This document shows positions 1 to 64,000 of a DNA stretch of 64,000 nucleotides, piece by piece. Source of the stretch: Hyphomonas sp. (GTDB lineage Bacteria > Pseudomonadota > Alphaproteobacteria > Caulobacterales > Hyphomonadaceae); assembly GCA_013791775.1 (NCBI GenBank), contig VMTE01000036.1, positions 288,151 to 352,150 on the forward strand, written 5' to 3'. Below the pieces are notes generated by a model. That model searched no databases, was not told the origin of the DNA, and saw only the letters and a list, made by a program, of their open reading frames with translations. The number at the start of each line of letters is the position of its first letter. Within the stretch, counting starts at the first letter, position 1. Position numbers and translations under genes: made by a program.

Positions 1-1825
1 CTATGAAACGCTCGATGCGCCGGCGAAGAGACTGCGCGTCGGGATCTTCGCACCCTTCGCGTTCCTGCAGATCGCTGTACAGCTCAACGATCTTCTCCAG
101 CCGCTCGCTGATAGAGCCGACGACAAGGTCTTCGGATAACCAGTCGACGACGGCCTTTATCCGATGGTCCGATGTCGAGCGGGTCTCGGCGAAGTCTGCA
201 GACAACTCGTTCAGCCTTCGCGGATTGTAGTAGAAATCGCCGCGATCCAGGTCCCGGCTCTTGTCCCGGTGAGCCTCAAAAAATTTGAGCCACTTCATTG
301 TGAGCGGTGCGTCCCCCGCCTGCTTCGGCTTCTGGTAGGCGGCGCTCAGGATTTTCTTCTCCATGAAGGGATCGAAGAAATCGACCTGGCCGGACTTGAA
401 CAGGTTCTCCTGGCCCTTGTTGCGTTGCATGATCCCGATCGCCTGCAGCAGCGCCGCGATGATCACGATGTCGATCATCAGCCGGGAGGCAAAGATGACG
501 TGCCGGCCGCTCGCATCCTTGGGCTCGAACGGGCGCTCCTGCTGGATGTCGTAGATGTCGAACCAGTCGACGATGGGCACGCCCTTGGCGAGTTCGCCGC
601 CGAAGAAGTTCAGCCAGTCGATGATGCTGGCCGAGCTTGCGGCTGCGCGGGCGGCTGCCAGCTGGTGGGGCGCGAAGAATTCGAAGTGCAGCTGGATCTG
701 GCGCAGGCCGAGCGGAACGAGCACGAACAGGAACGCATAGCCGAGCAGCGCCTCGTCGCGCATGTCATTGTTGAACCCGATCCGGAACTTGTCAGAGCGC
801 GTCGTCTGCAGCCGCAGCGCCTTTTCGCGGTCGTCTTCGACCCACGACCACCGCCGCCCGATGGACAGGATCAGAAGGATCGCAAAGCCAATCGGAAACA
901 GGCCGACCGGCGCGGGCAAGGCGAATCCCAGCGCCGACAGCGGCAGCAGGACACAGACGATGGCGATCTTGCCGCTGACGGTGCCGGGCAACGTGGCGCC
1001 GGACAGGGGCGCCACCAGCCGCACCAGCGCCGCATCGAGCGCCACGACCATCTCGCTGGCCGACTGCGTCATGCCGCCCGCCGCCGCCTTGCGGGGCGCG
1101 TCGCCGGTCTGGCGCGGCTCCCTGAAGCCGAGAATGTTGGCGGCCACGATGAACAGAAGGAAACTGGCGACCACCGCGCCGACCGCCATCAGCCCGAAAT
1201 TGTCGGACATCGTGAACAGGCGCTGGCCGGCCGCCCAGGCGCCAATCCCGACCAGCAGGCAGACGCCGAATGTCAGGGTAAGCGTCAGCCAGCTGACTTC
1301 CTCGTCCGGATCACTGAGATAGTTTTTGCGTCCGGTATTCTCGGTCGCTTCCACGGCGACGAGATGAAAGCCGAACAGGAGCGGGATGAAGCCGGCGGCG
1401 AGCAGGGCGCCGAACAGCATCTGGTGCTGCGGGTTCCCGGCCAGTGCAAAGTCCCAGGGGAAAGCGTTGACGGCGGTGTCATGGCCGAAGGCCGCCCAGG
1501 CGAGCACGGCCAGATAGCCGACCAGCCAGGCGAAGGCCGCCCGGTACCGGGGCTGTTCTTCCGTACCCGGATCGTGGTTCTTCGGCGTGGTCTCCCAGCT
1601 GCGCTGAACGAGGATGATGCCGGTCACGAGGTAGGCGAGAAGGAGCGTGCCGATGATACCGCCCCATTGAGCAGCGCCTTCAAGCACATCCGCGTTCTGC
1701 AGGTCATCAACCGCGATCAGGATCGCCGCGCCGCCCAGACCCAGGCAGGCCACGATGATTTCAAATCGCCAGTTGTAATGGCCGCGCTGCCGGGCATCGC
1801 CGCCCGCCTGATCCGTGTTGCCCAT
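1..1825 (-). CDS. large multi-spanning membrane protein, C-terminus cut by window edge
   Basis: The reading frame is open from an ATG at 1825 to base 1 without a stop, giving at least 608 residues, so the C-terminus is outside the window. Roughly eight hydrophobic segments fill the first 330 residues and more follow around 365-385 and 460-480. The last 120 residues are hydrophilic and helical, suggesting a cytoplasmic tail. A GGTGAAGG-like ribosome site precedes the ATG. I do not recognise the family. A 649-codon open frame on the other strand over this region is arginine- and glutamine-rich and is a shadow. Being a membrane protein is well supported; any function would be a guess. Confidence 0.7.
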   Translation of the reverse strand, partial: MGNTDQAGGDARQRGHYNWRFEIIVACLGLGGAAILIAVDDLQNADVLEGAAQWGGIIGTLLLAYLVTGIILVQRSWETTPKNHDPGTEEQPRYRAAFAWLVGYLAVLAWAAFGHDTAVNAFPWDFALAGNPQHQMLFGALLAAGFIPLLFGFHLVAVEATENTGRKNYLSDPDEEVSWLTLTLTFGVCLLVGIGAWAAGQRLFTMSDNFGLMAVGAVVASFLLFIVAANILGFREPRQTGDAPRKAAAGGMTQSASEMVVALDAALVRLVAPLSGATLPGTVSGKIAIVCVLLPLSALGFALPAPVGLFPIGFAILLILSIGRRWSWVEDDREKALRLQTTRSDKFRIGFNNDMRDEALLGYAFLFVLVPLGLRQIQLHFEFFAPHQLAAARAAASSASIIDWLNFFGGELAKGVPIVDWFDIYDIQQERPFEPKDASGRHVIFASRLMIDIVIIAALLQAIGIMQRNKGQENLFKSGQVDFFDPFMEKKILSAAYQKPKQAGDAPLTMKWLKFFEAHRDKSRDLDRGDFYYNPRRLNELSADFAETRSTSDHRIKAVVDWLSEDLVVGSISERLEKIVELYSDLQEREGCEDPDAQSLRRRIERFI

Positions 1826-1904
1826 CCCCGCACCTTCACCTTTTGCGGGAAACTAATCACCGACAGGCAAACTTGGGAAGGGCGCTTCGCCGGATTTCTC
1901 GAAT

Positions 1905-3341
1905 CTACTTCTTCAGCAGCGCTTCGACGGCCGCGGTCATCGCATCGACGCCAGTGGCGATGGCGGGGTCGTAATCCGGGGCGAAGAGGGCGGAGTGGAG
2001 CGAGGGCAGCGGCATGCCGTCGGCCTGCGAGGCGGCATACCGGTCCGGCGGGACGGCGCCGAGCCAGAAGATCAGGCCGGGGATCTTCTCGTCGGTGCGG
2101 CCATACTGGCTGAAGTCTTCGCCGCCCATCACCGGCGGTACTGCGCGCACGTTGCCGGCGCCGAGTTCGGCGCTGATCGCGGCCATCGCGCGGCTCGTCA
2201 GGTCCGGGTCGTTATAGGTGGCGGGCGTGAAGTCACTCTCCACCGAAATCTCGGGCGCCGGCGCGCCGAATGCGGCGGCCTGACCTTCCGCGATACGCTT
2301 GATGCCGTCGAGCAGCATCTGGCGCGTCTTGTCCTCATAGGAGCGCACGGTGATCAGCAGTTCGGCTTCGTCCGGGATGATGTTGTGCTTGGCGCCGGCC
2401 TTGAACGAGCCGACGGTCACCACGGCGGAATCAAGCGGATTGGTGCTGCGCGAGACGAGGCTCTGCAGCGCGACGACGATATGGCTGCCGATCAGTACGG
2501 GATCGACCGTGGTGTGCGGATAGGCGCCGTGACCGCCGATGCCCTTCACCTTGATGTCCACTGAGTCGACGTTGGCAAGCGCGTAGCCCGACGAATAATT
2601 GACCGTCCCCGCCGGCGCGCCCGCCGAGACATGCAGCGCGATGTTGTAGTCCGGCTTGGGAAAGCGCGTGTACAAACCGTCGGCCAGCATCGCCTCGGCG
2701 CCGAGACCGATTTCCTCGGCCGGCTGGGCAATCATCACGAGCGTTCCGGACCAGTTTTCCTTCTCGGCGAGCAGGCGGCGGGCGGTGCCTACCCAGACGG
2801 TCATGTGAATGTCGTGGCCGCAGGCGTGCATGACGGGGCTGTCCACGCCGGTCCATGTTTGCGACATCACCTTCGAGGCGAAGGCGAAGCCGGTGTTTTC
2901 GGGGACGGGGAGCGCGTCCATGTCGGCGCGGATCAGCACGACCGGGCCGGGGCCGTTGTCCAGCACGCCGACCACGCCGTAGCCGCCGACATCCGGGCGC
3001 GCCTCGCCGTGATCGCGCACGGCCTTGTCTTTCACCCAGACATCGCCGAGGCCGGTCGTGACCGTAAAACCCAGTGTTTTCAGCTCGTTGGCGAGGAGGG
3101 CGGAGGTCGCGACCTCCTTGAACGACAGCTCGGGCGACTCGTGCAGCTGCTTGTAGAGGGCGACGAGGTTCTCGTCCGCCACCCGCACCGGCCCCTCGGG
3201 AATACCGGCAACCGCAGCGACGGCGGCGCCGTCCGGCGCGCTGCCTTCGGCATTGCCAGGCCCGGTTCCGGCCGCGTTCCCGCACGCCGCCAGAAGGGCA
3301 AGTCCGCCCGCGATGAGTGTTGCATAAGTTGCGCGTTTCAT
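1905..3341 (-). CDS. M20-family metal-dependent amidohydrolase, lipoprotein
   Basis: This is a 478-residue peptidase-family M20 amidohydrolase of the type that removes acyl groups from N-acyl amino acids such as hippurate or IAA conjugates. The metal-binding HACGHD motif is at about residues 172-177 and the C-terminal MGGEDFSQYG motif is also present. The N-terminus MKRATYATLIAGGLALLAAC is a lipoprotein signal ending in an LAAC lipobox, so the enzyme should be anchored in the envelope. I chose the ATG at 3341, ten codons inside the longest frame, because it starts this signal and has a GGGGAA ribosome site. The exact substrate cannot be told from sequence. Confidence 0.88.
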   Translation of the reverse strand: MKRATYATLIAGGLALLAACGNAAGTGPGNAEGSAPDGAAVAAVAGIPEGPVRVADENLVALYKQLHESPELSFKEVATSALLANELKTLGFTVTTGLGDVWVKDKAVRDHGEARPDVGGYGVVGVLDNGPGPVVLIRADMDALPVPENTGFAFASKVMSQTWTGVDSPVMHACGHDIHMTVWVGTARRLLAEKENWSGTLVMIAQPAEEIGLGAEAMLADGLYTRFPKPDYNIALHVSAGAPAGTVNYSSGYALANVDSVDIKVKGIGGHGAYPHTTVDPVLIGSHIVVALQSLVSRSTNPLDSAVVTVGSFKAGAKHNIIPDEAELLITVRSYEDKTRQMLLDGIKRIAEGQAAAFGAPAPEISVESDFTPATYNDPDLTSRAMAAISAELGAGNVRAVPPVMGGEDFSQYGRTDEKIPGLIFWLGAVPPDRYAASQADGMPLPSLHSALFAPDYDPAIATGVDAMTAAVEALLKK

Positions 3342-3466
3342 GCCCGTTCCCCGTCCACAAACCGTCCACAAGCCCGTCCGACTTGTGGAGCATTCGAGGG
3401 GTCAGCCTAACGGCATGACGGGGTGGGGGGAAGGGGGTCCGTAGCTCCCCTCTTCCTTGGGAGAGG

Positions 3467-3506
3467 CTCGCGCGGGAAATCGTATACGATTTCTCGTCCA
3501 CGCGAG
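3467..3506 (+). repeat. 40-bp nested-palindrome repeat, copy 1
   Basis: The core 3477-3492 is the perfect palindrome AAATCGTATACGATTT. It is framed by CTCGCGCGGG on the left and CTCGTCCACGCGAG on the right, whose outer bases CTCGCG/CGCGAG also pair, so the whole unit can fold as a nested hairpin. The same 40-bp layout recurs at 3573 and, inverted, at 57131. Confidence 0.8.
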
Positions 3507-3572
3507 GGGGTGAGGGGGACTGAGCTATCCGATTGGCGGAGCGTTTGAGGGAATGGTGCGCCCCCTCATCCC

Positions 3573-3612
3573 CGCGCTCGGACAATCGTATACGATTGCC
3601 CGTCCTCGCGCG
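3573..3612 (+). repeat. 40-bp nested-palindrome repeat, copy 2
   Basis: The core is AATCGTATACGATT at 3584-3597, with left flank CGCGCTCGGAC and right flank GCCCGTCCTCGCGCG. The lengths of all three parts (11, 14 and 15 bases) equal those of copy 1, although the flanks have diverged. Confidence 0.78.
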
Positions 3613-3645
3613 CCCTTCTCCCGCAGGAGAAGGGGCTAAGAAGGT

Positions 3646-5739
3646 TTATCTCCGCCCGCGCTTCAGGTCCTCGGTCAGGCGGATCTCTTCGGGTTGGCCG
3701 CTGAGGCGGTGGCGGTAGACTTGGATGTTTTCCATGACGCGCTGGACGTAGTTGCGGGTTTCCGAGAAGGGGATGAACTCGACCCAGTCGATGGGGTCGA
3801 TCTGGCCGGTGCGGGGGTCGCCGTAATCGCGCACCCATTGGCCGGGGCGGGAGGGGCCGGCATTGTAGGCGGCGGCGGTCATGATGTAGCTGCCGCCGAA
3901 CTGCTTGATCAGCGTGTCGAGGTGCAGCCCGCCGAGGGTGAAGTTGTAGCCGGGATCTTCGGTCAGCCAGGATTGCTGATAGGGCAGGCCGCGCAGGCGG
4001 GCTTCGCCTTTCGCTGTGGCCGGCATGATCTGCATCAGGCCGCGCGCGCCAACCTGGCTGACGGCTTTCGGATTGAACTCGCTCTCCTGGCGCGTGATGG
4101 CGAGCACGAAGGCGCGCTCGGTGTCCGGCTTGCGGCTGACCGCGGGGTTGAGCACCGGATAGGCCGCGCCCGGCGCCACCACGCCGCGCTGCAGCCCGGC
4201 CTTGCCGGTCCGCACACCGACATCAGGTGTCGCATACTCGTTCACCAGGACGGACAGCATTTCATATTCGACCGGCGCGTCCAGCTCGTCGTCGAGATAG
4301 AAGGCGAATTCCTTGAAGCTGGTCATCTCGCCCGCCTCGCCCAGCACCCGCATCGCCTGGACGATCGGCCGGGCGTTGAACCGCGCGATGTCCTCCGTGG
4401 ACGGAAGGGCCGGCGCGCCGAGGCTGACCGTCTTGTCGCCGAGGCGTTCGGAGGCGAGTTGGCCGTAATAGGTGTATTTGTGGGTGGCGGCGGCGGCATA
4501 GGCGGCGAGCGCCGGATCGCTCTGCCCGAGGGCGTCGCGGGCCCGGCCGGTCCAGTAATAGCCGCGCGCCAGGCTGACCGGGCTGGAGACGCCGGCGGTC
4601 ATGGTTTCGAAATGGCCGACGCTGCGGGTCGCGTCGCCGTTGAGGCGCAGCGCGATCCAGCCGGCCAGCCATTCGGCCTCGGCAAAGTCGGCGCCGGCCG
4701 ACATGCCATGCGGGGCGGTCAGCTGGTAGGCGCGGCTGTAATTGCGCAGTTTGAGTTCTTCGCGCACCGCGATGGCGCGTTCGTCCCAGAGGCGGCTGCG
4801 GCCGGCGGCGGGCACGTCCTTGCCGTCGATCTGGCGCAGCAGATCGGAGACACCCTCCACCTTCTTCACGCGGCGCCACTTGGCGCGCTCATAGAGAAGG
4901 CCCGGATGGGATTGCAGATGGTCCGGCACGGCCTTGACCAGCGAATCGACCGTCTTGGCCCGCTTGGCGAGCGCGATGCGGGCATCGGTCAGCTTGCGGT
5001 ATTCGGCGGTCAGCTGGGGCTTCAGGGCCTCGGCGGCGCTGGCCTGGCCGGTCCAGAGCAGGAAATCGACCCGGGCGCGGTGGTCGTCTTGGCTGAGCGA
5101 CTGGCCGTAACGGGCGAGGACGATGCGCTGCACGTCCGGCTCCAGCGTGTTGCTGCGCCAGGCGTCCTTGATGACCTCGTCGGAGCGGGCCCGTTCGCCG
5201 ACATCGCGCAGGGCGTTGGCGAGGGCGACCTTGCCGGCGCCGGTCTGGGGCCCGGATTTCTCCAGCCAGGCAATGCGCGCGCGCGCGTCGAGCGCGGACA
5301 GCTCGATGATCTCCTCGGCGCGCCGGCGCATCCGGTCGGTTTCCGGCCAGTCGGGCAGCATCGTCAGCGCCAGGTCGATCTCGTCGAAGGACATGCCGGG
5401 CACGCCGCCGGCGGCGCGCTTCCACATGATCAGGTTCTTGAGGGCCGGCTCCGGCGCCTCGTATTGCAGGCGGGTGAGCTCCGACCACTGGCTGCGCTCG
5501 GCGGCCGAGAGCGCCCGGGCGAGATACAGCGCGGCGGAGGACTTCTGGGTGAGCACCGGGGCCGGCGTGGAGGGGCCGGCCGGGGTCGCCACATTAACCG
5601 ACAGGACAGGCGCCTGCGCCGGGGGCAGCAGGTTCTTTCCGGGCTTCAGGCTGGGCGTTTCGGGAACGCCGGCCAGGGCCGCACCCGCCGCCAGCGCGGC
5701 GAGGGAGATAAAAACTGCAGTTTTCCGGGCAAGTGTCAT
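3646..5739 (-). CDS. soluble lytic murein transglycosylase (Slt/GH23 family)
   Basis: This 697-residue protein should cleave the MurNAc-GlcNAc bond in peptidoglycan in the periplasm. It starts with a signal peptide (MTLARKTAVFISLAALAAGA). A long alpha-helical, superhelical-looking region precedes the GH23 catalytic domain. In that domain the motif TRQESEFNPKAVS carries the catalytic glutamate near residue 551 and is followed by GARGLMQIMPATA and AAAYNAGPSRP. Length and layout match Slt70-type enzymes. It is divergent from dapA with a 111-base gap. The ATG at 5739 opens directly onto the signal peptide. Confidence 0.92.
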   Translation of the reverse strand: MTLARKTAVFISLAALAAGAALAGVPETPSLKPGKNLLPPAQAPVLSVNVATPAGPSTPAPVLTQKSSAALYLARALSAAERSQWSELTRLQYEAPEPALKNLIMWKRAAGGVPGMSFDEIDLALTMLPDWPETDRMRRRAEEIIELSALDARARIAWLEKSGPQTGAGKVALANALRDVGERARSDEVIKDAWRSNTLEPDVQRIVLARYGQSLSQDDHRARVDFLLWTGQASAAEALKPQLTAEYRKLTDARIALAKRAKTVDSLVKAVPDHLQSHPGLLYERAKWRRVKKVEGVSDLLRQIDGKDVPAAGRSRLWDERAIAVREELKLRNYSRAYQLTAPHGMSAGADFAEAEWLAGWIALRLNGDATRSVGHFETMTAGVSSPVSLARGYYWTGRARDALGQSDPALAAYAAAATHKYTYYGQLASERLGDKTVSLGAPALPSTEDIARFNARPIVQAMRVLGEAGEMTSFKEFAFYLDDELDAPVEYEMLSVLVNEYATPDVGVRTGKAGLQRGVVAPGAAYPVLNPAVSRKPDTERAFVLAITRQESEFNPKAVSQVGARGLMQIMPATAKGEARLRGLPYQQSWLTEDPGYNFTLGGLHLDTLIKQFGGSYIMTAAAYNAGPSRPGQWVRDYGDPRTGQIDPIDWVEFIPFSETRNYVQRVMENIQVYRHRLSGQPEEIRLTEDLKRGRR

Positions 5740-5850
5740 GGTGGCCTATGTTTATTTCTGTCCCGAAGCGTGACAATCCAAGCTCGGCAGCCTAGCACGC
5801 ATATCCCACGAATTCCTGAAACGAATCCCTGAAAAACTGGCAATAATAAG

Positions 5851-6759
5851 ATGTCATCCGATCCGCTCTTTACCGGTTCCATCCCCGCCCTCGTGACCCC
5901 GTTCCGGAATGGCGCGGTGGACAAGCCGGCCTTCGCGGCCCTGGTCGAGCGCCAGATCGCGGGCGGCTCGGCCGCGCTGGTGCCGGTGGGCACGACCGGG
6001 GAGACGTCCACGCTCTCGACCGAAGAGCACAAGGCGGTGGTCTCGCTGTGTGTTGAAGTGGCAGCCGGCCGGGTGCCGGTGATCGCCGGGGCAGGCTCCA
6101 ACGCGACCGAAGAGGCGATCGACCTCGTGGCCCATGCCAAGGCCGTCGGCGCCGACGCGGCGCTGGTCGTCTGCCCGTATTACAACAAGCCGAACCAGGC
6201 GGGCCTCTACGCGCACTTCAAGGCGATCAACGACGCCGTGGCCCTGCCGGTGTTTGTCTACAATGTGCCGGGCCGCACGATTGTCGACCTGATGCCGCCG
6301 ACGGTGGCCGCGCTGGCGGCGCTGCCCAACATCATCGGCATCAAGGATGCGAGCGACGAGATGGAGCGCGTGGCGCTGCACAGCCATCTGATCGGCCAGA
6401 ACAAAGGCGAGCACCAGCAGTTCATCCAGCTGTCGGGCGAGGATTCCAGCGCGCTGGCCCACCGGGCGATGGGCGGAGCGGGCTGCATCTCGGTGACCGC
6501 CAACGTGCTGCCGGAAGCCTGCGCGGCCATGCATGCCGCGTTCGATGACGGCGACCTGGAGACCGCTCGGGCGATCAACCAGCGGATTGTCCTCCTGCAC
6601 CGCGCGATGTTCGCGTCGCCCTCGCCGGGCCCGGCGAAATATGCGCTGTCGCGGATGGGTCTGTGCACGGACGAAGTGCGCCTGCCGATCACGCCGCCGG
6701 ACGCCGCCGCGCGTGAGCAGATTGATGCGGCATTGCGGCTGGCGGGGGTCAGTCTCTAG
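5851..6759 (+). CDS. dapA: 4-hydroxy-tetrahydrodipicolinate synthase
   Basis: DapA condenses pyruvate with aspartate semialdehyde, the committed step of lysine and diaminopimelate synthesis in the cytoplasm. The 302-residue length is typical. GTTGETSTL is present, the catalytic tyrosine is Tyr137 in VYNVPGRT, and the Schiff-base lysine is Lys165 in GIKDASDE. The gene is followed after three bases by smpB, so the two are probably cotranscribed. The ribosome site before the ATG is poor (AATAAG). No lysine riboswitch is visible in the short leader. Confidence 0.97.
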   Translation: MSSDPLFTGSIPALVTPFRNGAVDKPAFAALVERQIAGGSAALVPVGTTGETSTLSTEEHKAVVSLCVEVAAGRVPVIAGAGSNATEEAIDLVAHAKAVGADAALVVCPYYNKPNQAGLYAHFKAINDAVALPVFVYNVPGRTIVDLMPPTVAALAALPNIIGIKDASDEMERVALHSHLIGQNKGEHQQFIQLSGEDSSALAHRAMGGAGCISVTANVLPEACAAMHAAFDDGDLETARAINQRIVLLHRAMFASPSPGPAKYALSRMGLCTDEVRLPITPPDAAAREQIDAALRLAGVSL

Positions 6760-6762
6760 GTC

Positions 6763-7251
6763 ATGGCCACCAAGCCGAAGACCCCTGCCGTCAAGGGCCG
6801 CACCGACGGGATGGTCGCCGAGAACCGGCGCTCGCGCCGCGAGTATTCGGTCGAGGATACGCTGGAAGCGGGCGTTATGCTGGTCGGCTCGGAAGTGAAA
6901 TCCCTGCGCGACGGCAAGGCGAACATCGCCGAGGCCTATGCCTCGGTGGAGCAGGGCGAGCTGTGGCTGATCAATGCCGAGATCCAGACCTATGGCGGCG
7001 CGAACCGGTTCAACCATGAGCCGCGCCGCAAGCGCAAGCTGCTGGTCTCGAAGCGGCAGCTGGCGAAGCTGGCGCAGGAAGTGGACCGGGCCGGGCGTAC
7101 GATCGTACCGCTGAAGCTCTACTTCAACGACAAGGGCCGCGCCAAACTCCTGATCGGCGTCGCCACGGGCCGCAAGGCGCACGACAAGCGCGAGAACGAA
7201 GCCAAGCGCGACTGGGCGCGGGATAAAGCGCGGATCATGAAGGGCGGTTAG
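6763..7251 (+). CDS. smpB: SsrA-binding protein SmpB
   Basis: SmpB is a 162-residue partner of tmRNA in ribosome rescue by trans-translation. The early part has the typical [17 protein letters not shown] and [19 protein letters not shown] segments. The C-terminus is the expected basic tail ending in [20 protein letters not shown]. It lies three bases after dapA, a common alphaproteobacterial neighbour. Its last four bases overlap the end of the convergent uracil-DNA glycosylase gene. Confidence 0.97.
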
Positions 7252-7907
7252 CCGAGCGCTTCCTTCGCCATAGAAAACACATCCTCGAACATCTCCGCCG
7301 TCAGGCGTCCGGTATTCGTGTTGTAGCGCGAGCAGTGATAGCTGGAGAGCAGGGTAACCGGCCGTCCGTTCACGGACACTTCATAGCGTGTGGCATGGCC
7401 GAAGGGATGCGCGGCGAGCTTGAGCCCGAGCGCGCGAATGGTGGAATCGTGGCTGATCTTGCCGAGGCAGATCATCACTTTCAGCTTTGGCAGCGCGGCG
7501 AGGCGGGACTTCAGGAACGGCCGGCAGGTATTGATCTCCTCGCCCACCGGCTTGTTCTCCGGCGGCACGCAGCGCACGGCGTTGGTGATCATCGCGCGGG
7601 TCAGCTGCAGCCCGTCGCCGGGGTCGGCGGCGTAGGTGCCTTTCGAGAAGCCGAACTTGTCCAGCGTGGCGTAGAGGAGATCGCCCGCCCAGTCGCCCGT
7701 GAACGGACGGCCGGTGCGGTTCGCCCCGGTGACGCCGGGTGCGAGGCCGACGATGACGAGCTCGGCCGTGTCGCTGCCGAAGCTCGGCACGGCGCCGTTG
7801 AACCAGGTGGGCTCCTTCGCGCGCACGGCGTCTCGGTACGCCACAAGACGCGGGCAGAGGGGACAGTCGCGCGGGGCTTCGGGGGGCGTTTTCGTATCCG
7901 GTTTCAT
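7248..7907 (-). CDS. uracil-DNA glycosylase, family 5-like (UDGb)
   Basis: This 219-residue enzyme should remove uracil and possibly other deaminated bases from DNA. Four cysteines at 15, 18, 113 and 128 are placed as in the iron-sulfur families 4 and 5. The first motif is GLAPG (54-58), followed by [11 protein letters not shown]. The late motif [15 protein letters not shown] resembles the family 5 pattern, with Cys where many members have Pro. Family 5 usually has GLAPA; here the last residue is Gly. I chose the ATG at 7907, 13 codons inside the longest frame, for its GGAGAGG ribosome site. It ends tail-to-tail with smpB. Confidence 0.85.
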
Positions 7908-7925
7908 GTTACTGCCCTCTCCGCA

Positions 7926-8002
7926 GATGCCTGCGACGGCAGGCATCCAGCTTTCGAATCCAAACGGGTCGCGACTCTGGACCCCTGCCTTCGCAGGCGT
8001 CT
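7926..8002. repeat. pair of small REP-like hairpins
   Basis: The inverted repeat GATGCCTGC-GACG-GCAGGCATC lies at 7926-7947. A related hairpin, CCTGC-CTTC-GCAGG, lies near 7984-7997. They separate the glycosylase start from the gamma-glutamyltransferase stop and look like dispersed extragenic palindromes. A similar hairpin is at 38831. Confidence 0.6.
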
Positions 8003-8028
8003 ACGGCGGAGCGCTTTGCAACGGAAGG

Positions 8029-10142
<2,114 letters not shown>

Positions 10143-10143
<1 letters not shown>

Positions 10144-10565
10144 CAGTCAAATCCTTTGCCGGTTCGTTCCCGTTTCGGGAAATAATGGGTGGCGAGGCGT
10201 GTCGAGATTTCCTGACCGCGCTCGGCGTAGCGCGCTTCGGCCGCTACGGCGTCCGTGTCGCAGACGAGATAGACCCGGCTGACCTCGGAGAAGGCGTCGT
10301 TGAACTCGCGCACCAGCGAGGACCGCAACTCGCCGGGATCGGGCGCCTCGAAGGCCAGCATGTCGGTCATGTAGCGGCGCCAGTATTGGTCGTCGCGGCC
10401 ATTGCAGCGCACCCGGATGGCGTGCGCCGAGCCGAGGACGCCGGCAAGGTCGGCCGCATCCCGGAAATAATCCGGTCCCCGGACGGGCAATCCGGACTGG
10501 GCGGCGCTTGTGCCCGCCACCAGGGCAAGGCTAAGCACGAGGGCATGAAAACCTGTCTTCTTCAT
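10143..10565 (-). CDS. TIGR02301-like secreted protein
   Basis: This 140-residue protein matches, from memory, the alphaproteobacterial TIGR02301 family of unknown function. Signs are the LAGVLGSAHAIRVRCNGRDDQYWRRYM segment region, a middle PDP-x-REFNDAF part and a second conserved Cys in YLVCDTD. The signal peptide MKKTGFHALVLSLALVAGTS ends at SAAQ, so it is exported. The ATG at 10565 overlaps the start of the divergent dehydrogenase gene by 21 bases and has no clear ribosome site, so a slightly later start is possible. Its stop overlaps the ggt start. Confidence 0.75.
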
Positions 10566-11540
10566 GCGCGGACTTTCGCGCGCCTTCGCCCCCGGCTCAA
10601 GGGGCTGGACACCGCTGCCCGGTTTGTCACGATCGACGATGCCGGAAAGGCGCACGACGCCTGGACCAGCACGGCGTTGGACGCGCTGCCCCCGATCGAC
10701 GCCGCGTTCGGCAATGCCGACGGGTTTTACTCGCCCGCCGCGCGCGAGTTTATGACCGCCATCCTCAAGAGTCCGTCGCTGGACTGGTTCCAGTCGGCGG
10801 CGGCGGGGGTCGAGAATCCGGCCCTGAGAATGATCGGGCAGAAGGCAAATCTCTACACGACGAACCACACGCAGGCCGAATCGATGGCCGAATGGGCGCT
10901 CTGGCAGGCGCTGGACTTCCTGCGCGAAGGCCCCGCCCACCGGGCGTTGCAGGCCGAAGGCAAGTGGCGCCGCGTGAAGGCAGGCGAGATCCGCGGGTCG
11001 CGCTGGCTGGTGGTCGGTTACGGGTCCATCGGGCAGGCGGTCGGGCGGCGGGTCACCGCGCTCGGCGGCGAGGTCACCGGGGTGCGCCGCACGCCGGGCC
11101 CGGCCGAGGGCGCGGCACAGATTGCGGCGCCGGGCGCGCTGACGGCGCAGCTGCCGCGCGCCGACATCGTGCTGCTCTGCCCGCCGCACACGCCGGAGAC
11201 GGAGAACATGGCCAACGCCGCCTTCTTCGCCGCCATGGCGCCGCACGCCCTGTTTATGAACCTCGGGCGCGGCGCGCTGGTCGATGAAGACGCGCTGGTC
11301 GCGGCGCTGGACGCCGGCCGGCCCGCTTTCGCCGCGCTGGATGTGACACGCACCGAGCCCTTGCCCGCCGACAGCCCGCTCTGGGCCCATCCCCGGATCG
11401 CGATTACCCCGCATGACAGTTCCGACACGCCGGGCACGGTGGACGGGGCGGACGAGACCTTCCTCGCCAATCTCGGGCGCTACCTCCGCGGCGAGCCGCT
11501 CAAACACCTGGTCGGCAAGGCGGCCTTTGCGGGCAGTTGA
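10545..11540 (+). CDS. D-isomer-specific 2-hydroxyacid dehydrogenase
   Basis: This 331-residue NAD(P)-dependent oxidoreductase should interconvert 2-hydroxy and 2-oxo acids. The nucleotide-binding loop is VVGYGSIGQAVGRR. The catalytic-domain signatures are ALFMNLGRGALVDEDALVAA with the following ALDVTRTEPLP, and a late histidine in ITPHDS. I chose the ATG at 10545, where the protein begins MKTCLLHARTFARL as in relatives; the frame runs further upstream only by chance. The start overlaps head-to-head with the divergent TIGR02301-like gene. The substrate is unknown. Confidence 0.88.
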   Translation: MKTCLLHARTFARLRPRLKGLDTAARFVTIDDAGKAHDAWTSTALDALPPIDAAFGNADGFYSPAAREFMTAILKSPSLDWFQSAAAGVENPALRMIGQKANLYTTNHTQAESMAEWALWQALDFLREGPAHRALQAEGKWRRVKAGEIRGSRWLVVGYGSIGQAVGRRVTALGGEVTGVRRTPGPAEGAAQIAAPGALTAQLPRADIVLLCPPHTPETENMANAAFFAAMAPHALFMNLGRGALVDEDALVAALDAGRPAFAALDVTRTEPLPADSPLWAHPRIAITPHDSSDTPGTVDGADETFLANLGRYLRGEPLKHLVGKAAFAGS

Positions 11541-11612
11541 AGACCCGCGATTGCAAGCTAGGCCGACTTGCCGCAGACCAGCAGGTAACCCCATCGCCGC
11601 GCCGAGCCCGCC

Positions 11613-12620
11613 ATGATCCACACCTACGTCAACCAGTCCGGCCGGTTCGTGCTTGCGGGCGAAGATCTTGCCGGGCTCGCCGACGCCGTCTGGATCGACC
11701 TGCTGCGCCCGACAAAGGAAGAAGAGGCAGCGGTCGAACGCGCCTTCGGCATCGACGTGCCGACGCGCGAGGAGACGAGCGAGATCGAGCTGTCGAGCCG
11801 ACTTTATGCCGAGGACGACGCCCACTTCATGACCGCCATGATGCTGTCGCACACGGACAGTGACAATGTGTTGCTGTCGCCGGCGACCTTCGTGCTCCTG
11901 GGCGACCAGCTGGTGACGGTGCGCTACGAGGAGCCGCGGGCCATCGACGTGTTCGTGGCGCGGTGCCAGAAGTCCGGCACGATGACGGCAGAGAGCCTGT
12001 TCGCCGGCTTGCTCGAAGCCTTGATCGAACGCGCAGGCGACGTGCTGGAACGCGCCGGCCACGAGCTGGACGCGATTTCGCGCGAGGTCTTTTCCATCGA
12101 GCCGCCTGCGCCGAAGGCCAAGGGTGTCGCAAGGCTGCTGCCGGAGAAGCCAAAGCCCAAGCCGCGAGACTTTCAGTCCGTGCTCGAACGGGTCGGCCGG
12201 AAAGGTGATCTGATGTCGAAGGTCTACGAAAGCCTGAACTCCGTGCAGCGCCTCCTGACCTATGCGGCTGCCACCGTGCAGGCGCGCAAGGCGGACAAGA
12301 GCGCGTCAAGCCAGTTCAAGCTGCTCGGCCGGGACGTCCAGTCCCTGGTCGATCACGCTGCCTTCCTGACGCAGAAGATCAACTTCCTGCTCGATGCCAC
12401 GCTCGGCATGATCAACATCCAGCAAACGTCGATCATCAAGATCTTCTCGGTGGCGGCCGTCGTGTTCCTGCCGCCGACCCTGATCGCCTCGATCTATGGC
12501 ATGAACTTCAAGTTCATGCCCGAACTTGCCTGGCCCTCGGGCTACCCGTTCGCCATCGGCATGATGATCCTGTCGGCCATTGTGCCCTACCAGTTCTTCA
12601 AATGGCGCGGCTGGCTTTGA
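11613..12620 (+). CDS. corA: CorA-type magnesium/divalent cation transporter
   Basis: This 335-residue inner-membrane protein is a CorA-family Mg2+ channel. A long acidic and helical cytoplasmic domain is followed by two transmembrane helices at the C-terminus. The signature YGMNF is at about residues 295-299 between them. The short C-terminal end FFKWRGWL is typical of the family, where basic residues face the cytoplasm. The gene stands alone after a 72-base gap and is convergent with the next gene. Confidence 0.92.
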   Translation: MIHTYVNQSGRFVLAGEDLAGLADAVWIDLLRPTKEEEAAVERAFGIDVPTREETSEIELSSRLYAEDDAHFMTAMMLSHTDSDNVLLSPATFVLLGDQLVTVRYEEPRAIDVFVARCQKSGTMTAESLFAGLLEALIERAGDVLERAGHELDAISREVFSIEPPAPKAKGVARLLPEKPKPKPRDFQSVLERVGRKGDLMSKVYESLNSVQRLLTYAAATVQARKADKSASSQFKLLGRDVQSLVDHAAFLTQKINFLLDATLGMINIQQTSIIKIFSVAAVVFLPPTLIASIYGMNFKFMPELAWPSGYPFAIGMMILSAIVPYQFFKWRGWL

Positions 12621-12644
12621 CAGCCAGCCGCAACGTGAACCCGG

Positions 12645-13631
12645 TCAGGCCTGTGCCTTCACCCGCAGCGCCGCCATCCGCTCGATCGCGCCTTCCGCAT
12701 CGCGCATGATGTCGGCGACGATGGCGGCCACCGGCTTCACCTCGCGCACGCCGCCGGCAGACTGACCCATCGCAAAGCAGCTGGAGTCGGCGTTGAGTTT
12801 CGCCTCGTCGGTGATGCCGCCGATACCGCCGATCACGCCGGTCCGGGTCGAGTGGATCGCCTGGAACGGGAAGGGCTGGATGTCCTGCGGACGCTGTTCC
12901 CAGTCGTTGATATAGTCGTTGGTGCGGCAGCGCATCGGCTTGCCGGAATAGCAGCGCGTGCGGGTCGTGTCGGTATCGCCCGCCTCGACGACCGCGTTCT
13001 TGTACATGTTGGCGGCGTGGGCCTCGGCCGAGGCGATGAAGCGGGTGCCCATCCAGACGCCCTCGGCGCCGAGCGCGAGGGCGGCGGCAAGGCCGCGCCC
13101 GTCATAGATGCCGCCGGCGGCGATCACCGGGATCTTCACTGCTTCCACGGCCTGCGCGACCAGCGGCATCGTGCCGACGAGGCCGGTATGCCCGCCGCCT
13201 TCGCCGCCCTGCAGGATCACCGCGTCGCAGCCCGCTTCCTCGGCCTTGATGGCGTGCTTCACCGCGCCGCCGACCACCATGACCTTCACGCCGGCATCCT
13301 TGAGGCGTTTCATGATCGGCAGGGGCACGCCGAGACCGGCGACGAACGAATCGGCGCCGCCCTTGATGATCACGTCCACGGATTCCTCGAGGCTTTCGGG
13401 ACTGGCGGCCAGCAGGTCCACGCCAAACGGCTTGCCGGGCGCGAGTTCCTTCACCTTCTTCATCTGTCCGGCGATGAAGTCGGGGCCCGTGCCCGCCATG
13501 CCGAGCACGCCGTAACCGCCCGCATTGCACATCGCGGCGCAGACTTCGGCATACGACACCCCGCCCATCCCGGCGAGCATGATCGGGTGTTGGATCTTCA
13601 GCATTTCGGTCAGGCGGGTCTTCAGTGCCAT
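12645..13631 (-). CDS. nitronate monooxygenase / NPD-family flavoprotein
   Basis: This 328-residue TIM-barrel protein belongs to the 2-nitropropane dioxygenase/nitronate monooxygenase family, FMN enzymes that oxidise alkyl nitronates. Characteristic pieces are IQHPIMLAGMGGVSYAEVC at the start, GGEGGGHTG for phosphate binding, and IPVIAAGGIYDGRGLAAALA followed by GVWMGTRF. The ATG at 13631 has an AGGAG ribosome site six bases away. Members of the family vary in activity (some act as enoyl reductases), so the reaction is inferred only from family. Confidence 0.88.
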   Translation of the reverse strand: MALKTRLTEMLKIQHPIMLAGMGGVSYAEVCAAMCNAGGYGVLGMAGTGPDFIAGQMKKVKELAPGKPFGVDLLAASPESLEESVDVIIKGGADSFVAGLGVPLPIMKRLKDAGVKVMVVGGAVKHAIKAEEAGCDAVILQGGEGGGHTGLVGTMPLVAQAVEAVKIPVIAAGGIYDGRGLAAALALGAEGVWMGTRFIASAEAHAANMYKNAVVEAGDTDTTRTRCYSGKPMRCRTNDYINDWEQRPQDIQPFPFQAIHSTRTGVIGGIGGITDEAKLNADSSCFAMGQSAGGVREVKPVAAIVADIMRDAEGAIERMAALRVKAQA

Positions 13632-13842
13632 GGGATACTCCTGTGCGATGGGGCGTTCTGATGGCCCGATGGCTAGGCTGCCGCCGCCACGTCAACGCAA
13701 GCATCTTCACCAAACTGCAGCGACTGCCGCATTTTCATCAGATTTGTCGTGTCTTTGCCGCAATCTGGCCCCGATCAGTGGGCTATAGCCGGGCGTCCGC
13801 GGATTTTCCGCCGGGCAGGGTGTCTAGAAGAGGGAAACTCCC

Positions 13843-14079
13843 ATGACGAAACTCTTTGCTGGCGCTGCCGCTGCTATCCTTTTCGCGGGTGTCGCGTTTG
13901 CAGGTGAACCTGCGACCGAAACCGTAGTCGTCGAAGCCGAAGTCGCTGTTGAAGCGGTCGAAGTCGAAGCGACCGTTGAAGCCGAAGCCGTCGAAGCAAC
14001 TGTCGAAGCAGAGGCCGAAGCGGCCCCGGCCGAAGCAGACGCCGAAGCGGCTGCTACCGAAGAAGCTGACGCAGAATAA
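13843..14079 (+). CDS. small secreted Ala/Glu/Val-rich low-complexity protein
   Basis: This 78-residue protein has a clear signal peptide (MTKLFAGAAAAILFAGVAFA, cut before GEPA). The mature part of about 57 residues is almost only Ala, Glu, Val and Thr, in repeated VEAE, VEAT and EAEA units, so it is strongly acidic with no Lys or Arg. An AGAGGG ribosome site precedes the ATG. The coding of GAA-GC-GTC repeats is itself repetitive. It sits 161 bases before a second protein of the same style. The function is unknown; a periplasmic or surface polyanion is possible. Confidence 0.75.
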   Translation: MTKLFAGAAAAILFAGVAFAGEPATETVVVEAEVAVEAVEVEATVEAEAVEATVEAEAEAAPAEADAEAAATEEADAE

Positions 14080-14240
14080 TCTGCAACCAGCCGAGACTGA
14101 TCCTTTGCTCATGCCGGGCAAGGGTTTTGTGCAACCAGACCGCGACGGTTCAAAATCGCTGAAAAATTAACTTTCAGCAACGTTGAAGGGGTGCTAGAGC
14201 CCCACCGTTCGCAAGAACACTCAACAGGGGTACTACCTAC

Positions 14241-14525
14241 ATGAAAAAGCTGATCCTCGCCGCCGCTGCCGCTTCGGCTCTCGTTCTCGCCGCTTGCGGC
14301 GCAACCGAAGAAGCTGCTCCGGCCGCTGAAGAAACCACCACCGAAGAAGTGGCTGCTGAAGCCGCTGCAACCACCGAAGCTGCTGTGATCGAAGCCGTCG
14401 AAGCGACGACCGAAGCCACCGACGCTGCTACGGACGCTGCTGTCGAAGCAACCACCGAAGCTGTCGAAGAAGCTGTCGAAGCTGCTACCGAAGAAGCTCC
14501 GGCCACCGAAGCCGCTCCTCAGTAA
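14241..14525 (+). CDS. small lipoprotein, Ala/Glu/Thr-rich low-complexity
   Basis: This 94-residue lipoprotein starts MKKLILAAAAASALVLAACG with an LAAC lipobox. The rest is nearly all Ala, Glu, Thr and Val, with some Asp and Pro, in loose TEEVAAEAA / EATTEA repeats, and has no basic residue after the signal. The AGGGG upstream may be its ribosome site. A strong intrinsic terminator follows 34 bases after the stop. GAA and GCT codons dominate, unlike the GC-ending bias around it, which suggests high expression or recent repeat expansion. The function is unknown. Confidence 0.8.
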   Translation: MKKLILAAAAASALVLAACGATEEAAPAAEETTTEEVAAEAAATTEAAVIEAVEATTEATDAATDAAVEATTEAVEEAVEAATEEAPATEAAPQ

Positions 14526-14559
14526 TCTGAGCGCGGCCGGTTTACCGGTCCAAAAGATC

Positions 14560-14594
14560 AGGCCGCTTCCTTCGGGAAGCGGCCTTTTTCTTTG
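14560..14594 (+). terminator. intrinsic terminator of the low-complexity lipoprotein gene
   Basis: A perfect 11-bp stem AGGCCGCTTCC/GGAAGCGGCCT with a TTCG tetraloop is followed by TTTTCTTT. It is one of the clearest terminators in the window. Confidence 0.92.
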
Positions 14595-14617
14595 TCCGCA
14601 CGTCTGGCGGCGGCGAA

Positions 14618-15403
14618 TCAGAACTTCGCGTAGCCGCCATCGATGACCAGCGTATCGCCGGAATGATATTTCGAGGCGTCCGAGGCCAGGTAGACGGCGA
14701 TCCCGCCGAAGTCTGCCGGTTCACCCCAACGGCGGATCGGTACGCGGGTGATCACCTTGGTGGCGAAGGCGTCATTGCCCTGCGCGCCCTCGGTCATGTC
14801 GGTCGCGATCCAGCCGGGCAGCACCGAGTTGGCGCGGATACCGTACCGGCCATACTCTACCGCGCAGGCATTCATCATGGCGATCAGGCCGCCCTTGGTG
14901 TGGGCATAGGCCTGGTTGCGGCCAGCGCCCTCGATGCCGGCCAGCGACGCCGTGCCGACCAGGCTGCCGCCCGGATCGCCCGCCTTGGCGCGCGCCACCA
15001 TCGACTTCGCCGCCTCGCGCAGCGTGAAGAAGGCGCCCTCGGCGTTGATGCGCTGATTGTAGCGCCAGGTCTCCAGCGTCATCGTCTCGAACGAGGCCGC
15101 GCCGCGCCCCACGCCGGCATTCGCGATGCAGCAGTCGATTCGCTTGAACTCTTCCCCGGCCTCCTTCATGGCCTTCACGACTTGGTCTTCCTCGCCGACA
15201 TCCACGGCCCAGGCCTTCACCGTGCCGGTGCCGAGGCTGGAGGCCTTCTTCACGGCGGCGGCGTTGTCATCGGCCTTGCGGCCCCAGATCACGACATTCG
15301 CGTTGGAGGCGGCCAGCGCCTCGACCATGCCGAGCCCGATGCCCTTGTTGCCGCCGGTCACGACGCAGACCTTTCCGCTGAGGTCGAAGGGTTTGTAGGT
15401 CAT
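14618..15403 (-). CDS. SDR-family oxidoreductase
   Basis: This 261-residue short-chain dehydrogenase has the cofactor loop TGGNKGIG (16-23), the NAG motif in CCIANAGVG, a serine in VGTASLAG and the catalytic YAHTKGG (Tyr-x3-Lys). The C-terminus SGDTLVIDGGYAKF is typical of classical SDRs. A GGAGGAA ribosome site supports the ATG at 15403. The substrate is unknown. In this group such enzymes often act on steroids, hydroxyacyl-CoA or alcohols, but nothing here decides. Confidence 0.9.
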   Translation of the reverse strand: MTYKPFDLSGKVCVVTGGNKGIGLGMVEALAASNANVVIWGRKADDNAAAVKKASSLGTGTVKAWAVDVGEEDQVVKAMKEAGEEFKRIDCCIANAGVGRGAASFETMTLETWRYNQRINAEGAFFTLREAAKSMVARAKAGDPGGSLVGTASLAGIEGAGRNQAYAHTKGGLIAMMNACAVEYGRYGIRANSVLPGWIATDMTEGAQGNDAFATKVITRVPIRRWGEPADFGGIAVYLASDASKYHSGDTLVIDGGYAKF

Positions 15404-15504
15404 GGCGAAAATTCCTCCCTGGAATGTGACTGCTTGTGTGAACGTCTACACAGACCTGACGTCGGGGCGGGTCAAGAGCGGTTCTCGGCGTCTCCCTTGA
15501 ACGG

Positions 15505-15927
15505 CTAAGAGCGCACCATCCCCCGCGCCGCCTCAATCACCCGCCGCGTGTCCGCCCACAGCGCCAGCTCCGCCAGCCGCCCCGGCGGGATCCATTCGGC
15601 GTGGCTGGCATCGTCGCCCGCCACCGGCTCGCCCGAGACCCAGACGGCGGCATAGTCGAACAGCAGGTAATGGCGGGTCACGTCTCCGCTCGTCCGCGAC
15701 CGGAAGATCGCATCGACCACATCGACCAGGCCCACCAGCCGCGCGGTTACCCCGGTCTCTTCCCTGAGCTCGCGCAAGGCGGCCGCTTCCGCCCGCTCGC
15801 CAAACTCGATCCGCCCGCCCGGCAGCGACCAGTCGCCCGCCAGCGGTTTCGTCCCCCGGCGGATCATCAGGACATCCTCGCCCCGGAAGCACACGGTGCC
15901 GACGGCGGGTTGCGGCTTGTCCGTCAT
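15505..15927 (-). CDS. Nudix hydrolase
   Basis: This 140-residue protein carries a complete Nudix box at residues 37-59 (GGRIEFG-x-R-x-AALRELREETG), matching G-x5-E-x7-R-E-U-x-E-E-x-G-U, so it should hydrolyse a nucleoside diphosphate linked to another group. Its start overlaps the stop of the RNA methyltransferase gene by four bases (ATGA), so the two form an operon and are likely coupled. The family (ADP-ribose pyrophosphatase-like or MutT-like) cannot be fixed by sight. Confidence 0.9.
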   Translation of the reverse strand: MTDKPQPAVGTVCFRGEDVLMIRRGTKPLAGDWSLPGGRIEFGERAEAAALRELREETGVTARLVGLVDVVDAIFRSRTSGDVTRHYLLFDYAAVWVSGEPVAGDDASHAEWIPPGRLAELALWADTRRVIEAARGMVRS

Positions 15928-17189
15928 GGCGTCTTCTCCAGCAGCGCCACCGCCTCGACATGCGCCGACCAGAGGAACTGGTCGATAGGGTGGATACGGA
16001 CGATCCTGTAACCGCCATCGACGAGCGTGCGCAGGTCGCGGGCCAGTGTCGCGGGATCGCAGGAAACATACGCCAGCCTCGACACGCGCGATTTCGCAAT
16101 CTCCGCCACTTGAGCAGCCGCCCCAGCGCGCGGCGGGTCCAGCACGATGCCGTCAAACCGCGCAAGTTCGCGGGCGCCAAAGGGATTTCGGAACAGGTCC
16201 CTTACTTCGGCCGTCACGGGCTTCAGTCCGTGCGCGGCGCGCACCGAGGCCTTCAGCGCATCGATGGCCGCTGCATTGCCTTCCGCCGCCAGCACGCTGG
16301 ATTCGGCCGCGAGGCGCAACGCGAATGTTCCGCACCCGGAGAACAGGTCTGCGACGCTGGTAGCGAACTTGAGATGTTCGCGCACGATCCGCTCCATCTC
16401 CACTTCGGCCTCGGCGCTGGCCTGCAGGAATCCGCCGGGCGGCGGATACAGGCTTGCCCCGCCGGCCGGCAGGCTCGGGCGCCGTTCGGTCAGCACATCC
16501 GCGCCTTCGATTGAGACGCGCGCAAAGCCCGCCCGCAGCGCGGCGCTGGCGGCCTCGGCCCGTGCCAGCGCCGTCACGCCGGGTGAAGCACCGGTGATGT
16601 GCAGGTCAAGGCCGGACGCCGTCTCGGTCACCAACAGTGCGATCTCGTCCTTCGCCGGCAGCAGGAACCCGGCGATCTCCCGGAGGCGCGGCAATGCCGC
16701 CGCGAGGGCGGGGCGAACGACCGGGCATTCTTCCAGCGCCACAAGCGCATGGCTCCGGCGCGCATGAAAGCCGAACGCCACCTGCTTGCCGGTCTTCCTT
16801 GCCGCGAAGGTGGCCCGCCGCCGCGAGGCGGGCGGGGTGATCCAGGCCGGTGCGACCTCGGCCTCGAGTCCGCGCGATTTCAGTGCACGGACGACCAGGT
16901 CGCGCTTGAAGGCGGCGTAAGGCGCCGGGGCCATGTGCTGCAATGTGCAGCCGCCGCAGGTTCCGAAATGCCGGCACACGGGCACGGCGCGCTCGGGCGA
17001 AGGCTCCAGGATTTCCAGCAGCGTCAACCGCTCGCCGGCGCCTTCGACGCGCACCCTTTCCCCGGCCAGGGTAAACGGCACGCTGACCCAGATGTCGTTC
17101 TCCTTCGCGCGCCCGTCGCCCTGCGCCCCGACCGACTCGATGGTCAGGGTGCGCGCGCGGGAGGCAGCCGGGTCGTGCAAGGCAGGCAT
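15924..17189 (-). CDS. 23S rRNA (uracil-C5)-methyltransferase, RlmD/TrmA-like
   Basis: This 421-residue enzyme should make 5-methyluridine in RNA using SAM. A TRAM-like N-terminal domain is followed by an iron-sulfur motif Cys72-x5-Cys78-x2-Cys81 (CRHFGTCGGC) with a later cysteine near 159. The SAM-binding motif is DLFSGCGTFALRLA. DPPRAG and the catalytic cysteine in YVSCDPATLARDL complete the RlmD/TrmA signature. I chose the ATG at 17189, where homology begins. It is the first gene of an operon with the Nudix hydrolase and divergent from the patatin gene. Confidence 0.9.
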   Translation of the reverse strand: MPALHDPAASRARTLTIESVGAQGDGRAKENDIWVSVPFTLAGERVRVEGAGERLTLLEILEPSPERAVPVCRHFGTCGGCTLQHMAPAPYAAFKRDLVVRALKSRGLEAEVAPAWITPPASRRRATFAARKTGKQVAFGFHARRSHALVALEECPVVRPALAAALPRLREIAGFLLPAKDEIALLVTETASGLDLHITGASPGVTALARAEAASAALRAGFARVSIEGADVLTERRPSLPAGGASLYPPPGGFLQASAEAEVEMERIVREHLKFATSVADLFSGCGTFALRLAAESSVLAAEGNAAAIDALKASVRAAHGLKPVTAEVRDLFRNPFGARELARFDGIVLDPPRAGAAAQVAEIAKSRVSRLAYVSCDPATLARDLRTLVDGGYRIVRIHPIDQFLWSAHVEAVALLEKTP

Positions 17190-17267
17190 GAAGCGCTCGG
17201 GGTCTGGCCGTCTGGGGTTTCCTCCGTTAGCAGGGGCGGGCTGCTGATGGAAGGAGCCTGCGCCCGC

Positions 17268-18269
17268 ATGGCCAAGGCAAACGGAAAACGACGCAAGATC
17301 AGCCTCGCCCTGCAGGGCGGCGGCGCGCACGGCGCCTATACCTGGGGCGTGCTGGACCGGCTGAGCGCGGAAGACAGCCTCGAGATCACGGCCATCTCGG
17401 CCACCTCGGCCGGCGCCCTCAACGCGGTCGCCTATGCCGCCGGTCTCAGTAAGGGCGGTCCGGAAGGCGCGCGCAAGGAACTCGCCTCCCTCTGGCGGCG
17501 CGTGTCCGATGCCGGCTCGGTTCTCGGCACGTTCGGGCCGGTGGGGTTCGCCATGGCTACGGCGATGCAATCCCTGGCCAGTCCGTATGATCTCAACCCC
17601 TTCAACTTCAATCCGCTGCGCCGGCTCGTCGAAGGCGAGATCGACTTCGGCGCCGTCCATGCTTCCGGGCTCACCCTGTTTGTCTCGGCCACCAATGTCG
17701 AAACCGGCAAGGTGCGCGTGTTTGCCCGCGACGAGATCAACGCCGACGCCGTGCTCGCATCGGCCTGTTTGCCGCAAGCCTTCCAGGCCGTCGAGATTGA
17801 CGGCGCGCCGTATTGGGACGGCGGCTATATGGGCAACCCGAGCCTGTTTCCGCTGATCTATTCGGGCGCTCCGCAGGATGTGCTGCTCGTGCTGCTCAAT
17901 CCGCTGGAGCGGCCCGGCACGCCGAAGCGCGCCGCCGATATCCAGGAACGCCTGAACGAGATCAGTTTCAACGCCTCGCTGATCGGCGAGCTGCGCGCCA
18001 TCGCCTTCGTCCAGCGCCTGATCGACGAGGGCATGCTGAAGGAACCGGTCCTGAAGAAATACCGCAGGCTGAACATCCACGCCATCAAGGGCGGGCAGGA
18101 CCTCATCGGCCTCGACCTCTCCTCGAAGTACGACACCCGCTGGCGCCTGCTGACCGACCTGCGCGACCGGGGCCACGAAGCCGCTGATCGCTGGATCGAA
18201 ACCTGCGCCAAGGACGTCGGCACAAAAACGTCGAGCTTCGACATAAGGAAGGAATTTCTGGAGAACTAA
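17268..18269 (+). CDS. patatin-like phospholipase
   Basis: This 333-residue protein has the patatin oxyanion loop GGGAHGAYTWG (17-27). The nucleophile serine is Ser47 in ATSAG, and the aspartate of the dyad is in YWDGGYMG. The usual G-x-S-x-G elbow has Ala at its first position, a variation I recall from an alphaproteobacterial subgroup. It probably hydrolyses acyl lipids at the membrane. I chose the ATG at 17268 (GGAAGGAG upstream); an in-frame ATG at 17247 is possible. It is divergent from the methyltransferase operon. Confidence 0.88.
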   Translation: MAKANGKRRKISLALQGGGAHGAYTWGVLDRLSAEDSLEITAISATSAGALNAVAYAAGLSKGGPEGARKELASLWRRVSDAGSVLGTFGPVGFAMATAMQSLASPYDLNPFNFNPLRRLVEGEIDFGAVHASGLTLFVSATNVETGKVRVFARDEINADAVLASACLPQAFQAVEIDGAPYWDGGYMGNPSLFPLIYSGAPQDVLLVLLNPLERPGTPKRAADIQERLNEISFNASLIGELRAIAFVQRLIDEGMLKEPVLKKYRRLNIHAIKGGQDLIGLDLSSKYDTRWRLLTDLRDRGHEAADRWIETCAKDVGTKTSSFDIRKEFLEN

Positions 18270-18292
18270 GTGATCTGCAAATGTGTCTCGAT

Positions 18293-18325
18293 TTGCCGCT
18301 CACCCCGTCGAAGGACGGGGTCCAG
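18293..18325 (+). repeat. 33-bp direct repeat, left copy
   Basis: This sequence holds the hairpin ACCCCGTC-GAAG-GACGGGGT and recurs with a single mismatch at 18765-18797. The two copies bracket the GIY-YIG gene, and this copy encodes the last residues of that protein. Confidence 0.85.
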
Positions 18326-18653
18326 ACTGCTGCCGCTGCCAACGCGTCAGATCGGTCGCTTCAGGGACCCAGGCCAGCATCTCATCGAACACGTCCTGCC
18401 ATTCTGGATTTTCCCGCTCGATCAGCGCAAGTTTCCAGGCGCGTTTCCACGCCTTGATTTGCCGCTCTCGCCGGAATGCGGTCTCCCGTGATTCATGGCC
18501 CTCCATCCAGACGAGCCGGTTACAGCCATACTTTGCGGCAAAGCCTGGAACATGCCCGCCGCGATGTTCCCAGATGCGCCGGTAAATATTGTCCGCATGC
18601 CCCGTATAGAGCGTTCCGTTGCGCTTGTTCGTGAGAATGTAGACATAGAACAT
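18300..18653 (-). CDS. GIY-YIG nuclease domain protein
   Basis: This 117-residue single-domain protein has the GIY-YIG pattern as MFYVYILTNK then TLYTGHADNIYRR (YVYI and LYTG, with the arginine after). It ends in the ALIERENPEWQD region seen in small YhbQ/endonuclease-like members. Such proteins are predicted structure-specific nucleases. The gene is bracketed by 33-bp direct repeats, and its C-terminal codons (SGPRPSTG) lie in the left repeat. The start at 18653 is where the domain begins; ATG 18665 is an alternative. No good ribosome site is visible. Confidence 0.82.
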   Translation of the reverse strand: MFYVYILTNKRNGTLYTGHADNIYRRIWEHRGGHVPGFAAKYGCNRLVWMEGHESRETAFRRERQIKAWKRAWKLALIERENPEWQDVFDEMLAWVPEATDLTRWQRQQSGPRPSTG

Positions 18654-18700
18654 GCAAAGGAACATAAAGTGAACATGCTTGGGTGTCCAGAAGATTCTGG

Positions 18701-18720
18701 ATCCCGGCTGTCGCCGGGAT
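18701..18720. repeat. REP-like hairpin
   Basis: ATCCCGG-CTGTCG-CCGGGAT forms a 7-bp perfect stem. It continues as GAGCGGC, resembling the hairpins at 29231 and 31821 that also end in GGGATGAGCG. Confidence 0.55.
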
Positions 18721-18764
18721 GAGCGGCAGAAGGTGGGGTGGCGGATCAACCGTTGCCTCTCACA

Positions 18765-18797
18765 TTGCCGCTCACCCCGTCGAAAGACGGGGTCCAG
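18765..18797 (+). repeat. 33-bp direct repeat, right copy
   Basis: This copy matches 18293-18325 at 32 of 33 positions, the difference being A for G in the hairpin loop. It lies just after the rsmD stop on the far side of the GIY-YIG gene. Confidence 0.85.
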
Positions 18798-18806
18798 GCT
18801 AACCCG

Positions 18807-19367
18807 TCACCCCTGCTTCAGAAAACTCACCCGCGCCGCGCCGTAGTCGCGTGTGTCGAGCACGCTCCAGCCGGGGAACATCAGCGCCTCGTCGGAGCCG
18901 GTCTCCGCGATCACCAGCGCGTCCTCGCCGATCCAGCTGCCTCTCACCAGGCAGTCCAGCGCCGGCTGCACCAGCCCCTTGTGGTAGGGCGGATCGAGGA
19001 AGGCGAGCGTGAACGGTGCGCCGACGCCGGCCGGCTTGTCGCCGAGGTCGGTCGCCGAGCGCCGGTGCAGGCGCGTGTTCCCGAACAGGCCCAGCGCCTC
19101 GATATTGTCGCGGATCGCCCCGCGCGCGCCGTGATCGGTTTCCACGAACAGGCAGAAGGCCGCGCCCCGGCTCATGGCTTCGAGCCCCAGCGCGCCGGAC
19201 CCCGCAAACAGGTCGATCACCCGCGCGCCCTCCAGCGGCGGCGCCCACTCGGCATGGGCAATCACATTGAACAGGTTCTCGCGCGTGCGGTCACTGGTCG
19301 GCCGCGTGCCCATCCCCTTGGGGGCAATCAGGGCCCGGCCCTTGTGCTGTCCGGCGATGATGCGCAT
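18807..19367 (-). CDS. rsmD: 16S rRNA (guanine966-N2)-methyltransferase
   Basis: RsmD methylates G966 of 16S rRNA on the assembled small subunit. The 186-residue protein starts MRIIAGQHKGRAL and has the family segment TRPTSDRTRENLFN. The SAM-binding motif is DLFAGSGALGLEA (52-64) and the catalytic DPPY is at 125-128. The gene is divergent from tadA with only 45 bases between the starts, so the two share a promoter region. Confidence 0.95.
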   Translation of the reverse strand: MRIIAGQHKGRALIAPKGMGTRPTSDRTRENLFNVIAHAEWAPPLEGARVIDLFAGSGALGLEAMSRGAAFCLFVETDHGARGAIRDNIEALGLFGNTRLHRRSATDLGDKPAGVGAPFTLAFLDPPYHKGLVQPALDCLVRGSWIGEDALVIAETGSDEALMFPGWSVLDTRDYGAARVSFLKQG

Positions 19368-19412
19368 GGGGGCTCCCTTTACTTAGCCTGCGTCTAGAGC
19401 GATCCAGTGGCG

Positions 19413-19874
19413 ATGACAATTCTGACCAATCCCATGTCCCGCGCCCTGGAACTCGCCCGCGCCGCGGCGGATGCCGGCGAAGTGCCGGTCGGCGCAGTGG
19501 TCGTGGATCCCGCCACCGGCGAGATCATCGGCGAGGGCGCCAACGCGCCGGTGATGGCGCATGACCCGACCGCCCATGCCGAGATCATCGCCCTGCGCTC
19601 GGCCGCCGCAAAGCTCGGCAACTACCGCCTCACGGGCCTCCACCTTTACGTCACGCTAGAGCCCTGCGCGATGTGCGCCGGCGCCATCAGCTTCGCCCGC
19701 ATCGGCAAGCTCATCTTCGCCGCGAGCGACCCCAAGGGCGGCGCCATCCTCCACGGCCCGCGCTTCTTCGGGCAGCAGACCTGCCACTGGCGGCCGGAGG
19801 TGGAACAGGACGAGGCAAGCGATGTGGAGGCGGGCGACCTGCTGCGGGAGTTTTTCCGTACACGGAGGGGATGA
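19413..19874 (+). CDS. tadA: tRNA-specific adenosine deaminase
   Basis: TadA deaminates A34 to inosine in the anticodon of tRNA-Arg(ACG). The 153-residue protein has the zinc motif HAE at 55-57 and PCAMC with Cys85 and Cys88. The GEVPVGAVVVD segment before them is typical of the family. I prefer the ATG at 19413; a GTG two codons upstream and the internal Met8 are alternatives, as no start has a strong ribosome site. It is divergent from rsmD. Confidence 0.93.
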   Translation: MTILTNPMSRALELARAAADAGEVPVGAVVVDPATGEIIGEGANAPVMAHDPTAHAEIIALRSAAAKLGNYRLTGLHLYVTLEPCAMCAGAISFARIGKLIFAASDPKGGAILHGPRFFGQQTCHWRPEVEQDEASDVEAGDLLREFFRTRRG

Positions 19875-19887
19875 GCGCCGGTAGTAT

Positions 19888-20004
19888 CCCCCTCCGCCCT
19901 TCGGGCACCTCCCTCGTAGACGGAGGAGGATGAGGGCGCATCTGGGCGCAAGGCCATCCTTCCCTGCGAAGCGGGGGGGGTGTCACCGAAGGTGACGGAG
20001 GGGG
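19888..20004. repeat. long intergenic repeat, copy A
   Basis: A G/C-rich intergenic block made of several short hairpins (for example GTCACC-GAA-GGTGAC) lies between tadA and the crotonase gene. It aligns along most of its length with 57029-57192, sharing CCCCCTCCG, CTCGTAGACGG-like and TGCGAAGCGGGGG parts. This copy lacks the 40-bp palindromic insertion seen in the other. Confidence 0.7.
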
Positions 20005-20059
20005 CCTTGCCTTCCCCTATGTCACGCGCTCCAATTCGTCCAAAGACACAGGAGCCCCC

Positions 20060-20728
20060 ATGACCGCCACGCTCAAGATCGAGAACGACATCGCCCTCAT
20101 CACCCTGGATGACGGCAAGGCCAATGCCATCAGCCTCGTCATGCTGGAGGCGGTCAACGCCGCGCTCGACGAAGCGGAAAAGTCCGCCAGCGTCATCGTG
20201 CTCACCGGCCGGCCCGAACGTTTCTCCGCCGGCTTCGACCTGAAATTCCTCGCCTCCGCTGCGCCGGAAGATGTGCGCCGTCTCGTCAATGGCGGCGGCA
20301 AGCTCGCCTTCCGCCTGTTCACCTCGAAACAGCCGGTCATCATCGCCGCCACCGGCCACGCCATCGCCATGGGCGCCTTCCTGCTGCTCGGCGCCGACAC
20401 CCGCATCGGCGCGCGCGGCGCCTACAAGATCGGCGCCAACGAAACCGTCAACGGCATGACGCTGCCCGGCTTCGGTGTCGAACTGCCGCGTGCCCGCCTC
20501 AACCCGGTGTTCCTCACCGAAGCACTGGTGCAGGCCCGCCTCTACACGCCGGACGAGGCCGTGCCCGTCGGCTGGCTCGACAAGGTCGTGGAGCCGGGCG
20601 ACGTCCACGCCGCGGCGATGGCCGAGGCCGAACGCCTGAAGCCCATCGCCAACGGCGCCTACTGGCGCAACAAGATCCTCGCCCGCCAGCCCGCCATCGA
20701 CGCCATCAAACCCACGTTGGCGGACTGA
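20060..20728 (+). CDS. crotonase/enoyl-CoA hydratase family protein
   Basis: This 222-residue protein is a short member of the crotonase superfamily. It has LDDGKANAISLVML, the oxyanion-hole region FSAGFDLKFL and the second oxyanion part ATGHAIAMGAFLLLGADTRIG. The catalytic glutamates of enoyl-CoA hydratase are not obvious; the equivalent region reads ANETVNGMTLPGFGVELPRARL. The reaction on its CoA-ester substrate is therefore uncertain. An AGGAG ribosome site (ACAGGAGCCCCC) supports the ATG. Confidence 0.87.
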   Translation: MTATLKIENDIALITLDDGKANAISLVMLEAVNAALDEAEKSASVIVLTGRPERFSAGFDLKFLASAAPEDVRRLVNGGGKLAFRLFTSKQPVIIAATGHAIAMGAFLLLGADTRIGARGAYKIGANETVNGMTLPGFGVELPRARLNPVFLTEALVQARLYTPDEAVPVGWLDKVVEPGDVHAAAMAEAERLKPIANGAYWRNKILARQPAIDAIKPTLAD

Positions 20729-20806
20729 CCCCCCAGTCCAAGCCGCCCGGCGCCGCCTGGAAATTGAAGTCGCGGATATCCGAGGGGATACCAGCACACG
20801 AAAAGA

Positions 20807-20827
20807 AATTATTGCGTAGCGATAATT
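20807..20827. promoter_or_regulatory. 21-bp palindrome, candidate operator of the DUF2975/XRE pair
   Basis: AATTATTGC-GTA-GCGATAATT is an inverted repeat with one mismatch, lying about 40 bases before the start of the two-gene unit. It is AT-rich in a GC-rich setting. Its position suggests a site for the XRE regulator encoded by the second gene, acting on its own operon. Confidence 0.5.
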
Positions 20828-20865
20828 TATGCGCTAAGCAGGCCTCCAGAATGGAGACCCCGCCC

Positions 20866-21384
20866 ATGCCCCGGCCTCAAACCCCAGACACGCCCGCGCC
20901 CCCCCTGCGCGAGACCAGCTGGCTGTCGGTGGCCGCCATCGTTCTGATCGTCGTGCTGCTGCTGTCGGTGCTGGCGGATATCGGCGCCCGGGTCAGCGGG
21001 TCGGTCGTGACCGGGCAGAACTGGACCGGCGTGCTGAACGCCTTCCTTCTGGCCCAGCTGGTCAACCTGCCCACCTTCATCTTCATCGGCGTCCTCGGCG
21101 ACTTTGCGAGCCTGTTCGGCCGCACCGGCGAGGGCGAGGTGTTCACCGCGCGCAACCTGAAAACCCTCCGCAGCGCAGGCCACGGCCTCATCTGGGCCGC
21201 CGCCGCCAGCAGCCTGATCGTGCCGACCGTGCTCAGCTGGACGACCGGCGACGGGCGCGGCTTCATCTGGGACGTCAACGACCTCGCCCTCGGTACCGGC
21301 GCCATGGGCTGCGCCCTCCTCGGTCTCGTGCATGTCTTCGCCGAAGGCATCCGCCTGAAAGCCGACAGCGACCAGATCATCTGA
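20866..21384 (+). CDS. DUF2975-type membrane protein
   Basis: This protein of about 172 residues has four predicted membrane helices (near residues 15-35, 55-80, 110-130 and 145-165). The pattern, together with a downstream small XRE regulator, fits the DUF2975 family, whose role is unknown. I chose the ATG at 20866, which has GGAGA nine bases upstream; the in-frame ATG at 20851 is an alternative. Its stop overlaps the XRE start by one base (TGATG), so the two are translationally coupled. Confidence 0.75.
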   Translation: MPRPQTPDTPAPPLRETSWLSVAAIVLIVVLLLSVLADIGARVSGSVVTGQNWTGVLNAFLLAQLVNLPTFIFIGVLGDFASLFGRTGEGEVFTARNLKTLRSAGHGLIWAAAASSLIVPTVLSWTTGDGRGFIWDVNDLALGTGAMGCALLGLVHVFAEGIRLKADSDQII

Positions 21385-21644
21385 TGGCCCGGGACATCAT
21401 CGTCACGCTGGATGTGATGCTGGCCCGGCGCAAGATGAAGGCGAAGGATCTCGCCGCCGCCATCGGCATCACCGAGGCGAACCTCTCCCTGCTGAAATCC
21501 GGCAAGGTCAAGGGTGTGCGCTTCGAAACACTGGCCCGGCTCTGCGAGGCGCTGGACTGCAAGCCCGGCGACCTGCTCGATATCGGCGAAACCGTCTCCC
21601 CCTCCGGCCCGCCCCGCACTGCCGGAAGTGACGGCCTCGCCTGA
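21384..21644 (+). CDS. small XRE-family (YozG-like) transcriptional regulator
   Basis: This 86-residue protein is essentially one Cro/C1-type helix-turn-helix. The MKAKDLAAAIGITEANLSLL part gives helices two and three, and the family ending FETLARLCEALDCKPGDLLD follows. Such small regulators are regularly encoded with DUF2975 membrane proteins, as here. The 21-bp palindrome at 20807 is the likely target of autoregulation, an inference from position. Confidence 0.88.
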   Translation: MARDIIVTLDVMLARRKMKAKDLAAAIGITEANLSLLKSGKVKGVRFETLARLCEALDCKPGDLLDIGETVSPSGPPRTAGSDGLA

Positions 21645-21765
21645 CAATATTTTGAGCATCGCGGACATTCGGCGCGCGCCTGTCTGCCGGATGTGAAATG
21701 ACGGGGTGTCCGGCGAGTACGCGCTCGCGTAGGATCAGGGTTCAGGCTCAGGCAGGGGGGGCGGC

Positions 21766-23523
21766 GTGGAACAGGTCATCGAACAAGCCGCCGAGATCAC
21801 CCGGCACGGGCCGAGCGATACGCTGATCAAGGACCTGCTCGTCTTCCTCATCGCTGCGGGCATCCTGGTGCCGGCCATGCGGTTCGTCAAAGTCCCGACC
21901 GTCATCGCCTTCATGCTGGCCGGCCTCGCCCTCGGCCCGTTTGCGCTCGGCCGTCTGGCGCAGGAAACGCCGGTCCTCGAATATTTCTCGATCTCCTCGC
22001 CTGAGGCAGCGGCTCCGTTTGCCGAGCTGGGCGTGCTGTTCCTGCTGTTCCTGCTGGGCGTCGAGTTTTCGTTCGACCGGCTCTGGGCGCTGCGGCGCGT
22101 GGTGGTGGGCGCTGGGAGCCTGCAATCGCTCGGCAGCGCCCTCGCTATCGCCGGGGTGGGCCTTGCCTTTGGTCTTGAACTGCCGGTGGCGATCATCATC
22201 GGCCTCGCGCTGGCGCTCTCGTCCACCGCCATCGTCATGCAGGTGCTCGTCGAATCGAAGCGCGCCGCCCAGCCGGCCGGTCGCGCCACGCTCGGCGTGC
22301 TGCTCTTCCAGGACATCCTTGTCGCCCCGATCCTGATCTTCGTCGGCTTCGCCGCGATGAAGTCCGAGGCCAACATGGCCGGTGTACTGTTCGACGCGCT
22401 GGTGCGCGGCCTGATCGCCATCGGGGTCATCTATGTCATCGGACGGTTTCTGCTCGGCCGCGTCTTCCACCTCGCCGCCATCAGCGGCGGGCGGGATTTC
22501 CTGATGGCGCTGACGCTGCTCACCGTGGTGGGCGCCGCCGCCATCACCTACAGCGCCGGCCTGTCGCTCGCCCTCGGCGCCTTCCTCGCGGGCCTGCTCG
22601 TCGGCGAGACCGAGTTCAAACACCAGACCGAGGTGGACCTCGAACCCTTCAAGGGCCTGCTGCTCGGCCTTTTCTTCATGACCGTCAGCATGAGCCTCAA
22701 CCTGCCGGATATCGCCGCCAACATCGGCTGGATCCTGGCGGCGCTGGTCGCCCTCGTCGCGGTCAAGGTCGCCATCGCCTATGTCGCCGGCCGGCTTTTT
22801 GCCGGACCGCACCCGCTGGCCATCGAGGCCGCCCTGTTGCTCGCCCCGGCGGGCGAATTTGCCTTCGTCGTGCTCACCGCCGCGCAGGCGGGCAGGGCCG
22901 TACCGTCCGATGCCGCCACCTTCGCCGCCGCTGTCGCCGGTCTCTCGATGCTGCTCACGCCGCTGCTCGGCCATCTCGGCAAACGTCTGGCTACGCGCCC
23001 CAAGGCGGCGGCAGCGGGACTGCCGCCGCAGATGGATTTTTCAGAGCTCACCGATCACATCATCCTCGCCGGCTATGGCCGGGTCGGCCAGTCGGTCGCC
23101 CGCCTGCTCGCCGAAGAAGAGGCCGCCTTGCTGGCGCTCGACCGCGAGCCGGACAAGATCCGCATGGCCCGCGAGGCCGGTATGCACGCCTATGTCGCCG
23201 ACGCCGCCCGCCCGGAATTCCTGCGCGCCGCCGGGATCGACCGGGCCGCCATGCTGATCGTCACGGTGGACGATGCCGCCCGCGCCGAACAGATGGTCCG
23301 CGCCGCGCTGGAGATACGTCCGGACCTCACGATCCTTGCCCGCGCCCACGACGGCGACCACATGGTGCGCCTAAGCAATGCTGGCGCCGATTATGTCGTG
23401 CCGGAAGCCATCGAGTCCGGCCTGCAGATGGTGCGCATCGCGCTGGAAGTGTTCGGCTATGACACCGAAACAGTCCGTGCCCGGATTGCCCGCGCCCGCG
23501 ACGAAGAATACCGCCGCGCCTGA
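21766..23523 (+). CDS. Kef/CPA2-type monovalent cation:proton antiporter
   Basis: This 585-residue protein has about 12 membrane helices of the Na+/H+ exchanger (CPA2) type in its first 400 residues, including the LGVEFSFDRLW and ALALSSTAIVMQVL segments typical of KefB/KefC. A cytoplasmic TrkA-N domain follows with HIILAGYGRVGQSVARLL (about 430-447), the Rossmann loop, and an acidic residue after it. It should move K+ or Na+ against protons. The start is GTG at 21766 behind a G-run; no ATG fits better. No ancillary KefF/KefG gene is nearby. Confidence 0.9.
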   Translation: MEQVIEQAAEITRHGPSDTLIKDLLVFLIAAGILVPAMRFVKVPTVIAFMLAGLALGPFALGRLAQETPVLEYFSISSPEAAAPFAELGVLFLLFLLGVEFSFDRLWALRRVVVGAGSLQSLGSALAIAGVGLAFGLELPVAIIIGLALALSSTAIVMQVLVESKRAAQPAGRATLGVLLFQDILVAPILIFVGFAAMKSEANMAGVLFDALVRGLIAIGVIYVIGRFLLGRVFHLAAISGGRDFLMALTLLTVVGAAAITYSAGLSLALGAFLAGLLVGETEFKHQTEVDLEPFKGLLLGLFFMTVSMSLNLPDIAANIGWILAALVALVAVKVAIAYVAGRLFAGPHPLAIEAALLLAPAGEFAFVVLTAAQAGRAVPSDAATFAAAVAGLSMLLTPLLGHLGKRLATRPKAAAAGLPPQMDFSELTDHIILAGYGRVGQSVARLLAEEEAALLALDREPDKIRMAREAGMHAYVADAARPEFLRAAGIDRAAMLIVTVDDAARAEQMVRAALEIRPDLTILARAHDGDHMVRLSNAGADYVVPEAIESGLQMVRIALEVFGYDTETVRARIARARDEEYRRA

Positions 23524-23533
23524 TGCCCGGATT

Positions 23534-24241
23534 TCATTCCACCGCGCAGAACTTCGCCAGTGCGTCTTCCAGGGACAGGCCGATCGCCGCCAGCCCGCCT
23601 TCATCGACGGCCGTGCAGGTTTCGGTCTCGCCGTCCTCGGCCAGCGTGGTTTCCGCTGTCACGACCGGGGCCACCTTGTTGTCCGCGAAGACGTAATAGG
23701 TGGCGTACCAGCTGGCCGCGCTGCCCCGCGCCGGCGTCATGAAGATTCCGTCCTCATAGGCCGCCACATCAATGCCGCTCACTTCGCCGGCCCGTTCGAA
23801 CTGCGGCTCGCCGTCCTTACCGCGCCACACCGCGAAGGTCGTGTTCACGTTGCCTGTCATCAGCGGAACCAGCAGTTCCGCGCGCCCGTCGCCGTCCAGA
23901 TCGTCGAAGATCGGCAGGGTGTAGGTGAATTCCACCGGCTCGGTGAGGGTCTGGATCTCCGTGCCGTCCCCGGCGGTGATCTTCAGAGTCAGCACGCGCG
24001 GCTCGTCTCTGCCGCCCTCGTAATGAAGATCCGCGCCCCAGCCCGTCTCGCCGGGCGCGGTCAGGCGGCAATCGGCTTCACCGGCCGGGCCGAACGCTTC
24101 GGCTCCCGGCCCATTGCAATCCGGCAGGGCCGCGATTTGCGGTGCGGGGGCGGCAGGCGCCTCGGCTGTCTTCGGCTGGCAGGCGGCCAATACTGCGGGC
24201 AGGAGGGCGACAAGTGTAAGGCGGCAGATTCGTCCGGACAT
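23534..24241 (-). CDS. hypothetical lipoprotein with FG-GAP-like stretch
   Basis: This 235-residue protein begins with a lipoprotein signal (ICRLTLVALLPAVLAAC, LAAC lipobox). It has four further cysteines, two near 50-70 (DCNGPG, ADCRL) and two near the end (ETCTA, KFCAVE). The part IFDDLDGDGRAELLVPL resembles calcium-binding FG-GAP or integrin-like repeats. I chose the ATG at 24241, 16 codons inside the longest frame, because AGGAG lies six bases upstream. I do not recognise a specific family. Confidence 0.75.
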   Translation of the reverse strand: MSGRICRLTLVALLPAVLAACQPKTAEAPAAPAPQIAALPDCNGPGAEAFGPAGEADCRLTAPGETGWGADLHYEGGRDEPRVLTLKITAGDGTEIQTLTEPVEFTYTLPIFDDLDGDGRAELLVPLMTGNVNTTFAVWRGKDGEPQFERAGEVSGIDVAAYEDGIFMTPARGSAASWYATYYVFADNKVAPVVTAETTLAEDGETETCTAVDEGGLAAIGLSLEDALAKFCAVE

Positions 24242-24400
24242 GAAAACTCCTGAAATGGCTGGCACGAGCTTAGGTGTGGATGGCTGCATCTGGGAAGTGA
24301 TTCCTCAGGGCATCCGGCGCTTCCCGCAGCAAAGCGGCTTCCTTTCGGTCCCGGCGCACGCTAACCCTTTGCCGGTGGCCGTTCGATCAGGAGTTGCGGT

Positions 24401-25945
24401 ATGGGTGTTCGGATCCCGGATTTTGTGATCGCCCTGATCCTTGCCGTCTCTCTGGGCGGGGCCGCGCAAGCGCAGAGCTTCAACAAGAAAAAGCCCAAAA
24501 CCACGGCGCAGGTCCTGCAGGTCCAGGACACCGGGGTCGGGATTCCGGGCGAGACCTATGGAAAATACGTCTGGCGCCAAGTCTACACCTGCAATGCCAA
24601 ATGGTTTTCCGACGGCCAGCTCAAATCCTGCGAAGGCATCGACGGCACCACACGCTGGCGCCTGGAAACCAATGGCGACTTTGCCGAGCGCGTGATCTGG
24701 GATCCGGGGGCCGGCGAGGAGCCGGGGTCGGATATCCTGAACGCCACCACGCTGGGCGTTCTGGAAAACGGCGCCGTCACGCTCGTCGCCTTGCCATCCG
24801 GCAAGCAGACCAAGACAGCGTATTCGCAATGGGTCTATATGTCCGGCTGGCTGGTGTCAGATGGCTGGTACCTGATCGGACCGAAGGTGGCCGGACAGCC
24901 GCGTGCCTTGTCGAAACTGAACGACGATGGCAGCGTTGATGCGCCTGTTCCGCATGCGGACTTTAACCGCTTTGTCGAGACCAGCAGCGCCGACGACCCC
25001 TGTTACGCACCGGCATATTCGGCCACCATGGCCGTCGAGTTTCGAGTGCGGGGAGAGGGGTTCCTGTCCTGGTCGAAGCTGCGCCGCATGGCGCTTGAGG
25101 ATGATGGCTCGGTAACCGAAGGCAGCCTTTCGTCGGACGGCGATGCCTCGGAACGGTGCCGCCGCTACCAGCGCCAGTTCTTTCTTGCGCAGGACAAGTC
25201 AGACGCAACCTGGTCGATCCTCGGATTGAATGGCAAAGTCTACTCGCCCGCGCCTTACACCACTGCCGAGCTGGCTGCGGCGGCGGCCCCCGGTGTCTGG
25301 GCGAACGCCGCCGAAGCGCAGGCTGTCGCGGATGTCGAAGATGCCGAGCGGGCTGCGCGTGCGGCTGCGCAGGCCGTTGCCGATGCCGAAGCGGCCCGCG
25401 TCAAACAGGAACAGGATTACGCCGACGCGCGCGCCCGCGCCAACGCCCTGTTGAAACAGGGCCGGTATCAGGAGGCCGTCGATGCGGGCTGGAATTTGCC
25501 GGTGGACGAGTGGCCCAGCTATGTGCTGGCCTGGCACGAGGCCCCTCTGGCGCTTTACAAGAAGTCCGTCGACCGTATCCTGCGCCAGCGCGAGACCGGC
25601 GAGGGCTGGTCATCGCGGATGCTCGAGCCGCTGGAGGAGCGCGTGAAGGCAATAGAAGTCTGTACACTGACTTATGCTCAGCCTTCGGGTGGATCGGGCG
25701 GTCAGAAATGGCTCAGCCGGGGGTCAAGCCAGCGCTGGCTGGACATGAACGCGCTGAAGCAGGGCATCGACGTGACCGAGCATCGGGACCGCGGCATGCA
25801 CCTTGCCTTCGATGCCACGGCCTATGAATGGGTCTGGGTGAACAATGGAGTGGCGGACATCATCAACATACCGAGCAGCGAACCGCTGCCGGTCGACACG
25901 GCCGGTCTGGAGGCCTGCTACGCGAAGGCGCGGGCGGAAAACTAG
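24401..25945 (+). CDS. hypothetical secreted protein
   Basis: This 514-residue protein has a signal peptide (FVIALILAVSLGGAAQAQ). The first half is rich in Trp, Tyr and Gly, and probably forms beta structure. Residues about 300-350 are an Ala/Glu coiled-coil-like stretch (AEAQAVADVEDAERAARAAA...), followed by a small helical segment and a C-terminal domain with two cysteines. I recognise no family. It ends four bases into the convergent LysR gene. A possible GGTATGGG leader gives no strong ribosome site, so the start rests on the signal peptide. Confidence 0.72.
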   Translation: MGVRIPDFVIALILAVSLGGAAQAQSFNKKKPKTTAQVLQVQDTGVGIPGETYGKYVWRQVYTCNAKWFSDGQLKSCEGIDGTTRWRLETNGDFAERVIWDPGAGEEPGSDILNATTLGVLENGAVTLVALPSGKQTKTAYSQWVYMSGWLVSDGWYLIGPKVAGQPRALSKLNDDGSVDAPVPHADFNRFVETSSADDPCYAPAYSATMAVEFRVRGEGFLSWSKLRRMALEDDGSVTEGSLSSDGDASERCRRYQRQFFLAQDKSDATWSILGLNGKVYSPAPYTTAELAAAAAPGVWANAAEAQAVADVEDAERAARAAAQAVADAEAARVKQEQDYADARARANALLKQGRYQEAVDAGWNLPVDEWPSYVLAWHEAPLALYKKSVDRILRQRETGEGWSSRMLEPLEERVKAIEVCTLTYAQPSGGSGGQKWLSRGSSQRWLDMNALKQGIDVTEHRDRGMHLAFDATAYEWVWVNNGVADIINIPSSEPLPVDTAGLEACYAKARAEN

Positions 25946-26850
25946 GCTTCGCCCGCGTCCAGCGCTTTGGAAATCTCCACCAGCACGCCGCGCAGCCAGG
26001 TCAGGGCCGGGTCTTCGGAATTCTCGCGGCGCCAGTAAAGTACGCTGCCCAGCGAGGGCAGGGCGAAGGGCAGGTCCAGCATCACGATCCCCGGCTGGTT
26101 CGCCAGCGGCTTCGGCGCGAACAGGGCGAGCTGCGTCTGGCGGACCACTTCGAGCGCCGGCAGGTGATGCGGCAGGCGCAGCACCGGGGTGAGCCGGCGG
26201 CCGGCCGTGCGCGCCACTTCTTCCACCAGGCTGCGACCCTCGCGCCGGCTGGACACGGCAATGTGGCGCAGGCCGAGAAACTGCTCCAGCGTCAGCGTCT
26301 TGCGGGCCAGCGGATGGGTCCGCGAGACGAAGCAGGCATAGGGCGTCGTGAACAGGTCCTGGCGTTCCATGTCGGCGCCGCGCAGGTCGGGCACATCCAG
26401 GGCGAGGTCCAGTCGTCCGGAGGCGAGCTCGGTCGAGATCGCGGCGCGCTGCGCCTGGCTCCATGCGATACGCACCCCGGGCGCCTCGGCCTCCAGCCTG
26501 CGGGCAAGGGCGGGCGCGAGAATGTAGGCGCCGGCATCGCGCGCCGCGATGTTGAACACGCGGGTCGAGCGCGCCGGCGCAAAGGCCGAGCGCGGCTCAA
26601 GACCCGCACGCAGCCGGTCCAGCGCGTCGCGCACTGCCGGCATCAGGGCCTCGGCCATCGCCGTCGGCTTCACGCCGCGTCCCTCGCGTACAAACAGCGG
26701 GTCCTCGAAATGGGTCCGCAGCCGCGCCAGCGCATTGCTGACGGCCGGCTGGGTGATGTGCAGGCTCTCGCTCGCCCGCGTCAGGCTGCGCTCGGAATAG
26801 ATCGCCTCCAGCACCGGCAAGAGGTTCAGGTCGAGGGTGCGCAGGTTCAT
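25942..26850 (-). CDS. LysR-family transcriptional regulator
   Basis: This 302-residue regulator has the LysR helix-turn-helix at the N-terminus (LLPVLEAIYSERSLTRASES then ITQPAVSNALARLR) and a C-terminal ligand-binding fold. The MNLRTLDLNLLPVLEAIY opening resembles the NodD/NahR/LinR branch. The gene has no divergent partner, as the next gene upstream is on the same strand. A perfect 15-bp palindrome lies 18 bases before its start. The target and inducer are unknown. Confidence 0.92.
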   Translation of the reverse strand: MNLRTLDLNLLPVLEAIYSERSLTRASESLHITQPAVSNALARLRTHFEDPLFVREGRGVKPTAMAEALMPAVRDALDRLRAGLEPRSAFAPARSTRVFNIAARDAGAYILAPALARRLEAEAPGVRIAWSQAQRAAISTELASGRLDLALDVPDLRGADMERQDLFTTPYACFVSRTHPLARKTLTLEQFLGLRHIAVSSRREGRSLVEEVARTAGRRLTPVLRLPHHLPALEVVRQTQLALFAPKPLANQPGIVMLDLPFALPSLGSVLYWRRENSEDPALTWLRGVLVEISKALDAGEA

Positions 26851-26867
26851 GGGCGTCTCTTCATATT

Positions 26868-26882
26868 ATCACCATTGGTGAT
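26868..26882. promoter_or_regulatory. LysR-type operator candidate
   Basis: ATCACC-ATT-GGTGAT is a perfect inverted repeat with the ATC-N9-GAT layout of LysR boxes, directly upstream of the LysR gene. The flanks CTTCAT and GAAGAG extend the symmetry partly. Confidence 0.5.
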
Positions 26883-26970
26883 GAAGAGGCTTCATAAAAT
26901 AAAGTAGCCGAATAGTCGAGAAGGGCGCATCAAGCCGGTCCAGGACAGGAGCCCCGGCATGTCGGCCGCC

Positions 26971-27717
26971 CTAAATCCAGCCCGCCGCTTTTATCAGCAT
27001 CACCGCGCCCACCGCGGTGACCAGGTATTTCATCCACTTCTTGAAATCGATATCCGTCATTTTCTCGAGCACCTTGCCGCCGAGGGTGGTGCCGAGCATG
27101 GACAGCGGTATGGCCGCCACAATCAGCCACCAGGGCGGCAACGCCCCGACGCCGGCCGCGGCAATGACCGGGATGCTCCAGAACACGATCTTCACGGTAT
27201 GGGCGAGCACCTGGGTGACCGCCTTGGTGGCCACGATGGTCTGGCGGGTCAGGCTGGTGCGCACGAAGAACAGGTCGAGCAACGGGCCGGCAACCCCCGC
27301 CACGGTGTTCAGCGCCTGGACGGTGAAGCCCGCCAACTCGGCCTGGTAGCGCTTCTGGATGTCGAGATCAGCGACCGACTTGGGCAGCCAGACCAGCAGC
27401 GTGGTCAGGCCGAGCAGGATGTAGACCGCCTGCTGGTCCGGGCGCCAGGACAGGGCAAACAGCAGGGCCACCGCGGCGCCCGAGCCGAGCGCGTAGCGGC
27501 GGAACACCGACCAGTCGATGTGCGCGCGCCACAGGAAGGCGCGGTAGCCGTTGGAGAAGATCTGGATCGCGCCGTGGATGATCATCGCGGTCGCCACCGG
27601 CACGAGCGCGGCGAGCACGCCCATGAAGATCACGCCGCCCGCCATGCCGAAGATGCCCGAGATGAATGTCGTCACGAGGACAGTCAGGAGCAGGACGGCG
27701 ACGGTGGAAAAACTCAT
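26971..27717 (-). CDS. TauE/SafE-family membrane protein
   Basis: This 248-residue protein has about eight membrane helices and the TauE/SafE features SGIFGMAGGVIFMG near the start and its repeat VAGVAGPLLDLFFVRT in the middle. The family exports sulfite, sulfoacetate or similar organic anions. I chose the ATG at 27717, 51 codons inside the longest frame, where the first helix begins behind an AAGGG ribosome site. It is divergent from the acyl-CoA dehydrogenase gene; a functional link is not evident. Confidence 0.87.
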   Translation of the reverse strand: MSFSTVAVLLLTVLVTTFISGIFGMAGGVIFMGVLAALVPVATAMIIHGAIQIFSNGYRAFLWRAHIDWSVFRRYALGSGAAVALLFALSWRPDQQAVYILLGLTTLLVWLPKSVADLDIQKRYQAELAGFTVQALNTVAGVAGPLLDLFFVRTSLTRQTIVATKAVTQVLAHTVKIVFWSIPVIAAAGVGALPPWWLIVAAIPLSMLGTTLGGKVLEKMTDIDFKKWMKYLVTAVGAVMLIKAAGWI

Positions 27718-27855
27718 CGCAACGCCCTTAGCCGAGTCCCGGCGCCAGAGCGAGACGGACGGACCAGAAAGAATTTGCGCGCCACCCCGCGCGTCAGTTA
27801 CCCTGCTGAGCAACAACAGCAGAAAATTTGAACCCTTGGGAGAGGACCCAGACCC

Positions 27856-29157
27856 ATGCCTGACACACAAAGATCATCCGATGCGAGCGCCGACCTGAAC
27901 GACCTGCGCATGTCGGAAGGCGCCCGTCCGCTTTACGACCATGTGAAGAAATTCATCGCCGAGGTCGTCAATCCGATGAGCGAGGCCTTCCACGCGCTTG
28001 ATGAAGGCAAGAAGGACATCTGGTCCTACGCGCCGGGCCAGCTCGAACTGCTCGAGAAGGCCAAGGACGAAGCCAAGAAACAGGGCCTCTGGAACTTCTT
28101 CCTGCCGGACGCCGAAACCGGCGAGGGCCTGTCGAACCTCGACTATGCCTATATCGCCGCCGAACTCGGCAAGAACCCGATGGCGTCGGAAACCATGAAC
28201 TGCTCGGCGCCCGACACCGGCAACATGGAAGTGCTCGAACGTGTCGGCACGCCGGCCCAGAAGGAACAGTGGCTGAAGCCGCTGCTGGAAGGCAAGATCC
28301 GCTCCGCCTTCGCGATGACCGAGCCGGGCATGGCCTCCTCGGACGCCAAGAACGTCTCGATGTCGGCCGTGCTGGAAGGCGACGAGTGGGTGATCAACGG
28401 CGAGAAGTACTACATCTCCGGCGCCGGCGATCCGCGTTGCCGCATCATGATCACGATGGTCAAAACCAATAACGGCTCTGACGTGAACCGCCAGCAGTCG
28501 CAGATCCTCGTGCCGCTGCCGCATCCGGGCGTCGAGATCGTCGGCCCGATGCATGTGTTCGGTGAGCCCGACGCACCGCATGGCCACATGCATATTCGCT
28601 TCAAGAACGTCCGCGTGCCGAAGGAAAACATGCTGCTCGGCGAAGGCCGCGGCTTTGAGATTTCGCAGCTGCGCCTCGGCCCCGGCCGCATCCACCACTG
28701 CATGCGTTCGCTCGGCGCTGCCGAGAAGGCGCTTGACCTGATGTGCCGCCGCGGCCTGTCGCGTTCGGCTTTCGGACGGCCGCTGGCGAAACTCGGCGGC
28801 AATACCGAGATCATCAGCCGCGCCCGGATCGAGATTGAATCGATGCGGATGATGGTGCTGAAGGCGGCCAAGGCGATGGACGTGCTGGGCAACAAGGAAG
28901 CCCGCGTCTGGATCTCGATGGTCAAGGCGATGGTGCCGGAACGCGTCTGCCAGATCATCGACCAGGCGATCCAGATCCACGGCGCGACCGGCGTGTCGCA
29001 GTGGACCCCGCTCGCCCGCATGTATGCCCAGCAGCGCACCCTGCGCCTCGCTGACGGCCCGGACGAAGTCCACCACATGGTGGTCGGCCGCCACGAGCTG
29101 CGCAAGTATGAAGGCGGCGAGGAAGACCCCTCGCTGGCCTCCGTCTGGCGCAAGTAA
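27856..29157 (+). CDS. acyl-CoA dehydrogenase family protein
   Basis: This 433-residue flavoprotein should oxidise an acyl-CoA at the alpha-beta bond. The FAD-binding signatures AFAMTEPGMASSDAKN and YYISGAGDPRC, and the late IHGATGVSQWTPLARMYAQQRTLRLADGPDEVH, are those of the long-chain ACAD10/11-like subgroup. It has the GAGAGGA ribosome site before the ATG and its own terminator after the stop, so it is probably monocistronic. Chain-length preference is unknown. Confidence 0.93.
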   Translation: MPDTQRSSDASADLNDLRMSEGARPLYDHVKKFIAEVVNPMSEAFHALDEGKKDIWSYAPGQLELLEKAKDEAKKQGLWNFFLPDAETGEGLSNLDYAYIAAELGKNPMASETMNCSAPDTGNMEVLERVGTPAQKEQWLKPLLEGKIRSAFAMTEPGMASSDAKNVSMSAVLEGDEWVINGEKYYISGAGDPRCRIMITMVKTNNGSDVNRQQSQILVPLPHPGVEIVGPMHVFGEPDAPHGHMHIRFKNVRVPKENMLLGEGRGFEISQLRLGPGRIHHCMRSLGAAEKALDLMCRRGLSRSAFGRPLAKLGGNTEIISRARIEIESMRMMVLKAAKAMDVLGNKEARVWISMVKAMVPERVCQIIDQAIQIHGATGVSQWTPLARMYAQQRTLRLADGPDEVHHMVVGRHELRKYEGGEEDPSLASVWRK

Positions 29158-29180
29158 GTCCGGGCACGGATTGAAATATG

Positions 29181-29217
29181 AAGCGCGCGGGGGAGACCTC
29201 CGCGCGCTTTTTCTTTG
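29181..29217 (+). terminator. intrinsic terminator after the acyl-CoA dehydrogenase gene
   Basis: The stem AGCGCGCGG/CCGCGCGCT with a short loop is followed by TTTTCTTT. Confidence 0.88.
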
Positions 29218-29230
29218 TGCGACCAATATC

Positions 29231-29260
29231 CGCTCATCCCCGCGCAGGCGGGGATGAGCG
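29231..29260. repeat. REP-like hairpin
   Basis: CGCTCATCCCCGC-GCAG-GCGGGGATGAGCG is a perfect 13-bp palindrome arm pair. Half-elements of the same sequence make the inverted arms of the 75-bp element at 31821. Confidence 0.8.
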
Positions 29261-29339
29261 GGCAGATGGGGGCGGCCCCCCCGTTGACACCCGCGCGGGA
29301 CAGGCAGAGCATTGCCGCTTCCCGAGGAGGATCCGTCCC

Positions 29340-30047
29340 ATGCGTTTCAAGTCTGCACTGGTTGCCCTGTCTCTGATCAGCGCCCTTCCGGCCGCGCCGG
29401 CCTTGGCCCAGGACATGGAGCGGATGATGGTCACCTCGAACCAGGTCGAAGAGAGCGAGCGGCGAAGTGCACCGGCGATCTACCGGCAGATCCCGGCGGA
29501 TTTCGTGTTGGTGGCCGTGACCTTCCAGAGCGCATCGCGCGATTCCGGCGAACGCGCGAAGGAACTCGAGACGATGTTCACCCGGCTGAAGGCCAAGGCC
29601 GCGAAGACCGACGGCTTCACCTTGGCGGGCGGGACGCTCGGCTTCTCGTCTGCGGATATTGACACGGTCCTGTTCACCGATGTCTATCAGAGTGACTATT
29701 CCGGCACCGGGCGCTTTACGCTGACGCTGAGCATCGACACAAAGCCGGACGAATCCTTCGAGGCGCTGATGGCCCGGGCGCGGAAGTTTGTCAGCTCGCT
29801 CGAAGTCGCCGGCCGGGCCGAGGCCTATCTCGGCGACGACCAGTTCATCGGTGCGCGCGATGTAACCAAGCACCGGGCGGACCTGGTCGCCGACATCGCG
29901 GCCGAGGTCAAAGGCCTGCAGGCCAGTTTCGCGCCGGCCCGGGTGACGCTGACCGGGCTGGAAAGCCGGATCATCACGCAGCCCTCCGGCCCGCTGGAGC
30001 TGGAGATATTCATTCCGTACACGTTGATTCTCGAAAGCGGGGAATGA
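29340..30047 (+). CDS. periplasmic hypothetical protein, possibly SIMPL/DUF541-like
   Basis: This 235-residue protein has a signal peptide (SALVALSLISALPAAPALAQ). The body alternates predicted strands and helices, and the part ADFVLVAVTFQSASRD followed by a helix of about 20 residues recalls the SIMPL (DUF541) fold, but the similarity is weak. I chose the ATG at 29340, 54 codons inside the longest frame, because a GAGGAGG ribosome site lies just upstream. It is followed 78 bases later by a PepSY-type gene that may be cotranscribed. Confidence 0.7.
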   Translation: MRFKSALVALSLISALPAAPALAQDMERMMVTSNQVEESERRSAPAIYRQIPADFVLVAVTFQSASRDSGERAKELETMFTRLKAKAAKTDGFTLAGGTLGFSSADIDTVLFTDVYQSDYSGTGRFTLTLSIDTKPDESFEALMARARKFVSSLEVAGRAEAYLGDDQFIGARDVTKHRADLVADIAAEVKGLQASFAPARVTLTGLESRIITQPSGPLELEIFIPYTLILESGE

Positions 30048-30125
30048 CCGGATTTGGATGGGTTGCGCTTGCAAGACGCGATCCGTTCCGGCATCGCATT
30101 TCCTGACACTTCGAGAGGGCGGTCC

Positions 30126-30833
30126 ATGAACAGGCTGACGCGATTCTTCCGGCGGCTTCACAATCTCCTGGGCCTGATCGTCGGCGCGCAGGTTCTGCTC
30201 TGGGTGCTCTCGGGGCTGATTTTCACGATCAAGCCCATCGAGACGGTGCGCGGCGACCCCCTTCGCCGTAGCGCGCCCGAGATGATGACGGCCGTGCCGG
30301 ATTACCTGGCCCCGGTCGATGATATCCTTGAGGCGGCGGGCGAGCCGGTGATGGCGCTGAAGCTGAAGCCCTGGCTCGGCCGGGCGGTGTGGGAAGCGGA
30401 CATGCCGTCCGGCAAGGCGCTGTTCGATGCCGAGACGGGGGCGGCGCTTTCTCCGGTCACGGAGGAAGATGCGCGCCGGGTCGCCGAGGCGGCCTGGGCG
30501 GGCGAGGGCACGCTGGCCAGCCTCACGCTGGCGGAGCCTGCCCCGCGCGAAGCCGGGCGCGGCGCGGGCCGGGCCATGTGGCGCGCCGAGTTTGACGGCA
30601 AGGACACGGCCACCTTCTGGATTGATCCGCAGGCGGGCGATGTGGCGGCCGTGCGAACCGCCTGGTGGCGGACGTTCGACCTGTTCTGGGGTCTGCACAT
30701 CATGGACTGGACGAACCGGGAGACGATCTCCACCTGGTGGATGAAGCTGTTCGCGTTCGCGGCGCTGATGCTGTCGGTGGCGGGCATCTGGCTGGTGATC
30801 GACCGTACGGCTAAAGGGCGCTTGCTCAAATAG
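30126..30833 (+). CDS. PepSY-associated membrane protein
   Basis: This 235-residue protein has one membrane helix near residues 13-35 (NLLGLIVGAQVLLWVLSGLI) and one near the C-terminus (LFAFAALMLSVAGIWLVIDR). A periplasmic domain lies between, with a PepSY-like GDVAAVRT and the WGLHIMDW motif. This matches the PepSY-TM family linked to iron-siderophore uptake systems, although no siderophore genes adjoin it. The stop directly abuts the convergent ttcA stop. The start is supported by GAGGG upstream. Confidence 0.8.
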   Translation: MNRLTRFFRRLHNLLGLIVGAQVLLWVLSGLIFTIKPIETVRGDPLRRSAPEMMTAVPDYLAPVDDILEAAGEPVMALKLKPWLGRAVWEADMPSGKALFDAETGAALSPVTEEDARRVAEAAWAGEGTLASLTLAEPAPREAGRGAGRAMWRAEFDGKDTATFWIDPQAGDVAAVRTAWWRTFDLFWGLHIMDWTNRETISTWWMKLFAFAALMLSVAGIWLVIDRTAKGRLLK

Positions 30834-31718
30834 TCAGAACGGGACGTTCGGATCGTCTTCGCCGGCGGCGCCGAGGGTGAGGCCGGCGAAGTCGAACACG
30901 CGCGCGTCGTGCAGGTGGCTGGGGCGGACATTGGCCAATGCGCGGGCCATGGTCTGGCGCACGCCCGGCTTCTTGCGCTCCCACTCGTCGAGGAGGTGCT
31001 TCATCGCCACGCGCTGCAGGCCGTCCTGGCTGCCGCAGAGATTGCAAGGGATGATCGGGAAGGCCATCGCCTCGGCGAACTTCGCAAGGTCCGCCTCGGC
31101 GGCGGTGATCAGGGGACGGAACACCATCACGTCGCCTTCGTCGTTGAGCAGTTTCGGTGGCATCGCGGCGAGGCGCCCGCCATGCACGAGGTTCATCATG
31201 AAGGTTTCAAGCGCGTCGTCCCGGTGGTGGCCGAGCACGATGGCCTCGCAGCCTTCCTCGCGCGCGGCGCGGTAGAGGATGCCCCGTCGCAGGCGCGAGC
31301 ACATCGAGCAATAGGTGCGGCCCGCTTCGACCTTTTCGGTGACGATGGAATAAGTGTCTTCGGTGATGATCCTGTAGGGCACGCCGGCGGCGGCGAGCCA
31401 GTCCGGCAGGACGTGTCTGGGAAAGCCCGGTTGGCCCTGATCGAGATTGCAGGCGACGAGATCGACCGGCAAGGCGCCTTGCCAGGCGAGGTCCATCAGG
31501 ACTGCGAGCAGGCCGTAGGAATCCTTGCCGCCGGACAGGCAGACGAGCCATTTCGGGCGGGGCAGATCGCCCGCCTCGATGGCGCGCCGGTCGAGGAGGC
31601 CGTAGGTGTCGATGACCTCCTGCGCGCCGCGCACGAGGCGTTTGCGCAGCTTCTTGAAGCTCACCGTTGCCGGGGCGTTCGCGAAAAGGCTGGGCGCGGA
31701 GGAGAACGTATCGGCCAT
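30834..31718 (-). CDS. ttcA: tRNA 2-thiocytidine synthetase TtcA
   Basis: TtcA puts sulfur on C32 of certain tRNAs, using ATP and an iron-sulfur cluster. The PP-loop SGGKDS is at 62-67. The two CxxC motifs that bind the cluster are CSMC (in [13 protein letters not shown]) and CNLCGSQ. The 294-residue length is normal. The ATG at 31718 follows a 185-base spacer with repeats. TtcA is cytoplasmic and needs no partner nearby. Confidence 0.95.
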
Positions 31719-31820
31719 GGCCGGGATTTGCCATGCGGCGCGGGGCGCGGCAAGGCCAGCACGTGTGCCCGGACGCAGCGCGGGCTGGCCGGGTTGGGTC
31801 GGATCGTTTTCATTTTGGTC

Positions 31821-31895
31821 CGCTCATCCCCGCGCAGGCGGGGATCGGGTCAGGCACAGAGCCTCCCGAGATCCCCGCCTGCGCGGGGATGAGCG
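31821..31895. repeat. 75-bp element with perfect 25-bp inverted arms
   Basis: The left arm 31821-31845 and the right arm 31871-31895 are exact reverse complements, each itself containing the hairpin CCCCGC-GCAG-GCGGGG. The 25-base centre is CGGGTCAGGC...CCTCCCGAG. The arms equal most of the solitary hairpin at 29231. This is a REP doublet, or a very small MITE-like unit. Confidence 0.8.
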
Positions 31896-31903
31896 GAGTG
31901 CGG

Positions 31904-32293
31904 TTAGGAGGTGTTGGCGAAGAGAGTCCCTGAATCCTTGCCGGGGGAATCACCCGCTGCGCGGGGGAGGAGGGGGATAGCTGTGAGGGTTTCGAGAGTT
32001 GCGATGCTGTCGAGGTTGGCCGGCAAGTCGCTTGCGTAGCCCGGCTCCGTCAGTGGACGGAAGGTTCGCGCGGGCGGCTTGCAGGCGTCGGGGTCCGGGC
32101 GGTCGCTGTGAAAATTGACGGTGATGAAGCCCCAGGGGCTGAGGGGGTAGAGGACGTCGGCGATATCTTCGCGGCGGCAAAAGGCGAGCAGCCGGTTGAG
32201 CTGCCACCAGAGGATCGGCCAGCAGACCACATACACATCCGCGAACAGGGGCGCGAATTTGGGATGGGTACGCAGGGCATGCAGGGAAACCAT
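31904..32293 (-). CDS. hypothetical protein
   Basis: This 129-residue frame starts MVSLHALRTHPKFAPLFADV and has two or three tryptophans and a hydrophobic stretch (VVCWPILWWQLNRLLAFC). About 100 residues look like a real protein in codon use. The last 20 (PRAAGDSPGKDSGTLFANTS) run into repeat DNA, suggesting that the natural stop was lost or the gene extended. I recognise no family. A 9-bp palindrome (GGCGCTAT/ATAGCGCC, 32339-32357) lies upstream. Confidence 0.5.
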   Translation of the reverse strand: MVSLHALRTHPKFAPLFADVYVVCWPILWWQLNRLLAFCRREDIADVLYPLSPWGFITVNFHSDRPDPDACKPPARTFRPLTEPGYASDLPANLDSIATLETLTAIPLLPRAAGDSPGKDSGTLFANTS

Positions 32294-32422
32294 GCGCGCA
32301 GTATAACGCCGTGGGCGGAGGGGGTGCGCAAGGAATCGGGCGCTATTTTATAGCGCCTTGATGATGCGGGGTATTTTGTTCTGGAGGGGGCCAGTTTTTG
32401 GTGCGTAAGGGCCCCGGCCTGA

Positions 32423-32449
32423 CCCTCCCCAAGCGAAGCTTGGGGAGGG
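32423..32449. terminator. palindrome downstream of the TonB receptor gene
   Basis: CCCTCCCCAAGC-GAA-GCTTGGGGAGGG is a perfect 12-bp hairpin 25 bases beyond the receptor stop. It has no T-run, so it may be an RNA-end or REP element rather than a classical terminator. Confidence 0.45.
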
Positions 32450-32473
32450 GGCAGGTTGCCGTGTTGATTCCGC

Positions 32474-34711
32474 CTACAGCGCCCAGCCGAGTTCAACGCC
32501 GTAGATGCGGGGCTGATTGAAGATGCCGGAGAGGTTGTTGAAGTCGATGGCGGAAACCGTGCCGACTTCATCCGTCAGGTTACGGACGAAAGCCTTCGCC
32601 GACCAGGGACCATGGCGGTAGCCGAGGCTGGCGCCGCCTTCCCAGCGGCCTTCAGCCGTGAACTCGATCGACTCGTAGAGGAAGATGTTCGCGTCCGACC
32701 GGTAGGACCAGTCGGTGGTGGCAAACAGTTCGCCGCCGCGGAAGTCGCGGGTATAATCGAAGGCGAAGTTGGCGATCCATTCCGGTGCCTGCGGGAACGG
32801 GTTGCCGTCGATCAGCGCGCCGCCGGTCACCGGGTCGATCGGATCCAGCACGGTGCAGGCCGAGCCGCAGATTCCGGCGGTCAGGCCGGCATCGTTGATC
32901 TCGGTATTGTTGTAGGAAAGCCCGGCGCTGAAGGCGAGGTTTTCGCTGAGCAGGGCGCGGATGTCGGCTTCGAAGCCGTAGCCCTTGCCTTCTTCGGCGT
33001 TGAGCAGCTGGTTGAAGTTGCCGGCGCCGCCGATGGCGGTCAGCTGCAGGTCTTCGACCGTGTAGGCATAGACGGCGAGATTGGCGTCAAGGCGGCCGTC
33101 GAGCAGCGTGGTCTTGAGACCGGCTTCGTAGCTGTCGAGGATTTCGGAATCGGCGGTCGTGATGACATCGCCGAAGACGAGGCGGCCCTGGATCGACGGC
33201 GCGCGGAAGCCCCGGGCGATGCGGCCGTAGAGGTTGGTGTCGTCATTGACCGCATAGGTCAGCGAGGCATCCCAGGAGAGCTGCTCATCGCCGACGCTGA
33301 CGGTCGGCGGGCTGAGCGGCGGCGCGCCGAAAGGCGAGACGACGCGGCGGGCGGTCAGGTCTTTCGATTCGTCCGTGTAGCGCAGGCCGATCTGGCCGGT
33401 CAGCCGGTCAGTGAGATCGTAGGCGAGGTTGCCGAACACGGCGATGGATTCGGTGTCCTGGGTCTGGAAGGCCGAGCCGTTCTCGATACCGCCCGCCAGC
33501 GTGTCATAGCTGTAGGAGCTGATGTCGATTTCCTCGTCGAAGGCGTAGAGACCGGCGGTCCAGCGAAGGGCCGCGTCGTCGCCGTTCGACAGGCGCAGTT
33601 CGTGCGTGATCTGCTGGTGATCGTCGATGCCGTCGGCCGATTCGGCCGGGAATGGAATGAATCCGGGGGTCGAGCCGGTGGGCAGGAAGGCTGCGCCGGC
33701 ACCGCCGTCCACATCACCGCGCGAGAAGGTCTCGACGGTTTCGTAGCCGAGGAGGTAGGTCAGTTCGACGCCGGAGAGATCCCAGTCGGCGCGCGAGGTG
33801 AAGCCGAAGACGTCGGTTTCGAGGACCGAGTTGATCTGCGCGTCGGCGAAGGTCAGCTCACGGTCGAAACCGGGGCGCGGGCCGGCCGAGCCGGTCTGGA
33901 AGGCGTTGGCCTGGAAGCTGACCTGGCCGCCATCGAGCGTGCGGCCGTGGAGGTTGCCAAGCCAGGTGAGGTTGTCGGTGACCTCGACCTTGGCCTGGGC
34001 GCGCCAGGCGAAGTCCTCGTAGCCGCCGGCATCGGCGCCGCCGGTGGGCAGGGCGGTTTCGACATAGTCGTCACGGCGCTGGAAGACGCCGGAGAGGCGC
34101 AGGGAGACGCGGTCGGAGACCGGGCCACCGACAGCGGCTTCAACGTTCGTGGTGCCGAAGGAGCCGTAGGAGGCGCGGGCATAGGCGTCGAGTTCGTCGC
34201 CCGGCTTGACGCTTTCGAACTTCAGGGCGCCGGCGGGCGTGTTGCGCCCGAAGAGGGTGCCTTGCGGGCCGCGCAGGACTTCGACCCGCTCGGTATCGAA
34301 GACCGGGAAGCCCTTGAGGACGGGGTTCTCGTAGACGATCTCGTCATAGATGAAGGAGACCGGCTGGGAGGCGTTGAAGTCGAAGTCGGTGTTGCCGAGG
34401 CCGCGGATGTAGGGGCGCGGAAAGATGCGGCCGAAGGAGGTCTCGATGATCAGGCTGGGCACGCGGGCGGTGAGGAACTGGATGTCTTCGCCGGCCTGGC
34501 CGTAGGCCTGCAGCGCCGACTCGTCGAGCGAGGTGAGCGAGACGGGCACATCCTTGATGTTCTCCTCGCGCTTGGTGGCGGTCACAGTGACCGATTTCAG
34601 CTTGAGGGCGCCGTCATCCGGCGCGGCCTCCTGGGCGAGCGCGGCGGGGGCCAGCAAGGCGATGGCGCAGCAGGACGCCAGTGCGGCCCGCCAGGTGCGT
34701 GTAGATTTCAT
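32474..34711 (-). CDS. TonB-dependent outer-membrane receptor
   Basis: This 745-residue outer-membrane beta-barrel starts with a signal peptide (AALASCCAIALLAPAALAQE). The TonB box region is LKSVTVTATKREENIKDVPVSLT, followed by the plug domain with RGLGNTDFDFN and VEVLRGPQGTLFGRNTPAGAL. The C-terminus ends in YGVELGWAL, with an amphipathic barrel strand. The VTATKREE opening is the type common in sphingomonads and Hyphomonadaceae. The ligand is unknown; no transporter genes adjoin it. GGAGA supports the start. Confidence 0.94.
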   Translation of the reverse strand: MKSTRTWRAALASCCAIALLAPAALAQEAAPDDGALKLKSVTVTATKREENIKDVPVSLTSLDESALQAYGQAGEDIQFLTARVPSLIIETSFGRIFPRPYIRGLGNTDFDFNASQPVSFIYDEIVYENPVLKGFPVFDTERVEVLRGPQGTLFGRNTPAGALKFESVKPGDELDAYARASYGSFGTTNVEAAVGGPVSDRVSLRLSGVFQRRDDYVETALPTGGADAGGYEDFAWRAQAKVEVTDNLTWLGNLHGRTLDGGQVSFQANAFQTGSAGPRPGFDRELTFADAQINSVLETDVFGFTSRADWDLSGVELTYLLGYETVETFSRGDVDGGAGAAFLPTGSTPGFIPFPAESADGIDDHQQITHELRLSNGDDAALRWTAGLYAFDEEIDISSYSYDTLAGGIENGSAFQTQDTESIAVFGNLAYDLTDRLTGQIGLRYTDESKDLTARRVVSPFGAPPLSPPTVSVGDEQLSWDASLTYAVNDDTNLYGRIARGFRAPSIQGRLVFGDVITTADSEILDSYEAGLKTTLLDGRLDANLAVYAYTVEDLQLTAIGGAGNFNQLLNAEEGKGYGFEADIRALLSENLAFSAGLSYNNTEINDAGLTAGICGSACTVLDPIDPVTGGALIDGNPFPQAPEWIANFAFDYTRDFRGGELFATTDWSYRSDANIFLYESIEFTAEGRWEGGASLGYRHGPWSAKAFVRNLTDEVGTVSAIDFNNLSGIFNQPRIYGVELGWAL

Positions 34712-34870
34712 GTAAGGTCTCCGGGGTGACGTGAACGCGCAGGCTGCGCCCCGGAGTGCATGAATATGTTTGACGGAAATTTCTCAAGGGGATGACAGGA
34801 ATGTGAAGCCGATTCTTCCGGGATGCGTGTTTCGTGTAACGCTCGCGCGTCAGGCGAAACCGGCTCCGGG

Positions 34871-35332
34871 TCAGGCCGGCCGGCGGCCGCCCCGGAAGGG
34901 CGCGGTGAGGAAGTTCTTCCACCATTGGCGCCAGCGCCAGACCCGGCGCAGCTTGGCATTGGAGGGGGCGTCGAGCTGGCCGCGCGGGACGAGCATGTCG
35001 TTCATGCGCGGCTGGTAGCGGCGGATCAGGTCTTCCTCGATCCGGGCGCGGTCCGTGCCGTTGCGGACAGGCAGGACATGGCGCTCGGTGGCGCCGCGTT
35101 TCCACCAAGCTTCCCACCAGCGCTCATGGCCGTAGAGGCGCGAGCGCAGTTCGGTCGCCTTGCCGACATAGAGCGGGAACAGGAAGAAGCCGAACCGGCG
35201 GCGCACGAAGATGTAGATGCCGCCGCCTTCCGGAATGCCCTTGCGGGTCAGCGTGATCTTGAACTTGTAGCGCTCTCCGGTTTCGCCCTGCCAGACATGC
35301 CAGCCGAAAATGAACCAGTCGAAAAGGAACAT
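34871..35332 (-). CDS. GIY-YIG-like domain protein
   Basis: This 153-residue protein has GIYIF at 38-42 and PLYVGKATELRSRLYGHE at 53-70. These fit the GIY-YIG nuclease core as found at the start of UvrC, including the arginine. A glutamate follows in IEEDLIRRYQP, placed like the metal-binding Glu. The N-terminal 35 residues (MFLFDWFIFGWHVWQG...) and the Trp-rich C-terminal tail are unusual. No other nuclease domain is seen. Its cellular role is unknown. Confidence 0.72.
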   Translation of the reverse strand: MFLFDWFIFGWHVWQGETGERYKFKITLTRKGIPEGGGIYIFVRRRFGFFLFPLYVGKATELRSRLYGHERWWEAWWKRGATERHVLPVRNGTDRARIEEDLIRRYQPRMNDMLVPRGQLDAPSNAKLRRVWRWRQWWKNFLTAPFRGGRRPA

Positions 35333-35421
35333 GAAAGACCCACCCCTAGCGCCCGCAAGGCGCGGAACGAGGGGAGATTCGGCGAATTGGGGTTAACGGG
35401 GGATTAACCGGGACGGAGGTG

Positions 35422-35784
35422 TCAGAGTTTGCCGGGAGCGGCGGCGTGAAAGTCGCGGCTGTCGGCGGGGGTTTCGGCGCGGTTCAGGAGGCCGTAGTCG
35501 CGGGTGACTTCGGCCACGCGCAGGCGGTAGTCCTTCAGGATACCGGCGCGGCCGGCGGCCTGGGCGGCGCGGTGTCCGGTCGTGTTCCGCCAGGCGCCGA
35601 CGGCCGCTTCATCGCGCCAGAAGGACAGGGAGAGGTAGCGGCCGGGTTCGGCGAGGCTCTGGTAGCGCTCGACGGACAGGAAACCGTCGATGCCGCCGAG
35701 CAGGGCGCGCAGGTCTCCGGCGAGGGCAAAGTAGTCGTCGCCCCGTCCGTCATTGGCGGTGAGTTCGAAGATGACGGCGATCAT
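35422..35784 (-). CDS. antibiotic biosynthesis monooxygenase (ABM) family protein
   Basis: This 120-residue alpha-beta barrel protein starts [19 protein letters not shown] and contains [29 protein letters not shown]. These are the ABM-domain features found in heme-degrading or quinone-forming monooxygenases and in uncharacterised relatives. It overlaps the upstream NIPSNAP gene by four bases, so the two form an operon divergent from the ArsR-type regulator. The substrate is unknown. Confidence 0.87.
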
Positions 35785-36110
35785 GGTTTCACCAGAGCGG
35801 CATGCGGCGCGGAGGCGAGTTTCAGGAAGATCCGGTCTTCGCTTCGGAGGAACTGTTCGCGCTTGGCGAAGGCGTAGTTTTCGCGGCCGATGGGGTCTTC
35901 GGCGAGGCGGGCCCGGTAGGCTTCGTAGGCAGCGAGGGAGGGCAGCGTATAGACGCCGTACGCGGTGGTGGCGGAGCCTTCATGCGGGGCGAAATAGCCG
36001 ATGAGATCCGCGCCGCAGCGCGGGATCGCCTGGCCCCACTGGCGGGCATAATGCGCGAAGGCGTCCTTTTTGAACGGGTCGATCTGGTAACGGATGAAAC
36101 AGGTGATCAT
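35781..36110 (-). CDS. NIPSNAP family protein
   Basis: This 109-residue protein starts [25 protein letters not shown] and contains [14 protein letters not shown], the NIPSNAP dimeric alpha-beta-barrel pattern. Its stop overlaps the ABM start (ATGA). Both are likely expressed together under the divergent ArsR-type regulator, whose palindromic operator candidate is 53 bases upstream. The biochemical role of bacterial NIPSNAPs is not settled. Confidence 0.85.
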
Positions 36111-36162
36111 GGCGGCGTCCTTGGGTTGGGATGGCGCCCTTGTAGCCGCTTGCGTGTGCGGG

Positions 36163-36186
36163 ATGGTTCGATTAGCGTCGAACCAT
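36163..36186. promoter_or_regulatory. perfect palindromic operator between ArsR-type regulator and NIPSNAP/ABM operon
   Basis: ATGGTTCGA-TTAGCG-TCGAACCAT is a perfect 9-bp inverted repeat. Its right end includes the AT of the regulator start codon. It is centred in the divergent promoter region, so binding could control both directions. Confidence 0.65.
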
Positions 36187-36871
36187 GAAGGACGGCCCCG
36201 ACATATCCCGCATTGCAGCGCTGATGGGCGATCCGGCGCGCAGCAACATGCTGCTGGCGATGCTGGACGGGCGGGCGCTGACGGCGGGCGAGCTGGCGGC
36301 CCAGGCGGGCATCACCAAGCAGACGGCGAGTTCGCACCTGGCGCGCCTGCTGGACGGCGGGCTGGTCGCGCGCGAGGTGCAGGGGCGGCATCACTACTAT
36401 CGGCTGGGCGGGGCTGACGTGGCGCAGGCGCTGGAGGCGCTGCTGGGCGTTTCGGAAAGCCGGACGGGACCGCGCACGCGAACCGGGCCGCGCGACCCGG
36501 CGCTGCGCAAGGCGCGCGTCTGCTATGACCACCTTGCGGGCGAGCTCGGCGTGCTGGCCTTTGATCGTCTGTTGGCGGCCGGCGTGCTGGTGCGGCGCGG
36601 GGAGGCGATCAGCGTCAGCAAGGCGGGCTGGGCGCGGCTCGGCGAGATCGGCGTGGCGGAGGACGGGCTGGCGAGGTCGCGCCGGCCGGTATGCAAGGGC
36701 TGCCTCGACTGGAGCATGCGGCGGCCTCACCTGGCGGGACAGGTCGGCGCGGCGCTCCTTGTACGGATCTTCGAGCGGAAATGGGCAAGGCGCGTGGCGG
36801 GTAGCCGCGTGATCTCGTTCACGCCTGCTGGCGAAGCGGCGCTGCGGACATGGCTTCGCGCGCCGCCCTGA
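36185..36871 (+). CDS. ArsR-type helix-turn-helix regulator with extended C-terminus
   Basis: This 228-residue protein begins with an ArsR-like winged helix ([18 protein letters not shown], then [21 protein letters not shown] and a wing with GRHHYYRLG). A C-terminal domain of about 130 residues contains [24 protein letters not shown], a motif shared by a subgroup of longer ArsR regulators. The cysteine pair could sense metal or redox state, but this is unproven. It is divergent from NIPSNAP/ABM and its end overlaps rnhB by 53 bases tail-to-tail. Confidence 0.88.
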
Positions 36872-37427
36872 CCGGGGCGAAGGTCATCCGATGGATCACG
36901 CACGGGCCGAGCCGGGTGAGCGCTTCGGCATGGGCGGCGGTGCCGTAGCCCTTGTGCTGGGCGAAACCGTAGCCGGGGTGCTGCGCGCAGAGGGCTTTCA
37001 TCTGGGCGTCGCGGTGGGTCTTGGCGAGGATCGAGGCGGCGGAGATGGCGGGCTCGGAGAGATCGCCTTTGATGATGGCGGTCGCCGGGGCGGGCAGGTT
37101 TTTCGGCATTGCGTTGCCGTCGATGAGGATATGGGCGGGCGCGCGGGCGAGGGCGGCGAGGGCGCGCGTCATGGCGAGGAAGGTGGCCTCGCGGATGTTG
37201 AAGCGGTCGATCTCCTCTGGGGTCGCTTCGGCGATGGCCCAGGCGAGGGCGCGGCTGCGGATTTCCGGGGCGAGGCGGTCGCGGGCGGCTTCGCTGAGGC
37301 GTTTTGAATCGGTGAGGCCGGCGATGGGGCGGATGGGATCGAGGATCACGGCGGCAGCGGTGACCGGCCCGGCCCAGGGGCCCCGGCCGGCTTCATCGAC
37401 ACCGCAGGTGAGGAGGGATGCGCGCAT
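36819..37427 (-). CDS. rnhB: ribonuclease HII
   Basis: RNase HII cuts RNA in RNA-DNA hybrids and removes misincorporated ribonucleotides. The 202-residue protein has [14 protein letters not shown] (catalytic Asp11 and Glu12), [10 protein letters not shown], a later LIDGN motif and the closing [11 protein letters not shown]. The length is typical. Its 3' end overlaps the convergent ArsR-type gene by 53 bases, which is long for this compact region but leaves both proteins complete. Confidence 0.95.
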
Positions 37428-37528
37428 AGTAGCTTATTTTATGGATTTGCCTTCGCTGTCCATTCACGGAACGATTTCCTCCGAGACGGGAGTGGTCTAG
37501 ATTTGTACTGACAAGCTGCGAGCGCCGG

Positions 37529-38164
37529 ATGATCCGCCAATCCATACTTCCAATGATCTTCACCATGGTCCTAGCGGCTATGCTTGCAGGTTGCGAAGTC
37601 GAGACATCGCCTGCGACAGCATCGGGTTTCGACACGTATGATGAGTTTGTCAGCCGCGTCGTCGATCCCACTGACGATGATTGTCATGTGTTCCGGGCTG
37701 TTGTTGCTGACACCCTAGCCTCGCAACCGACAAAGTTCGTGTGGCCGGTGACTGACATTCGCTCGCTGGATCATATTCGAGACAAGGCATACACTTTATC
37801 CCCACTTTGGCAGCAGGAAGCCGCCTCTGAATACAACCGGGAGATTTGGCGCTTCAGCCGGCTCAGTTCGTTGCGCCAAAGCGTGGATTTTCGGCTTTGC
37901 GGTGAACAGGAAGCCAAGCCGTTCTTTCCGGCTTGGGAACCCAAGCTCAAGATTGGTTCACTCCCCATGGATCGTGAGTTCTGGATTGAGAATGTTGGCA
38001 TTCTCCAACTGGCCCCAGCTGGATATTCGGAAAGTGGTGATCAGGCAGTTGTCTATGCCGTCCTGAATTGCGGAGGACTCTGCAGCCAGGGTGGATACTA
38101 TTGGCTGGAGGGAAGCCTGCAGGGATGGAAGGTGACCAAGTTCCGAATGACCTGGATTTCTTGA
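37529..38164 (+). CDS. hypothetical lipoprotein, lower GC
   Basis: This 211-residue protein has a lipoprotein signal (ILPMIFTMVLAAMLAGC, LAGC lipobox). Cysteines follow at DDCHV, FRLCGEQ and the pair NCGGLC near the C-terminus. I do not know the family. GC is clearly lower than in the neighbours and the codon use is mixed, suggesting transfer. It stands between rnhB and a candidate small RNA unit. Confidence 0.72.
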   Translation: MIRQSILPMIFTMVLAAMLAGCEVETSPATASGFDTYDEFVSRVVDPTDDDCHVFRAVVADTLASQPTKFVWPVTDIRSLDHIRDKAYTLSPLWQQEAASEYNREIWRFSRLSSLRQSVDFRLCGEQEAKPFFPAWEPKLKIGSLPMDREFWIENVGILQLAPAGYSESGDQAVVYAVLNCGGLCSQGGYYWLEGSLQGWKVTKFRMTWIS

Positions 38165-38172
38165 GCGTACGA

Positions 38173-38201
38173 TTGACGTCGCGCTGCAGCAGATTTATGT
38201 A
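38173..38201 (+). promoter_or_regulatory. sigma-70-type promoter candidate
   Basis: TTGACG (38173-38178) is separated by exactly 17 bases from TATGTA (38196-38201). Expected initiation is at about 38207-38209, just at the start of the candidate RNA below. Confidence 0.45.
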
Positions 38202-38207
38202 GCGCGC

Positions 38208-38352
38208 ATGTTCACGCGGAAAACCCTCAGCCAGACCCAACAGACGCTCCGGAATACGGCGCGCGCGGTGGTGTGTGGCTGGCCTGAAACCTGAACGGTT
38301 GCCGCGCTGAGCCCACTTCAAACCCCGCCCGAGAGGCGGGGTTTTTGTTTTT
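38208..38352 (+). ncRNA. candidate structured RNA or leader with short ORF and terminator
   Basis: Starting from the promoter-like site, a transcript of about 145 bases would end at a strong terminator. CGCGG-AA-AACC (38215-38225) pairs with GGTT-G-CCGCG (38297-38306), and CAGCCA (38228-38233) with TGGCTG inside it, so the unit can fold into a long closed stem. A 28-codon frame (MFTRKTLSQTQQTLRN..., 38208-38294) starts at the expected first base and would be leaderless. It matches none of the 6S, SRP, RNase P or tmRNA signatures I know. It lies just before the ribosome site of the next gene, so it might be an attenuating leader. Confidence 0.4.
38321..38352 (+). terminator. intrinsic terminator
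   Basis: The stem ACCCCGCC/GGCGGGGT with a CGAGA loop is followed by TTTTGTTTTT. It ends 31 bases before the next start codon. Confidence 0.9.
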
Positions 38353-38383
38353 GGCCCTGTCTCTCAAAACCAAGGAGACTGAC

Positions 38384-38812
38384 ATGAGTTTTGAGACTGA
38401 CGATGAAATCGAGGCGACGGCGCGCGCGATGATGGCGTGCGCCTTGCCGAAGGAACACTGGACGCATGCGGCGCATTTTGCCGTGGGATTGTGGCTGCTG
38501 CGCACACGCGGCGCGGCGGCCTATGCCGAGATGCCGGGGATGATCCGGCGGTACAACGAGTCCGTAGGCGGACGGAATACCGACACGGAAGGCTATCACG
38601 AGACGATCACGCGGGCCTCGCTCGATGCGGCGGCGGCGGCGCTGGCGGCGCAGGACGGCGCACCGCTGCATGGTGTGCTGGCGGCGATGATGGCGGGGCC
38701 GTGCGGGCGTTCGGACTGGATCCTTGCCCATTGGTCGAAGGACCTGTTGTTCTCGTTGGAGGCGCGGCGGGTGTGGGTAGCGCCGGATCTGGCGCCGTTT
38801 CCGCCGGGGTGA
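38384..38812 (+). CDS. conserved hypothetical protein
   Basis: This 142-residue protein begins MSFETDDEIEATARAMMACA. The segment KEHWTHAAHFAVGLWLLRT, then IRRYNESVG and GYHETITRASL, recall a widely spread bacterial family of unknown function with conserved histidines. An ideal AAGGAG ribosome site is six bases before the ATG. A terminator immediately upstream separates it from the lipoprotein gene or may control it. Confidence 0.75.
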   Translation: MSFETDDEIEATARAMMACALPKEHWTHAAHFAVGLWLLRTRGAAAYAEMPGMIRRYNESVGGRNTDTEGYHETITRASLDAAAAALAAQDGAPLHGVLAAMMAGPCGRSDWILAHWSKDLLFSLEARRVWVAPDLAPFPPG

Positions 38813-38830
38813 GGGAATTGCTCCGTAGAC

Positions 38831-38988
38831 CCCTGCGACGGCAGGGGGCCGGTTTGCCTTGCGCTGAATACCTGGCTGCGGAGAGGGAGGTGGATGGGGT
38901 GAGCGTTGCGCCGTCTGATGCTTTGCGCGCGTCGATAGTGCGTGCGCGGAGAGAAGGTCCCGGGTCACGCGCTTCGCGCTGCCCGGGA
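38831..38988. repeat. two REP-like hairpins in an intergenic gap
   Basis: CCCTGC-GACG-GCAGGG lies at about 38831-38846, similar to 7926. TCCCGGG...CCCGGGA with inner GCG/CGC pairing lies at 38958-38988. The 213-base gap 38813-39025 holds nothing else I can support. Confidence 0.6.
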
Positions 38989-39025
38989 TGACAAGCTCGG
39001 GACAATTCAATAATCCGCAAACGGA

Positions 39026-39457
39026 TTACTGAAGGCCGGCGCCGACCACGGGCTTCAGCAGGATCTTTTCGGTGGGGGCGGCGAAGCAGTCGCCGCGCTT
39101 CATGGTGATCTTCGAGGGGAAGCCCTTCTTGTGGAACTTCAGTTCGACGATGCCCCAGCGGTCCCATTGGACGCCGCCGGGCCCGACAAGAGCGGCCGGG
39201 CAGGTCTTGCCGACATAGGTGGGCTCGACCCAGTAGCCGGTGAAGGTGGTGCGGTTGCCGGAATTGCCGCCGAGGCCGGGGACGAAGATGTAGGATTGCT
39301 CCACACCCATGACCGGGGTGTAGCCGAGGACAGCGGTGTCGCCTTCGTCGTTGAGATAGGTGATCTGGTTGCCGCTGGGCAGGGCCCAGACTTCATCGGC
39401 AAGGGCCGCGAGCGGCAAGGCGGCAGCGAGCGTGAGCACGGCGATCGAACGAAGCAT
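39026..39457 (-). CDS. secreted hypothetical protein
   Basis: This 143-residue protein has a signal peptide (SIAVLTLAAALPLAALADE). The mature part has mixed beta-rich character with VWALPSGNQITYLNDEGD and TTFTGYWVEPTYVGKTCPAAL, and two cysteines that could form a disulfide. AGGAGGAG nine bases upstream supports the ATG. I recognise no named family. Confidence 0.75.
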   Translation of the reverse strand: MLRSIAVLTLAAALPLAALADEVWALPSGNQITYLNDEGDTAVLGYTPVMGVEQSYIFVPGLGGNSGNRTTFTGYWVEPTYVGKTCPAALVGPGGVQWDRWGIVELKFHKKGFPSKITMKRGDCFAAPTEKILLKPVVGAGLQ

Positions 39458-39529
39458 TTGGGTGTCTCCTCCTGAGAAGCGCCAGCTAAGCAGGGTGCTG
39501 AAAAATTGATAGCCGGATTTTGCGGGCTG

Positions 39530-40513
39530 TCACACAACCCGGCCTTTCAGGCTGGTCAGCCACGGCAGGAGGGCGGCGTTGACGTCGGCGGGGCGTTCCT
39601 GCTGGGTCCAGTGGCCGCAGCCCGGCAGGACGAGGGCGGTTTCGAGGTTCGGGACGGCGGGGCGCATCTTGCCGATGGGGTCGGCGACCATGCCGAAGCC
39701 GTTGAAGGCGGGGTCCTTGTCCCCGGCGATGAAGCAGGCGGGCGCCGTGATGGGCTTGCCCCGGAAAGGGGAGAGGAATTCGAAGTCGCGGGTGTGATTG
39801 CGGTAGCGGCTGAGCGGGCCGAAGAGGCCGGAACGGCGGAATTCGGATTCGTAGTAGGCGAGATCGGCTTCGGTCATCCAGGCGGGCATGATGGCGGGCA
39901 CGGTGAGCGTGTCCATCAAGGTTGCGCTGGAGGGCAGGCCCAGTTTCCAGTCGCCGTCCTTCGCGTCACCGGAGATGGTGTAGTAAAAGCCCTTGAGGAA
40001 CCGGGCGAGGTCGGCTTCGAGGGCGGCTTCCGCGCGGCCGGGGGTGCGGAAATAGGACTGGTAGAAGAACCTGTCGCGGTCGTCGAAAACGCGCTTGATG
40101 ACGTCGTCGAAGGAAAATTCCGGTGCGCCGTAGAAGGGCACCGAGAGGGCCGCGACGGCGGCGATGCGCCCCGGGTGGGTGAGCGCGGTGTTCCAGACCT
40201 GCGGGGCGCCCCAGTCATGGCCGATGAGGACGAACGGCGCCTCCGGCGAGAGGACCGCGCCGACGCCGAGAATGTCGCCGATCAGGCCTTCCATCCGGTA
40301 GTCGGCCACCTCCGGGGGGCGGGAGGAGCCGCCATAGCCGCGCACGTCCATGGCGGCGGCGGTGAAGCCGGCGGCGGCGATGGGGCCGATCTGGTGGCGC
40401 CAAGAGTACCAGCTTTCCGGGAAACCGTGGACCATCAGGACAAGCGGGCCGGTGCCTTCGATTGCGACGCGGATCTGCGCGGCGCCGGCGTCAATCGTGC
40501 GGAATTCGGGCAT
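39530..40513 (-). CDS. alpha/beta-fold epoxide hydrolase-like enzyme
   Basis: This 327-residue hydrolase has the oxyanion motif HGFPESW (29-35). The nucleophile is Asp100 in GHDWGAP rather than a serine, the mark of epoxide hydrolases and haloalkane dehalogenases. The motif DVRGYGGSSRP follows the first. A tyrosine-rich cap and the late GCGHWTQQERP histidine complete it. HGFPESW and the cap tyrosines favour epoxide hydrolase. The ATG at 40513 has a GAGGAGG ribosome site. The substrate is unknown. Confidence 0.88.
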   Translation of the reverse strand: MPEFRTIDAGAAQIRVAIEGTGPLVLMVHGFPESWYSWRHQIGPIAAAGFTAAAMDVRGYGGSSRPPEVADYRMEGLIGDILGVGAVLSPEAPFVLIGHDWGAPQVWNTALTHPGRIAAVAALSVPFYGAPEFSFDDVIKRVFDDRDRFFYQSYFRTPGRAEAALEADLARFLKGFYYTISGDAKDGDWKLGLPSSATLMDTLTVPAIMPAWMTEADLAYYESEFRRSGLFGPLSRYRNHTRDFEFLSPFRGKPITAPACFIAGDKDPAFNGFGMVADPIGKMRPAVPNLETALVLPGCGHWTQQERPADVNAALLPWLTSLKGRVV

Positions 40514-40652
40514 CGGGGCCTCCTCTGGGTGTGGCCGCAGGCTGCGACAGGCCCGGCCGGCGCGCAAGCCGCGCCCGAAGGGAAGGCCTTGCCGAAAATC
40601 GCGGCGCAGGCTTCACTCGGCGCCTGAACGTCCAACCGAAAAGGCAATGCCC

Positions 40653-41432
40653 ATGGCCGAACTTCTCGCCTCACCCGCCTTCTTGGGTTCGCTCGCGACG
40701 CTGACCTTCCTGGAAGTCGTGCTCGGCATCGACAATCTCCTGTTCATTTCCATCGCGACCGGCAAGCTGCAGGGCGCTGAAAAGAAACGCGCCACGCGGA
40801 TCGGCATCTGGGGCGCGATGGGCCTGCGCATCCTGATGTTGTCGCTGATCTTCGTGATCATCGGGCTCGACAAGGAAGCGCTGTTCACTCTGCCGCATGA
40901 TCTGGCGATGATCGTGGCGGGCGGCGAGGCGGAAGCCGCGCAACATTTCGAAGAGATCACGATCAAGGACCTGATCCTGTTCGCGGGCGGCCTGTTCCTG
41001 CTGTGGAAGGGTACGCAGGAAATCCACGCCTCGGTGGAAGGCACCCACCATGAAGAGACGACGGCCAAGTCCACCTTCACCAGCGTGGTTGTGCAGCTGT
41101 TCGTGATCAACATCGTGTTCTCGCTCGACAGCGTGATCACCGCCATCGGCATGACGACGCTGCTACCGGTGATGATTGCGGCGGTGGTGCTGTCCACGTT
41201 CGTGATGGCGGTGGCGGCTGACCCGCTGTCGAAGTTCATCTCGGAGCACCCGACGACCAAGATGCTGGCGCTGGCCTTCATCCTGCTGGTCGGCGTGGCA
41301 CTGGTGGCGGACGGGCTCGGCTTCCATATTCCGCGCGGCTATCTCTACTTCGCGATTGCCTTCTCGCTGGGCGTGGAGCTGCTCAATATCCGGACACGGA
41401 AGAAGGCCGATGCGAAGGCGGCTGTGCATTGA
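40653..41432 (+). CDS. TerC-family integral membrane protein
   Basis: This 259-residue protein has about seven membrane helices and the TerC signature FLEVVLGIDNLLFI at the start, matched by FVINIVFSLDSVITAIGM in the second half. The aspartates are thought to bind metal. TerC proteins (Alx, YkoY) export manganese or support tellurite resistance. I chose the ATG at 40653 (AAAAGG eight bases upstream); the ATG at 40647 is close. The gene is divergent from the epoxide hydrolase. Confidence 0.92.
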   Translation: MAELLASPAFLGSLATLTFLEVVLGIDNLLFISIATGKLQGAEKKRATRIGIWGAMGLRILMLSLIFVIIGLDKEALFTLPHDLAMIVAGGEAEAAQHFEEITIKDLILFAGGLFLLWKGTQEIHASVEGTHHEETTAKSTFTSVVVQLFVINIVFSLDSVITAIGMTTLLPVMIAAVVLSTFVMAVAADPLSKFISEHPTTKMLALAFILLVGVALVADGLGFHIPRGYLYFAIAFSLGVELLNIRTRKKADAKAAVH

Positions 41433-41442
41433 GACTTCAGAA

Positions 41443-41464
41443 CCCCTCTCCCTTGGGAGAGGGG
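41443..41464. repeat. hairpin between terC-like and crotonase genes
   Basis: CCCCTCTCCC-TT-GGGAGAGGGG is a perfect 10-bp palindrome followed by GCTTTAAAAA. The same CTCTCCCTTGGGAGAG unit, varied, recurs at about 3448 and 42330, so it is likely a dispersed repeat that may also stop transcription. Confidence 0.55.
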
Positions 41465-41484
41465 GCTTTAAAAACGGAGGAAAA

Positions 41485-42273
41485 ATGACCGCGCATCATA
41501 TCAAGCTGGAGAAGACCGGGGATGGCATTGCCATCCTGACCATTGACCGGGCCGAGAAGCGCAATGCGATGACCTATGCGATGCTGTTCGCGTTCATCGA
41601 GAAGGTGCGGGACGTGTCTGCCGATGACAGTGTCCGTGTGCTGATCGTGACCGGGGCGGGCGGGACGTTCTGCGCCGGCACCGACCTGGCGGACCTGTCC
41701 ACCATTCCGGGCGAGACGCGGGGTGTGCGCGGCGAGGCGCATGAGGGCGATGTGTGGTGGCCGCTGGTGTCGTGTCCGAAGCCGGTGATCGGGGCGATTG
41801 ACGGCTACGCCGTGGGCATGGGCGCGGAATTTTCCAGCCAGTGCGATGTGCGTATCATCACGCCGCGCACGCGCTTTGCGTGGAACTTCGCGCACCGGGG
41901 GCTGGTGCCGGATACCGGCGCGGGCAGCTGGCTGTTGCCGCGCCTGATCGGGCATTCGCGGGCGCTGCGGCTGCTCTATTCGGGCGGCTTCCTCGAAGCG
42001 GAAGAAGCGCTGCAGATCGGCTATGCCAATGCGATGGCCGAGCCGGAGACGCTGCTCGACACGGCGATTGCCGAGGCCGAGCGCTATCTCGCCTCCTCGC
42101 CTTTCTCGGTCCGCCGCATGAAGGCGCTGGTGTATGAGGGGCTCGCGCGGGATCTGCCGGAGCATATGCAGGCGCATGTGACGGCGCTGTCGGCGTGTTT
42201 CAAATCGGCCGATCACAAGGAAGGGGTGGCCTCCTTCCTGGAGAAGCGTCCGGCGAAGTTTACGGGCAGGTGA
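41485..42273 (+). CDS. enoyl-CoA hydratase/isomerase family protein
   Basis: This 262-residue crotonase-fold protein has ILTIDRAEKRNAMTYAML, the oxyanion region TFCAGTDLADL and AIDGYAVGMGAEFSSQCDVRI. The site of the hydratase glutamates reads WNFAHRGLVPDTGAGSWLLPRLIG. The Asp in PDTG suggests an isomerase-like or modified active site rather than a two-Glu hydratase. GGAGG before the ATG is a strong ribosome site. It is longer than the other crotonase protein at 20060. Confidence 0.9.
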   Translation: MTAHHIKLEKTGDGIAILTIDRAEKRNAMTYAMLFAFIEKVRDVSADDSVRVLIVTGAGGTFCAGTDLADLSTIPGETRGVRGEAHEGDVWWPLVSCPKPVIGAIDGYAVGMGAEFSSQCDVRIITPRTRFAWNFAHRGLVPDTGAGSWLLPRLIGHSRALRLLYSGGFLEAEEALQIGYANAMAEPETLLDTAIAEAERYLASSPFSVRRMKALVYEGLARDLPEHMQAHVTALSACFKSADHKEGVASFLEKRPAKFTGR

Positions 42274-42363
42274 GGGGGAGACCTGTGCCGTTAGCGACTG
42301 CTGTCATCAGACGCATCGCGAACCCCTCGCCCCGCTTGCGGGGAGAGGGGCTTGAGCGTTGTC

Positions 42364-42732
42364 TCACCCCATGACAAAGGCGTTCAGCTTGTTGCCGTCA
42401 AGGTCGCGGAAGTAGCCGGCATAGAAGGTGTCGCCGCGCGGGCCGGGCGGGCCTTCATCGGTGCCGCCGAGGCTGAGGGCGAGATTGTAGAGGCGGTCGA
42501 CCTGCGCCTTGTCCTTGGCCTGCAGCGCCACCATCACGCCATTGCCGACGCTCATCGGGTTGCCGTCGAAGGGGTGGGTGATGGCAATGCCGGCCGGGCC
42601 ATCCGGTATGGCCCAGGCGACAGACGTGTCCGTGGTGAACATGCGCGGTGTGCCGAGCTCTTCGGCGATGGCATCATAGAATTTCGCGGCGCGCTCGAGA
42701 TCGCGCGTGCCGAGAGTGACGTATCCGATCAT
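42364..42732 (-). CDS. VOC-family (glyoxalase-like) protein
   Basis: This 122-residue protein starts MIGYVTLGTRDLERAAKFYDA and ends YFRDLDGNKLNAFVMG, the two halves of the vicinal oxygen chelate fold. The usual metal ligands are only partly visible (a late Asn or Glu position is replaced), so it may bind rather than transform its ligand. AAGGAGG seven bases before the ATG fixes the start. Its partner and substrate are unknown. Confidence 0.88.
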   Translation of the reverse strand: MIGYVTLGTRDLERAAKFYDAIAEELGTPRMFTTDTSVAWAIPDGPAGIAITHPFDGNPMSVGNGVMVALQAKDKAQVDRLYNLALSLGGTDEGPPGPRGDTFYAGYFRDLDGNKLNAFVMG

Positions 42733-42861
42733 TTTTTCCTCCTTGCAGAAGACAGAACAAAAGCAGAACCCGAAGACCTTGTCGAGTCCCTTTCCGGCCG
42801 CAGGATTTGACGCGGACGAGACGGCGCGCTTCAAACGGCAAACAGACCTTTGGAGCCCCCG

Positions 42862-43839
42862 ATGACCCTTCCCAATGCCTATGCCCTTCGCGTGCATCAG
42901 ACCGGCGGACCGGAGGTGTTGACGCTGGAGGCGGCCGCGCCGCGCGCGCCGGGGCCGGGGGAGGTGCTGGTGCGCCAGACGGCGGTGGGAGTGAATTTCA
43001 TCGACACCTATCACCGCACGGGCCTCTACAAGATGCCACTGCCATTTGTTCCGGGGACGGAGGGGGCGGGCGTGATCGAGGAGGTCGGCGAGGGTGTGAC
43101 GCATGTGGAGCCCGGCGACCGGGTCGCCTATACCGGGCGGGGCACCTATGCGACGCATTATACGGGACCGGCGGCGGGCGTCGTGCCGCTGCCCGCGTCG
43201 ATCAGCGACGAGGAGGCGGCGGCGGTCCTGCTGAAAGGCATGACGGCGTGGATGCTGCTGGAGGAGATCCGGCCGCTGCAGGCGGGCGAGACGGCGCTGA
43301 TCTGGGCGCCGACCGGCGGGGTCGGTTCGCTCCTGACGCCCTGGGCGAAACGTCTCGGCGCCCGGGTGATCGCGGTGACGTCGAGCGCGGCGAAGGCGGA
43401 GCGGGCAAAGGCGCTTGGCGCGTCGGACGTGATCGTGGGCTATGACGATGTGGCCCGGCAGGTGCGCGCGCTGACCGGCGGCAAGGGCGTGGACGTGGTG
43501 TATGACAGCGTCGGGAAGATCTCGGCCGAGGCGTCGCTGTCGAGCCTCAGGCCGCGCGGCTGGTTCATCACCTATGGCAATGCGTCGGGCCCGGCCGATC
43601 CGATCCCGCCGGGCCGGCTGGCGGCGGGCGGCTCGCTGGTGATGACGCGGCCGACACTGTTCAATTTCACCGACACGCCGGAAGCGCTGGCTCGCGCGTC
43701 GAAACGGCTGTTCGGCCTGATCGGGACGGGCGTGCTGTCGGCCGATATCGGCCAGCAGTTTGCGCTGAAGGATGCCGGCGAGGCCCACCGCGCGCTGGAG
43801 AGCGGGAAGACGTCGGGGGCGACGCTGCTGATTCCATGA
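42862..43839 (+). CDS. qor: NADPH:quinone oxidoreductase (zinc-free MDR family)
   Basis: This 325-residue enzyme belongs to the quinone oxidoreductase branch of medium-chain dehydrogenases. It has VGVNFIDTYHRTGLYKMPLPFVPGTEGAGVIEEVG, with the Asn-Phe-Ile-Asp typical of Qor, and no zinc ligands. The cofactor loop is the AxxGGVGS in WAPTGGVGSLLTPWAK. The ATG at 42862 has GGAG upstream; a TTG four codons earlier only extends the frame. It probably acts as a one- or two-electron quinone reductase in the cytoplasm. Confidence 0.9.
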   Translation: MTLPNAYALRVHQTGGPEVLTLEAAAPRAPGPGEVLVRQTAVGVNFIDTYHRTGLYKMPLPFVPGTEGAGVIEEVGEGVTHVEPGDRVAYTGRGTYATHYTGPAAGVVPLPASISDEEAAAVLLKGMTAWMLLEEIRPLQAGETALIWAPTGGVGSLLTPWAKRLGARVIAVTSSAAKAERAKALGASDVIVGYDDVARQVRALTGGKGVDVVYDSVGKISAEASLSSLRPRGWFITYGNASGPADPIPPGRLAAGGSLVMTRPTLFNFTDTPEALARASKRLFGLIGTGVLSADIGQQFALKDAGEAHRALESGKTSGATLLIP

Positions 43840-43889
43840 CTTCGCCGCAATCGGGGAGAAATCCTGCGCGGTGATCCGGGGAGAGGAAC

Positions 43890-44366
43890 ATGAGAACGAT
43901 CCTGATGGCATGTCTGGTGGCCGGACTCGGCGCGTGCGCGCATGACCCGCACAAACCGCAGACGCTGGTGGACATGCATGCGTGGAATGATTGGCAGTAT
44001 GAACGGGGCGAGAAGCTCTACGCGGTGCTGGCCAATGATGTGAGCCGGATCGCCCGCAAGAACGGGCGGGCGGCGACGCTCGGCCAGCTCGGCGAGGCGG
44101 GGTATGAATGCCAGTACGGCGAGGCGCACGCCGATTATCCTGAGCCGATGGCCGTGTGCACACGCAGCTTTGCCACGCGGGCCTGCCAGCTTGACTGGGA
44201 GGTGACGCTGACCAGCGATCCGGCGCGGCCGGACAGTATAGAGACAACGGATGTGGATTTCCGGCGCGACTGTGTCAGCACCGGCAGGGACTGGCCGGTG
44301 CCCATCGAGTCCGCGATTGACGATCAGCTGGCGCCGGCGGTGCTGGAGCCCGCCGCACCGCAATAG
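43890..44366 (+). CDS. hypothetical lipoprotein
   Basis: This 158-residue protein has a lipoprotein signal (MRTILMACLVAGLGACAHD). Four more cysteines at YECQYG, AVCTRSFATRACQL and RRDC suggest two disulfides in the periplasm. I recognise no family. A GAGAGGAA ribosome site precedes the ATG, and the next gene begins 71 bases after the stop on the same strand, so the two may be cotranscribed. Confidence 0.75.
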   Translation: MRTILMACLVAGLGACAHDPHKPQTLVDMHAWNDWQYERGEKLYAVLANDVSRIARKNGRAATLGQLGEAGYECQYGEAHADYPEPMAVCTRSFATRACQLDWEVTLTSDPARPDSIETTDVDFRRDCVSTGRDWPVPIESAIDDQLAPAVLEPAAPQ

Positions 44367-44437
44367 CTGCCATGATCGGCTGGACGCGGCCCCGCAGGCC
44401 GGTAGGCTGGCAGATCAGGTTCGCGAGGAGTTTCCCG

Positions 44438-45121
44438 ATGAGACATTGGTTGGCGGCTGCCGCGCTGTTGCTGGCGCCGGTTTCGGGGGCGGGGGCCGAG
44501 GACGCGGCCGGCGCGCCGGCGCTGCGCGAGGCCATGTCGGGACTTTTCGTGGTCGTGCCGACTGATCCGGTCAGCGGCGCCGCGATGATGGAAGTCGTGC
44601 GCAGCGCCGACGGCGCCTCCCGGCGCGAGGTGGTGGTGGCCTTCCTGGACGCCGGCGACGCCGCTGCAACCGCCACGGCAGCCGGGCTCGGCGACCGGGC
44701 GGAAGGCCGGCTGCTGAACGCGGGCGAACTGTTTGCCATTGCCGGCGGCGACGTGGTGTGGCGCACCAGCGCGGACAATGCGGTGCTGGTGAACGGCGAT
44801 GCGACCCACCCGCCTGCCTTCTATGTGGTCAATACCGCCGGCGATCCGCTGACCCAGCCGATCGAAGGCCGCGACCGGATCGTTTTCTATGTGGATGCCC
44901 TGGCCGCCGATGCGGCGCGCGTCGCGGCCGAGAACAAGCTCTCGGCGGCCGGCCAGCCTGCGCCCCTGTCGGTGATTGCCGCCGACCTCGCGAGCCTGAT
45001 CGACGGGGTCCGGTCCGGTGACGCGAAGGACGTGTATTTCGCTTCGTCGCCGACCGTGATCATCTGGGCGGCGCAATGGGAACAGGGCGCGCGGCTGATC
45101 AGGGATTTCAAGGGCAAGTAG
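44438..45121 (+). CDS. exported protein with Tic22-like features
   Basis: This 227-residue protein has a signal peptide (WLAAAALLLAPVSGAGAE). The part FYVVNTAGDPLTQPIEGRDRIVFYVDALAADAARV resembles the Tic22-like fold (a repeated parallel beta-sheet unit in which a protein supplies two pseudo-repeats), but the match is weak. I chose the ATG at 44438, 22 codons inside the longest frame, with GAGGAG eight bases upstream. It has no cysteines and an Ala-rich composition. The function is unknown. Confidence 0.65.
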   Translation: MRHWLAAAALLLAPVSGAGAEDAAGAPALREAMSGLFVVVPTDPVSGAAMMEVVRSADGASRREVVVAFLDAGDAAATATAAGLGDRAEGRLLNAGELFAIAGGDVVWRTSADNAVLVNGDATHPPAFYVVNTAGDPLTQPIEGRDRIVFYVDALAADAARVAAENKLSAAGQPAPLSVIAADLASLIDGVRSGDAKDVYFASSPTVIIWAAQWEQGARLIRDFKGK

Positions 45122-45153
45122 GCGCACGATCAAGGACGGCGGCGGGGCGGGAC

Positions 45154-46320
45154 ATGGCGCTGCGGATATCGAACCGGGAGGCGCGGCGGCTGTGGCTGGA
45201 TGCGCAGGGTCTGTCGGGCGCGCCGACCGGGCCGGTGGACCTGCCCGGAATGATCCGGAAACTGGGCTTCGTGCAGCTCGACACGATCCGCGTGGTGGCG
45301 CGCGCGCATGATCATATCCTGTGGAGCCGCAACCAGAATTACCGCGAGCCGATGCTGGAGGCGTGTCTCGGGAGAGACCGTCAGGTATTCGAGCATTTCA
45401 CGCACGACGCCTCGGTGATCCCGATGGATTTCTATCCGATGTGGCGGCGCCAGTTCCGCCGCCTGGAGGAGAAGGTGCGCGGCTGGGAGTGGCACCGGGG
45501 GATGCTGGACGAGCCGGGGCGCGCGGCCATCCGGGCACGGATCGAGGCGGAGGGCCCGCTGAGCACCAAGGCGTTCGACACCAAGGTCGAGGGCAAGCGG
45601 GAGATGTGGCGCCGGCCGCCGCACAAGCTGGCGCTGGATTACATGTGGTATGCGGGCGAGCTGTCGACCTCGCACCGCGAGGGCTTCACCAAGTTCTATG
45701 ATCTGACGCACCGCGTGATTCCCGATCACCACCGCGCGGCGGTGCATGACGACGCGGTTCAGGTGGACTGGCTGTGCCGCGAAGCCCTGGCCCGGCTCGC
45801 CTTCGGGACGCCGGGCGACATCCAGCGGTTCTGGGCGGCGGCGGAGCTTGGCGAGGTGAAGGCCTGGACGGCGGAGCGCGCCGGCGAGTTGGTCGAGGTC
45901 GAGATCGAGTCGGTAAACGGACAATGGACCGCCGCGCTGGCGCTGGCGGATATCGAGGCGCGTCTGGCGGCGGCGCCGGCGCCGGCCGCGCGGCTGCGTA
46001 TCCTCAACCCGTTCGACCCCGTGATCCGCGACCGGGGTCGCCTGACGCGGCTGTTCGGATTTGACTACCGGATCGAGATCTTCGTGCCCGAAGCCAAGCG
46101 CCAATGGGGCTATTACGTCTATCCGCTGCTGGAAGGCGACCGGTTCGTCGGGCGGATCGAGGTGAAGGCCGACCGTCAGGCGGGCGAACTCAGCGTGCAC
46201 AATCTCTGGCCGGAGCCCGGCGTGAAATGGACGGACGCGCGCCAGGCGAAGCTGGAGGCGGAACTCGGGCGGCTGGCGCGGCTGGCCGGGGCGGACGATG
46301 TCGTCTGGCAGGCGGGCTGA
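45154..46320 (+). CDS. YcaQ/AlkX-type DNA glycosylase (winged-helix)
   Basis: This 388-residue protein has the HTH_42/YcaQ layout: FVQLDTIRVVARAHDHILWSRN near the start, with the catalytic-type QxD motif (Gln41, Asp43), then tandem winged helices and the ending ILNPFDPVIRDRGRLTRLFGFDYRIE. Relatives remove alkylated bases and unhook interstrand crosslinks. The ATG at 45154 lies just after the previous gene; the longer frame into that gene is not used. It runs nearly into the convergent DUF2093 gene. Confidence 0.88.
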   Translation: MALRISNREARRLWLDAQGLSGAPTGPVDLPGMIRKLGFVQLDTIRVVARAHDHILWSRNQNYREPMLEACLGRDRQVFEHFTHDASVIPMDFYPMWRRQFRRLEEKVRGWEWHRGMLDEPGRAAIRARIEAEGPLSTKAFDTKVEGKREMWRRPPHKLALDYMWYAGELSTSHREGFTKFYDLTHRVIPDHHRAAVHDDAVQVDWLCREALARLAFGTPGDIQRFWAAAELGEVKAWTAERAGELVEVEIESVNGQWTAALALADIEARLAAAPAPAARLRILNPFDPVIRDRGRLTRLFGFDYRIEIFVPEAKRQWGYYVYPLLEGDRFVGRIEVKADRQAGELSVHNLWPEPGVKWTDARQAKLEAELGRLARLAGADDVVWQAG

Positions 46321-46341
46321 GCCGGGCCGTCGCCGGCAAGG

Positions 46342-46551
46342 TTACCCGCCCGGCGGCAGGCGCTGGGCGGCGGCTTCGGCGTCCCAGTAGGCTTCCTGAA
46401 GATCGACGCTCCAATAGCGTAGGGCGCCGAGGGGAATCGGCCTACCGGTGACCGCGCAGGCAACGAAACTGCCCGGCGACAGGATATCATAATCGTTGTC
46501 GCCATAGTGAAGGCGGGCTTCCCCGCCGGAATTTCCAGATCGTGTGAGCAT
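46342..46551 (-). CDS. DUF2093 family protein
   Basis: This 69-residue protein contains GEARLHYGDNDYDILSPG and CAVTGRPIPLGALRYWSVDLQEAY, a pattern I recall for the short alphaproteobacterial DUF2093 family. One conserved cysteine is in ACAVTG. The function is unknown. It is divergent from recA, whose promoter region with possible LexA sites is between them. Confidence 0.85.
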   Translation of the reverse strand: MLTRSGNSGGEARLHYGDNDYDILSPGSFVACAVTGRPIPLGALRYWSVDLQEAYWDAEAAAQRLPPGG

Positions 46552-46603
46552 GCGCCGGAGTATGCCCCAGCGGCGGGCGAAAGAAAAGCCACCGCGGGAA
46601 AAA

Positions 46604-46629
46604 GTTTCTGCTTTGTTCTCCGGAACAAA
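46604..46629. promoter_or_regulatory. candidate LexA (SOS) sites upstream of recA
   Basis: Two overlapping patterns lie here. GTTT-N7-GTTC (46604-46618) is one base off the alphaproteobacterial GTTC-N7-GTTC box. TTTGTTC-TCCG-GAACAAA (46612-46629) is a perfect 18-bp palindrome. Both are 80-105 bases before recA, where an SOS operator is expected. Confidence 0.5.
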
Positions 46630-46707
46630 TAGTGTACACGCAGTCCCAGCATGGCAATCGGGGGCCTTGCCAAACTGGCCCCCATGGTAGACCTAAGGAG
46701 ATAACTG

Positions 46708-47802
<1,095 letters not shown>

Positions 47803-47941
47803 TACCGGCCTGCGATGCGGACGTGATTTCGCGGTTTCCCATGTCTAGACTGGGGACCGCTGGCCAGGCTTGGTCGCCGGGAAGCTGGCGCAGGACTGGT
47901 CTGGCAAGCTTCCGGCCTATCGATCTCCGGGCTGGATGAGT

Positions 47942-47990
47942 CCCCTTTGCGGCGCGCCTTGTCTTGGCGGGCTGCAAAGGGGCCTTTATA
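47942..47990 (+). terminator. probable terminator between recA and alaS
   Basis: CCCCTTTGCGGCGCGCC pairs with GGCGGGCTGCAAAGGGG over 17 bases with one mismatch and one G-U, with a TTGTCTT loop. CCTTT follows, so it is a weak T-run but a very stable stem. Confidence 0.6.
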
Positions 47991-48045
47991 TCGCCTCTGT
48001 AATCCTTCGCGCGCCTCGGCTAAGGCGGGCAGAAGGATTCCCTTC

Positions 48046-50718
48046 ATGATTGGCAAGGACCAGAAGCGACAGATGCAAGGCGTAAACGAGATCCGGGAAG
48101 CGTTCCTCAGCTTTTTCGAGAAGAACGGCCATGTGCGCCGTCCGTCCGCACCTCTGGTGCCGCAGAATGACCCGACCCTGCTGTTCGTCAATGCCGGCAT
48201 GGTGCCCTTCAAGAACATCTTCACCGGCGTCGAGACCCCGTTCTCGCCGCGCGCGACCACCTCGCAGAAGTGCGTCCGGGCCGGCGGCAAGCACAATGAC
48301 CTCGACAATGTCGGCTACACGGCGCGCCACCACACCTTCTTCGAGATGCTGGGGAACTTCTCTTTCGGCGATTATTTCAAGGACGACGCCATCCGGCTCG
48401 CCTGGGAGCTGATCACGAAGGATTACGGGCTCGACCCGAAGCGCCTGTTGGTGACGGTCTATGCCGAAGACGACGAAGCGGCCGTCATCTGGAAGAAGGT
48501 GGCCGGCCTCGGCGATTCGCGGATCATCCGCATCCCGACCAGCGACAATTTCTGGTCGATGGGCGACACCGGCCCGTGCGGGCCCTGTTCGGAAATCTTC
48601 TTCGATCACGGCGACAAGGTGGCCGGCGGCCCGCCGGGCAGCGCCGATCAGGACGGCGACCGGTTCATCGAGATCTGGAACCTCGTGTTCATGCAGTTCG
48701 AACAGCATGAAGGCGGCGCGCGCACGAGCCTGCCGAAGCCGTCGATCGATACCGGCATGGGGCTGGAGCGTATTGCGGCCGTGCTGCAAGGCAAGCACAA
48801 CAACTATGAAATCGACCTGTTCCGCACACTGATCGGTTCGGAAGAAGAGGTGTATGGCCAGAAGGCGGCCGGCGACAAGCTGGCCTCGTTCCGCGTGATC
48901 GCGGACCATCTGCGCACGTCGGCCTTCCTCGTGGCAGACGGAGTGCTGCCCTCGAATGAAGGGCGCGGCTATGTGCTGCGCCGGATCATGCGGCGCGCGA
49001 TGCGCCACGGCCACATGCTGGGCGCGCGTGAGCCGTTGATGCACAAGCTGGTGCCGGCGCTGATTGCCGAAATGGGCAAGGCCTATCCGGAACTCGGCCG
49101 GGCGAAGGTCGCGATCGAGACGGCGATCGAACAGGAAGAGGCCCGCTTCCAGCGCACGCTCGGCAACGGCCTCGCTCTGCTCGACAAGGCGGTTGCGGAC
49201 CTGGCGCCCGGCGCGGCCCTGCCGGGCGATGTGGCGTTCCGGCTGTCGGACACGTTCGGTTTCCCGCTGGACCTGACGCAAGACATCCTGCGCGGCCGCG
49301 ACCTCGAAGTGGACGTGGCCGGTTTCGAGGCGGCGCTCGACGCGCAGCGCGAGAACAGCCGCGCGGCGGGATTCTCCTCCGGCGACCAGGCGACCGAAGA
49401 CATCTGGTTTGACGTGCGCGCCAAGCAGGGCGCGACGAAGTTTTCCGGCTATGGCGCAACCTCCGGGAACGGAACACTTGTGGCGATTGCGGCGGGCGGC
49501 GGGCTGGCCGCAACGCTGGGCGCCGGCGCGGCCGAGCTCGTGTTCGATACGACGCCCTTCTATGCCGAATCCGGCGGCCAGGCGGGCGACCACGGCGAAA
49601 TCGTCTTCGACGGCGGCGCGCGCTTTATCGTGCGCGATGTTCAGAAACGCGCGGGCGATGTGCACGTGCATGTCGGCGAACTCGTCTCCGGCAGTCTCAA
49701 GGCCGGTGCGAAGGCGCAGATGAAGGTGAACCAGGTCCGCCGCCGCCAGGTGATGGCGAATCATTCCGCGACCCACCTGATGCATGCCGCGCTGCGCAAG
49801 GTGCTCGGCGAGCATGTGACGCAGAAGGGCTCGCTGGTAGATGCCGACCGGCTCCGGTTTGACTTTTCGCACGGCGCGCCGGTGACGCCGGCCCAGATCG
49901 AGGCGGTCGAGGACGAGGTGAACGCGCAGATCCGCGCCAACATCGAGACGGGCATCAAGGTGACCAGCCCCGAGAAGGCCATCGAAGCGGGCGCGCTGGC
50001 GCTGTTCGGCGAGAAGTACGGTGATGAAGTCCGTGTACTGTCGATGGGCCAGGCGGCTGAAGACGGCCGGCCGTATTCGGTGGAGCTGTGCGGCGGCACG
50101 CACGTGGCGCGGTCCGGCGATATCGCCGTGTTCGCCGTTCTGTCGGAAGGCGGCGTCTCGGCCGGTGTGCGCCGGATCGAGGCGGCCACCGGCGCCGAGG
50201 CGCTGAACTATCTCAAGGGCCGCGCGCAGATTGCGGCGGACGTGGCCGAAAGCCTGAAGGTTCCGCTGAAGGACCTGCCGCGCAAGGTGGCCGCACTCAG
50301 CGAGGAGCGCCGCACGCTGGAGCGCGAGCTGGGCGAAGCCAAGCGCAAGCTGGCGATGGGCGGCGGAGGCGGCGCGCCGTCCGGCCCGGAAGTGATCAAC
50401 GGCGTCAATCTCATCGCGCGCGTCGCCGAAGGCGTGAGCGGCAAGGACCTGCGGGCCCTGGTCGATGAAGCGAAAGCGAAGATCGGCTCGGGCGTGGTCG
50501 TGTTTGTCGGCACCGAAGGCGGCAAGGCGGGGGTTGCGGTTGGCGTCACGAAGGAACTCTCGGCGACCTATTCCGCTGTCGAGCTCGTGAAGGTGGCGGC
50601 GGCCGCCGTCGGCGGACAAGGCGGCGGCGGGCGTCCCGACATGGCGATGGCCGGCGGTCCGGACGCGGACAAGGCCGAAGCGGCGCTGGACGCGGTGCGG
50701 GCGGCGCTGAAAGGCTGA
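48046..50718 (+). CDS. alaS: alanyl-tRNA synthetase
   Basis: AlaS charges tRNA-Ala and edits mischarged Ser and Gly. The 890-residue protein has the class II core with [16 protein letters not shown] and [18 protein letters not shown]. The editing-domain zinc motif is NHSATHLMH and the later [12 protein letters not shown] Gly-rich C-terminal region ([16 protein letters not shown]) ends it. The length is typical. I chose the ATG at 48046 with AAGGAT eight bases upstream; the ATG at 48073 would start where homology is usually strongest, so it is a second option. Confidence 0.97.
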
Positions 50719-50744
50719 CGGCGCCGCGCCGGGGAGGCCGAACC

Positions 50745-51149
50745 TTGCCGGCTGGATACTCAGGCACGCCGCTGGCGAAGAAACTGGGCTTCGCCGATGG
50801 CTTGCAGCTCTGGGCGCCGGCGATGCCGGAAGACGTGCGCGCCGAAATCGAGCGGACCGCTCACCCGCAATTCCTGGCTCGTCCGGGAAAGGCGTTGGCT
50901 GCGGCGCATCTGTTTCACGGTTCGGCAAGCGCGCTGCAGGCAGACCTTTCGAAGCTCCGGCCGCGCCTCGCGCCGGGCGGCATGATCTGGGTCTCCTGGC
51001 TGAAGAAGGCGTCCCGGGTCCCAACCGACATCACCGAAGACACGATCCGCAGCCTCGCCCTGCCGATGGGCTTCGTCGATGTCAAAGTCTGCGCCGTCGA
51101 CGCGGTCTGGTCCGGGTTGAAGCTGGTGATCCGGAAGGAACTGCGCTGA
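50745..51149 (+). CDS. DUF3052-like protein with TTG start
   Basis: This 134-residue protein begins (M)PAGYSGTPLAKKLGF and continues as a small alpha-beta fold with PRLAPGGMIWVSWLKKAS, which fits the DUF3052 family of unknown function. The only start in the right place is a TTG, supported by GGGAGG seven bases upstream. It begins 26 bases after alaS and may be cotranscribed. Confidence 0.82.
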   Translation: MPAGYSGTPLAKKLGFADGLQLWAPAMPEDVRAEIERTAHPQFLARPGKALAAAHLFHGSASALQADLSKLRPRLAPGGMIWVSWLKKASRVPTDITEDTIRSLALPMGFVDVKVCAVDAVWSGLKLVIRKELR

Positions 51150-51253
51150 AGGGCGGCTTCCCGGATGCAAGGCGGCCTGCCCAAGCGGCGCTGGACGCGG
51201 GGCGTTACGGCGGCGCCATTGAATCCCCCGGCGGACAAACTAGGATGCGCGCC

Positions 51254-52039
51254 ATGATCCGTAACTTCATCCCGGCGAGCCTGATCGCGATTGTGTTCCT
51301 GGTCGGTTGCGCGGCGGGGATCCGGGACATCGAGCTGACAACGTTTCCGCCAACCCCCGTCGAATACCGGAATTATGAGCAGGTCTATCATCCGATCGAG
51401 GGTCCCCAGCCGGCGAAGTTTCCGGACGGCTTCGAGTTCCGGTTCTCGGCCGTGGAGCCGCAGCCAGACGGGTCGGTCGTTCAGCGGCTGAATGAAACCT
51501 GGGGCTCTGCGATCAAATGGGAAGCCGAGCGGCATCGCGGCAAGACGCAGGGACGATACGTGACCGAAACCACGTTTTCCGAAGTCTGGCCGGGTGTCGT
51601 CTATGCGCCGCTCTGGCTCTATTCCGAAGGCAGCGCCGAGGGCGGGCACGAATTCGACTTCGAGTACATGAACGGGCGTCTTGAGTACAACCTGCACAAT
51701 GGCAATGGCGGCTTCCGGATGCGGTCGGTCGAGAAGGATCTCGGCGGGCACCGCGTGCGCTGGATGATTGAGCGCCGGCCCGGGCGGGTCACCATGACCG
51801 TCCTCAGCCTGACCGATGGGTGGACCGACAAGCTGGTCGTGCGGCGCGCGACCGTCGCGCAATGGGCCCAGCAGAAGGGGGCGCCGGCGAGCCTGCGTTT
51901 TCCGCCGGATTCGATCGCCATGTTTCCGCTCACCGAACTGTGGCGCTGCCAGACACCCAGTTGGTGCGGGACGTGGCAGCCGCTGGCGCCGGACCAGACC
52001 ATCAACATGACGGTCCACGGTTACCGGTTCTCGCGCTGA
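51254..52039 (+). CDS. lipoprotein with GH16/lectin-like fold
   Basis: This 261-residue protein has a lipoprotein signal ending VFLVGCAAG. The part VVYAPLWLYSEGSAEGGHEFDFEYMNGRLEYNLHNG resembles the beta-jelly-roll of GH16 hydrolases or laminin-G-like lectins, with acidic residues EFDFE placed like the GH16 catalytic EIDIE. It lacks a clear full catalytic motif. I chose the ATG at 51254 with AGGA upstream; ATG 51245 is three codons earlier. It ends 32 bases before the left repeat of the tRNA-Pro element. Confidence 0.7.
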   Translation: MIRNFIPASLIAIVFLVGCAAGIRDIELTTFPPTPVEYRNYEQVYHPIEGPQPAKFPDGFEFRFSAVEPQPDGSVVQRLNETWGSAIKWEAERHRGKTQGRYVTETTFSEVWPGVVYAPLWLYSEGSAEGGHEFDFEYMNGRLEYNLHNGNGGFRMRSVEKDLGGHRVRWMIERRPGRVTMTVLSLTDGWTDKLVVRRATVAQWAQQKGAPASLRFPPDSIAMFPLTELWRCQTPSWCGTWQPLAPDQTINMTVHGYRFSR

Positions 52040-52070
52040 AACCGGGAATATCGCCGGCGCCGTGTGAAAC

Positions 52071-52119
52071 GATGGTCGGAGTGAGAGGATTCGAACCTCC
52101 GACCCCTAGCTCCCGAAGC
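52071..52119 (-). repeat. left attachment repeat (tRNA-Pro 3' fragment)
   Basis: This copy covers the T-arm, variable region and anticodon arm side of tRNA-Pro, from the encoded CCA (read on the minus strand) up to GCTTCGGGA. Beyond base 52119 the match to the tRNA stops abruptly. Confidence 0.9.
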
Positions 52120-52286
52120 ATGAGAAAAGATAATAAAATCAGTGATCTGTGTGTAAACTGTTGGGCTTCTAACCCCTTGATGTGATTGAGGGCGCTCAAG
52201 GTGCTGTAAACCGCCAGAGTGTTGCAATCTTCAATTTTTTGAGGCAAAAGGCAGATTAATTCACATCCATTTTTTCAAGGGCGGCC
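52120..52286. other. left margin of the tRNA-Pro element
   Basis: This 167-base AT-richer stretch has no gene. It contains GTGTAAACTG and CTGTAAACCGCCAG, and the right margin has CCGCCAGTAAACTG. These repeated GTAAAC-type words near both ends could be arm-type recombinase binding sites, which is only an inference. Confidence 0.4.
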
Positions 52287-52982
52287 ATGTATCTCGAGAA
52301 CCGGATAATCGACTTGCTCACCTCCGGCGGCGTCGCCGACGCAAGAAAGTTCTTCCTCAGCTGGGATGAAGCCCGGAACGCATCGTGGGCAAACGCTCAT
52401 CGCCAAGCCAAGCTTCTTGCAGCCTCGCCTGGGCACCTTCCAGCGCTACGAGGGCAACTGCGGCATCAGCTCGGAGAAGAGGCTCTCGCCATCGCCGCTG
52501 AGCAAGCGAAGTTGGGCATCATAGCAAGGCCCACTGAGCAACCTGGAGCATGCATGATGCTTGCTCGAGTCGGTCGGTTTGCTCTTGCGTCAGTGAAAGT
52601 TCGGCACCGCACGCTTCTCCCCAGGCAGTCGCTGACCCGGGAAGTGCTCAGCCGGCCGAACTTGGAACTTGATCCCCAGTCCGATTTTCTGCAGGGCAAG
52701 CCTCCGGGATCGCTGACGGAACTGGCATACTTCGGCTGTCTGATTGCCGTACCGTCTTGCTCTGACCCTTCCGCTCCCGGCGAACTTTGCCTTGCCGTGC
52801 CTGATGGATCGATGCGCGACTGGATTAAGGTTTTGTCAATCGAAACCCTTCACGGCATGTTGCTGGATCGAGCTGCTGGAAGCAAAAAAGCCAAGCCAAC
52901 GAGCGCCTCGAAGATCGAAGATAAGGTAATCCCTCAGATTATCGTGCCGAAGATCGAGAAGCCCGGCGGCGGCGACCAGTAG
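52287..52982 (+). CDS. unknown protein, first gene of the tRNA-Pro element
   Basis: This 231-residue protein starts MYLENRIIDLLTSGGVADAR, with AAGGGCGG upstream. Parts such as HLPALRGQLRHQLGEEAL, MLARVGRFALASVKV and LLPRQSLTREVLSRPNLEL resemble proteins that I recall as frequent partners of XRE-ImmA/IrrE genes, whose function is unknown. No catalytic motif is obvious. The last 40 residues are charged and linker-like. It is 32 bases before the ImmA/IrrE gene on the same strand, so the two form a likely operon. Confidence 0.72.
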   Translation: MYLENRIIDLLTSGGVADARKFFLSWDEARNASWANAHRQAKLLAASPGHLPALRGQLRHQLGEEALAIAAEQAKLGIIARPTEQPGACMMLARVGRFALASVKVRHRTLLPRQSLTREVLSRPNLELDPQSDFLQGKPPGSLTELAYFGCLIAVPSCSDPSAPGELCLAVPDGSMRDWIKVLSIETLHGMLLDRAAGSKKAKPTSASKIEDKVIPQIIVPKIEKPGGGDQ

Positions 52983-53014
52983 CCCAGATCATAATTTGAT
53001 AGGGGATCGGAGCA

Positions 53015-54220
53015 GTGAGCCGTCCGACAACGAAAGGATTCTTTGTGCCGGAGCGCCTCTTGGAGGCTCGTAAGGCGCGCGACTTTACTCAACGGGAAGT
53101 GGCGCAGAGAATCGGCCTTGAAGTTTCGGCATTGTCGAAATGGGAGACGGGGCAAGCGGCTCCAGAGCCGGCCACGATCAGTCATCTGTCGACTGCGCTT
53201 TCCGTGTACCCCTCATATTTTTCGAAGCCTCTACCCAGTCACGGGCAAACCCCGATTTTCTTTCGTTCACTCGCGAGCGCAACTAAGAAGGCACGTAGTC
53301 GCGAAGAAGCGAGGGTGCGATGGATGCAGGATATTTCCATTGAGCTTCAACGGTATGTCTCATTCCCATCCGTTGATATCCCGGATGTGATGAACGGTCG
53401 CCATTACTCTAGTCTGACCACTGATGATCTGGAGGAGATCGCTTTGGCCCTCCGCAAACACTGGGGCTTAGGCGAATCGCCGATTGATAACGTGGTTCTG
53501 CTTGTCGAAAATGCCGGTGTTATCGTAGGTCTTGATTACGCGAACTCTGGTTCAATCGATGGTCAAGGCACTTGGTCTGATGTCGATCTGAGACCGTACA
53601 TGTTGCTTGCCAAGGACAAAGATAATGCCTTCCGCAGAGCAATGGACTGTGCGCATGAGCTGTCGCATATCGTTCTGCACAAGGACGTTACGGATGAGGA
53701 ATTGACTACAGATTTTCACGTCATTGAAGATCAGGCTAAATTTCTCGCAGGAGCTTTGATGCTCCCATACACTTCTTTCTCAAACGAGATCCGGTCACTT
53801 TCACTTGACGGCTTCTTGGAGCTAAAAGCTCGTTGGGGAGTATCGGTGGGCGCAATGATTATGCGAGCTGTGCAAACTGAGATCATTGGAGAAGAGACCG
53901 CCAAGCGCCTCTGGAAGTATCGTGCCGCGCGTGGATGGCATCGAAAAGAGCCATTGGACCTTCCAGAAGAAACGCCAGTGCCCAATCCCCGGCTTTTGCA
54001 CCGATCCATTGACTTAGTTGTAACTCACAAAGTTCGCTCCAAGCGGGATCTACTGGAACAAGACTTCTGTCTGTTTGCCGATGATGTAGAAACGCTTTGC
54101 TCAATTCCGAGGAATTACTTTGCAGAGCCTTCTGCACAAGTTCATCACTTGCAGCCGACTCTAAAAACTACTCAGGGTGAACCTGCGTCAGGCAATGTGG
54201 TGCCGTTTAGGAAGAGTTGA
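53015..54220 (+). CDS. XRE helix-turn-helix / ImmA-IrrE metalloprotease
   Basis: This 401-residue protein joins an N-terminal XRE domain (about 12-70, ARKARDFTQREVAQRIGLEV and SALSKWETGQAAP) to an ImmA/IrrE (COG2856) peptidase. The zinc motif is HELSH at 214-218, in AHELSHIVLH. A downstream EDQAKFLAGALMLP gives the third ligand region. In ICEBs1, ImmA cleaves the repressor ImmR; here repressor and protease are one chain. The start is GTG at 53015. It is lower-GC like its partner. It could regulate the element or act in a toxin-antitoxin or defence pair. Confidence 0.87.
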   Translation: MSRPTTKGFFVPERLLEARKARDFTQREVAQRIGLEVSALSKWETGQAAPEPATISHLSTALSVYPSYFSKPLPSHGQTPIFFRSLASATKKARSREEARVRWMQDISIELQRYVSFPSVDIPDVMNGRHYSSLTTDDLEEIALALRKHWGLGESPIDNVVLLVENAGVIVGLDYANSGSIDGQGTWSDVDLRPYMLLAKDKDNAFRRAMDCAHELSHIVLHKDVTDEELTTDFHVIEDQAKFLAGALMLPYTSFSNEIRSLSLDGFLELKARWGVSVGAMIMRAVQTEIIGEETAKRLWKYRAARGWHRKEPLDLPEETPVPNPRLLHRSIDLVVTHKVRSKRDLLEQDFCLFADDVETLCSIPRNYFAEPSAQVHHLQPTLKTTQGEPASGNVVPFRKS

Positions 54221-54318
54221 AGACTGTTGCCAAACGCGAGCAAAACACGGCTCTCGATATGCGGTCTGTCAACCGCCAGTAAACTGAGGCTGGTCTGACG
54301 GATACAAAGCCTTGAAAA

Positions 54319-54367
54319 GATGGTCGGAGTGAGAGGATTCGAACCTCCGACCCCTAGCTCCCGAAGC
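54319..54367 (-). repeat. right attachment repeat inside the intact tRNA-Pro
   Basis: This is the second 49-bp copy. It includes two bases beyond the tRNA 3' end and runs through the T-arm into the anticodon loop. Confidence 0.9.
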
Positions 54368-54397
54368 TAGTGCTCTACCAGGCTGAGCCACACTCCG
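54321..54397 (-). tRNA. tRNA-Pro (anticodon CGG)
   Basis: The 77-base gene reads CGGAGTG...CACTCCG-A-CCA on the minus strand. The seven-base acceptor arms pair exactly and the CCA is encoded. The anticodon arm is CTAGC-TTCGGGA-GCTAG, giving anticodon CGG, which reads CCG codons. The T-arm GGTTCGAATCC is canonical. Its 3' part is the attachment site of the element to its left (52071-54367). Confidence 0.97.
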
Positions 54398-54507
54398 ATG
54401 CCATCATTCGCCGCGACCACCTTGTGGTGACCGGGCCGGGAGCCGCGCTTTTACGCGCGGCGCCGGATTTTGCAAGGGGCAAATGGCGCCGCCGGGCGCG
54501 CGGTTTG

Positions 54508-55164
54508 TCAGCCTCCGGTGAGCAGGGGCTCGGCCTCGCCGGGTTGCCAGGGCGCCAGCCTGGCCATGACCGCGTGAAAGCGCGCGCTGCCGGTGTGGCC
54601 GGCCAGCCAGTCCTGCAGCGGCTGAGGGACCGCGCGGGCCCAGAAGTCCGGATCGGTCGCGGCGAACTGGCGCACGAAGGGGAAGAGGGCGACGTCAGCG
54701 AAGGTCGGCGCCGGGCCGAAGAGCTGGCCGCCCCCCGCGATGAGGCGCGCGTTGAGATCGGCGAGGATATCCATGCCGGCGCTGCGGCGGGCGGAGGGGG
54801 CCGCGCCTTCGCCGGCGTAGCGATCCGGGTATTTGTAATGGTCGAGCGCGTGTTTGAAGGGGCCGTCATTCTGCGCGATCAGGCGTGCGGTTTCGGCCGC
54901 GTCGGCGCGCAGCCAGTTGTCCGGATCGCTTTGGCCGAGCGCCCAGCGCATGATGCCCAGGCTTTCGTCGATGACGCCGCCGCCGGCCAGCACGAGCACG
55001 GGCACGGTGCCCTTGGGGCTGGCGCGCAGCAGTTCCGGCGGCTTGTTGCGCAGGGTGACTTCGCGCACGCGCACCGACAATCCGGAGGCGGCGAGCGCGA
55101 GGCGGGCGCGTATGGCGTAAGGGCAACGGCGGAAGGAGTAGAGGACCGGCGCGGACGCGCTCAC
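54508..55164 (-). CDS. glutathione S-transferase family protein
   Basis: This 218-residue protein has a thioredoxin-fold N-terminal domain with the CPYA motif (Cys14-Pro-Tyr-Ala) and TVPVLVLAGGGVIDESLGIM, followed by an all-helical C-terminal domain. This fits a beta-, omega- or YfcF-like cytosolic GST. The start is GTG at 55164, overlapping the trhO stop by four bases (GTGA), so it is coupled to trhO. Its conjugation partner is unknown. Confidence 0.87.
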   Translation of the reverse strand: MSASAPVLYSFRRCPYAIRARLALAASGLSVRVREVTLRNKPPELLRASPKGTVPVLVLAGGGVIDESLGIMRWALGQSDPDNWLRADAAETARLIAQNDGPFKHALDHYKYPDRYAGEGAAPSARRSAGMDILADLNARLIAGGGQLFGPAPTFADVALFPFVRQFAATDPDFWARAVPQPLQDWLAGHTGSARFHAVMARLAPWQPGEAEPLLTGG

Positions 55165-56093
55165 GCGTCCTGTTCCCGGCGCGCCATGTGCTTTTCGCCG
55201 CGCGCCCGGGCGAGGTCGATCTGGCGTTGGCGTTCGGCGAAGCGGGCGCGCTGTTCGTCCGTCATCTCGCCGGCGCAAGCGGCGCAAGAGATGCCTTCGA
55301 TATAATCCGCATGCTGACGGCCTTCGGGCGAGACCGGCCGGCCGCAAGCATGGCAGAGGACGTGCGCGCCGGGAGTGAGATCGTGGCGGACCGAGACGCG
55401 CTCGTCGAATACATAGCATTCGCCGCGCCAGAGCGTGTCTTGTTCCGGAACGGTCTCGAGGTATTTCAGGATGCCGCCTTCGAGGTGGAAGACGTTGTCG
55501 ATGCCTTCGGCCTTCACGAAGCTGGTGGCTTTCTCGCAGCGGATGCCGCCGGTGCAGAACATGGCGATCTTCGGCTTGCGGCCTTCGGCGTCGAGCCGGG
55601 CGCGGAAGGCCCGGAACCAGGCGGGAAAGTCGCGGAAGCTGTCCGTTTGCGGATCGATGGCGCCGTCGAAGGTGCCGATGGCGACTTCGTAATCGTTGCG
55701 GGTATCGATCAGCACGGTATCCGGGTCGGCGATCAGGGCGTTCCAGTCCTGCGGCTTCACATAGGCGCCGACGAGGCTGTTCGGGTCCGTGCCCGGCACG
55801 CCGAGGGTGACGATCTCGCGTTTCAGGCGCACCTTGAGGCGCAGGAAGGGCATGGCGTCCGCTTCGGAGAATTTCGCCTCGAGGCTTTCGGCGCCGGGGA
55901 GGGCGCGTAAGGCCGCGAGGGCCTCGTCGATGGCCTCCGGCGTGCCGGCGATGGTGCCGTTGACGCCTTCCTCGGCAAGCAGGACCGAGCCCTTGATGCC
56001 GAGCGCGCAGAAGCGCTGCGCGAGAGTCTGGCGGCGCTCGGTGTAATCCGGGAAGCGGAAGAACTTGTAGAAGGCGGCAATGCGAACGGTCAT
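55161..56093 (-). CDS. trhO: tRNA uridine 5-hydroxylase, rhodanese-type TrhO
   Basis: TrhO (YceA) makes 5-hydroxyuridine at tRNA position 34 in an oxygen-dependent way. The 310-residue protein has the N-terminal YFKFFRF-like domain, a rhodanese domain with the catalytic Cys180 in CTGGIRCEKA, and a C-terminal part with CHACGRPVSPEG and CAACAGEM, which may bind zinc. I chose the ATG at 56093, 27 codons inside the longest frame, where the conserved MTVRIAAFYKF begins. It is followed by the GST gene in an overlapping operon. Confidence 0.92.
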   Translation of the reverse strand: MTVRIAAFYKFFRFPDYTERRQTLAQRFCALGIKGSVLLAEEGVNGTIAGTPEAIDEALAALRALPGAESLEAKFSEADAMPFLRLKVRLKREIVTLGVPGTDPNSLVGAYVKPQDWNALIADPDTVLIDTRNDYEVAIGTFDGAIDPQTDSFRDFPAWFRAFRARLDAEGRKPKIAMFCTGGIRCEKATSFVKAEGIDNVFHLEGGILKYLETVPEQDTLWRGECYVFDERVSVRHDLTPGAHVLCHACGRPVSPEGRQHADYIEGISCAACAGEMTDEQRARFAERQRQIDLARARGEKHMARREQDA

Positions 56094-56154
56094 GCCGCGC
56101 CTTATGGCAGACGCGGGCGCTCGGGAAAACGGGGGAATCCCGTAAATCAGGTGC

Positions 56155-56256
56155 ATGAAACACCTGCTGATCATCTGGCATTCGCGCGCCGGGTCGGCGG
56201 AGGCGATGGCGCGGGCGGCGTTCGAGGGCCCGCGCGCGGAAGACGAGGCGCGCTAG
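56155..56256 (+). pseudogene. remnant of a flavodoxin-like gene
   Basis: The 33-codon frame MKHLLIIWHSRAGSAEAMAR... resembles the first strand and phosphate loop of small flavodoxin-fold NADPH-dependent oxidoreductases, which usually continue for over 100 residues. A stop at 56254 cuts it off, and no continuation is visible in other frames. It may be a truncated remnant or a chance ORF. Confidence 0.4.
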
Positions 56257-56864
56257 CCCGCGTCGGGCCCGGGGTCCGGGTCGATGCCGGACCAGGCGTC
56301 CGGGCGGGCGAGACCGTCCAAACGGGTCAGTAGACAGTCCAGAGCGAGGGAAAGATCGTGCAGCACGTGCCAGGGCACGGCGGACTCGCGAAGCGTGGGC
56401 GGCTGGCCGCGCGCGAGGCGGCGGGCGAGACGAAGGGCGAGCGGCAGCGAGCGCCGGAGGGCGGCGGGCAGGATTTCCGTCCGGTGGAGGGCGATGGCCC
56501 ATTCCGCATGCGGATTGGCGGGCAAGTCCGGCCGGGCGCGCGGCGGGCGGCGGACGGGCGGCGGCTCGGTGAGGGGGAGGCCTGCCAGGCGACGGCGCGG
56601 CGGGATGGCATCCCGCCCTGCAGGTTTGGGCGCGGCGGGCGCGCCTGTCAATTATCTGGCGCGCAGCGGCGGCAGCACCAGGCCTCTCGCGATCGCGAGG
56701 AGATAGCGGCGCAGATAGGCGCCGGCATAGATCAGCTCCCGGTGGACCCGCGCGGCGATGCCGGCGAACGCCTCCGGCGCCGTGGCCGCGAGCAGGGCCT
56801 TCAGTACAAGGAGGATCCGGGCCAACGGATACCAGAATTCGGGAAGGGGACGCTCGGGGCTCAT
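56253..56864 (-). pseudogene. conserved-looking gene split by an in-frame TAA
   Basis: From an ATG at 56864, 70 codons (MSPERPLPEFWYPLARILLV...VLPPLRAR) run to a TAA at 56652-56654. The same frame then continues directly with TTG for 132 codons to a stop at 56253. Both halves have the GC-ending codon use of real genes. The second half holds WAIALHRTEILPAALRRSLPLALRLARRLA and ends DAWSGIDPDPG. The simplest reading is one gene of about 202 codons with a single nonsense change. Readthrough, or two genes with a TTG start at 56651, cannot be excluded. I know no function. Confidence 0.6.
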
Positions 56865-57028
56865 GGGGCTCGAGATTACCCCGGCCCGGGACCCGGCCGG
56901 ATTCGCAGGGGGCGGATTATTTTTCGGGGCGTTTGTTTTCAAGGGCTTGGGCGGGCGCGCGGCGGGAAATGTGTTGCACAAGGGCGCGCGAGTGCAACGG
57001 TAGGGGGCGAGGTTTCGCGCCGCGTCGG

Positions 57029-57192
57029 CCCCCTCCGTCAGCCGGCTTCGCCGTCTGCCACCTCCCCCGTAAACGGGCGAGGATGAAGGCGCATCCGGAC
57101 GCAACCTTATCCTCTCCTGCGAAGCGGGGGCTTGCGAGGATGAGAAATCGTATACGATTTCCCGAGCAAGGCACCGAAGGTGACGGAGGGGG
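57029..57192. repeat. long intergenic repeat, copy B
   Basis: This aligns with copy A at 19888-20004 but carries a 40-bp insertion at 57131-57170 between the TGCGAAGCGGGGG part and the CACCGAAGGTGACGGAGGGG part. The second part is almost identical in both copies. Confidence 0.7.
57131..57170 (-). repeat. 40-bp nested-palindrome repeat, copy 3
   Basis: On the minus strand the unit reads CTTGCTCGGG, then AAATCGTATACGATTT (57145-57160), then CTCATCCTCGCAAG. It matches copy 1 (3467) in length and in most flank positions. The outer CTTGC/GCAAG bases pair. Confidence 0.82.
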
Positions 57193-57266
57193 GGCGAAGG
57201 TGATCGCCTCGCCGTAGGGTGGGCTCGGGGATGATGGCACGCGTGGGGAGCGGGATTTGGTGAAGG

Positions 57267-58439
57267 CTAAGTCCGACTTGAAATTCTGCGCAAGAAGTCA
57301 TCGAACATAGGTACAGTAAAGGCGATATCGCCATGCGCGGGACTGTAGATCATTCCCTTTTGTATTATTGCAGCTCTTCGCGGCGCTAAGGTCTGAACGT
57401 TTACTTTCAACGTATCTGCTACGTCCGCCGAGCGATAAGGTCCTTTGCCCAGACTGGCCATAGCTTGCACGTATTCGCGCTCTTTCGGAGTGAGTCGATC
57501 ATACCGAACAAGGAAGAATCCCTCGTCCAATCTCTTGAGCGCCGATGCAGCGGCAGTTTGGACATCCGTTTTGGTGATCGGCGACGACTCGGCTGTGTTC
57601 CATGCCTGATACCCCCACTCTTGAAGGAAGTATGGATACCCGTGAGTGCCAATTACAATATCCTGCAGAGCATCTTCATTGATTTGTTCGCCCTCGTTTT
57701 GAATCGGCTCGCGAATTGCTTTTGCTGCAGCTTTTTCGTCTAGTGGGCCAATTGCTGGATAAGCAAACAATCTCTCTGAATACGACTTCGCTTCACCCAT
57801 CAAGCCAGCAAGTTGAGGCAAGCCGGCTCCAAAGAACATGACTGGAAGTTGCCTTTGGTTAGCGCGATGAATCGCGACGACCAATGCGGAAAGTTCGTCA
57901 CCTTTGAGGTACTGCACCTCGTCAATGAGCAATGCCCAACCTTTGCCGGCCGCCTTTGCAGCAGCGCCAATTCGCAGAAACAAGTCGGGTAGGTCCGTCT
58001 CCAGATTACCCGTATCCGACGTTCCAGGCTCTGGATCGACAGACAGCGAGTATTCTTCGTAGTGAATTTTGAAGGCGCTAGCGAAGCTACGAAGCGCTCG
58101 CAAGGCCGCGTGGGTCGCCGATTTCGCTGATTCCACTGCAGACAACTGACGCAACACTTTGAATATGTGCGGATACAGCAGATCAGCGAGAGCCTTGTTT
58201 TCAGGCGCTTCGATAAATGAGGTTAGACAGTTGTGCCTTTCCGCAATTGTTTGGATTTTGTTTAGTAGAACGGTCTTTCCAACGCCGCGAAGTCCTAACA
58301 GGATTTGAGAGCGTGCTGCTCGACCTTGCACAAGGCGCTGCACTGCGACTTCGGCGTCGTTGATTACGTCATCACGGCCCGCCAGTTCTGGAGGTGGAGA
58401 GCCGGCTCCTGGAGCAAAGGGGTTTCGTACGGGGTCCAT
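57267..58439 (-). CDS. AAA-type ATPase, low GC
   Basis: This 390-residue protein has Walker A GLRGVGKT (49-56) and Walker B ALLIDEVQYL (about 170-179). A C-terminal winged-helix-like segment ends in RTLTP/REYVQAMA and VNVQTLAPRRAAIIQKG. It resembles the ORC/Cdc6-like and archaeal-type ATPases often annotated only as ATP-binding proteins on mobile DNA. GC is about 50 percent and the region upstream is AT-rich, unlike the flanks, so recent transfer is likely. The ATG at 58439 is used; a GTG at 58445 is possible. Its function is unknown. Confidence 0.8.
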   Translation of the reverse strand: MDPVRNPFAPGAGSPPPELAGRDDVINDAEVAVQRLVQGRAARSQILLGLRGVGKTVLLNKIQTIAERHNCLTSFIEAPENKALADLLYPHIFKVLRQLSAVESAKSATHAALRALRSFASAFKIHYEEYSLSVDPEPGTSDTGNLETDLPDLFLRIGAAAKAAGKGWALLIDEVQYLKGDELSALVVAIHRANQRQLPVMFFGAGLPQLAGLMGEAKSYSERLFAYPAIGPLDEKAAAKAIREPIQNEGEQINEDALQDIVIGTHGYPYFLQEWGYQAWNTAESSPITKTDVQTAAASALKRLDEGFFLVRYDRLTPKEREYVQAMASLGKGPYRSADVADTLKVNVQTLAPRRAAIIQKGMIYSPAHGDIAFTVPMFDDFLRRISSRT

Positions 58440-58562
58440 CGTCACTTATCTATCTAATTTATGCCCGTATACCATGATATGCAAATATATCAATATACCT
58501 ATGAATAAGTTGATATAAACCCGCTGAGTTCGTGATCCGCTCTGGATCGCACTGCGACTAGT
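58440..58562. other. AT-rich leader of the AAA ATPase gene
   Basis: This stretch is very AT-rich (for example ATGCAAATATATCAATATACC), in sharp contrast to the flanks. It likely holds the ATPase promoter and marks one edge of the transferred segment; ispH ends right at its other side. I see no direct repeats at the two edges. Confidence 0.5.
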
Positions 58563-59510
58563 TCACCCCGCCAAAACCCGCGGCAGTTTGAACGTCACCG
58601 TCTCATCCGCCGTCTTCACGGTTTCCATGGTTACGTCGAAGCGCTCGCGGCAGGCGTTGATGACGCCTTGGACGAGGTCTTCGGGGGCGCTGGCGCCGGC
58701 GGTGAGGCCTAGCGCCCCGACGCCGTCGAACCAGGTCCAGTCGATGTCTTCGGCGGAGGCGATGAGCTGCGCGCTCGCGGCGCCGGCGCGCAGGGCGACT
58801 TCGACGAGGCGGACGGAGTTTGAGCTCGTCCGTGCACCGATCACCAGAACGAGCCCCGCGCCCGGCGCGAGAACCTTGACGGCTTCCTGCCGGTTGGTGG
58901 TGGCGTAGCAGATGTCTTCCTTGTGCGGCGTCGCGATACCGGGAAAGCGGGCCTGCAGGGCGGCGACGATGCCGGCGGTGTCGTCCACGCTGAGGGTGGT
59001 CTGGGTGAGGAAGGCGAGGTTGGCGGAGTTTGCGGGCGTGAAGGCGGCCACGTCTTCGACCGTCTCGATCAGGGTGACGGTGCCTTCCGGCAGCTGGCCC
59101 ATGGTGCCGACCACTTCCGGGTGACCGGCATGGCCGATGAGGACGATCTCGCGGGCGTTCTGGTGGTGGCGCTCGGCCTCGACATGCACCTTGGAGACCA
59201 GCGGGCAGGTGGCATCGACAAAGATCATGTTGCGCTGGCGCGCCTCGGCGGGCACCGATTTGGGTACGCCGTGGGCCGAGAAGATGACCGGGCGGTCATC
59301 CGGGCATTGGTCAAGCTCCTCCACGAAGATGGCGCCGAGGGCCTCCAGGCGCTCCACGACATGCCGGTTGTGGACGATCTCGTGGCGCACATAGACCGGG
59401 GCGCCCCACTTGTTGAGGGATTCCTCGACGATCTGGATGGCGCGGTCGACCCCGGCGCAGAAACCGCGCGGCGCGGCGAGGCGGAGGGTGAGGGGGCGTT
59501 TGGCGGTCAT
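58563..59510 (-). CDS. ispH: 4-hydroxy-3-methylbut-2-enyl diphosphate reductase
   Basis: IspH makes IPP and DMAPP in the last step of the MEP isoprenoid pathway, using an iron-sulfur cluster. The three ligand cysteines are in [19 protein letters not shown] and [27 protein letters not shown] and [10 protein letters not shown] are also typical. The length of 315 residues is normal. I chose the ATG at 59510, where homology begins, 36 codons inside the longest frame. It is divergent from the lipoprotein-argS pair. Confidence 0.96.
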
Positions 59511-59626
59511 TCTGGCCTGAAATCTCCTGCGCCAAGTAAGTTGCGTGCGGGCACCAAGGTCTTTAACACGGGCGGGGTAGCACATGGACCGGCCGTTATA
59601 CACGGCCAAGACGGACACGCCGACGC

Positions 59627-60190
59627 ATGCTGAAAATTGCCCCTCTTCTCCTGGCGCTGGCCCTCGCAGGCTGCAACACGGGCGGCCGGATCGCCGACCA
59701 ACTGAACACCAAGCCGAATTCCGGCCCGTGTCCGGTGGTGGGCTCGATCCACGATGCCGCCCGGTTCGTGAAATTCGCCGATGCCAGCAGCAAGCTCTAC
59801 TCGAACATCGCCTATACCGGCGAAATCTCGGATGTGCGCCTGTATTGCCGCTATACCGGCGACGTACCGCTGGAAGCCGAGATCGAGATCGATTTTGCCT
59901 TCGGCAAGGGCCCGAAAGGCCAGGCCGGCCAGATGGACTATCCGTATTTCGTGGCGGTGACGCGGCGCAACGGCAAGGTTCTGGCGAAGGAATATTTCAA
60001 CACCCGCGCCGAATTCGGCCGGGGGCCGGTCGCCAGCAAGACCGAGCTGGTCAACCGGATCACGATTCCAAGGGCCGACGAATCGATCTCGGGCGTCAAC
60101 TTCGAGATCGTCGTCGGGTTTGACCTGACGCAAGAGCAGCTGGACTTCAACCGCGCGGGCAACCGGTTCCGTCTGGACGCGACGGAGTAG
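59627..60190 (+). CDS. conserved hypothetical lipoprotein
   Basis: This 187-residue protein has a lipoprotein signal ([20 protein letters not shown]). The mature part starts with [19 protein letters not shown] and has [17 protein letters not shown] with two cysteines, followed by a beta-rich segment with charged residues. I recall similar proteins in other alphaproteobacteria but no function. It ends three bases before argS, whose ribosome site lies inside it, so the two are coupled. Confidence 0.8.
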
Positions 60191-60193
60191 TCC

Positions 60194-61966
60194 ATGGCGA
60201 GCCTGGCAGGAGAGCTGACGGCCGCCGCCGGCGCCGCGTTCGACGCTATGGGGCTGGACGCGCGCTTCGGCGAGGTGCGCCGGTCGGACAAGCCGGAGCT
60301 TGCGGATTTCCAGTGCAACGGCGCGATGGCAGCGGCGAAGGCGGCGGGCAAGAACCCGCGCGAGATTGCCGGCGAGATCGCGGCGGCGCTGAAGTCGCAG
60401 CCGCTGGTGCTGTCGGCGGAAGTGGCGGGGCCGGGCTTCATCAACCTGCGGGTTTCGGACGCCGCACTGTCGGCGCGGGCCGAGGCCGTGCGGGTGGATC
60501 CGATGGCGGGCGCCGAGAAGGCCGCCGATGCCCAGGTGACGGTGATCGACTTTGGCGGGGCGAACGTCGCCAAGCCCATGCATGTCGGCCATCTGCGCTC
60601 GGCGGTGATCGGTGACACGCTGCAGCGGATGCTGCGGTTTCTGGGCGATACGGTGGTCTCGGACGTCCACCTCGGCGACTGGGGCCTGCAGATGGGCCAC
60701 CTCGTCACCGAGCTGGAAGACGAACAGCCGGGGCTGATCTATTTCGATGCCGCGTTCACGGGGCCTTACCCGTCAGAGCCGCCGGTCACCATTGAAGACC
60801 TTGGGCGCCTCTACCCGCAGGCCAGCAACAAGGCGAAGGCCGACCCGGCGCGCAACGAGCGCTCGCAGAAGGCGGTCGCCGAGATGCAGGCGGGGCGGGC
60901 GGGCTACCGCGCGCTGCTGCGCCATTTCATTGATGTGTCGGTCGAGGCGCTGAAGGTCGATTACGGCTTCCTGAACGTGTCGTTTGATCTCTGGAAGGGC
61001 GAGAGCGATGTCGATCACCTGATCCCGGGACTGGTGGAGCGGTTCAAGGCGGCCGGCCTTGCCGAACAGAGCGACGGGGCGTGGATCGTGCATGTCGCCA
61101 AGGAGAGCGACAAGAAGGAGATGCCGCCCGTCATGCTGGTCAACAGCCGCGGCGGGACCGGGTATCACACGACCGACCTTGCCACGATCCAGGACCGGAT
61201 GGAGACGCTGACACCGGCGCCGGAGCGGATGCTGTATGTGGTCGATCAGCGCCAGGCGCTGCACTTCGAACAGGTGTACCGCGCCGCCGGACTGCTCGGG
61301 TTGATCGAGGAATCGCGGCTCGAACATATCGGCTTCGGCACGGTCAACGGCCCGGACGGTAAGCCGTTCAAGACGCGCGAAGGCGGCGTGCTACGGCTGG
61401 CCGACCTCAACAACATGGCGCTCGAAGAAGCGCAGAAGAAGATCGAAGCCGCCGGCAAGATGCCGGAGGACATGGGCGAGGACGAGCGCTTCGCGGTGGC
61501 GAGGCAGGTCGCGGTGGCGGCGCTGCGTTTCTCGGACCTGATGAACACGCGCCTCACGAACTATGTGTTCGACCTTGACCGGTTCACCAGTTTCGAAGGC
61601 AAGACCGGGCCCTACCTTCTCTATGCGGCGGTGCGGATCAAATCCGTTTTGCGCAGGGCGGCGGAGGCAGGCCATCAGCCAGGCGCTGTGGCTGTGCACG
61701 AAGAGGCAGAGCGTGCGCTGGTGCTGCAGCTCGACGGCTTCGGCGCGGCGCTGCTCGGCGCGCGCGAGAAGCGGATGCCGCATATCCTGTGCGAGCATCT
61801 CTACAGTCTCGCGCAAGCGTTCAGCGCGTTCTACGGCGCGCTGCCGATTGCGTCTGAAGCGGATGCGGGCAAACGCGCGAGCCGCCTCGCGCTGGCGGAC
61901 GCCGTGCGTCACCAGCTGGAGACGGGGCTGGACCTGCTCGGCATCACGGTGCCCGAACGGATGTAA
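60194..61966 (+). CDS. argS: arginyl-tRNA synthetase
   Basis: ArgS charges tRNA-Arg. The 590-residue class I enzyme has the N-terminal additional domain, the HIGH-type motif HVGH at about 130-133 (KPMHVGHLRSAVIGD), HLGDWGLQMGHL and the helical anticodon-binding domain with a late TGLDLLGITVPERM terminus. No KMSKS is expected in this family; FKTREGGVLRL plays a similar role. It is probably cotranscribed with the lipoprotein gene before it. Confidence 0.97.
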   Translation: MASLAGELTAAAGAAFDAMGLDARFGEVRRSDKPELADFQCNGAMAAAKAAGKNPREIAGEIAAALKSQPLVLSAEVAGPGFINLRVSDAALSARAEAVRVDPMAGAEKAADAQVTVIDFGGANVAKPMHVGHLRSAVIGDTLQRMLRFLGDTVVSDVHLGDWGLQMGHLVTELEDEQPGLIYFDAAFTGPYPSEPPVTIEDLGRLYPQASNKAKADPARNERSQKAVAEMQAGRAGYRALLRHFIDVSVEALKVDYGFLNVSFDLWKGESDVDHLIPGLVERFKAAGLAEQSDGAWIVHVAKESDKKEMPPVMLVNSRGGTGYHTTDLATIQDRMETLTPAPERMLYVVDQRQALHFEQVYRAAGLLGLIEESRLEHIGFGTVNGPDGKPFKTREGGVLRLADLNNMALEEAQKKIEAAGKMPEDMGEDERFAVARQVAVAALRFSDLMNTRLTNYVFDLDRFTSFEGKTGPYLLYAAVRIKSVLRRAAEAGHQPGAVAVHEEAERALVLQLDGFGAALLGAREKRMPHILCEHLYSLAQAFSAFYGALPIASEADAGKRASRLALADAVRHQLETGLDLLGITVPERM

Positions 61967-61968
61967 CC

Positions 61969-62009
61969 CGTAGGTCGGATTTCGGCCTGCGGCCTCTATC
62001 CGACCTACG
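61969..62009. repeat. hairpin repeat, left of the thioredoxin-like gene
   Basis: CGTAGGTCGGAT pairs with ATCCGACCTACG around a GGCC-TGC-GGCC centre. Bases 61979-62009 are the exact reverse complement of 62896-62926, inside the larger element on the other side of the gene. Confidence 0.85.
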
Positions 62010-62099
62010 AGTGGCGATGCGACGCTGCCTGGTTCAGAGGCTTCCATTGCCAATCCCTCATCAAGCTGGCAACTTCAGGGAGTAAATTGGGATCGCTCG

Positions 62100-62870
62100 A
62101 TGAAGCTTGCTCACGTCGTCTCGCTCGTGTTCGCTATTGCGGCCAGTTTTATTGCCGGACTCGTGGTTTCGCCGCGCGTCGTGTTGCCTGCGGATCCTTG
62201 GGTCGACCTGTCGGCCATGCCTGAAGCGCTTCGCGAAAAACACCGCGACCCGGCGTTTCTTGCACAAGAAGTGAAGATCGAAGACGCCTTCGCGAAGCAG
62301 CTGGCCGCAACGGTGGGCAGATGGGATGCAATCGGCGAGAAGCAATTGCCGGCCGGTGCGCCGAAATTTCCGATCGCCACGCTCTACAATCCTCCGCCGG
62401 AAATGGCTTGGCCCGCGATTGTACCGCAAGGCGATGAAGGCGCATTTTCGGCCGCCAAAGAAGGTTGGGTGATCTTGAATCTCTGGGCGAGCTGGTGTGC
62501 GCCATGCGTCACGGAGTTGCCTGATCTCGATGCGGCGGCTGCGCCGTACGCGGAACGCGGCGTCACGCTCCTGGTTGTGAATGTTGATGCCACGCAGCAG
62601 GATACGTCCGAAACTGTCGCCAAGACCTTCGCTGATCGTGGGGTGTCGAAGCTGGCCCAAATGATCGCTTCGGGGGGTGGCATAGATGCGATGTTCGGCG
62701 CGACTGGGCTCTCGCGGAGGGCTTCCCAGCTGCCAGCCAATGCGATCTTCGCGCCCGGCGGAAAGCCCTATGCGGTATTCTTCGGTGGTCCGGAGAAAGA
62801 TGAAGTTATCTGGAATACGCCTGAGATGGTTGCCTTTCTGGATGCGATAATTGCGACCGAAGCCGAATAG
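62100..62870 (+). CDS. thioredoxin-fold protein (TlpA/redoxin-like)
   Basis: This 256-residue protein has an N-terminal membrane anchor or uncleaved signal (VVSLVFAIAASFIAGLVV). A TlpA-like redoxin domain has the motif WCAPC (Cys133, Cys136) in LNLWASWCAPCVTELPDL. It is probably a periplasmic disulfide reductase. GC is a little below that of the neighbours, and the gene is bracketed by inverted copies of a palindromic repeat. The ribosome site is weak. Relatives serve cytochrome c maturation, but no such genes are near. Confidence 0.82.
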   Translation: MKLAHVVSLVFAIAASFIAGLVVSPRVVLPADPWVDLSAMPEALREKHRDPAFLAQEVKIEDAFAKQLAATVGRWDAIGEKQLPAGAPKFPIATLYNPPPEMAWPAIVPQGDEGAFSAAKEGWVILNLWASWCAPCVTELPDLDAAAAPYAERGVTLLVVNVDATQQDTSETVAKTFADRGVSKLAQMIASGGGIDAMFGATGLSRRASQLPANAIFAPGGKPYAVFFGGPEKDEVIWNTPEMVAFLDAIIATEAE

Positions 62871-62885
62871 GACAGTATCGTTTCA

Positions 62886-62999
62886 CTTCGCAACCCGTAG
62901 GTCGGATAGAGGCCGCAGGCCGAAATCCGACGCGCAGGGGCGCCGTGGTTCGGAGGCGGCGGATTTCGCTTCGCTCTATCCGACCTACGGGTTGCGAAG
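62886..62999. repeat. 114-bp MITE-like element with perfect 26-bp inverted arms
   Basis: The left arm 62886-62911 and right arm 62974-62999 are exact reverse complements. The 62-base centre contains a partial second copy of the CGGCC-rich part found at 61979. No coding potential is present. No target-site duplication is obvious. Confidence 0.82.
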
Positions 63000-63077
63000 C
63001 GCAAGATACGGGTCGCGGCGCGCTTGCCTCTCTGGCAGGTTGGTCCGACGATTCACCGCGAATGACGGAGCCTGCGC

Positions 63078-63854
63078 ATGCTGACCCAGACCGAAAAACT
63101 TGAACTGTTCAGCCGCCTGCATGCGGCGCCGGAGCCGCTGGTGCTGGTGAACATCTGGGACGCCGGTTCGGCGCGGGTCGTCGCCAAAGCGGGCGCTGCG
63201 GCCCTGGCCACCGGGAGCGCTTCAGTGGGCGGCGCGCTCGGGTTCGGGGACGGCGAGGCTGTACCATTGGACCTTGTGCTGGACCATGCCGCCCGCATCG
63301 TGTCGGCGGTGGACCTGCCGGTCTCGCTTGATTTCGAGGCGGGTTATGCGGCGACGGAGGCGGGCGTCGCGGAAAATATTCGCCATGTGATCCGGTCGGG
63401 CGCCGTCGGCGTCAATCTCGAGGACGGATATCCGGCCGGCGACGGCGAAGGCATCCGGCGCGTCGAGGACGCTGCCGGGCGAATCAGGGCGGCCCGCGCG
63501 GCGGCCGATGGCGCGCTTCCGGGTTTCTGGATCAACGCCCGCACTGATATTTGCCTCCGCGCAAAACCTGAAGACCATGGCGCGCACATCGCCGAAGTCA
63601 TCGTGCGCGGGCAAGCCTATGCCGAGGCGGGGGCGAGCAGCTTCTTCGTTCCCGGCCTGCGGGACCTGTCGCTGATTCGCGAGGTGTGCGCCGCGAGCCG
63701 GCTGCCGGTGAACGTGATGGCGGGGCCTGAGGCCGCCGGGTTCCGCGCCCTGGCGGAGGCCGGGGTGCACCGTATCAGCTATGGCCCGTTTCCCTGGCGG
63801 ACCGCGATGGCCGCGCTCACTTCCTTTGCAACCCGCGCGGCACAAGCGGACTGA
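63078..63854 (+). CDS. isocitrate lyase/PEP mutase family protein
   Basis: This 258-residue protein has the barrel signatures VNIWDAGSARVVAKAGAAALATGSAS and VSLDFEAGY, then GVNLEDG and the FWINARTDICL region. These place it in the isocitrate lyase/phosphoenolpyruvate mutase superfamily (oxaloacetate decarboxylase or 2-methylisocitrate lyase-like). The typical KKCGH catalytic motif of true lyases is absent; the equivalent segment is VEDAAG-like, so the reaction is unknown. CGGAG before the ATG supports the start. Confidence 0.87.
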   Translation: MLTQTEKLELFSRLHAAPEPLVLVNIWDAGSARVVAKAGAAALATGSASVGGALGFGDGEAVPLDLVLDHAARIVSAVDLPVSLDFEAGYAATEAGVAENIRHVIRSGAVGVNLEDGYPAGDGEGIRRVEDAAGRIRAARAAADGALPGFWINARTDICLRAKPEDHGAHIAEVIVRGQAYAEAGASSFFVPGLRDLSLIREVCAASRLPVNVMAGPEAAGFRALAEAGVHRISYGPFPWRTAMAALTSFATRAAQAD

Positions 63855-63941
63855 AGCGGCAGGGCAATCGCTTCGGGTTAACGGCGTAGCGTGATTTGGC
63901 GGACTGTGATTCAGAGGGAACTCCGTTGATTGGAGTTTGTC

Positions 63942-64000
63942 ATGGTCATGGGTCGCCCTTCCTCTGCAATTCTCGATCATTTTTCGGTGCTGTCGGATCC
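63942..64000 (+). CDS. start of a possible ArsR-family regulator, cut by window edge
   Basis: The frame MVMGRPSSAILDHFSVLSDP runs off the right edge. The ending LSDP is where ArsR regulators continue with TR and helix one, so an ArsR or ArsR-methyltransferase fusion is plausible. GGAG lies seven bases upstream of the ATG. With only 19 residues the call is tentative. Confidence 0.42.
   Translation, partial: MVMGRPSSAILDHFSVLSD

Follow-up and report, generated by a model that had tools for sequence, protein, structure and literature searches.

An integrase-less RosmerTA insert at tRNA-Pro(CGG) of Hyphomonas sp., a candidate non-autonomous integrative mini-element

The insert, its empty site and its cargo

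The question raised by this locus is how two genes, with no recognised integrase among them, came to sit at the 3' end of a tRNA gene, and what might have moved them. The locus belongs to Hyphomonas sp. (assembly GCA_013791775.1, contig VMTE01000036.1), from which a stretch of 64,000 nucleotides (positions 288,151 to 352,150 of the forward strand), hereafter the window, was analysed. The insert and its target are made up of the following features, numbered within the window:

52071-52119, no strand: putative far attachment site, a displaced 49-bp repeat of the 3' portion of tRNA-Pro (exact repeat)
52287-52982, plus strand: RmrT-like toxin gene of RosmerTA, 231 aa (PADLOC RmrT, E 2.8e-19)
53015-54220, plus strand: RmrA-like antitoxin/protease gene of RosmerTA, 401 aa (PADLOC RmrA, E 2.4e-131)
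54319-54367, no strand: putative near attachment site, the 49-bp repeat within the intact tRNA gene (exact repeat)
54321-54397, minus strand: target gene, intact tRNA-Pro(CGG), the sole tRNA that ARAGORN found in the window

The two 49-bp copies are exact and lie 2248 bp apart, start to start; when the repeat is extended with one mismatch, 54 of 55 positions are identical. ARAGORN and the repeat comparison thereby bore out what the initial annotation had read from the letters: exact 49-bp direct repeats, with an intact tRNA at one end and a displaced fragment at the other. It had also put the GC content of the insert about ten percent lower, and the measured values are 52.8% in the insert vs 65.8% in the remaining window, a fall of 13 points. 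Its count of only two genes likewise holds, the insert being occupied by two main ORFs, with the smaller overlapping ORFs taken as chance. Searches with Pfam and PADLOC recognised RmrT and RmrA only, and no integrase, conjugation or mobilisation gene in the insert. The full insert is present as a single copy in its own genome, where the remaining matches are tRNA-like sequence only.

The corresponding empty site is found in congeners. One 49-bp copy, identical to that of the window, lies there in G039, G014 and G018, and the site is also flanked by alaS, a small ORF and the two genes past the tRNA, with the lipoprotein gene among the conserved neighbours in G039 and G014. When the flanks of the insert were joined over a single 49-bp copy, they aligned end to end with G039 at 81.8% and with G014 at 79.4%; for G018 the value was 89% over 140 columns around the site. 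Overall, 38 congener tRNA-Pro loci were fetched, 37 examined (L092 excluded) and 36 scored (L073 had no tRNA), with the repeat searched up to 8 kb upstream, or less at contig ends (e.g., L058, L059, L084). A second long repeat copy was present in one of the 36 scored loci (G035). At L083, a partial 14-bp match was seen 402 bp upstream. The empty-site comparison proposed at the outset was thus passed, the relatives having one clean 49-bp copy, and it supports a tRNA-targeted, cargo-only insertion. Neither of the two patterns named beforehand as speaking against the insertion appeared, these being relatives with the same two genes here and no second tRNA fragment, or empty-site genomes lacking one clean copy.

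The same comparison bears on whether the tRNA part was duplicated by homologous exchange of flanking DNA or by a fault of assembly. As a general possibility this applies to any such locus, and we regard it here as very improbable: the relatives' empty sites have one copy and the same neighbours, and the locus lies about 10 kb inside the end of a 352-kb contig, with no contig break there.

By gene content, the two genes, which lie on the same strand 32 bp apart, match RosmerTA. The RmrA-like protein has HTH_3 (43.8 bits, cut-off 23) and Peptidase_M78 (54.2 bits, cut-off 22) domains, with HEXXH present. The RmrT-like protein gave no Pfam match to E 1 and no PHROGs match to E 0.1, and its predicted fold (pLDDT 36.8) was not used. 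As described in PMC10440598, RosmerTA systems pair varied toxins with an ImmA-like protease antitoxin, and the member from a Gordonia phage causes membrane depolarisation and shields E. coli from some phages. The window pair resembles that description in having RmrT adjoin an RmrA with HTH and ImmA-like protease domains (PMC10440598); there is no difference in gene content, and the unusual part is the vehicle. Judged from sequence, the window pair would have anti-phage activity. This match lends substance to the early suggestion that the insert may have a selected function.

RosmerTA itself is ordinary and widespread, since relatives of RmrA are common on plasmids and also occur in phage records and related genomes. 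Matches to RmrA (E <= 0.001) were found in 46 of 150 relatives, many of them covering the HTH part only. Among plasmid entries 314 records matched and among phage entries 28, none reaching 60% identity; IMG/VR gave no match. In G060 and G002, the RmrA relatives are adjoined by RmrT-like ORFs. A search of the other 149 relatives with the RmrT gene of the window was negative, so the RosmerTA mini-form was observed a single time.

Words at the insert ends and further integrase-less inserts

Besides the repeats, the ends of the insert contain short repeated words and a tail abutting the tRNA:

52152-52160, plus strand: arm-like word TGTAAACTG; exact pairs of its consensus occur beside viral-contig integrases
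52205-52213, plus strand: arm-like word TGTAAACCG, from the word scan of the ends
54267-54275, plus strand: arm-like word TGTCAACCG, 45 bp past the tRNA CCA and differing from TGTAAACYG at one position
54278-54286, plus strand: arm-like word AGTAAACTG, 34 bp past the tRNA CCA and differing from TGTAAACYG at one position
54310-54319, plus strand: tail CCTTGAAAAG abutting the tRNA 3' end, common to integrase-bearing elements

The four words are TGTAAACYG-like, two exact and two with one change, and stand two per end in one direction, the right-hand words 11 bp apart and the left-hand words 53 bp apart. The broader form GTMAACYG occurs seven times in the window on both strands, four of these within the two end regions, and a count of four was never reached when these regions were shuffled 20000 times by mononucleotide. 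Their place and repetition suggest that they are arm-type sites of a tyrosine integrase.

Three further inserts without an integrase have the same general build, two of them in other genomes of the genus (G035 and G006). G035 has one at the same tRNA-Pro, with exact 49-bp repeats spaced 1064 bp, and its empty site is represented by G041, 96.5% identical over 677 columns. The G006 insert, also at this tRNA-Pro, measures 1060 bp between exact 50-bp repeats, and that of G125, which belongs to another genus of the same family, measures 1114 bp and lies in tRNA-Thr(TGT) between exact 47-bp repeats. Each of the three has 11-bp-spaced words at its tRNA-side end. The inserts of G006 and G125 both have three plus two words; in G125 the words (TTGTCTCTC) stand three at one end and two at the other, 11 bp apart, at 128-139 bp from the tRNA and in the opposite direction.

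These three inserts also have one homologous membrane-protein gene in common, with 47-52% identity to the G006 copy. In G035 and G006 it encodes a protein of 169-175 aa, and a small upstream ORF is common to them as well. A search of 398 genomes gave five matches to the shared protein (G006, G035, G125, G356 and G401), the one in G401 being weak and containing stops; no tRNA and no long repeat were found in about 3 kb around the matches in G356 and G401. Phage records, plasmid records and IMG/VR contained no match. The predicted fold is one helix plus a beta sandwich (pLDDT 71.9), and its PDB matches, assorted beta-sandwich proteins with TMq <=0.51, were not accepted as a family assignment.

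We consider it probable that the window insert is a non-autonomous integrative mini-element, in which a RosmerTA cassette lies within an integrase-less attachment site and is moved by the integrase of another element. The further inserts bear directly on the main rival of this reading, namely that a larger integrase-bearing prophage or island at the tRNA was internally deleted to its two ends plus RosmerTA and is now an immobile remnant. A remnant would be in keeping with the report of PMC7563491 that streptococci commonly harbour decayed integrative elements, and with the single sighting of the window element. Against it, four integrase-less inserts retain both repeats and the end words, and the 49-bp repeats of the window remain identical. 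Moreover, three inserts with a common gene and lengths of 1.06-1.11 kb occur at two tRNAs in two genera, a pattern hard to obtain from separate deletions. For those three, the common cargo and length make separate decay unlikely, and the existence of three similar integrase-less inserts favours a mini-form moved by a borrowed integrase over one-off decay. Decay of the window element, seen once, is possible, and as an account of the locus we rate the remnant as rather unlikely.

The G006 locus raises another alternative, that such elements are strict CIMEs which move in cis only, as a composite with an integrase-bearing element that has landed in the same tRNA. On the G006 contig, the mini-element is followed by a second repeat, an integrase domain (163404-163862) and, 46 kb further on at the tRNA, a third repeat, so that mini-element and integrase-bearing stretch stand in tandem. 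In the repeat pattern search, 118 of 398 order genomes matched, and G006 with its three copies was among the matches listed. CIMEs of 1.2-13 kb are moreover known in streptococci, as reported in PMC7563491. However, no further repeat copy adjoins the element in the window (3.5 kb around it searched), in G035 (8 kb) or in G125 (3.5 kb), and movement in cis alone is improbable in our estimation.

Integrases beside the words and the search for a helper

If the words are integrase sites, their pairs might be expected beside integrases elsewhere. IMG/VR was scanned for two exact words at 11-bp spacing, and a pair was counted as adjacent when <=250 bp from an integrase, recognised by a profile built from integrases outside the scanned sets. 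TGTAAACYG pairs lay by an integrase in 5 of 13 stretches, with 1.57 expected from random positions. For the G006/G125 word GAGACAAA the count was 10 of 58 (3.26 expected) and for the G035 word GAGGATAR 1 of 21 (0.25 expected), while the reversed control word AAACAGAG gave 0 of 51 (0 expected). Stretches with any integrase at all numbered 13 for GAGACAAA, 5 for TGTAAACYG, 1 for GAGGATAR and 0 for the reversed control; since the control stretches had no integrase, the contrast (pooled Fisher p 5e-4, or 2e-3 if near-identical integrases count once) is partly one between kinds of contig. Among the GAGACAAA integrases, three are 98-99% alike and two others 88%. All 15 integrases of the TGTAAACYG and GAGACAAA sets are above the Pfam cut-off.

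In individual viral contigs, the arrangement comes close to that of the window. In L208, a core spelled like the 3' end of tRNA-Pro is followed at 34 and 45 bp by the pair, with the same spacing as in the window, and the start of an integrase (Pfam E 6e-15) lies at a distance of 39 bp. In L202, the pair lies 32 and 43 bp past an intact tRNA-Pro(TGG), and L198 and L205 have word pairs, integrases and cores that are tRNA-like by eye. The window's own right-hand pair, in its exact form, is in no viral contig of IMG/VR, differing from the scanned TGTAAACYG pair by one change per word. Because its words match the viral integrase-side pairs in place, the ends of the window element look like the attachment site of a phage-type tyrosine integrase, minus the integrase gene.

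The tail tells a similar story. Among the 42 genus genomes, CCTTGAAAAG stands at tRNA-Pro in two (the present one and G035), both with inserts, which argues further against homologous exchange and misassembly; the G006 insert has the variant TCATTGAAAAG. In the GTDB contig collection, the tail followed by the tRNA start was found in four stretches (L113, L114, L115 and L116). L115 is G035 itself, and in L114, from Chelativorans, the tail likewise adjoins a tRNA-Pro, the 8 kb examined containing no second copy of the repeat. In L113 and L116, both from metagenome bins, an integrase ORF above the Pfam cut-off ends beside the tail. IMG/VR yielded two near-identical contigs, L117 and L118, in which the tail comes 73 bp after an integrase-like ORF (in L117, 21.5 bits vs the Pfam cut-off of 27.1). 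Since L113 and L116 show the tail on elements that do bear an integrase, a plausible type of parent is available for an immobile remnant.

A helper was sought in genomes at increasing distance. The own genome holds 17 PF00589 matches; ARAGORN found five tRNAs, near five of the 17 and none of them tRNA-Pro, and no TGTAAACYG pair (spacing 10-12 bp, <=1 mismatch per word) lay within 1.5 kb of any of the 17. One of these integrases, L104, was the nearest seed to the five TGTAAACYG viral integrases and was rejected as a helper on account of its other end sequence; it adjoins a tRNA-like fragment, tRNA-Gly by eye. Apart from the window itself, the window-type pair turned up just once in the 42 genus genomes, in G040, with no tRNA in the surrounding 3 kb, and no integrase helper was found. 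Among 398 order genomes, the GAGACAAA pair gave four matches in two, confined to the inserts of G006 and G125 and with no helper, and the backwards control pattern gave one match (G313). The exact TGTAAACYG pair was in none of 300 class genomes. That the own, genus, order and class genomes sampled contained no helper with these words speaks for a remnant and against a borrowed integrase; we would argue that a helper visiting as a phage could be missed by such genome samples. Also counting against a borrowed integrase are the single sighting of the RosmerTA mini-form, the 53-bp spacing of its left-hand words, the absence of its exact right-hand pair from viral contigs, the position and direction of the words in G125, the lack of a tRNA and a long repeat in G356 and G401, and the Chelativorans tail without a second repeat copy. 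The early reading of a cargo-only insertion that may use a recombinase from elsewhere is supported, its GTAAAC words resembling paired words at the side of viral integrases. Of the two forms that it had named, satellite-like or decayed, the similar mini-elements favour a mobile one, and no integrase with these words turned up in the own or the sampled genomes.

A tyrosine integrase requires core and arm sites in cis, not its own gene. On the reading that we consider probable, the window element would be an attP in which a RosmerTA cassette replaces the integrase. An integrase made elsewhere, probably by a passing temperate phage or island, would bind the words and the core in trans, or, as an alternative step, a neighbouring composite would be moved in cis; the element would then integrate at tRNA-Pro via the borrowed enzyme. 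RmrA would restrain RmrT and free it on infection by some phages, and the cassette is proposed to be retained owing to this response.

More tentatively, and with rather more doubt than confidence, the four inserts might represent a class of 'attP-only' anti-phage cassettes of 1-2 kb, which would parasitise the integrases of passing phages or islands in trans and exchange both cargo and arm words, one cargo thereby riding on various integrases and tRNAs. Such a class, if real, would have been overlooked by a standard tRNA-island finder, to which candidates lacking an integrase gene or shorter than 2 kb are not acceptable. Islander, as described in PMC4383910, demands an integrase gene and discards candidates below 2 kb; the former rule would drop all four inserts and the latter three of them. 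If movement in trans is true, a few hundred bp of attachment site would suffice to mobilise a two-gene immune system, and phage integrases would spread anti-phage genes. Small defence cassettes may travel on the integrases of other elements, and the four inserts with their predicted integrase sites form a concrete, testable set.

Comparison with known systems

Phage satellites such as PICI and PICMI have their own integrase together with genes for helper-directed packaging or replication. No such feature (integrase, packaging or replication genes) was recognised in the insert with Pfam and PHROGs. Tycheposons are defined by a recombinase specific to the family together with a signature at the tRNA end. 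A literature search, in which subscription journals were thinly covered, found no report of lone integrase-less tRNA mini-elements with defence cargo.

Closer in cargo are the tmRNA defence islands I23, I44 and I55 of Pseudomonas, described in PMC12595487 as each having its own tyrosine integrase, which I55 requires for excision; one integrase-bearing tmRNA defence island is reported there to be moved by a helper phage. The likeness lies in the tRNA/tmRNA target, the direct repeats, the anti-phage cargo and the lack of autonomous transfer genes, and the difference in that these islands encode an integrase and the window element does not (PMC12595487). In Dehalococcoides, 15 ssrA islands without an integration module have been reported (PMC3146451). 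They, too, have an RNA gene as target and lack integration genes; unlike the window element, they involve a serine recombinase and reductive dehalogenase genes (PMC3146451).

Reliance on the enzyme of another element, predicted for the window element, is known from MITEs and CALINs, the 'hitchers' of transposases and integron integrases, respectively (PMC11389934). As characterised in that source, a MITE lacks protein genes and is bounded by the terminal inverted repeats of a transposase, whereas the window element has direct repeats and two genes; CALINs have attC sites, in contrast to tRNA-derived repeats with arm-like words (PMC11389934).

The nearest known relatives in structure are CIMEs, which keep att sites and lack integrase or transfer genes. 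In Streptococcus salivarius they measure 1.2-13 kb and stand in tandem with ICEs or IMEs, the sole arrangement that the study in question could detect; they are viewed there as products of ICE or IME decay that move in cis through accretion (PMC7563491). Functionally, the window element resembles a CIME: it has cargo only, no integrase or transfer genes and a size within the 1.2-13 kb range (PMC7563491), and it keeps putative att sites at both ends, made up of the repeats and the words, the latter predicted to bind an integrase. As to ICE or IME descent, no parent was found, and integrase-bearing elements with a like tail exist; as to accretion, the arrangement is present at G006 and absent at the window locus. 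Lone CIMEs are held to exist (PMC7563491), so absent accretion does not bar membership. The window element differs from CIMEs in that ICE or IME descent is not visible, in the likeness of its words to those by phage-type integrases and in the recurrence of related mini-elements at two tRNAs. New here are the defence-only cargo at such a size, the words in common with viral integrase sites and the recurring build.

Cargo and word orientation in the related mini-elements

The integrase-less mini-element in tRNA-Thr(TGT) of G125, a genome of another genus of the family, encodes a 62-aa protein and the one-helix beta-domain protein (L131:2046-2378 and 1486-2010), and PF24729, the Acb2/Tad1 hairpin domain, is present in the former (E 2.8e-15). 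In the tRNA-Pro insert of the same-genus genome G006, a protein of this one-helix beta-domain kind occurs with another small ORF, which resembles phage proteins (phrog_21988, E 1.1e-5). The two-protein cargo of these two mini-elements could represent a sensor-effector defence pair.

The arm-like words of G125 (L131:1430-1460 and 2311-2331) and its cargo run in the direction opposite to that of G006 relative to the tRNA, and the words lie 128-139 bp from the tRNA, a distance differing from that of G006. Despite these differences, the G125 word is nearly identical to the G006 word.

Inverted tail copy and second low-GC patch of the window

The tail at the tRNA side of the window element has an inverted copy, matching at 13 of 14 positions, within the left end, which may be due to chance. 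Another low-GC patch (GC about 51%) lies at 57267-58445, and no tRNA was found adjoining it.

52267-52280 / 54310-54323, inverted tail pair, CCATTTTTTCAAGG / CCTTGAAAAGATGG
Within 57267-58445, minus strand, AAA_16 ATPase ORF, 392 aa

Tandem array, integrases and viral word pairs

Clustered GAGACAAA pairs were present in two viral contigs, five in L151 (1484-1648) and three in L150 (3638-3711), with no integrase found within the DNA examined of either. Among the integrases of the own genome, that of L104 (G000:C34:13014-16349) is most closely related to the viral ones with TGTAAACYG words; it adjoins a tRNA-like fragment, tRNA-Gly by eye. At tRNA-Pro of G006 (G006:C12:161842-209024; L119:4842-5902 onward), the mini-element is followed in tandem by a second repeat, an integrase domain, 46 kb and the tRNA; this array looks like the product of accretion between a mini-element and a full one.
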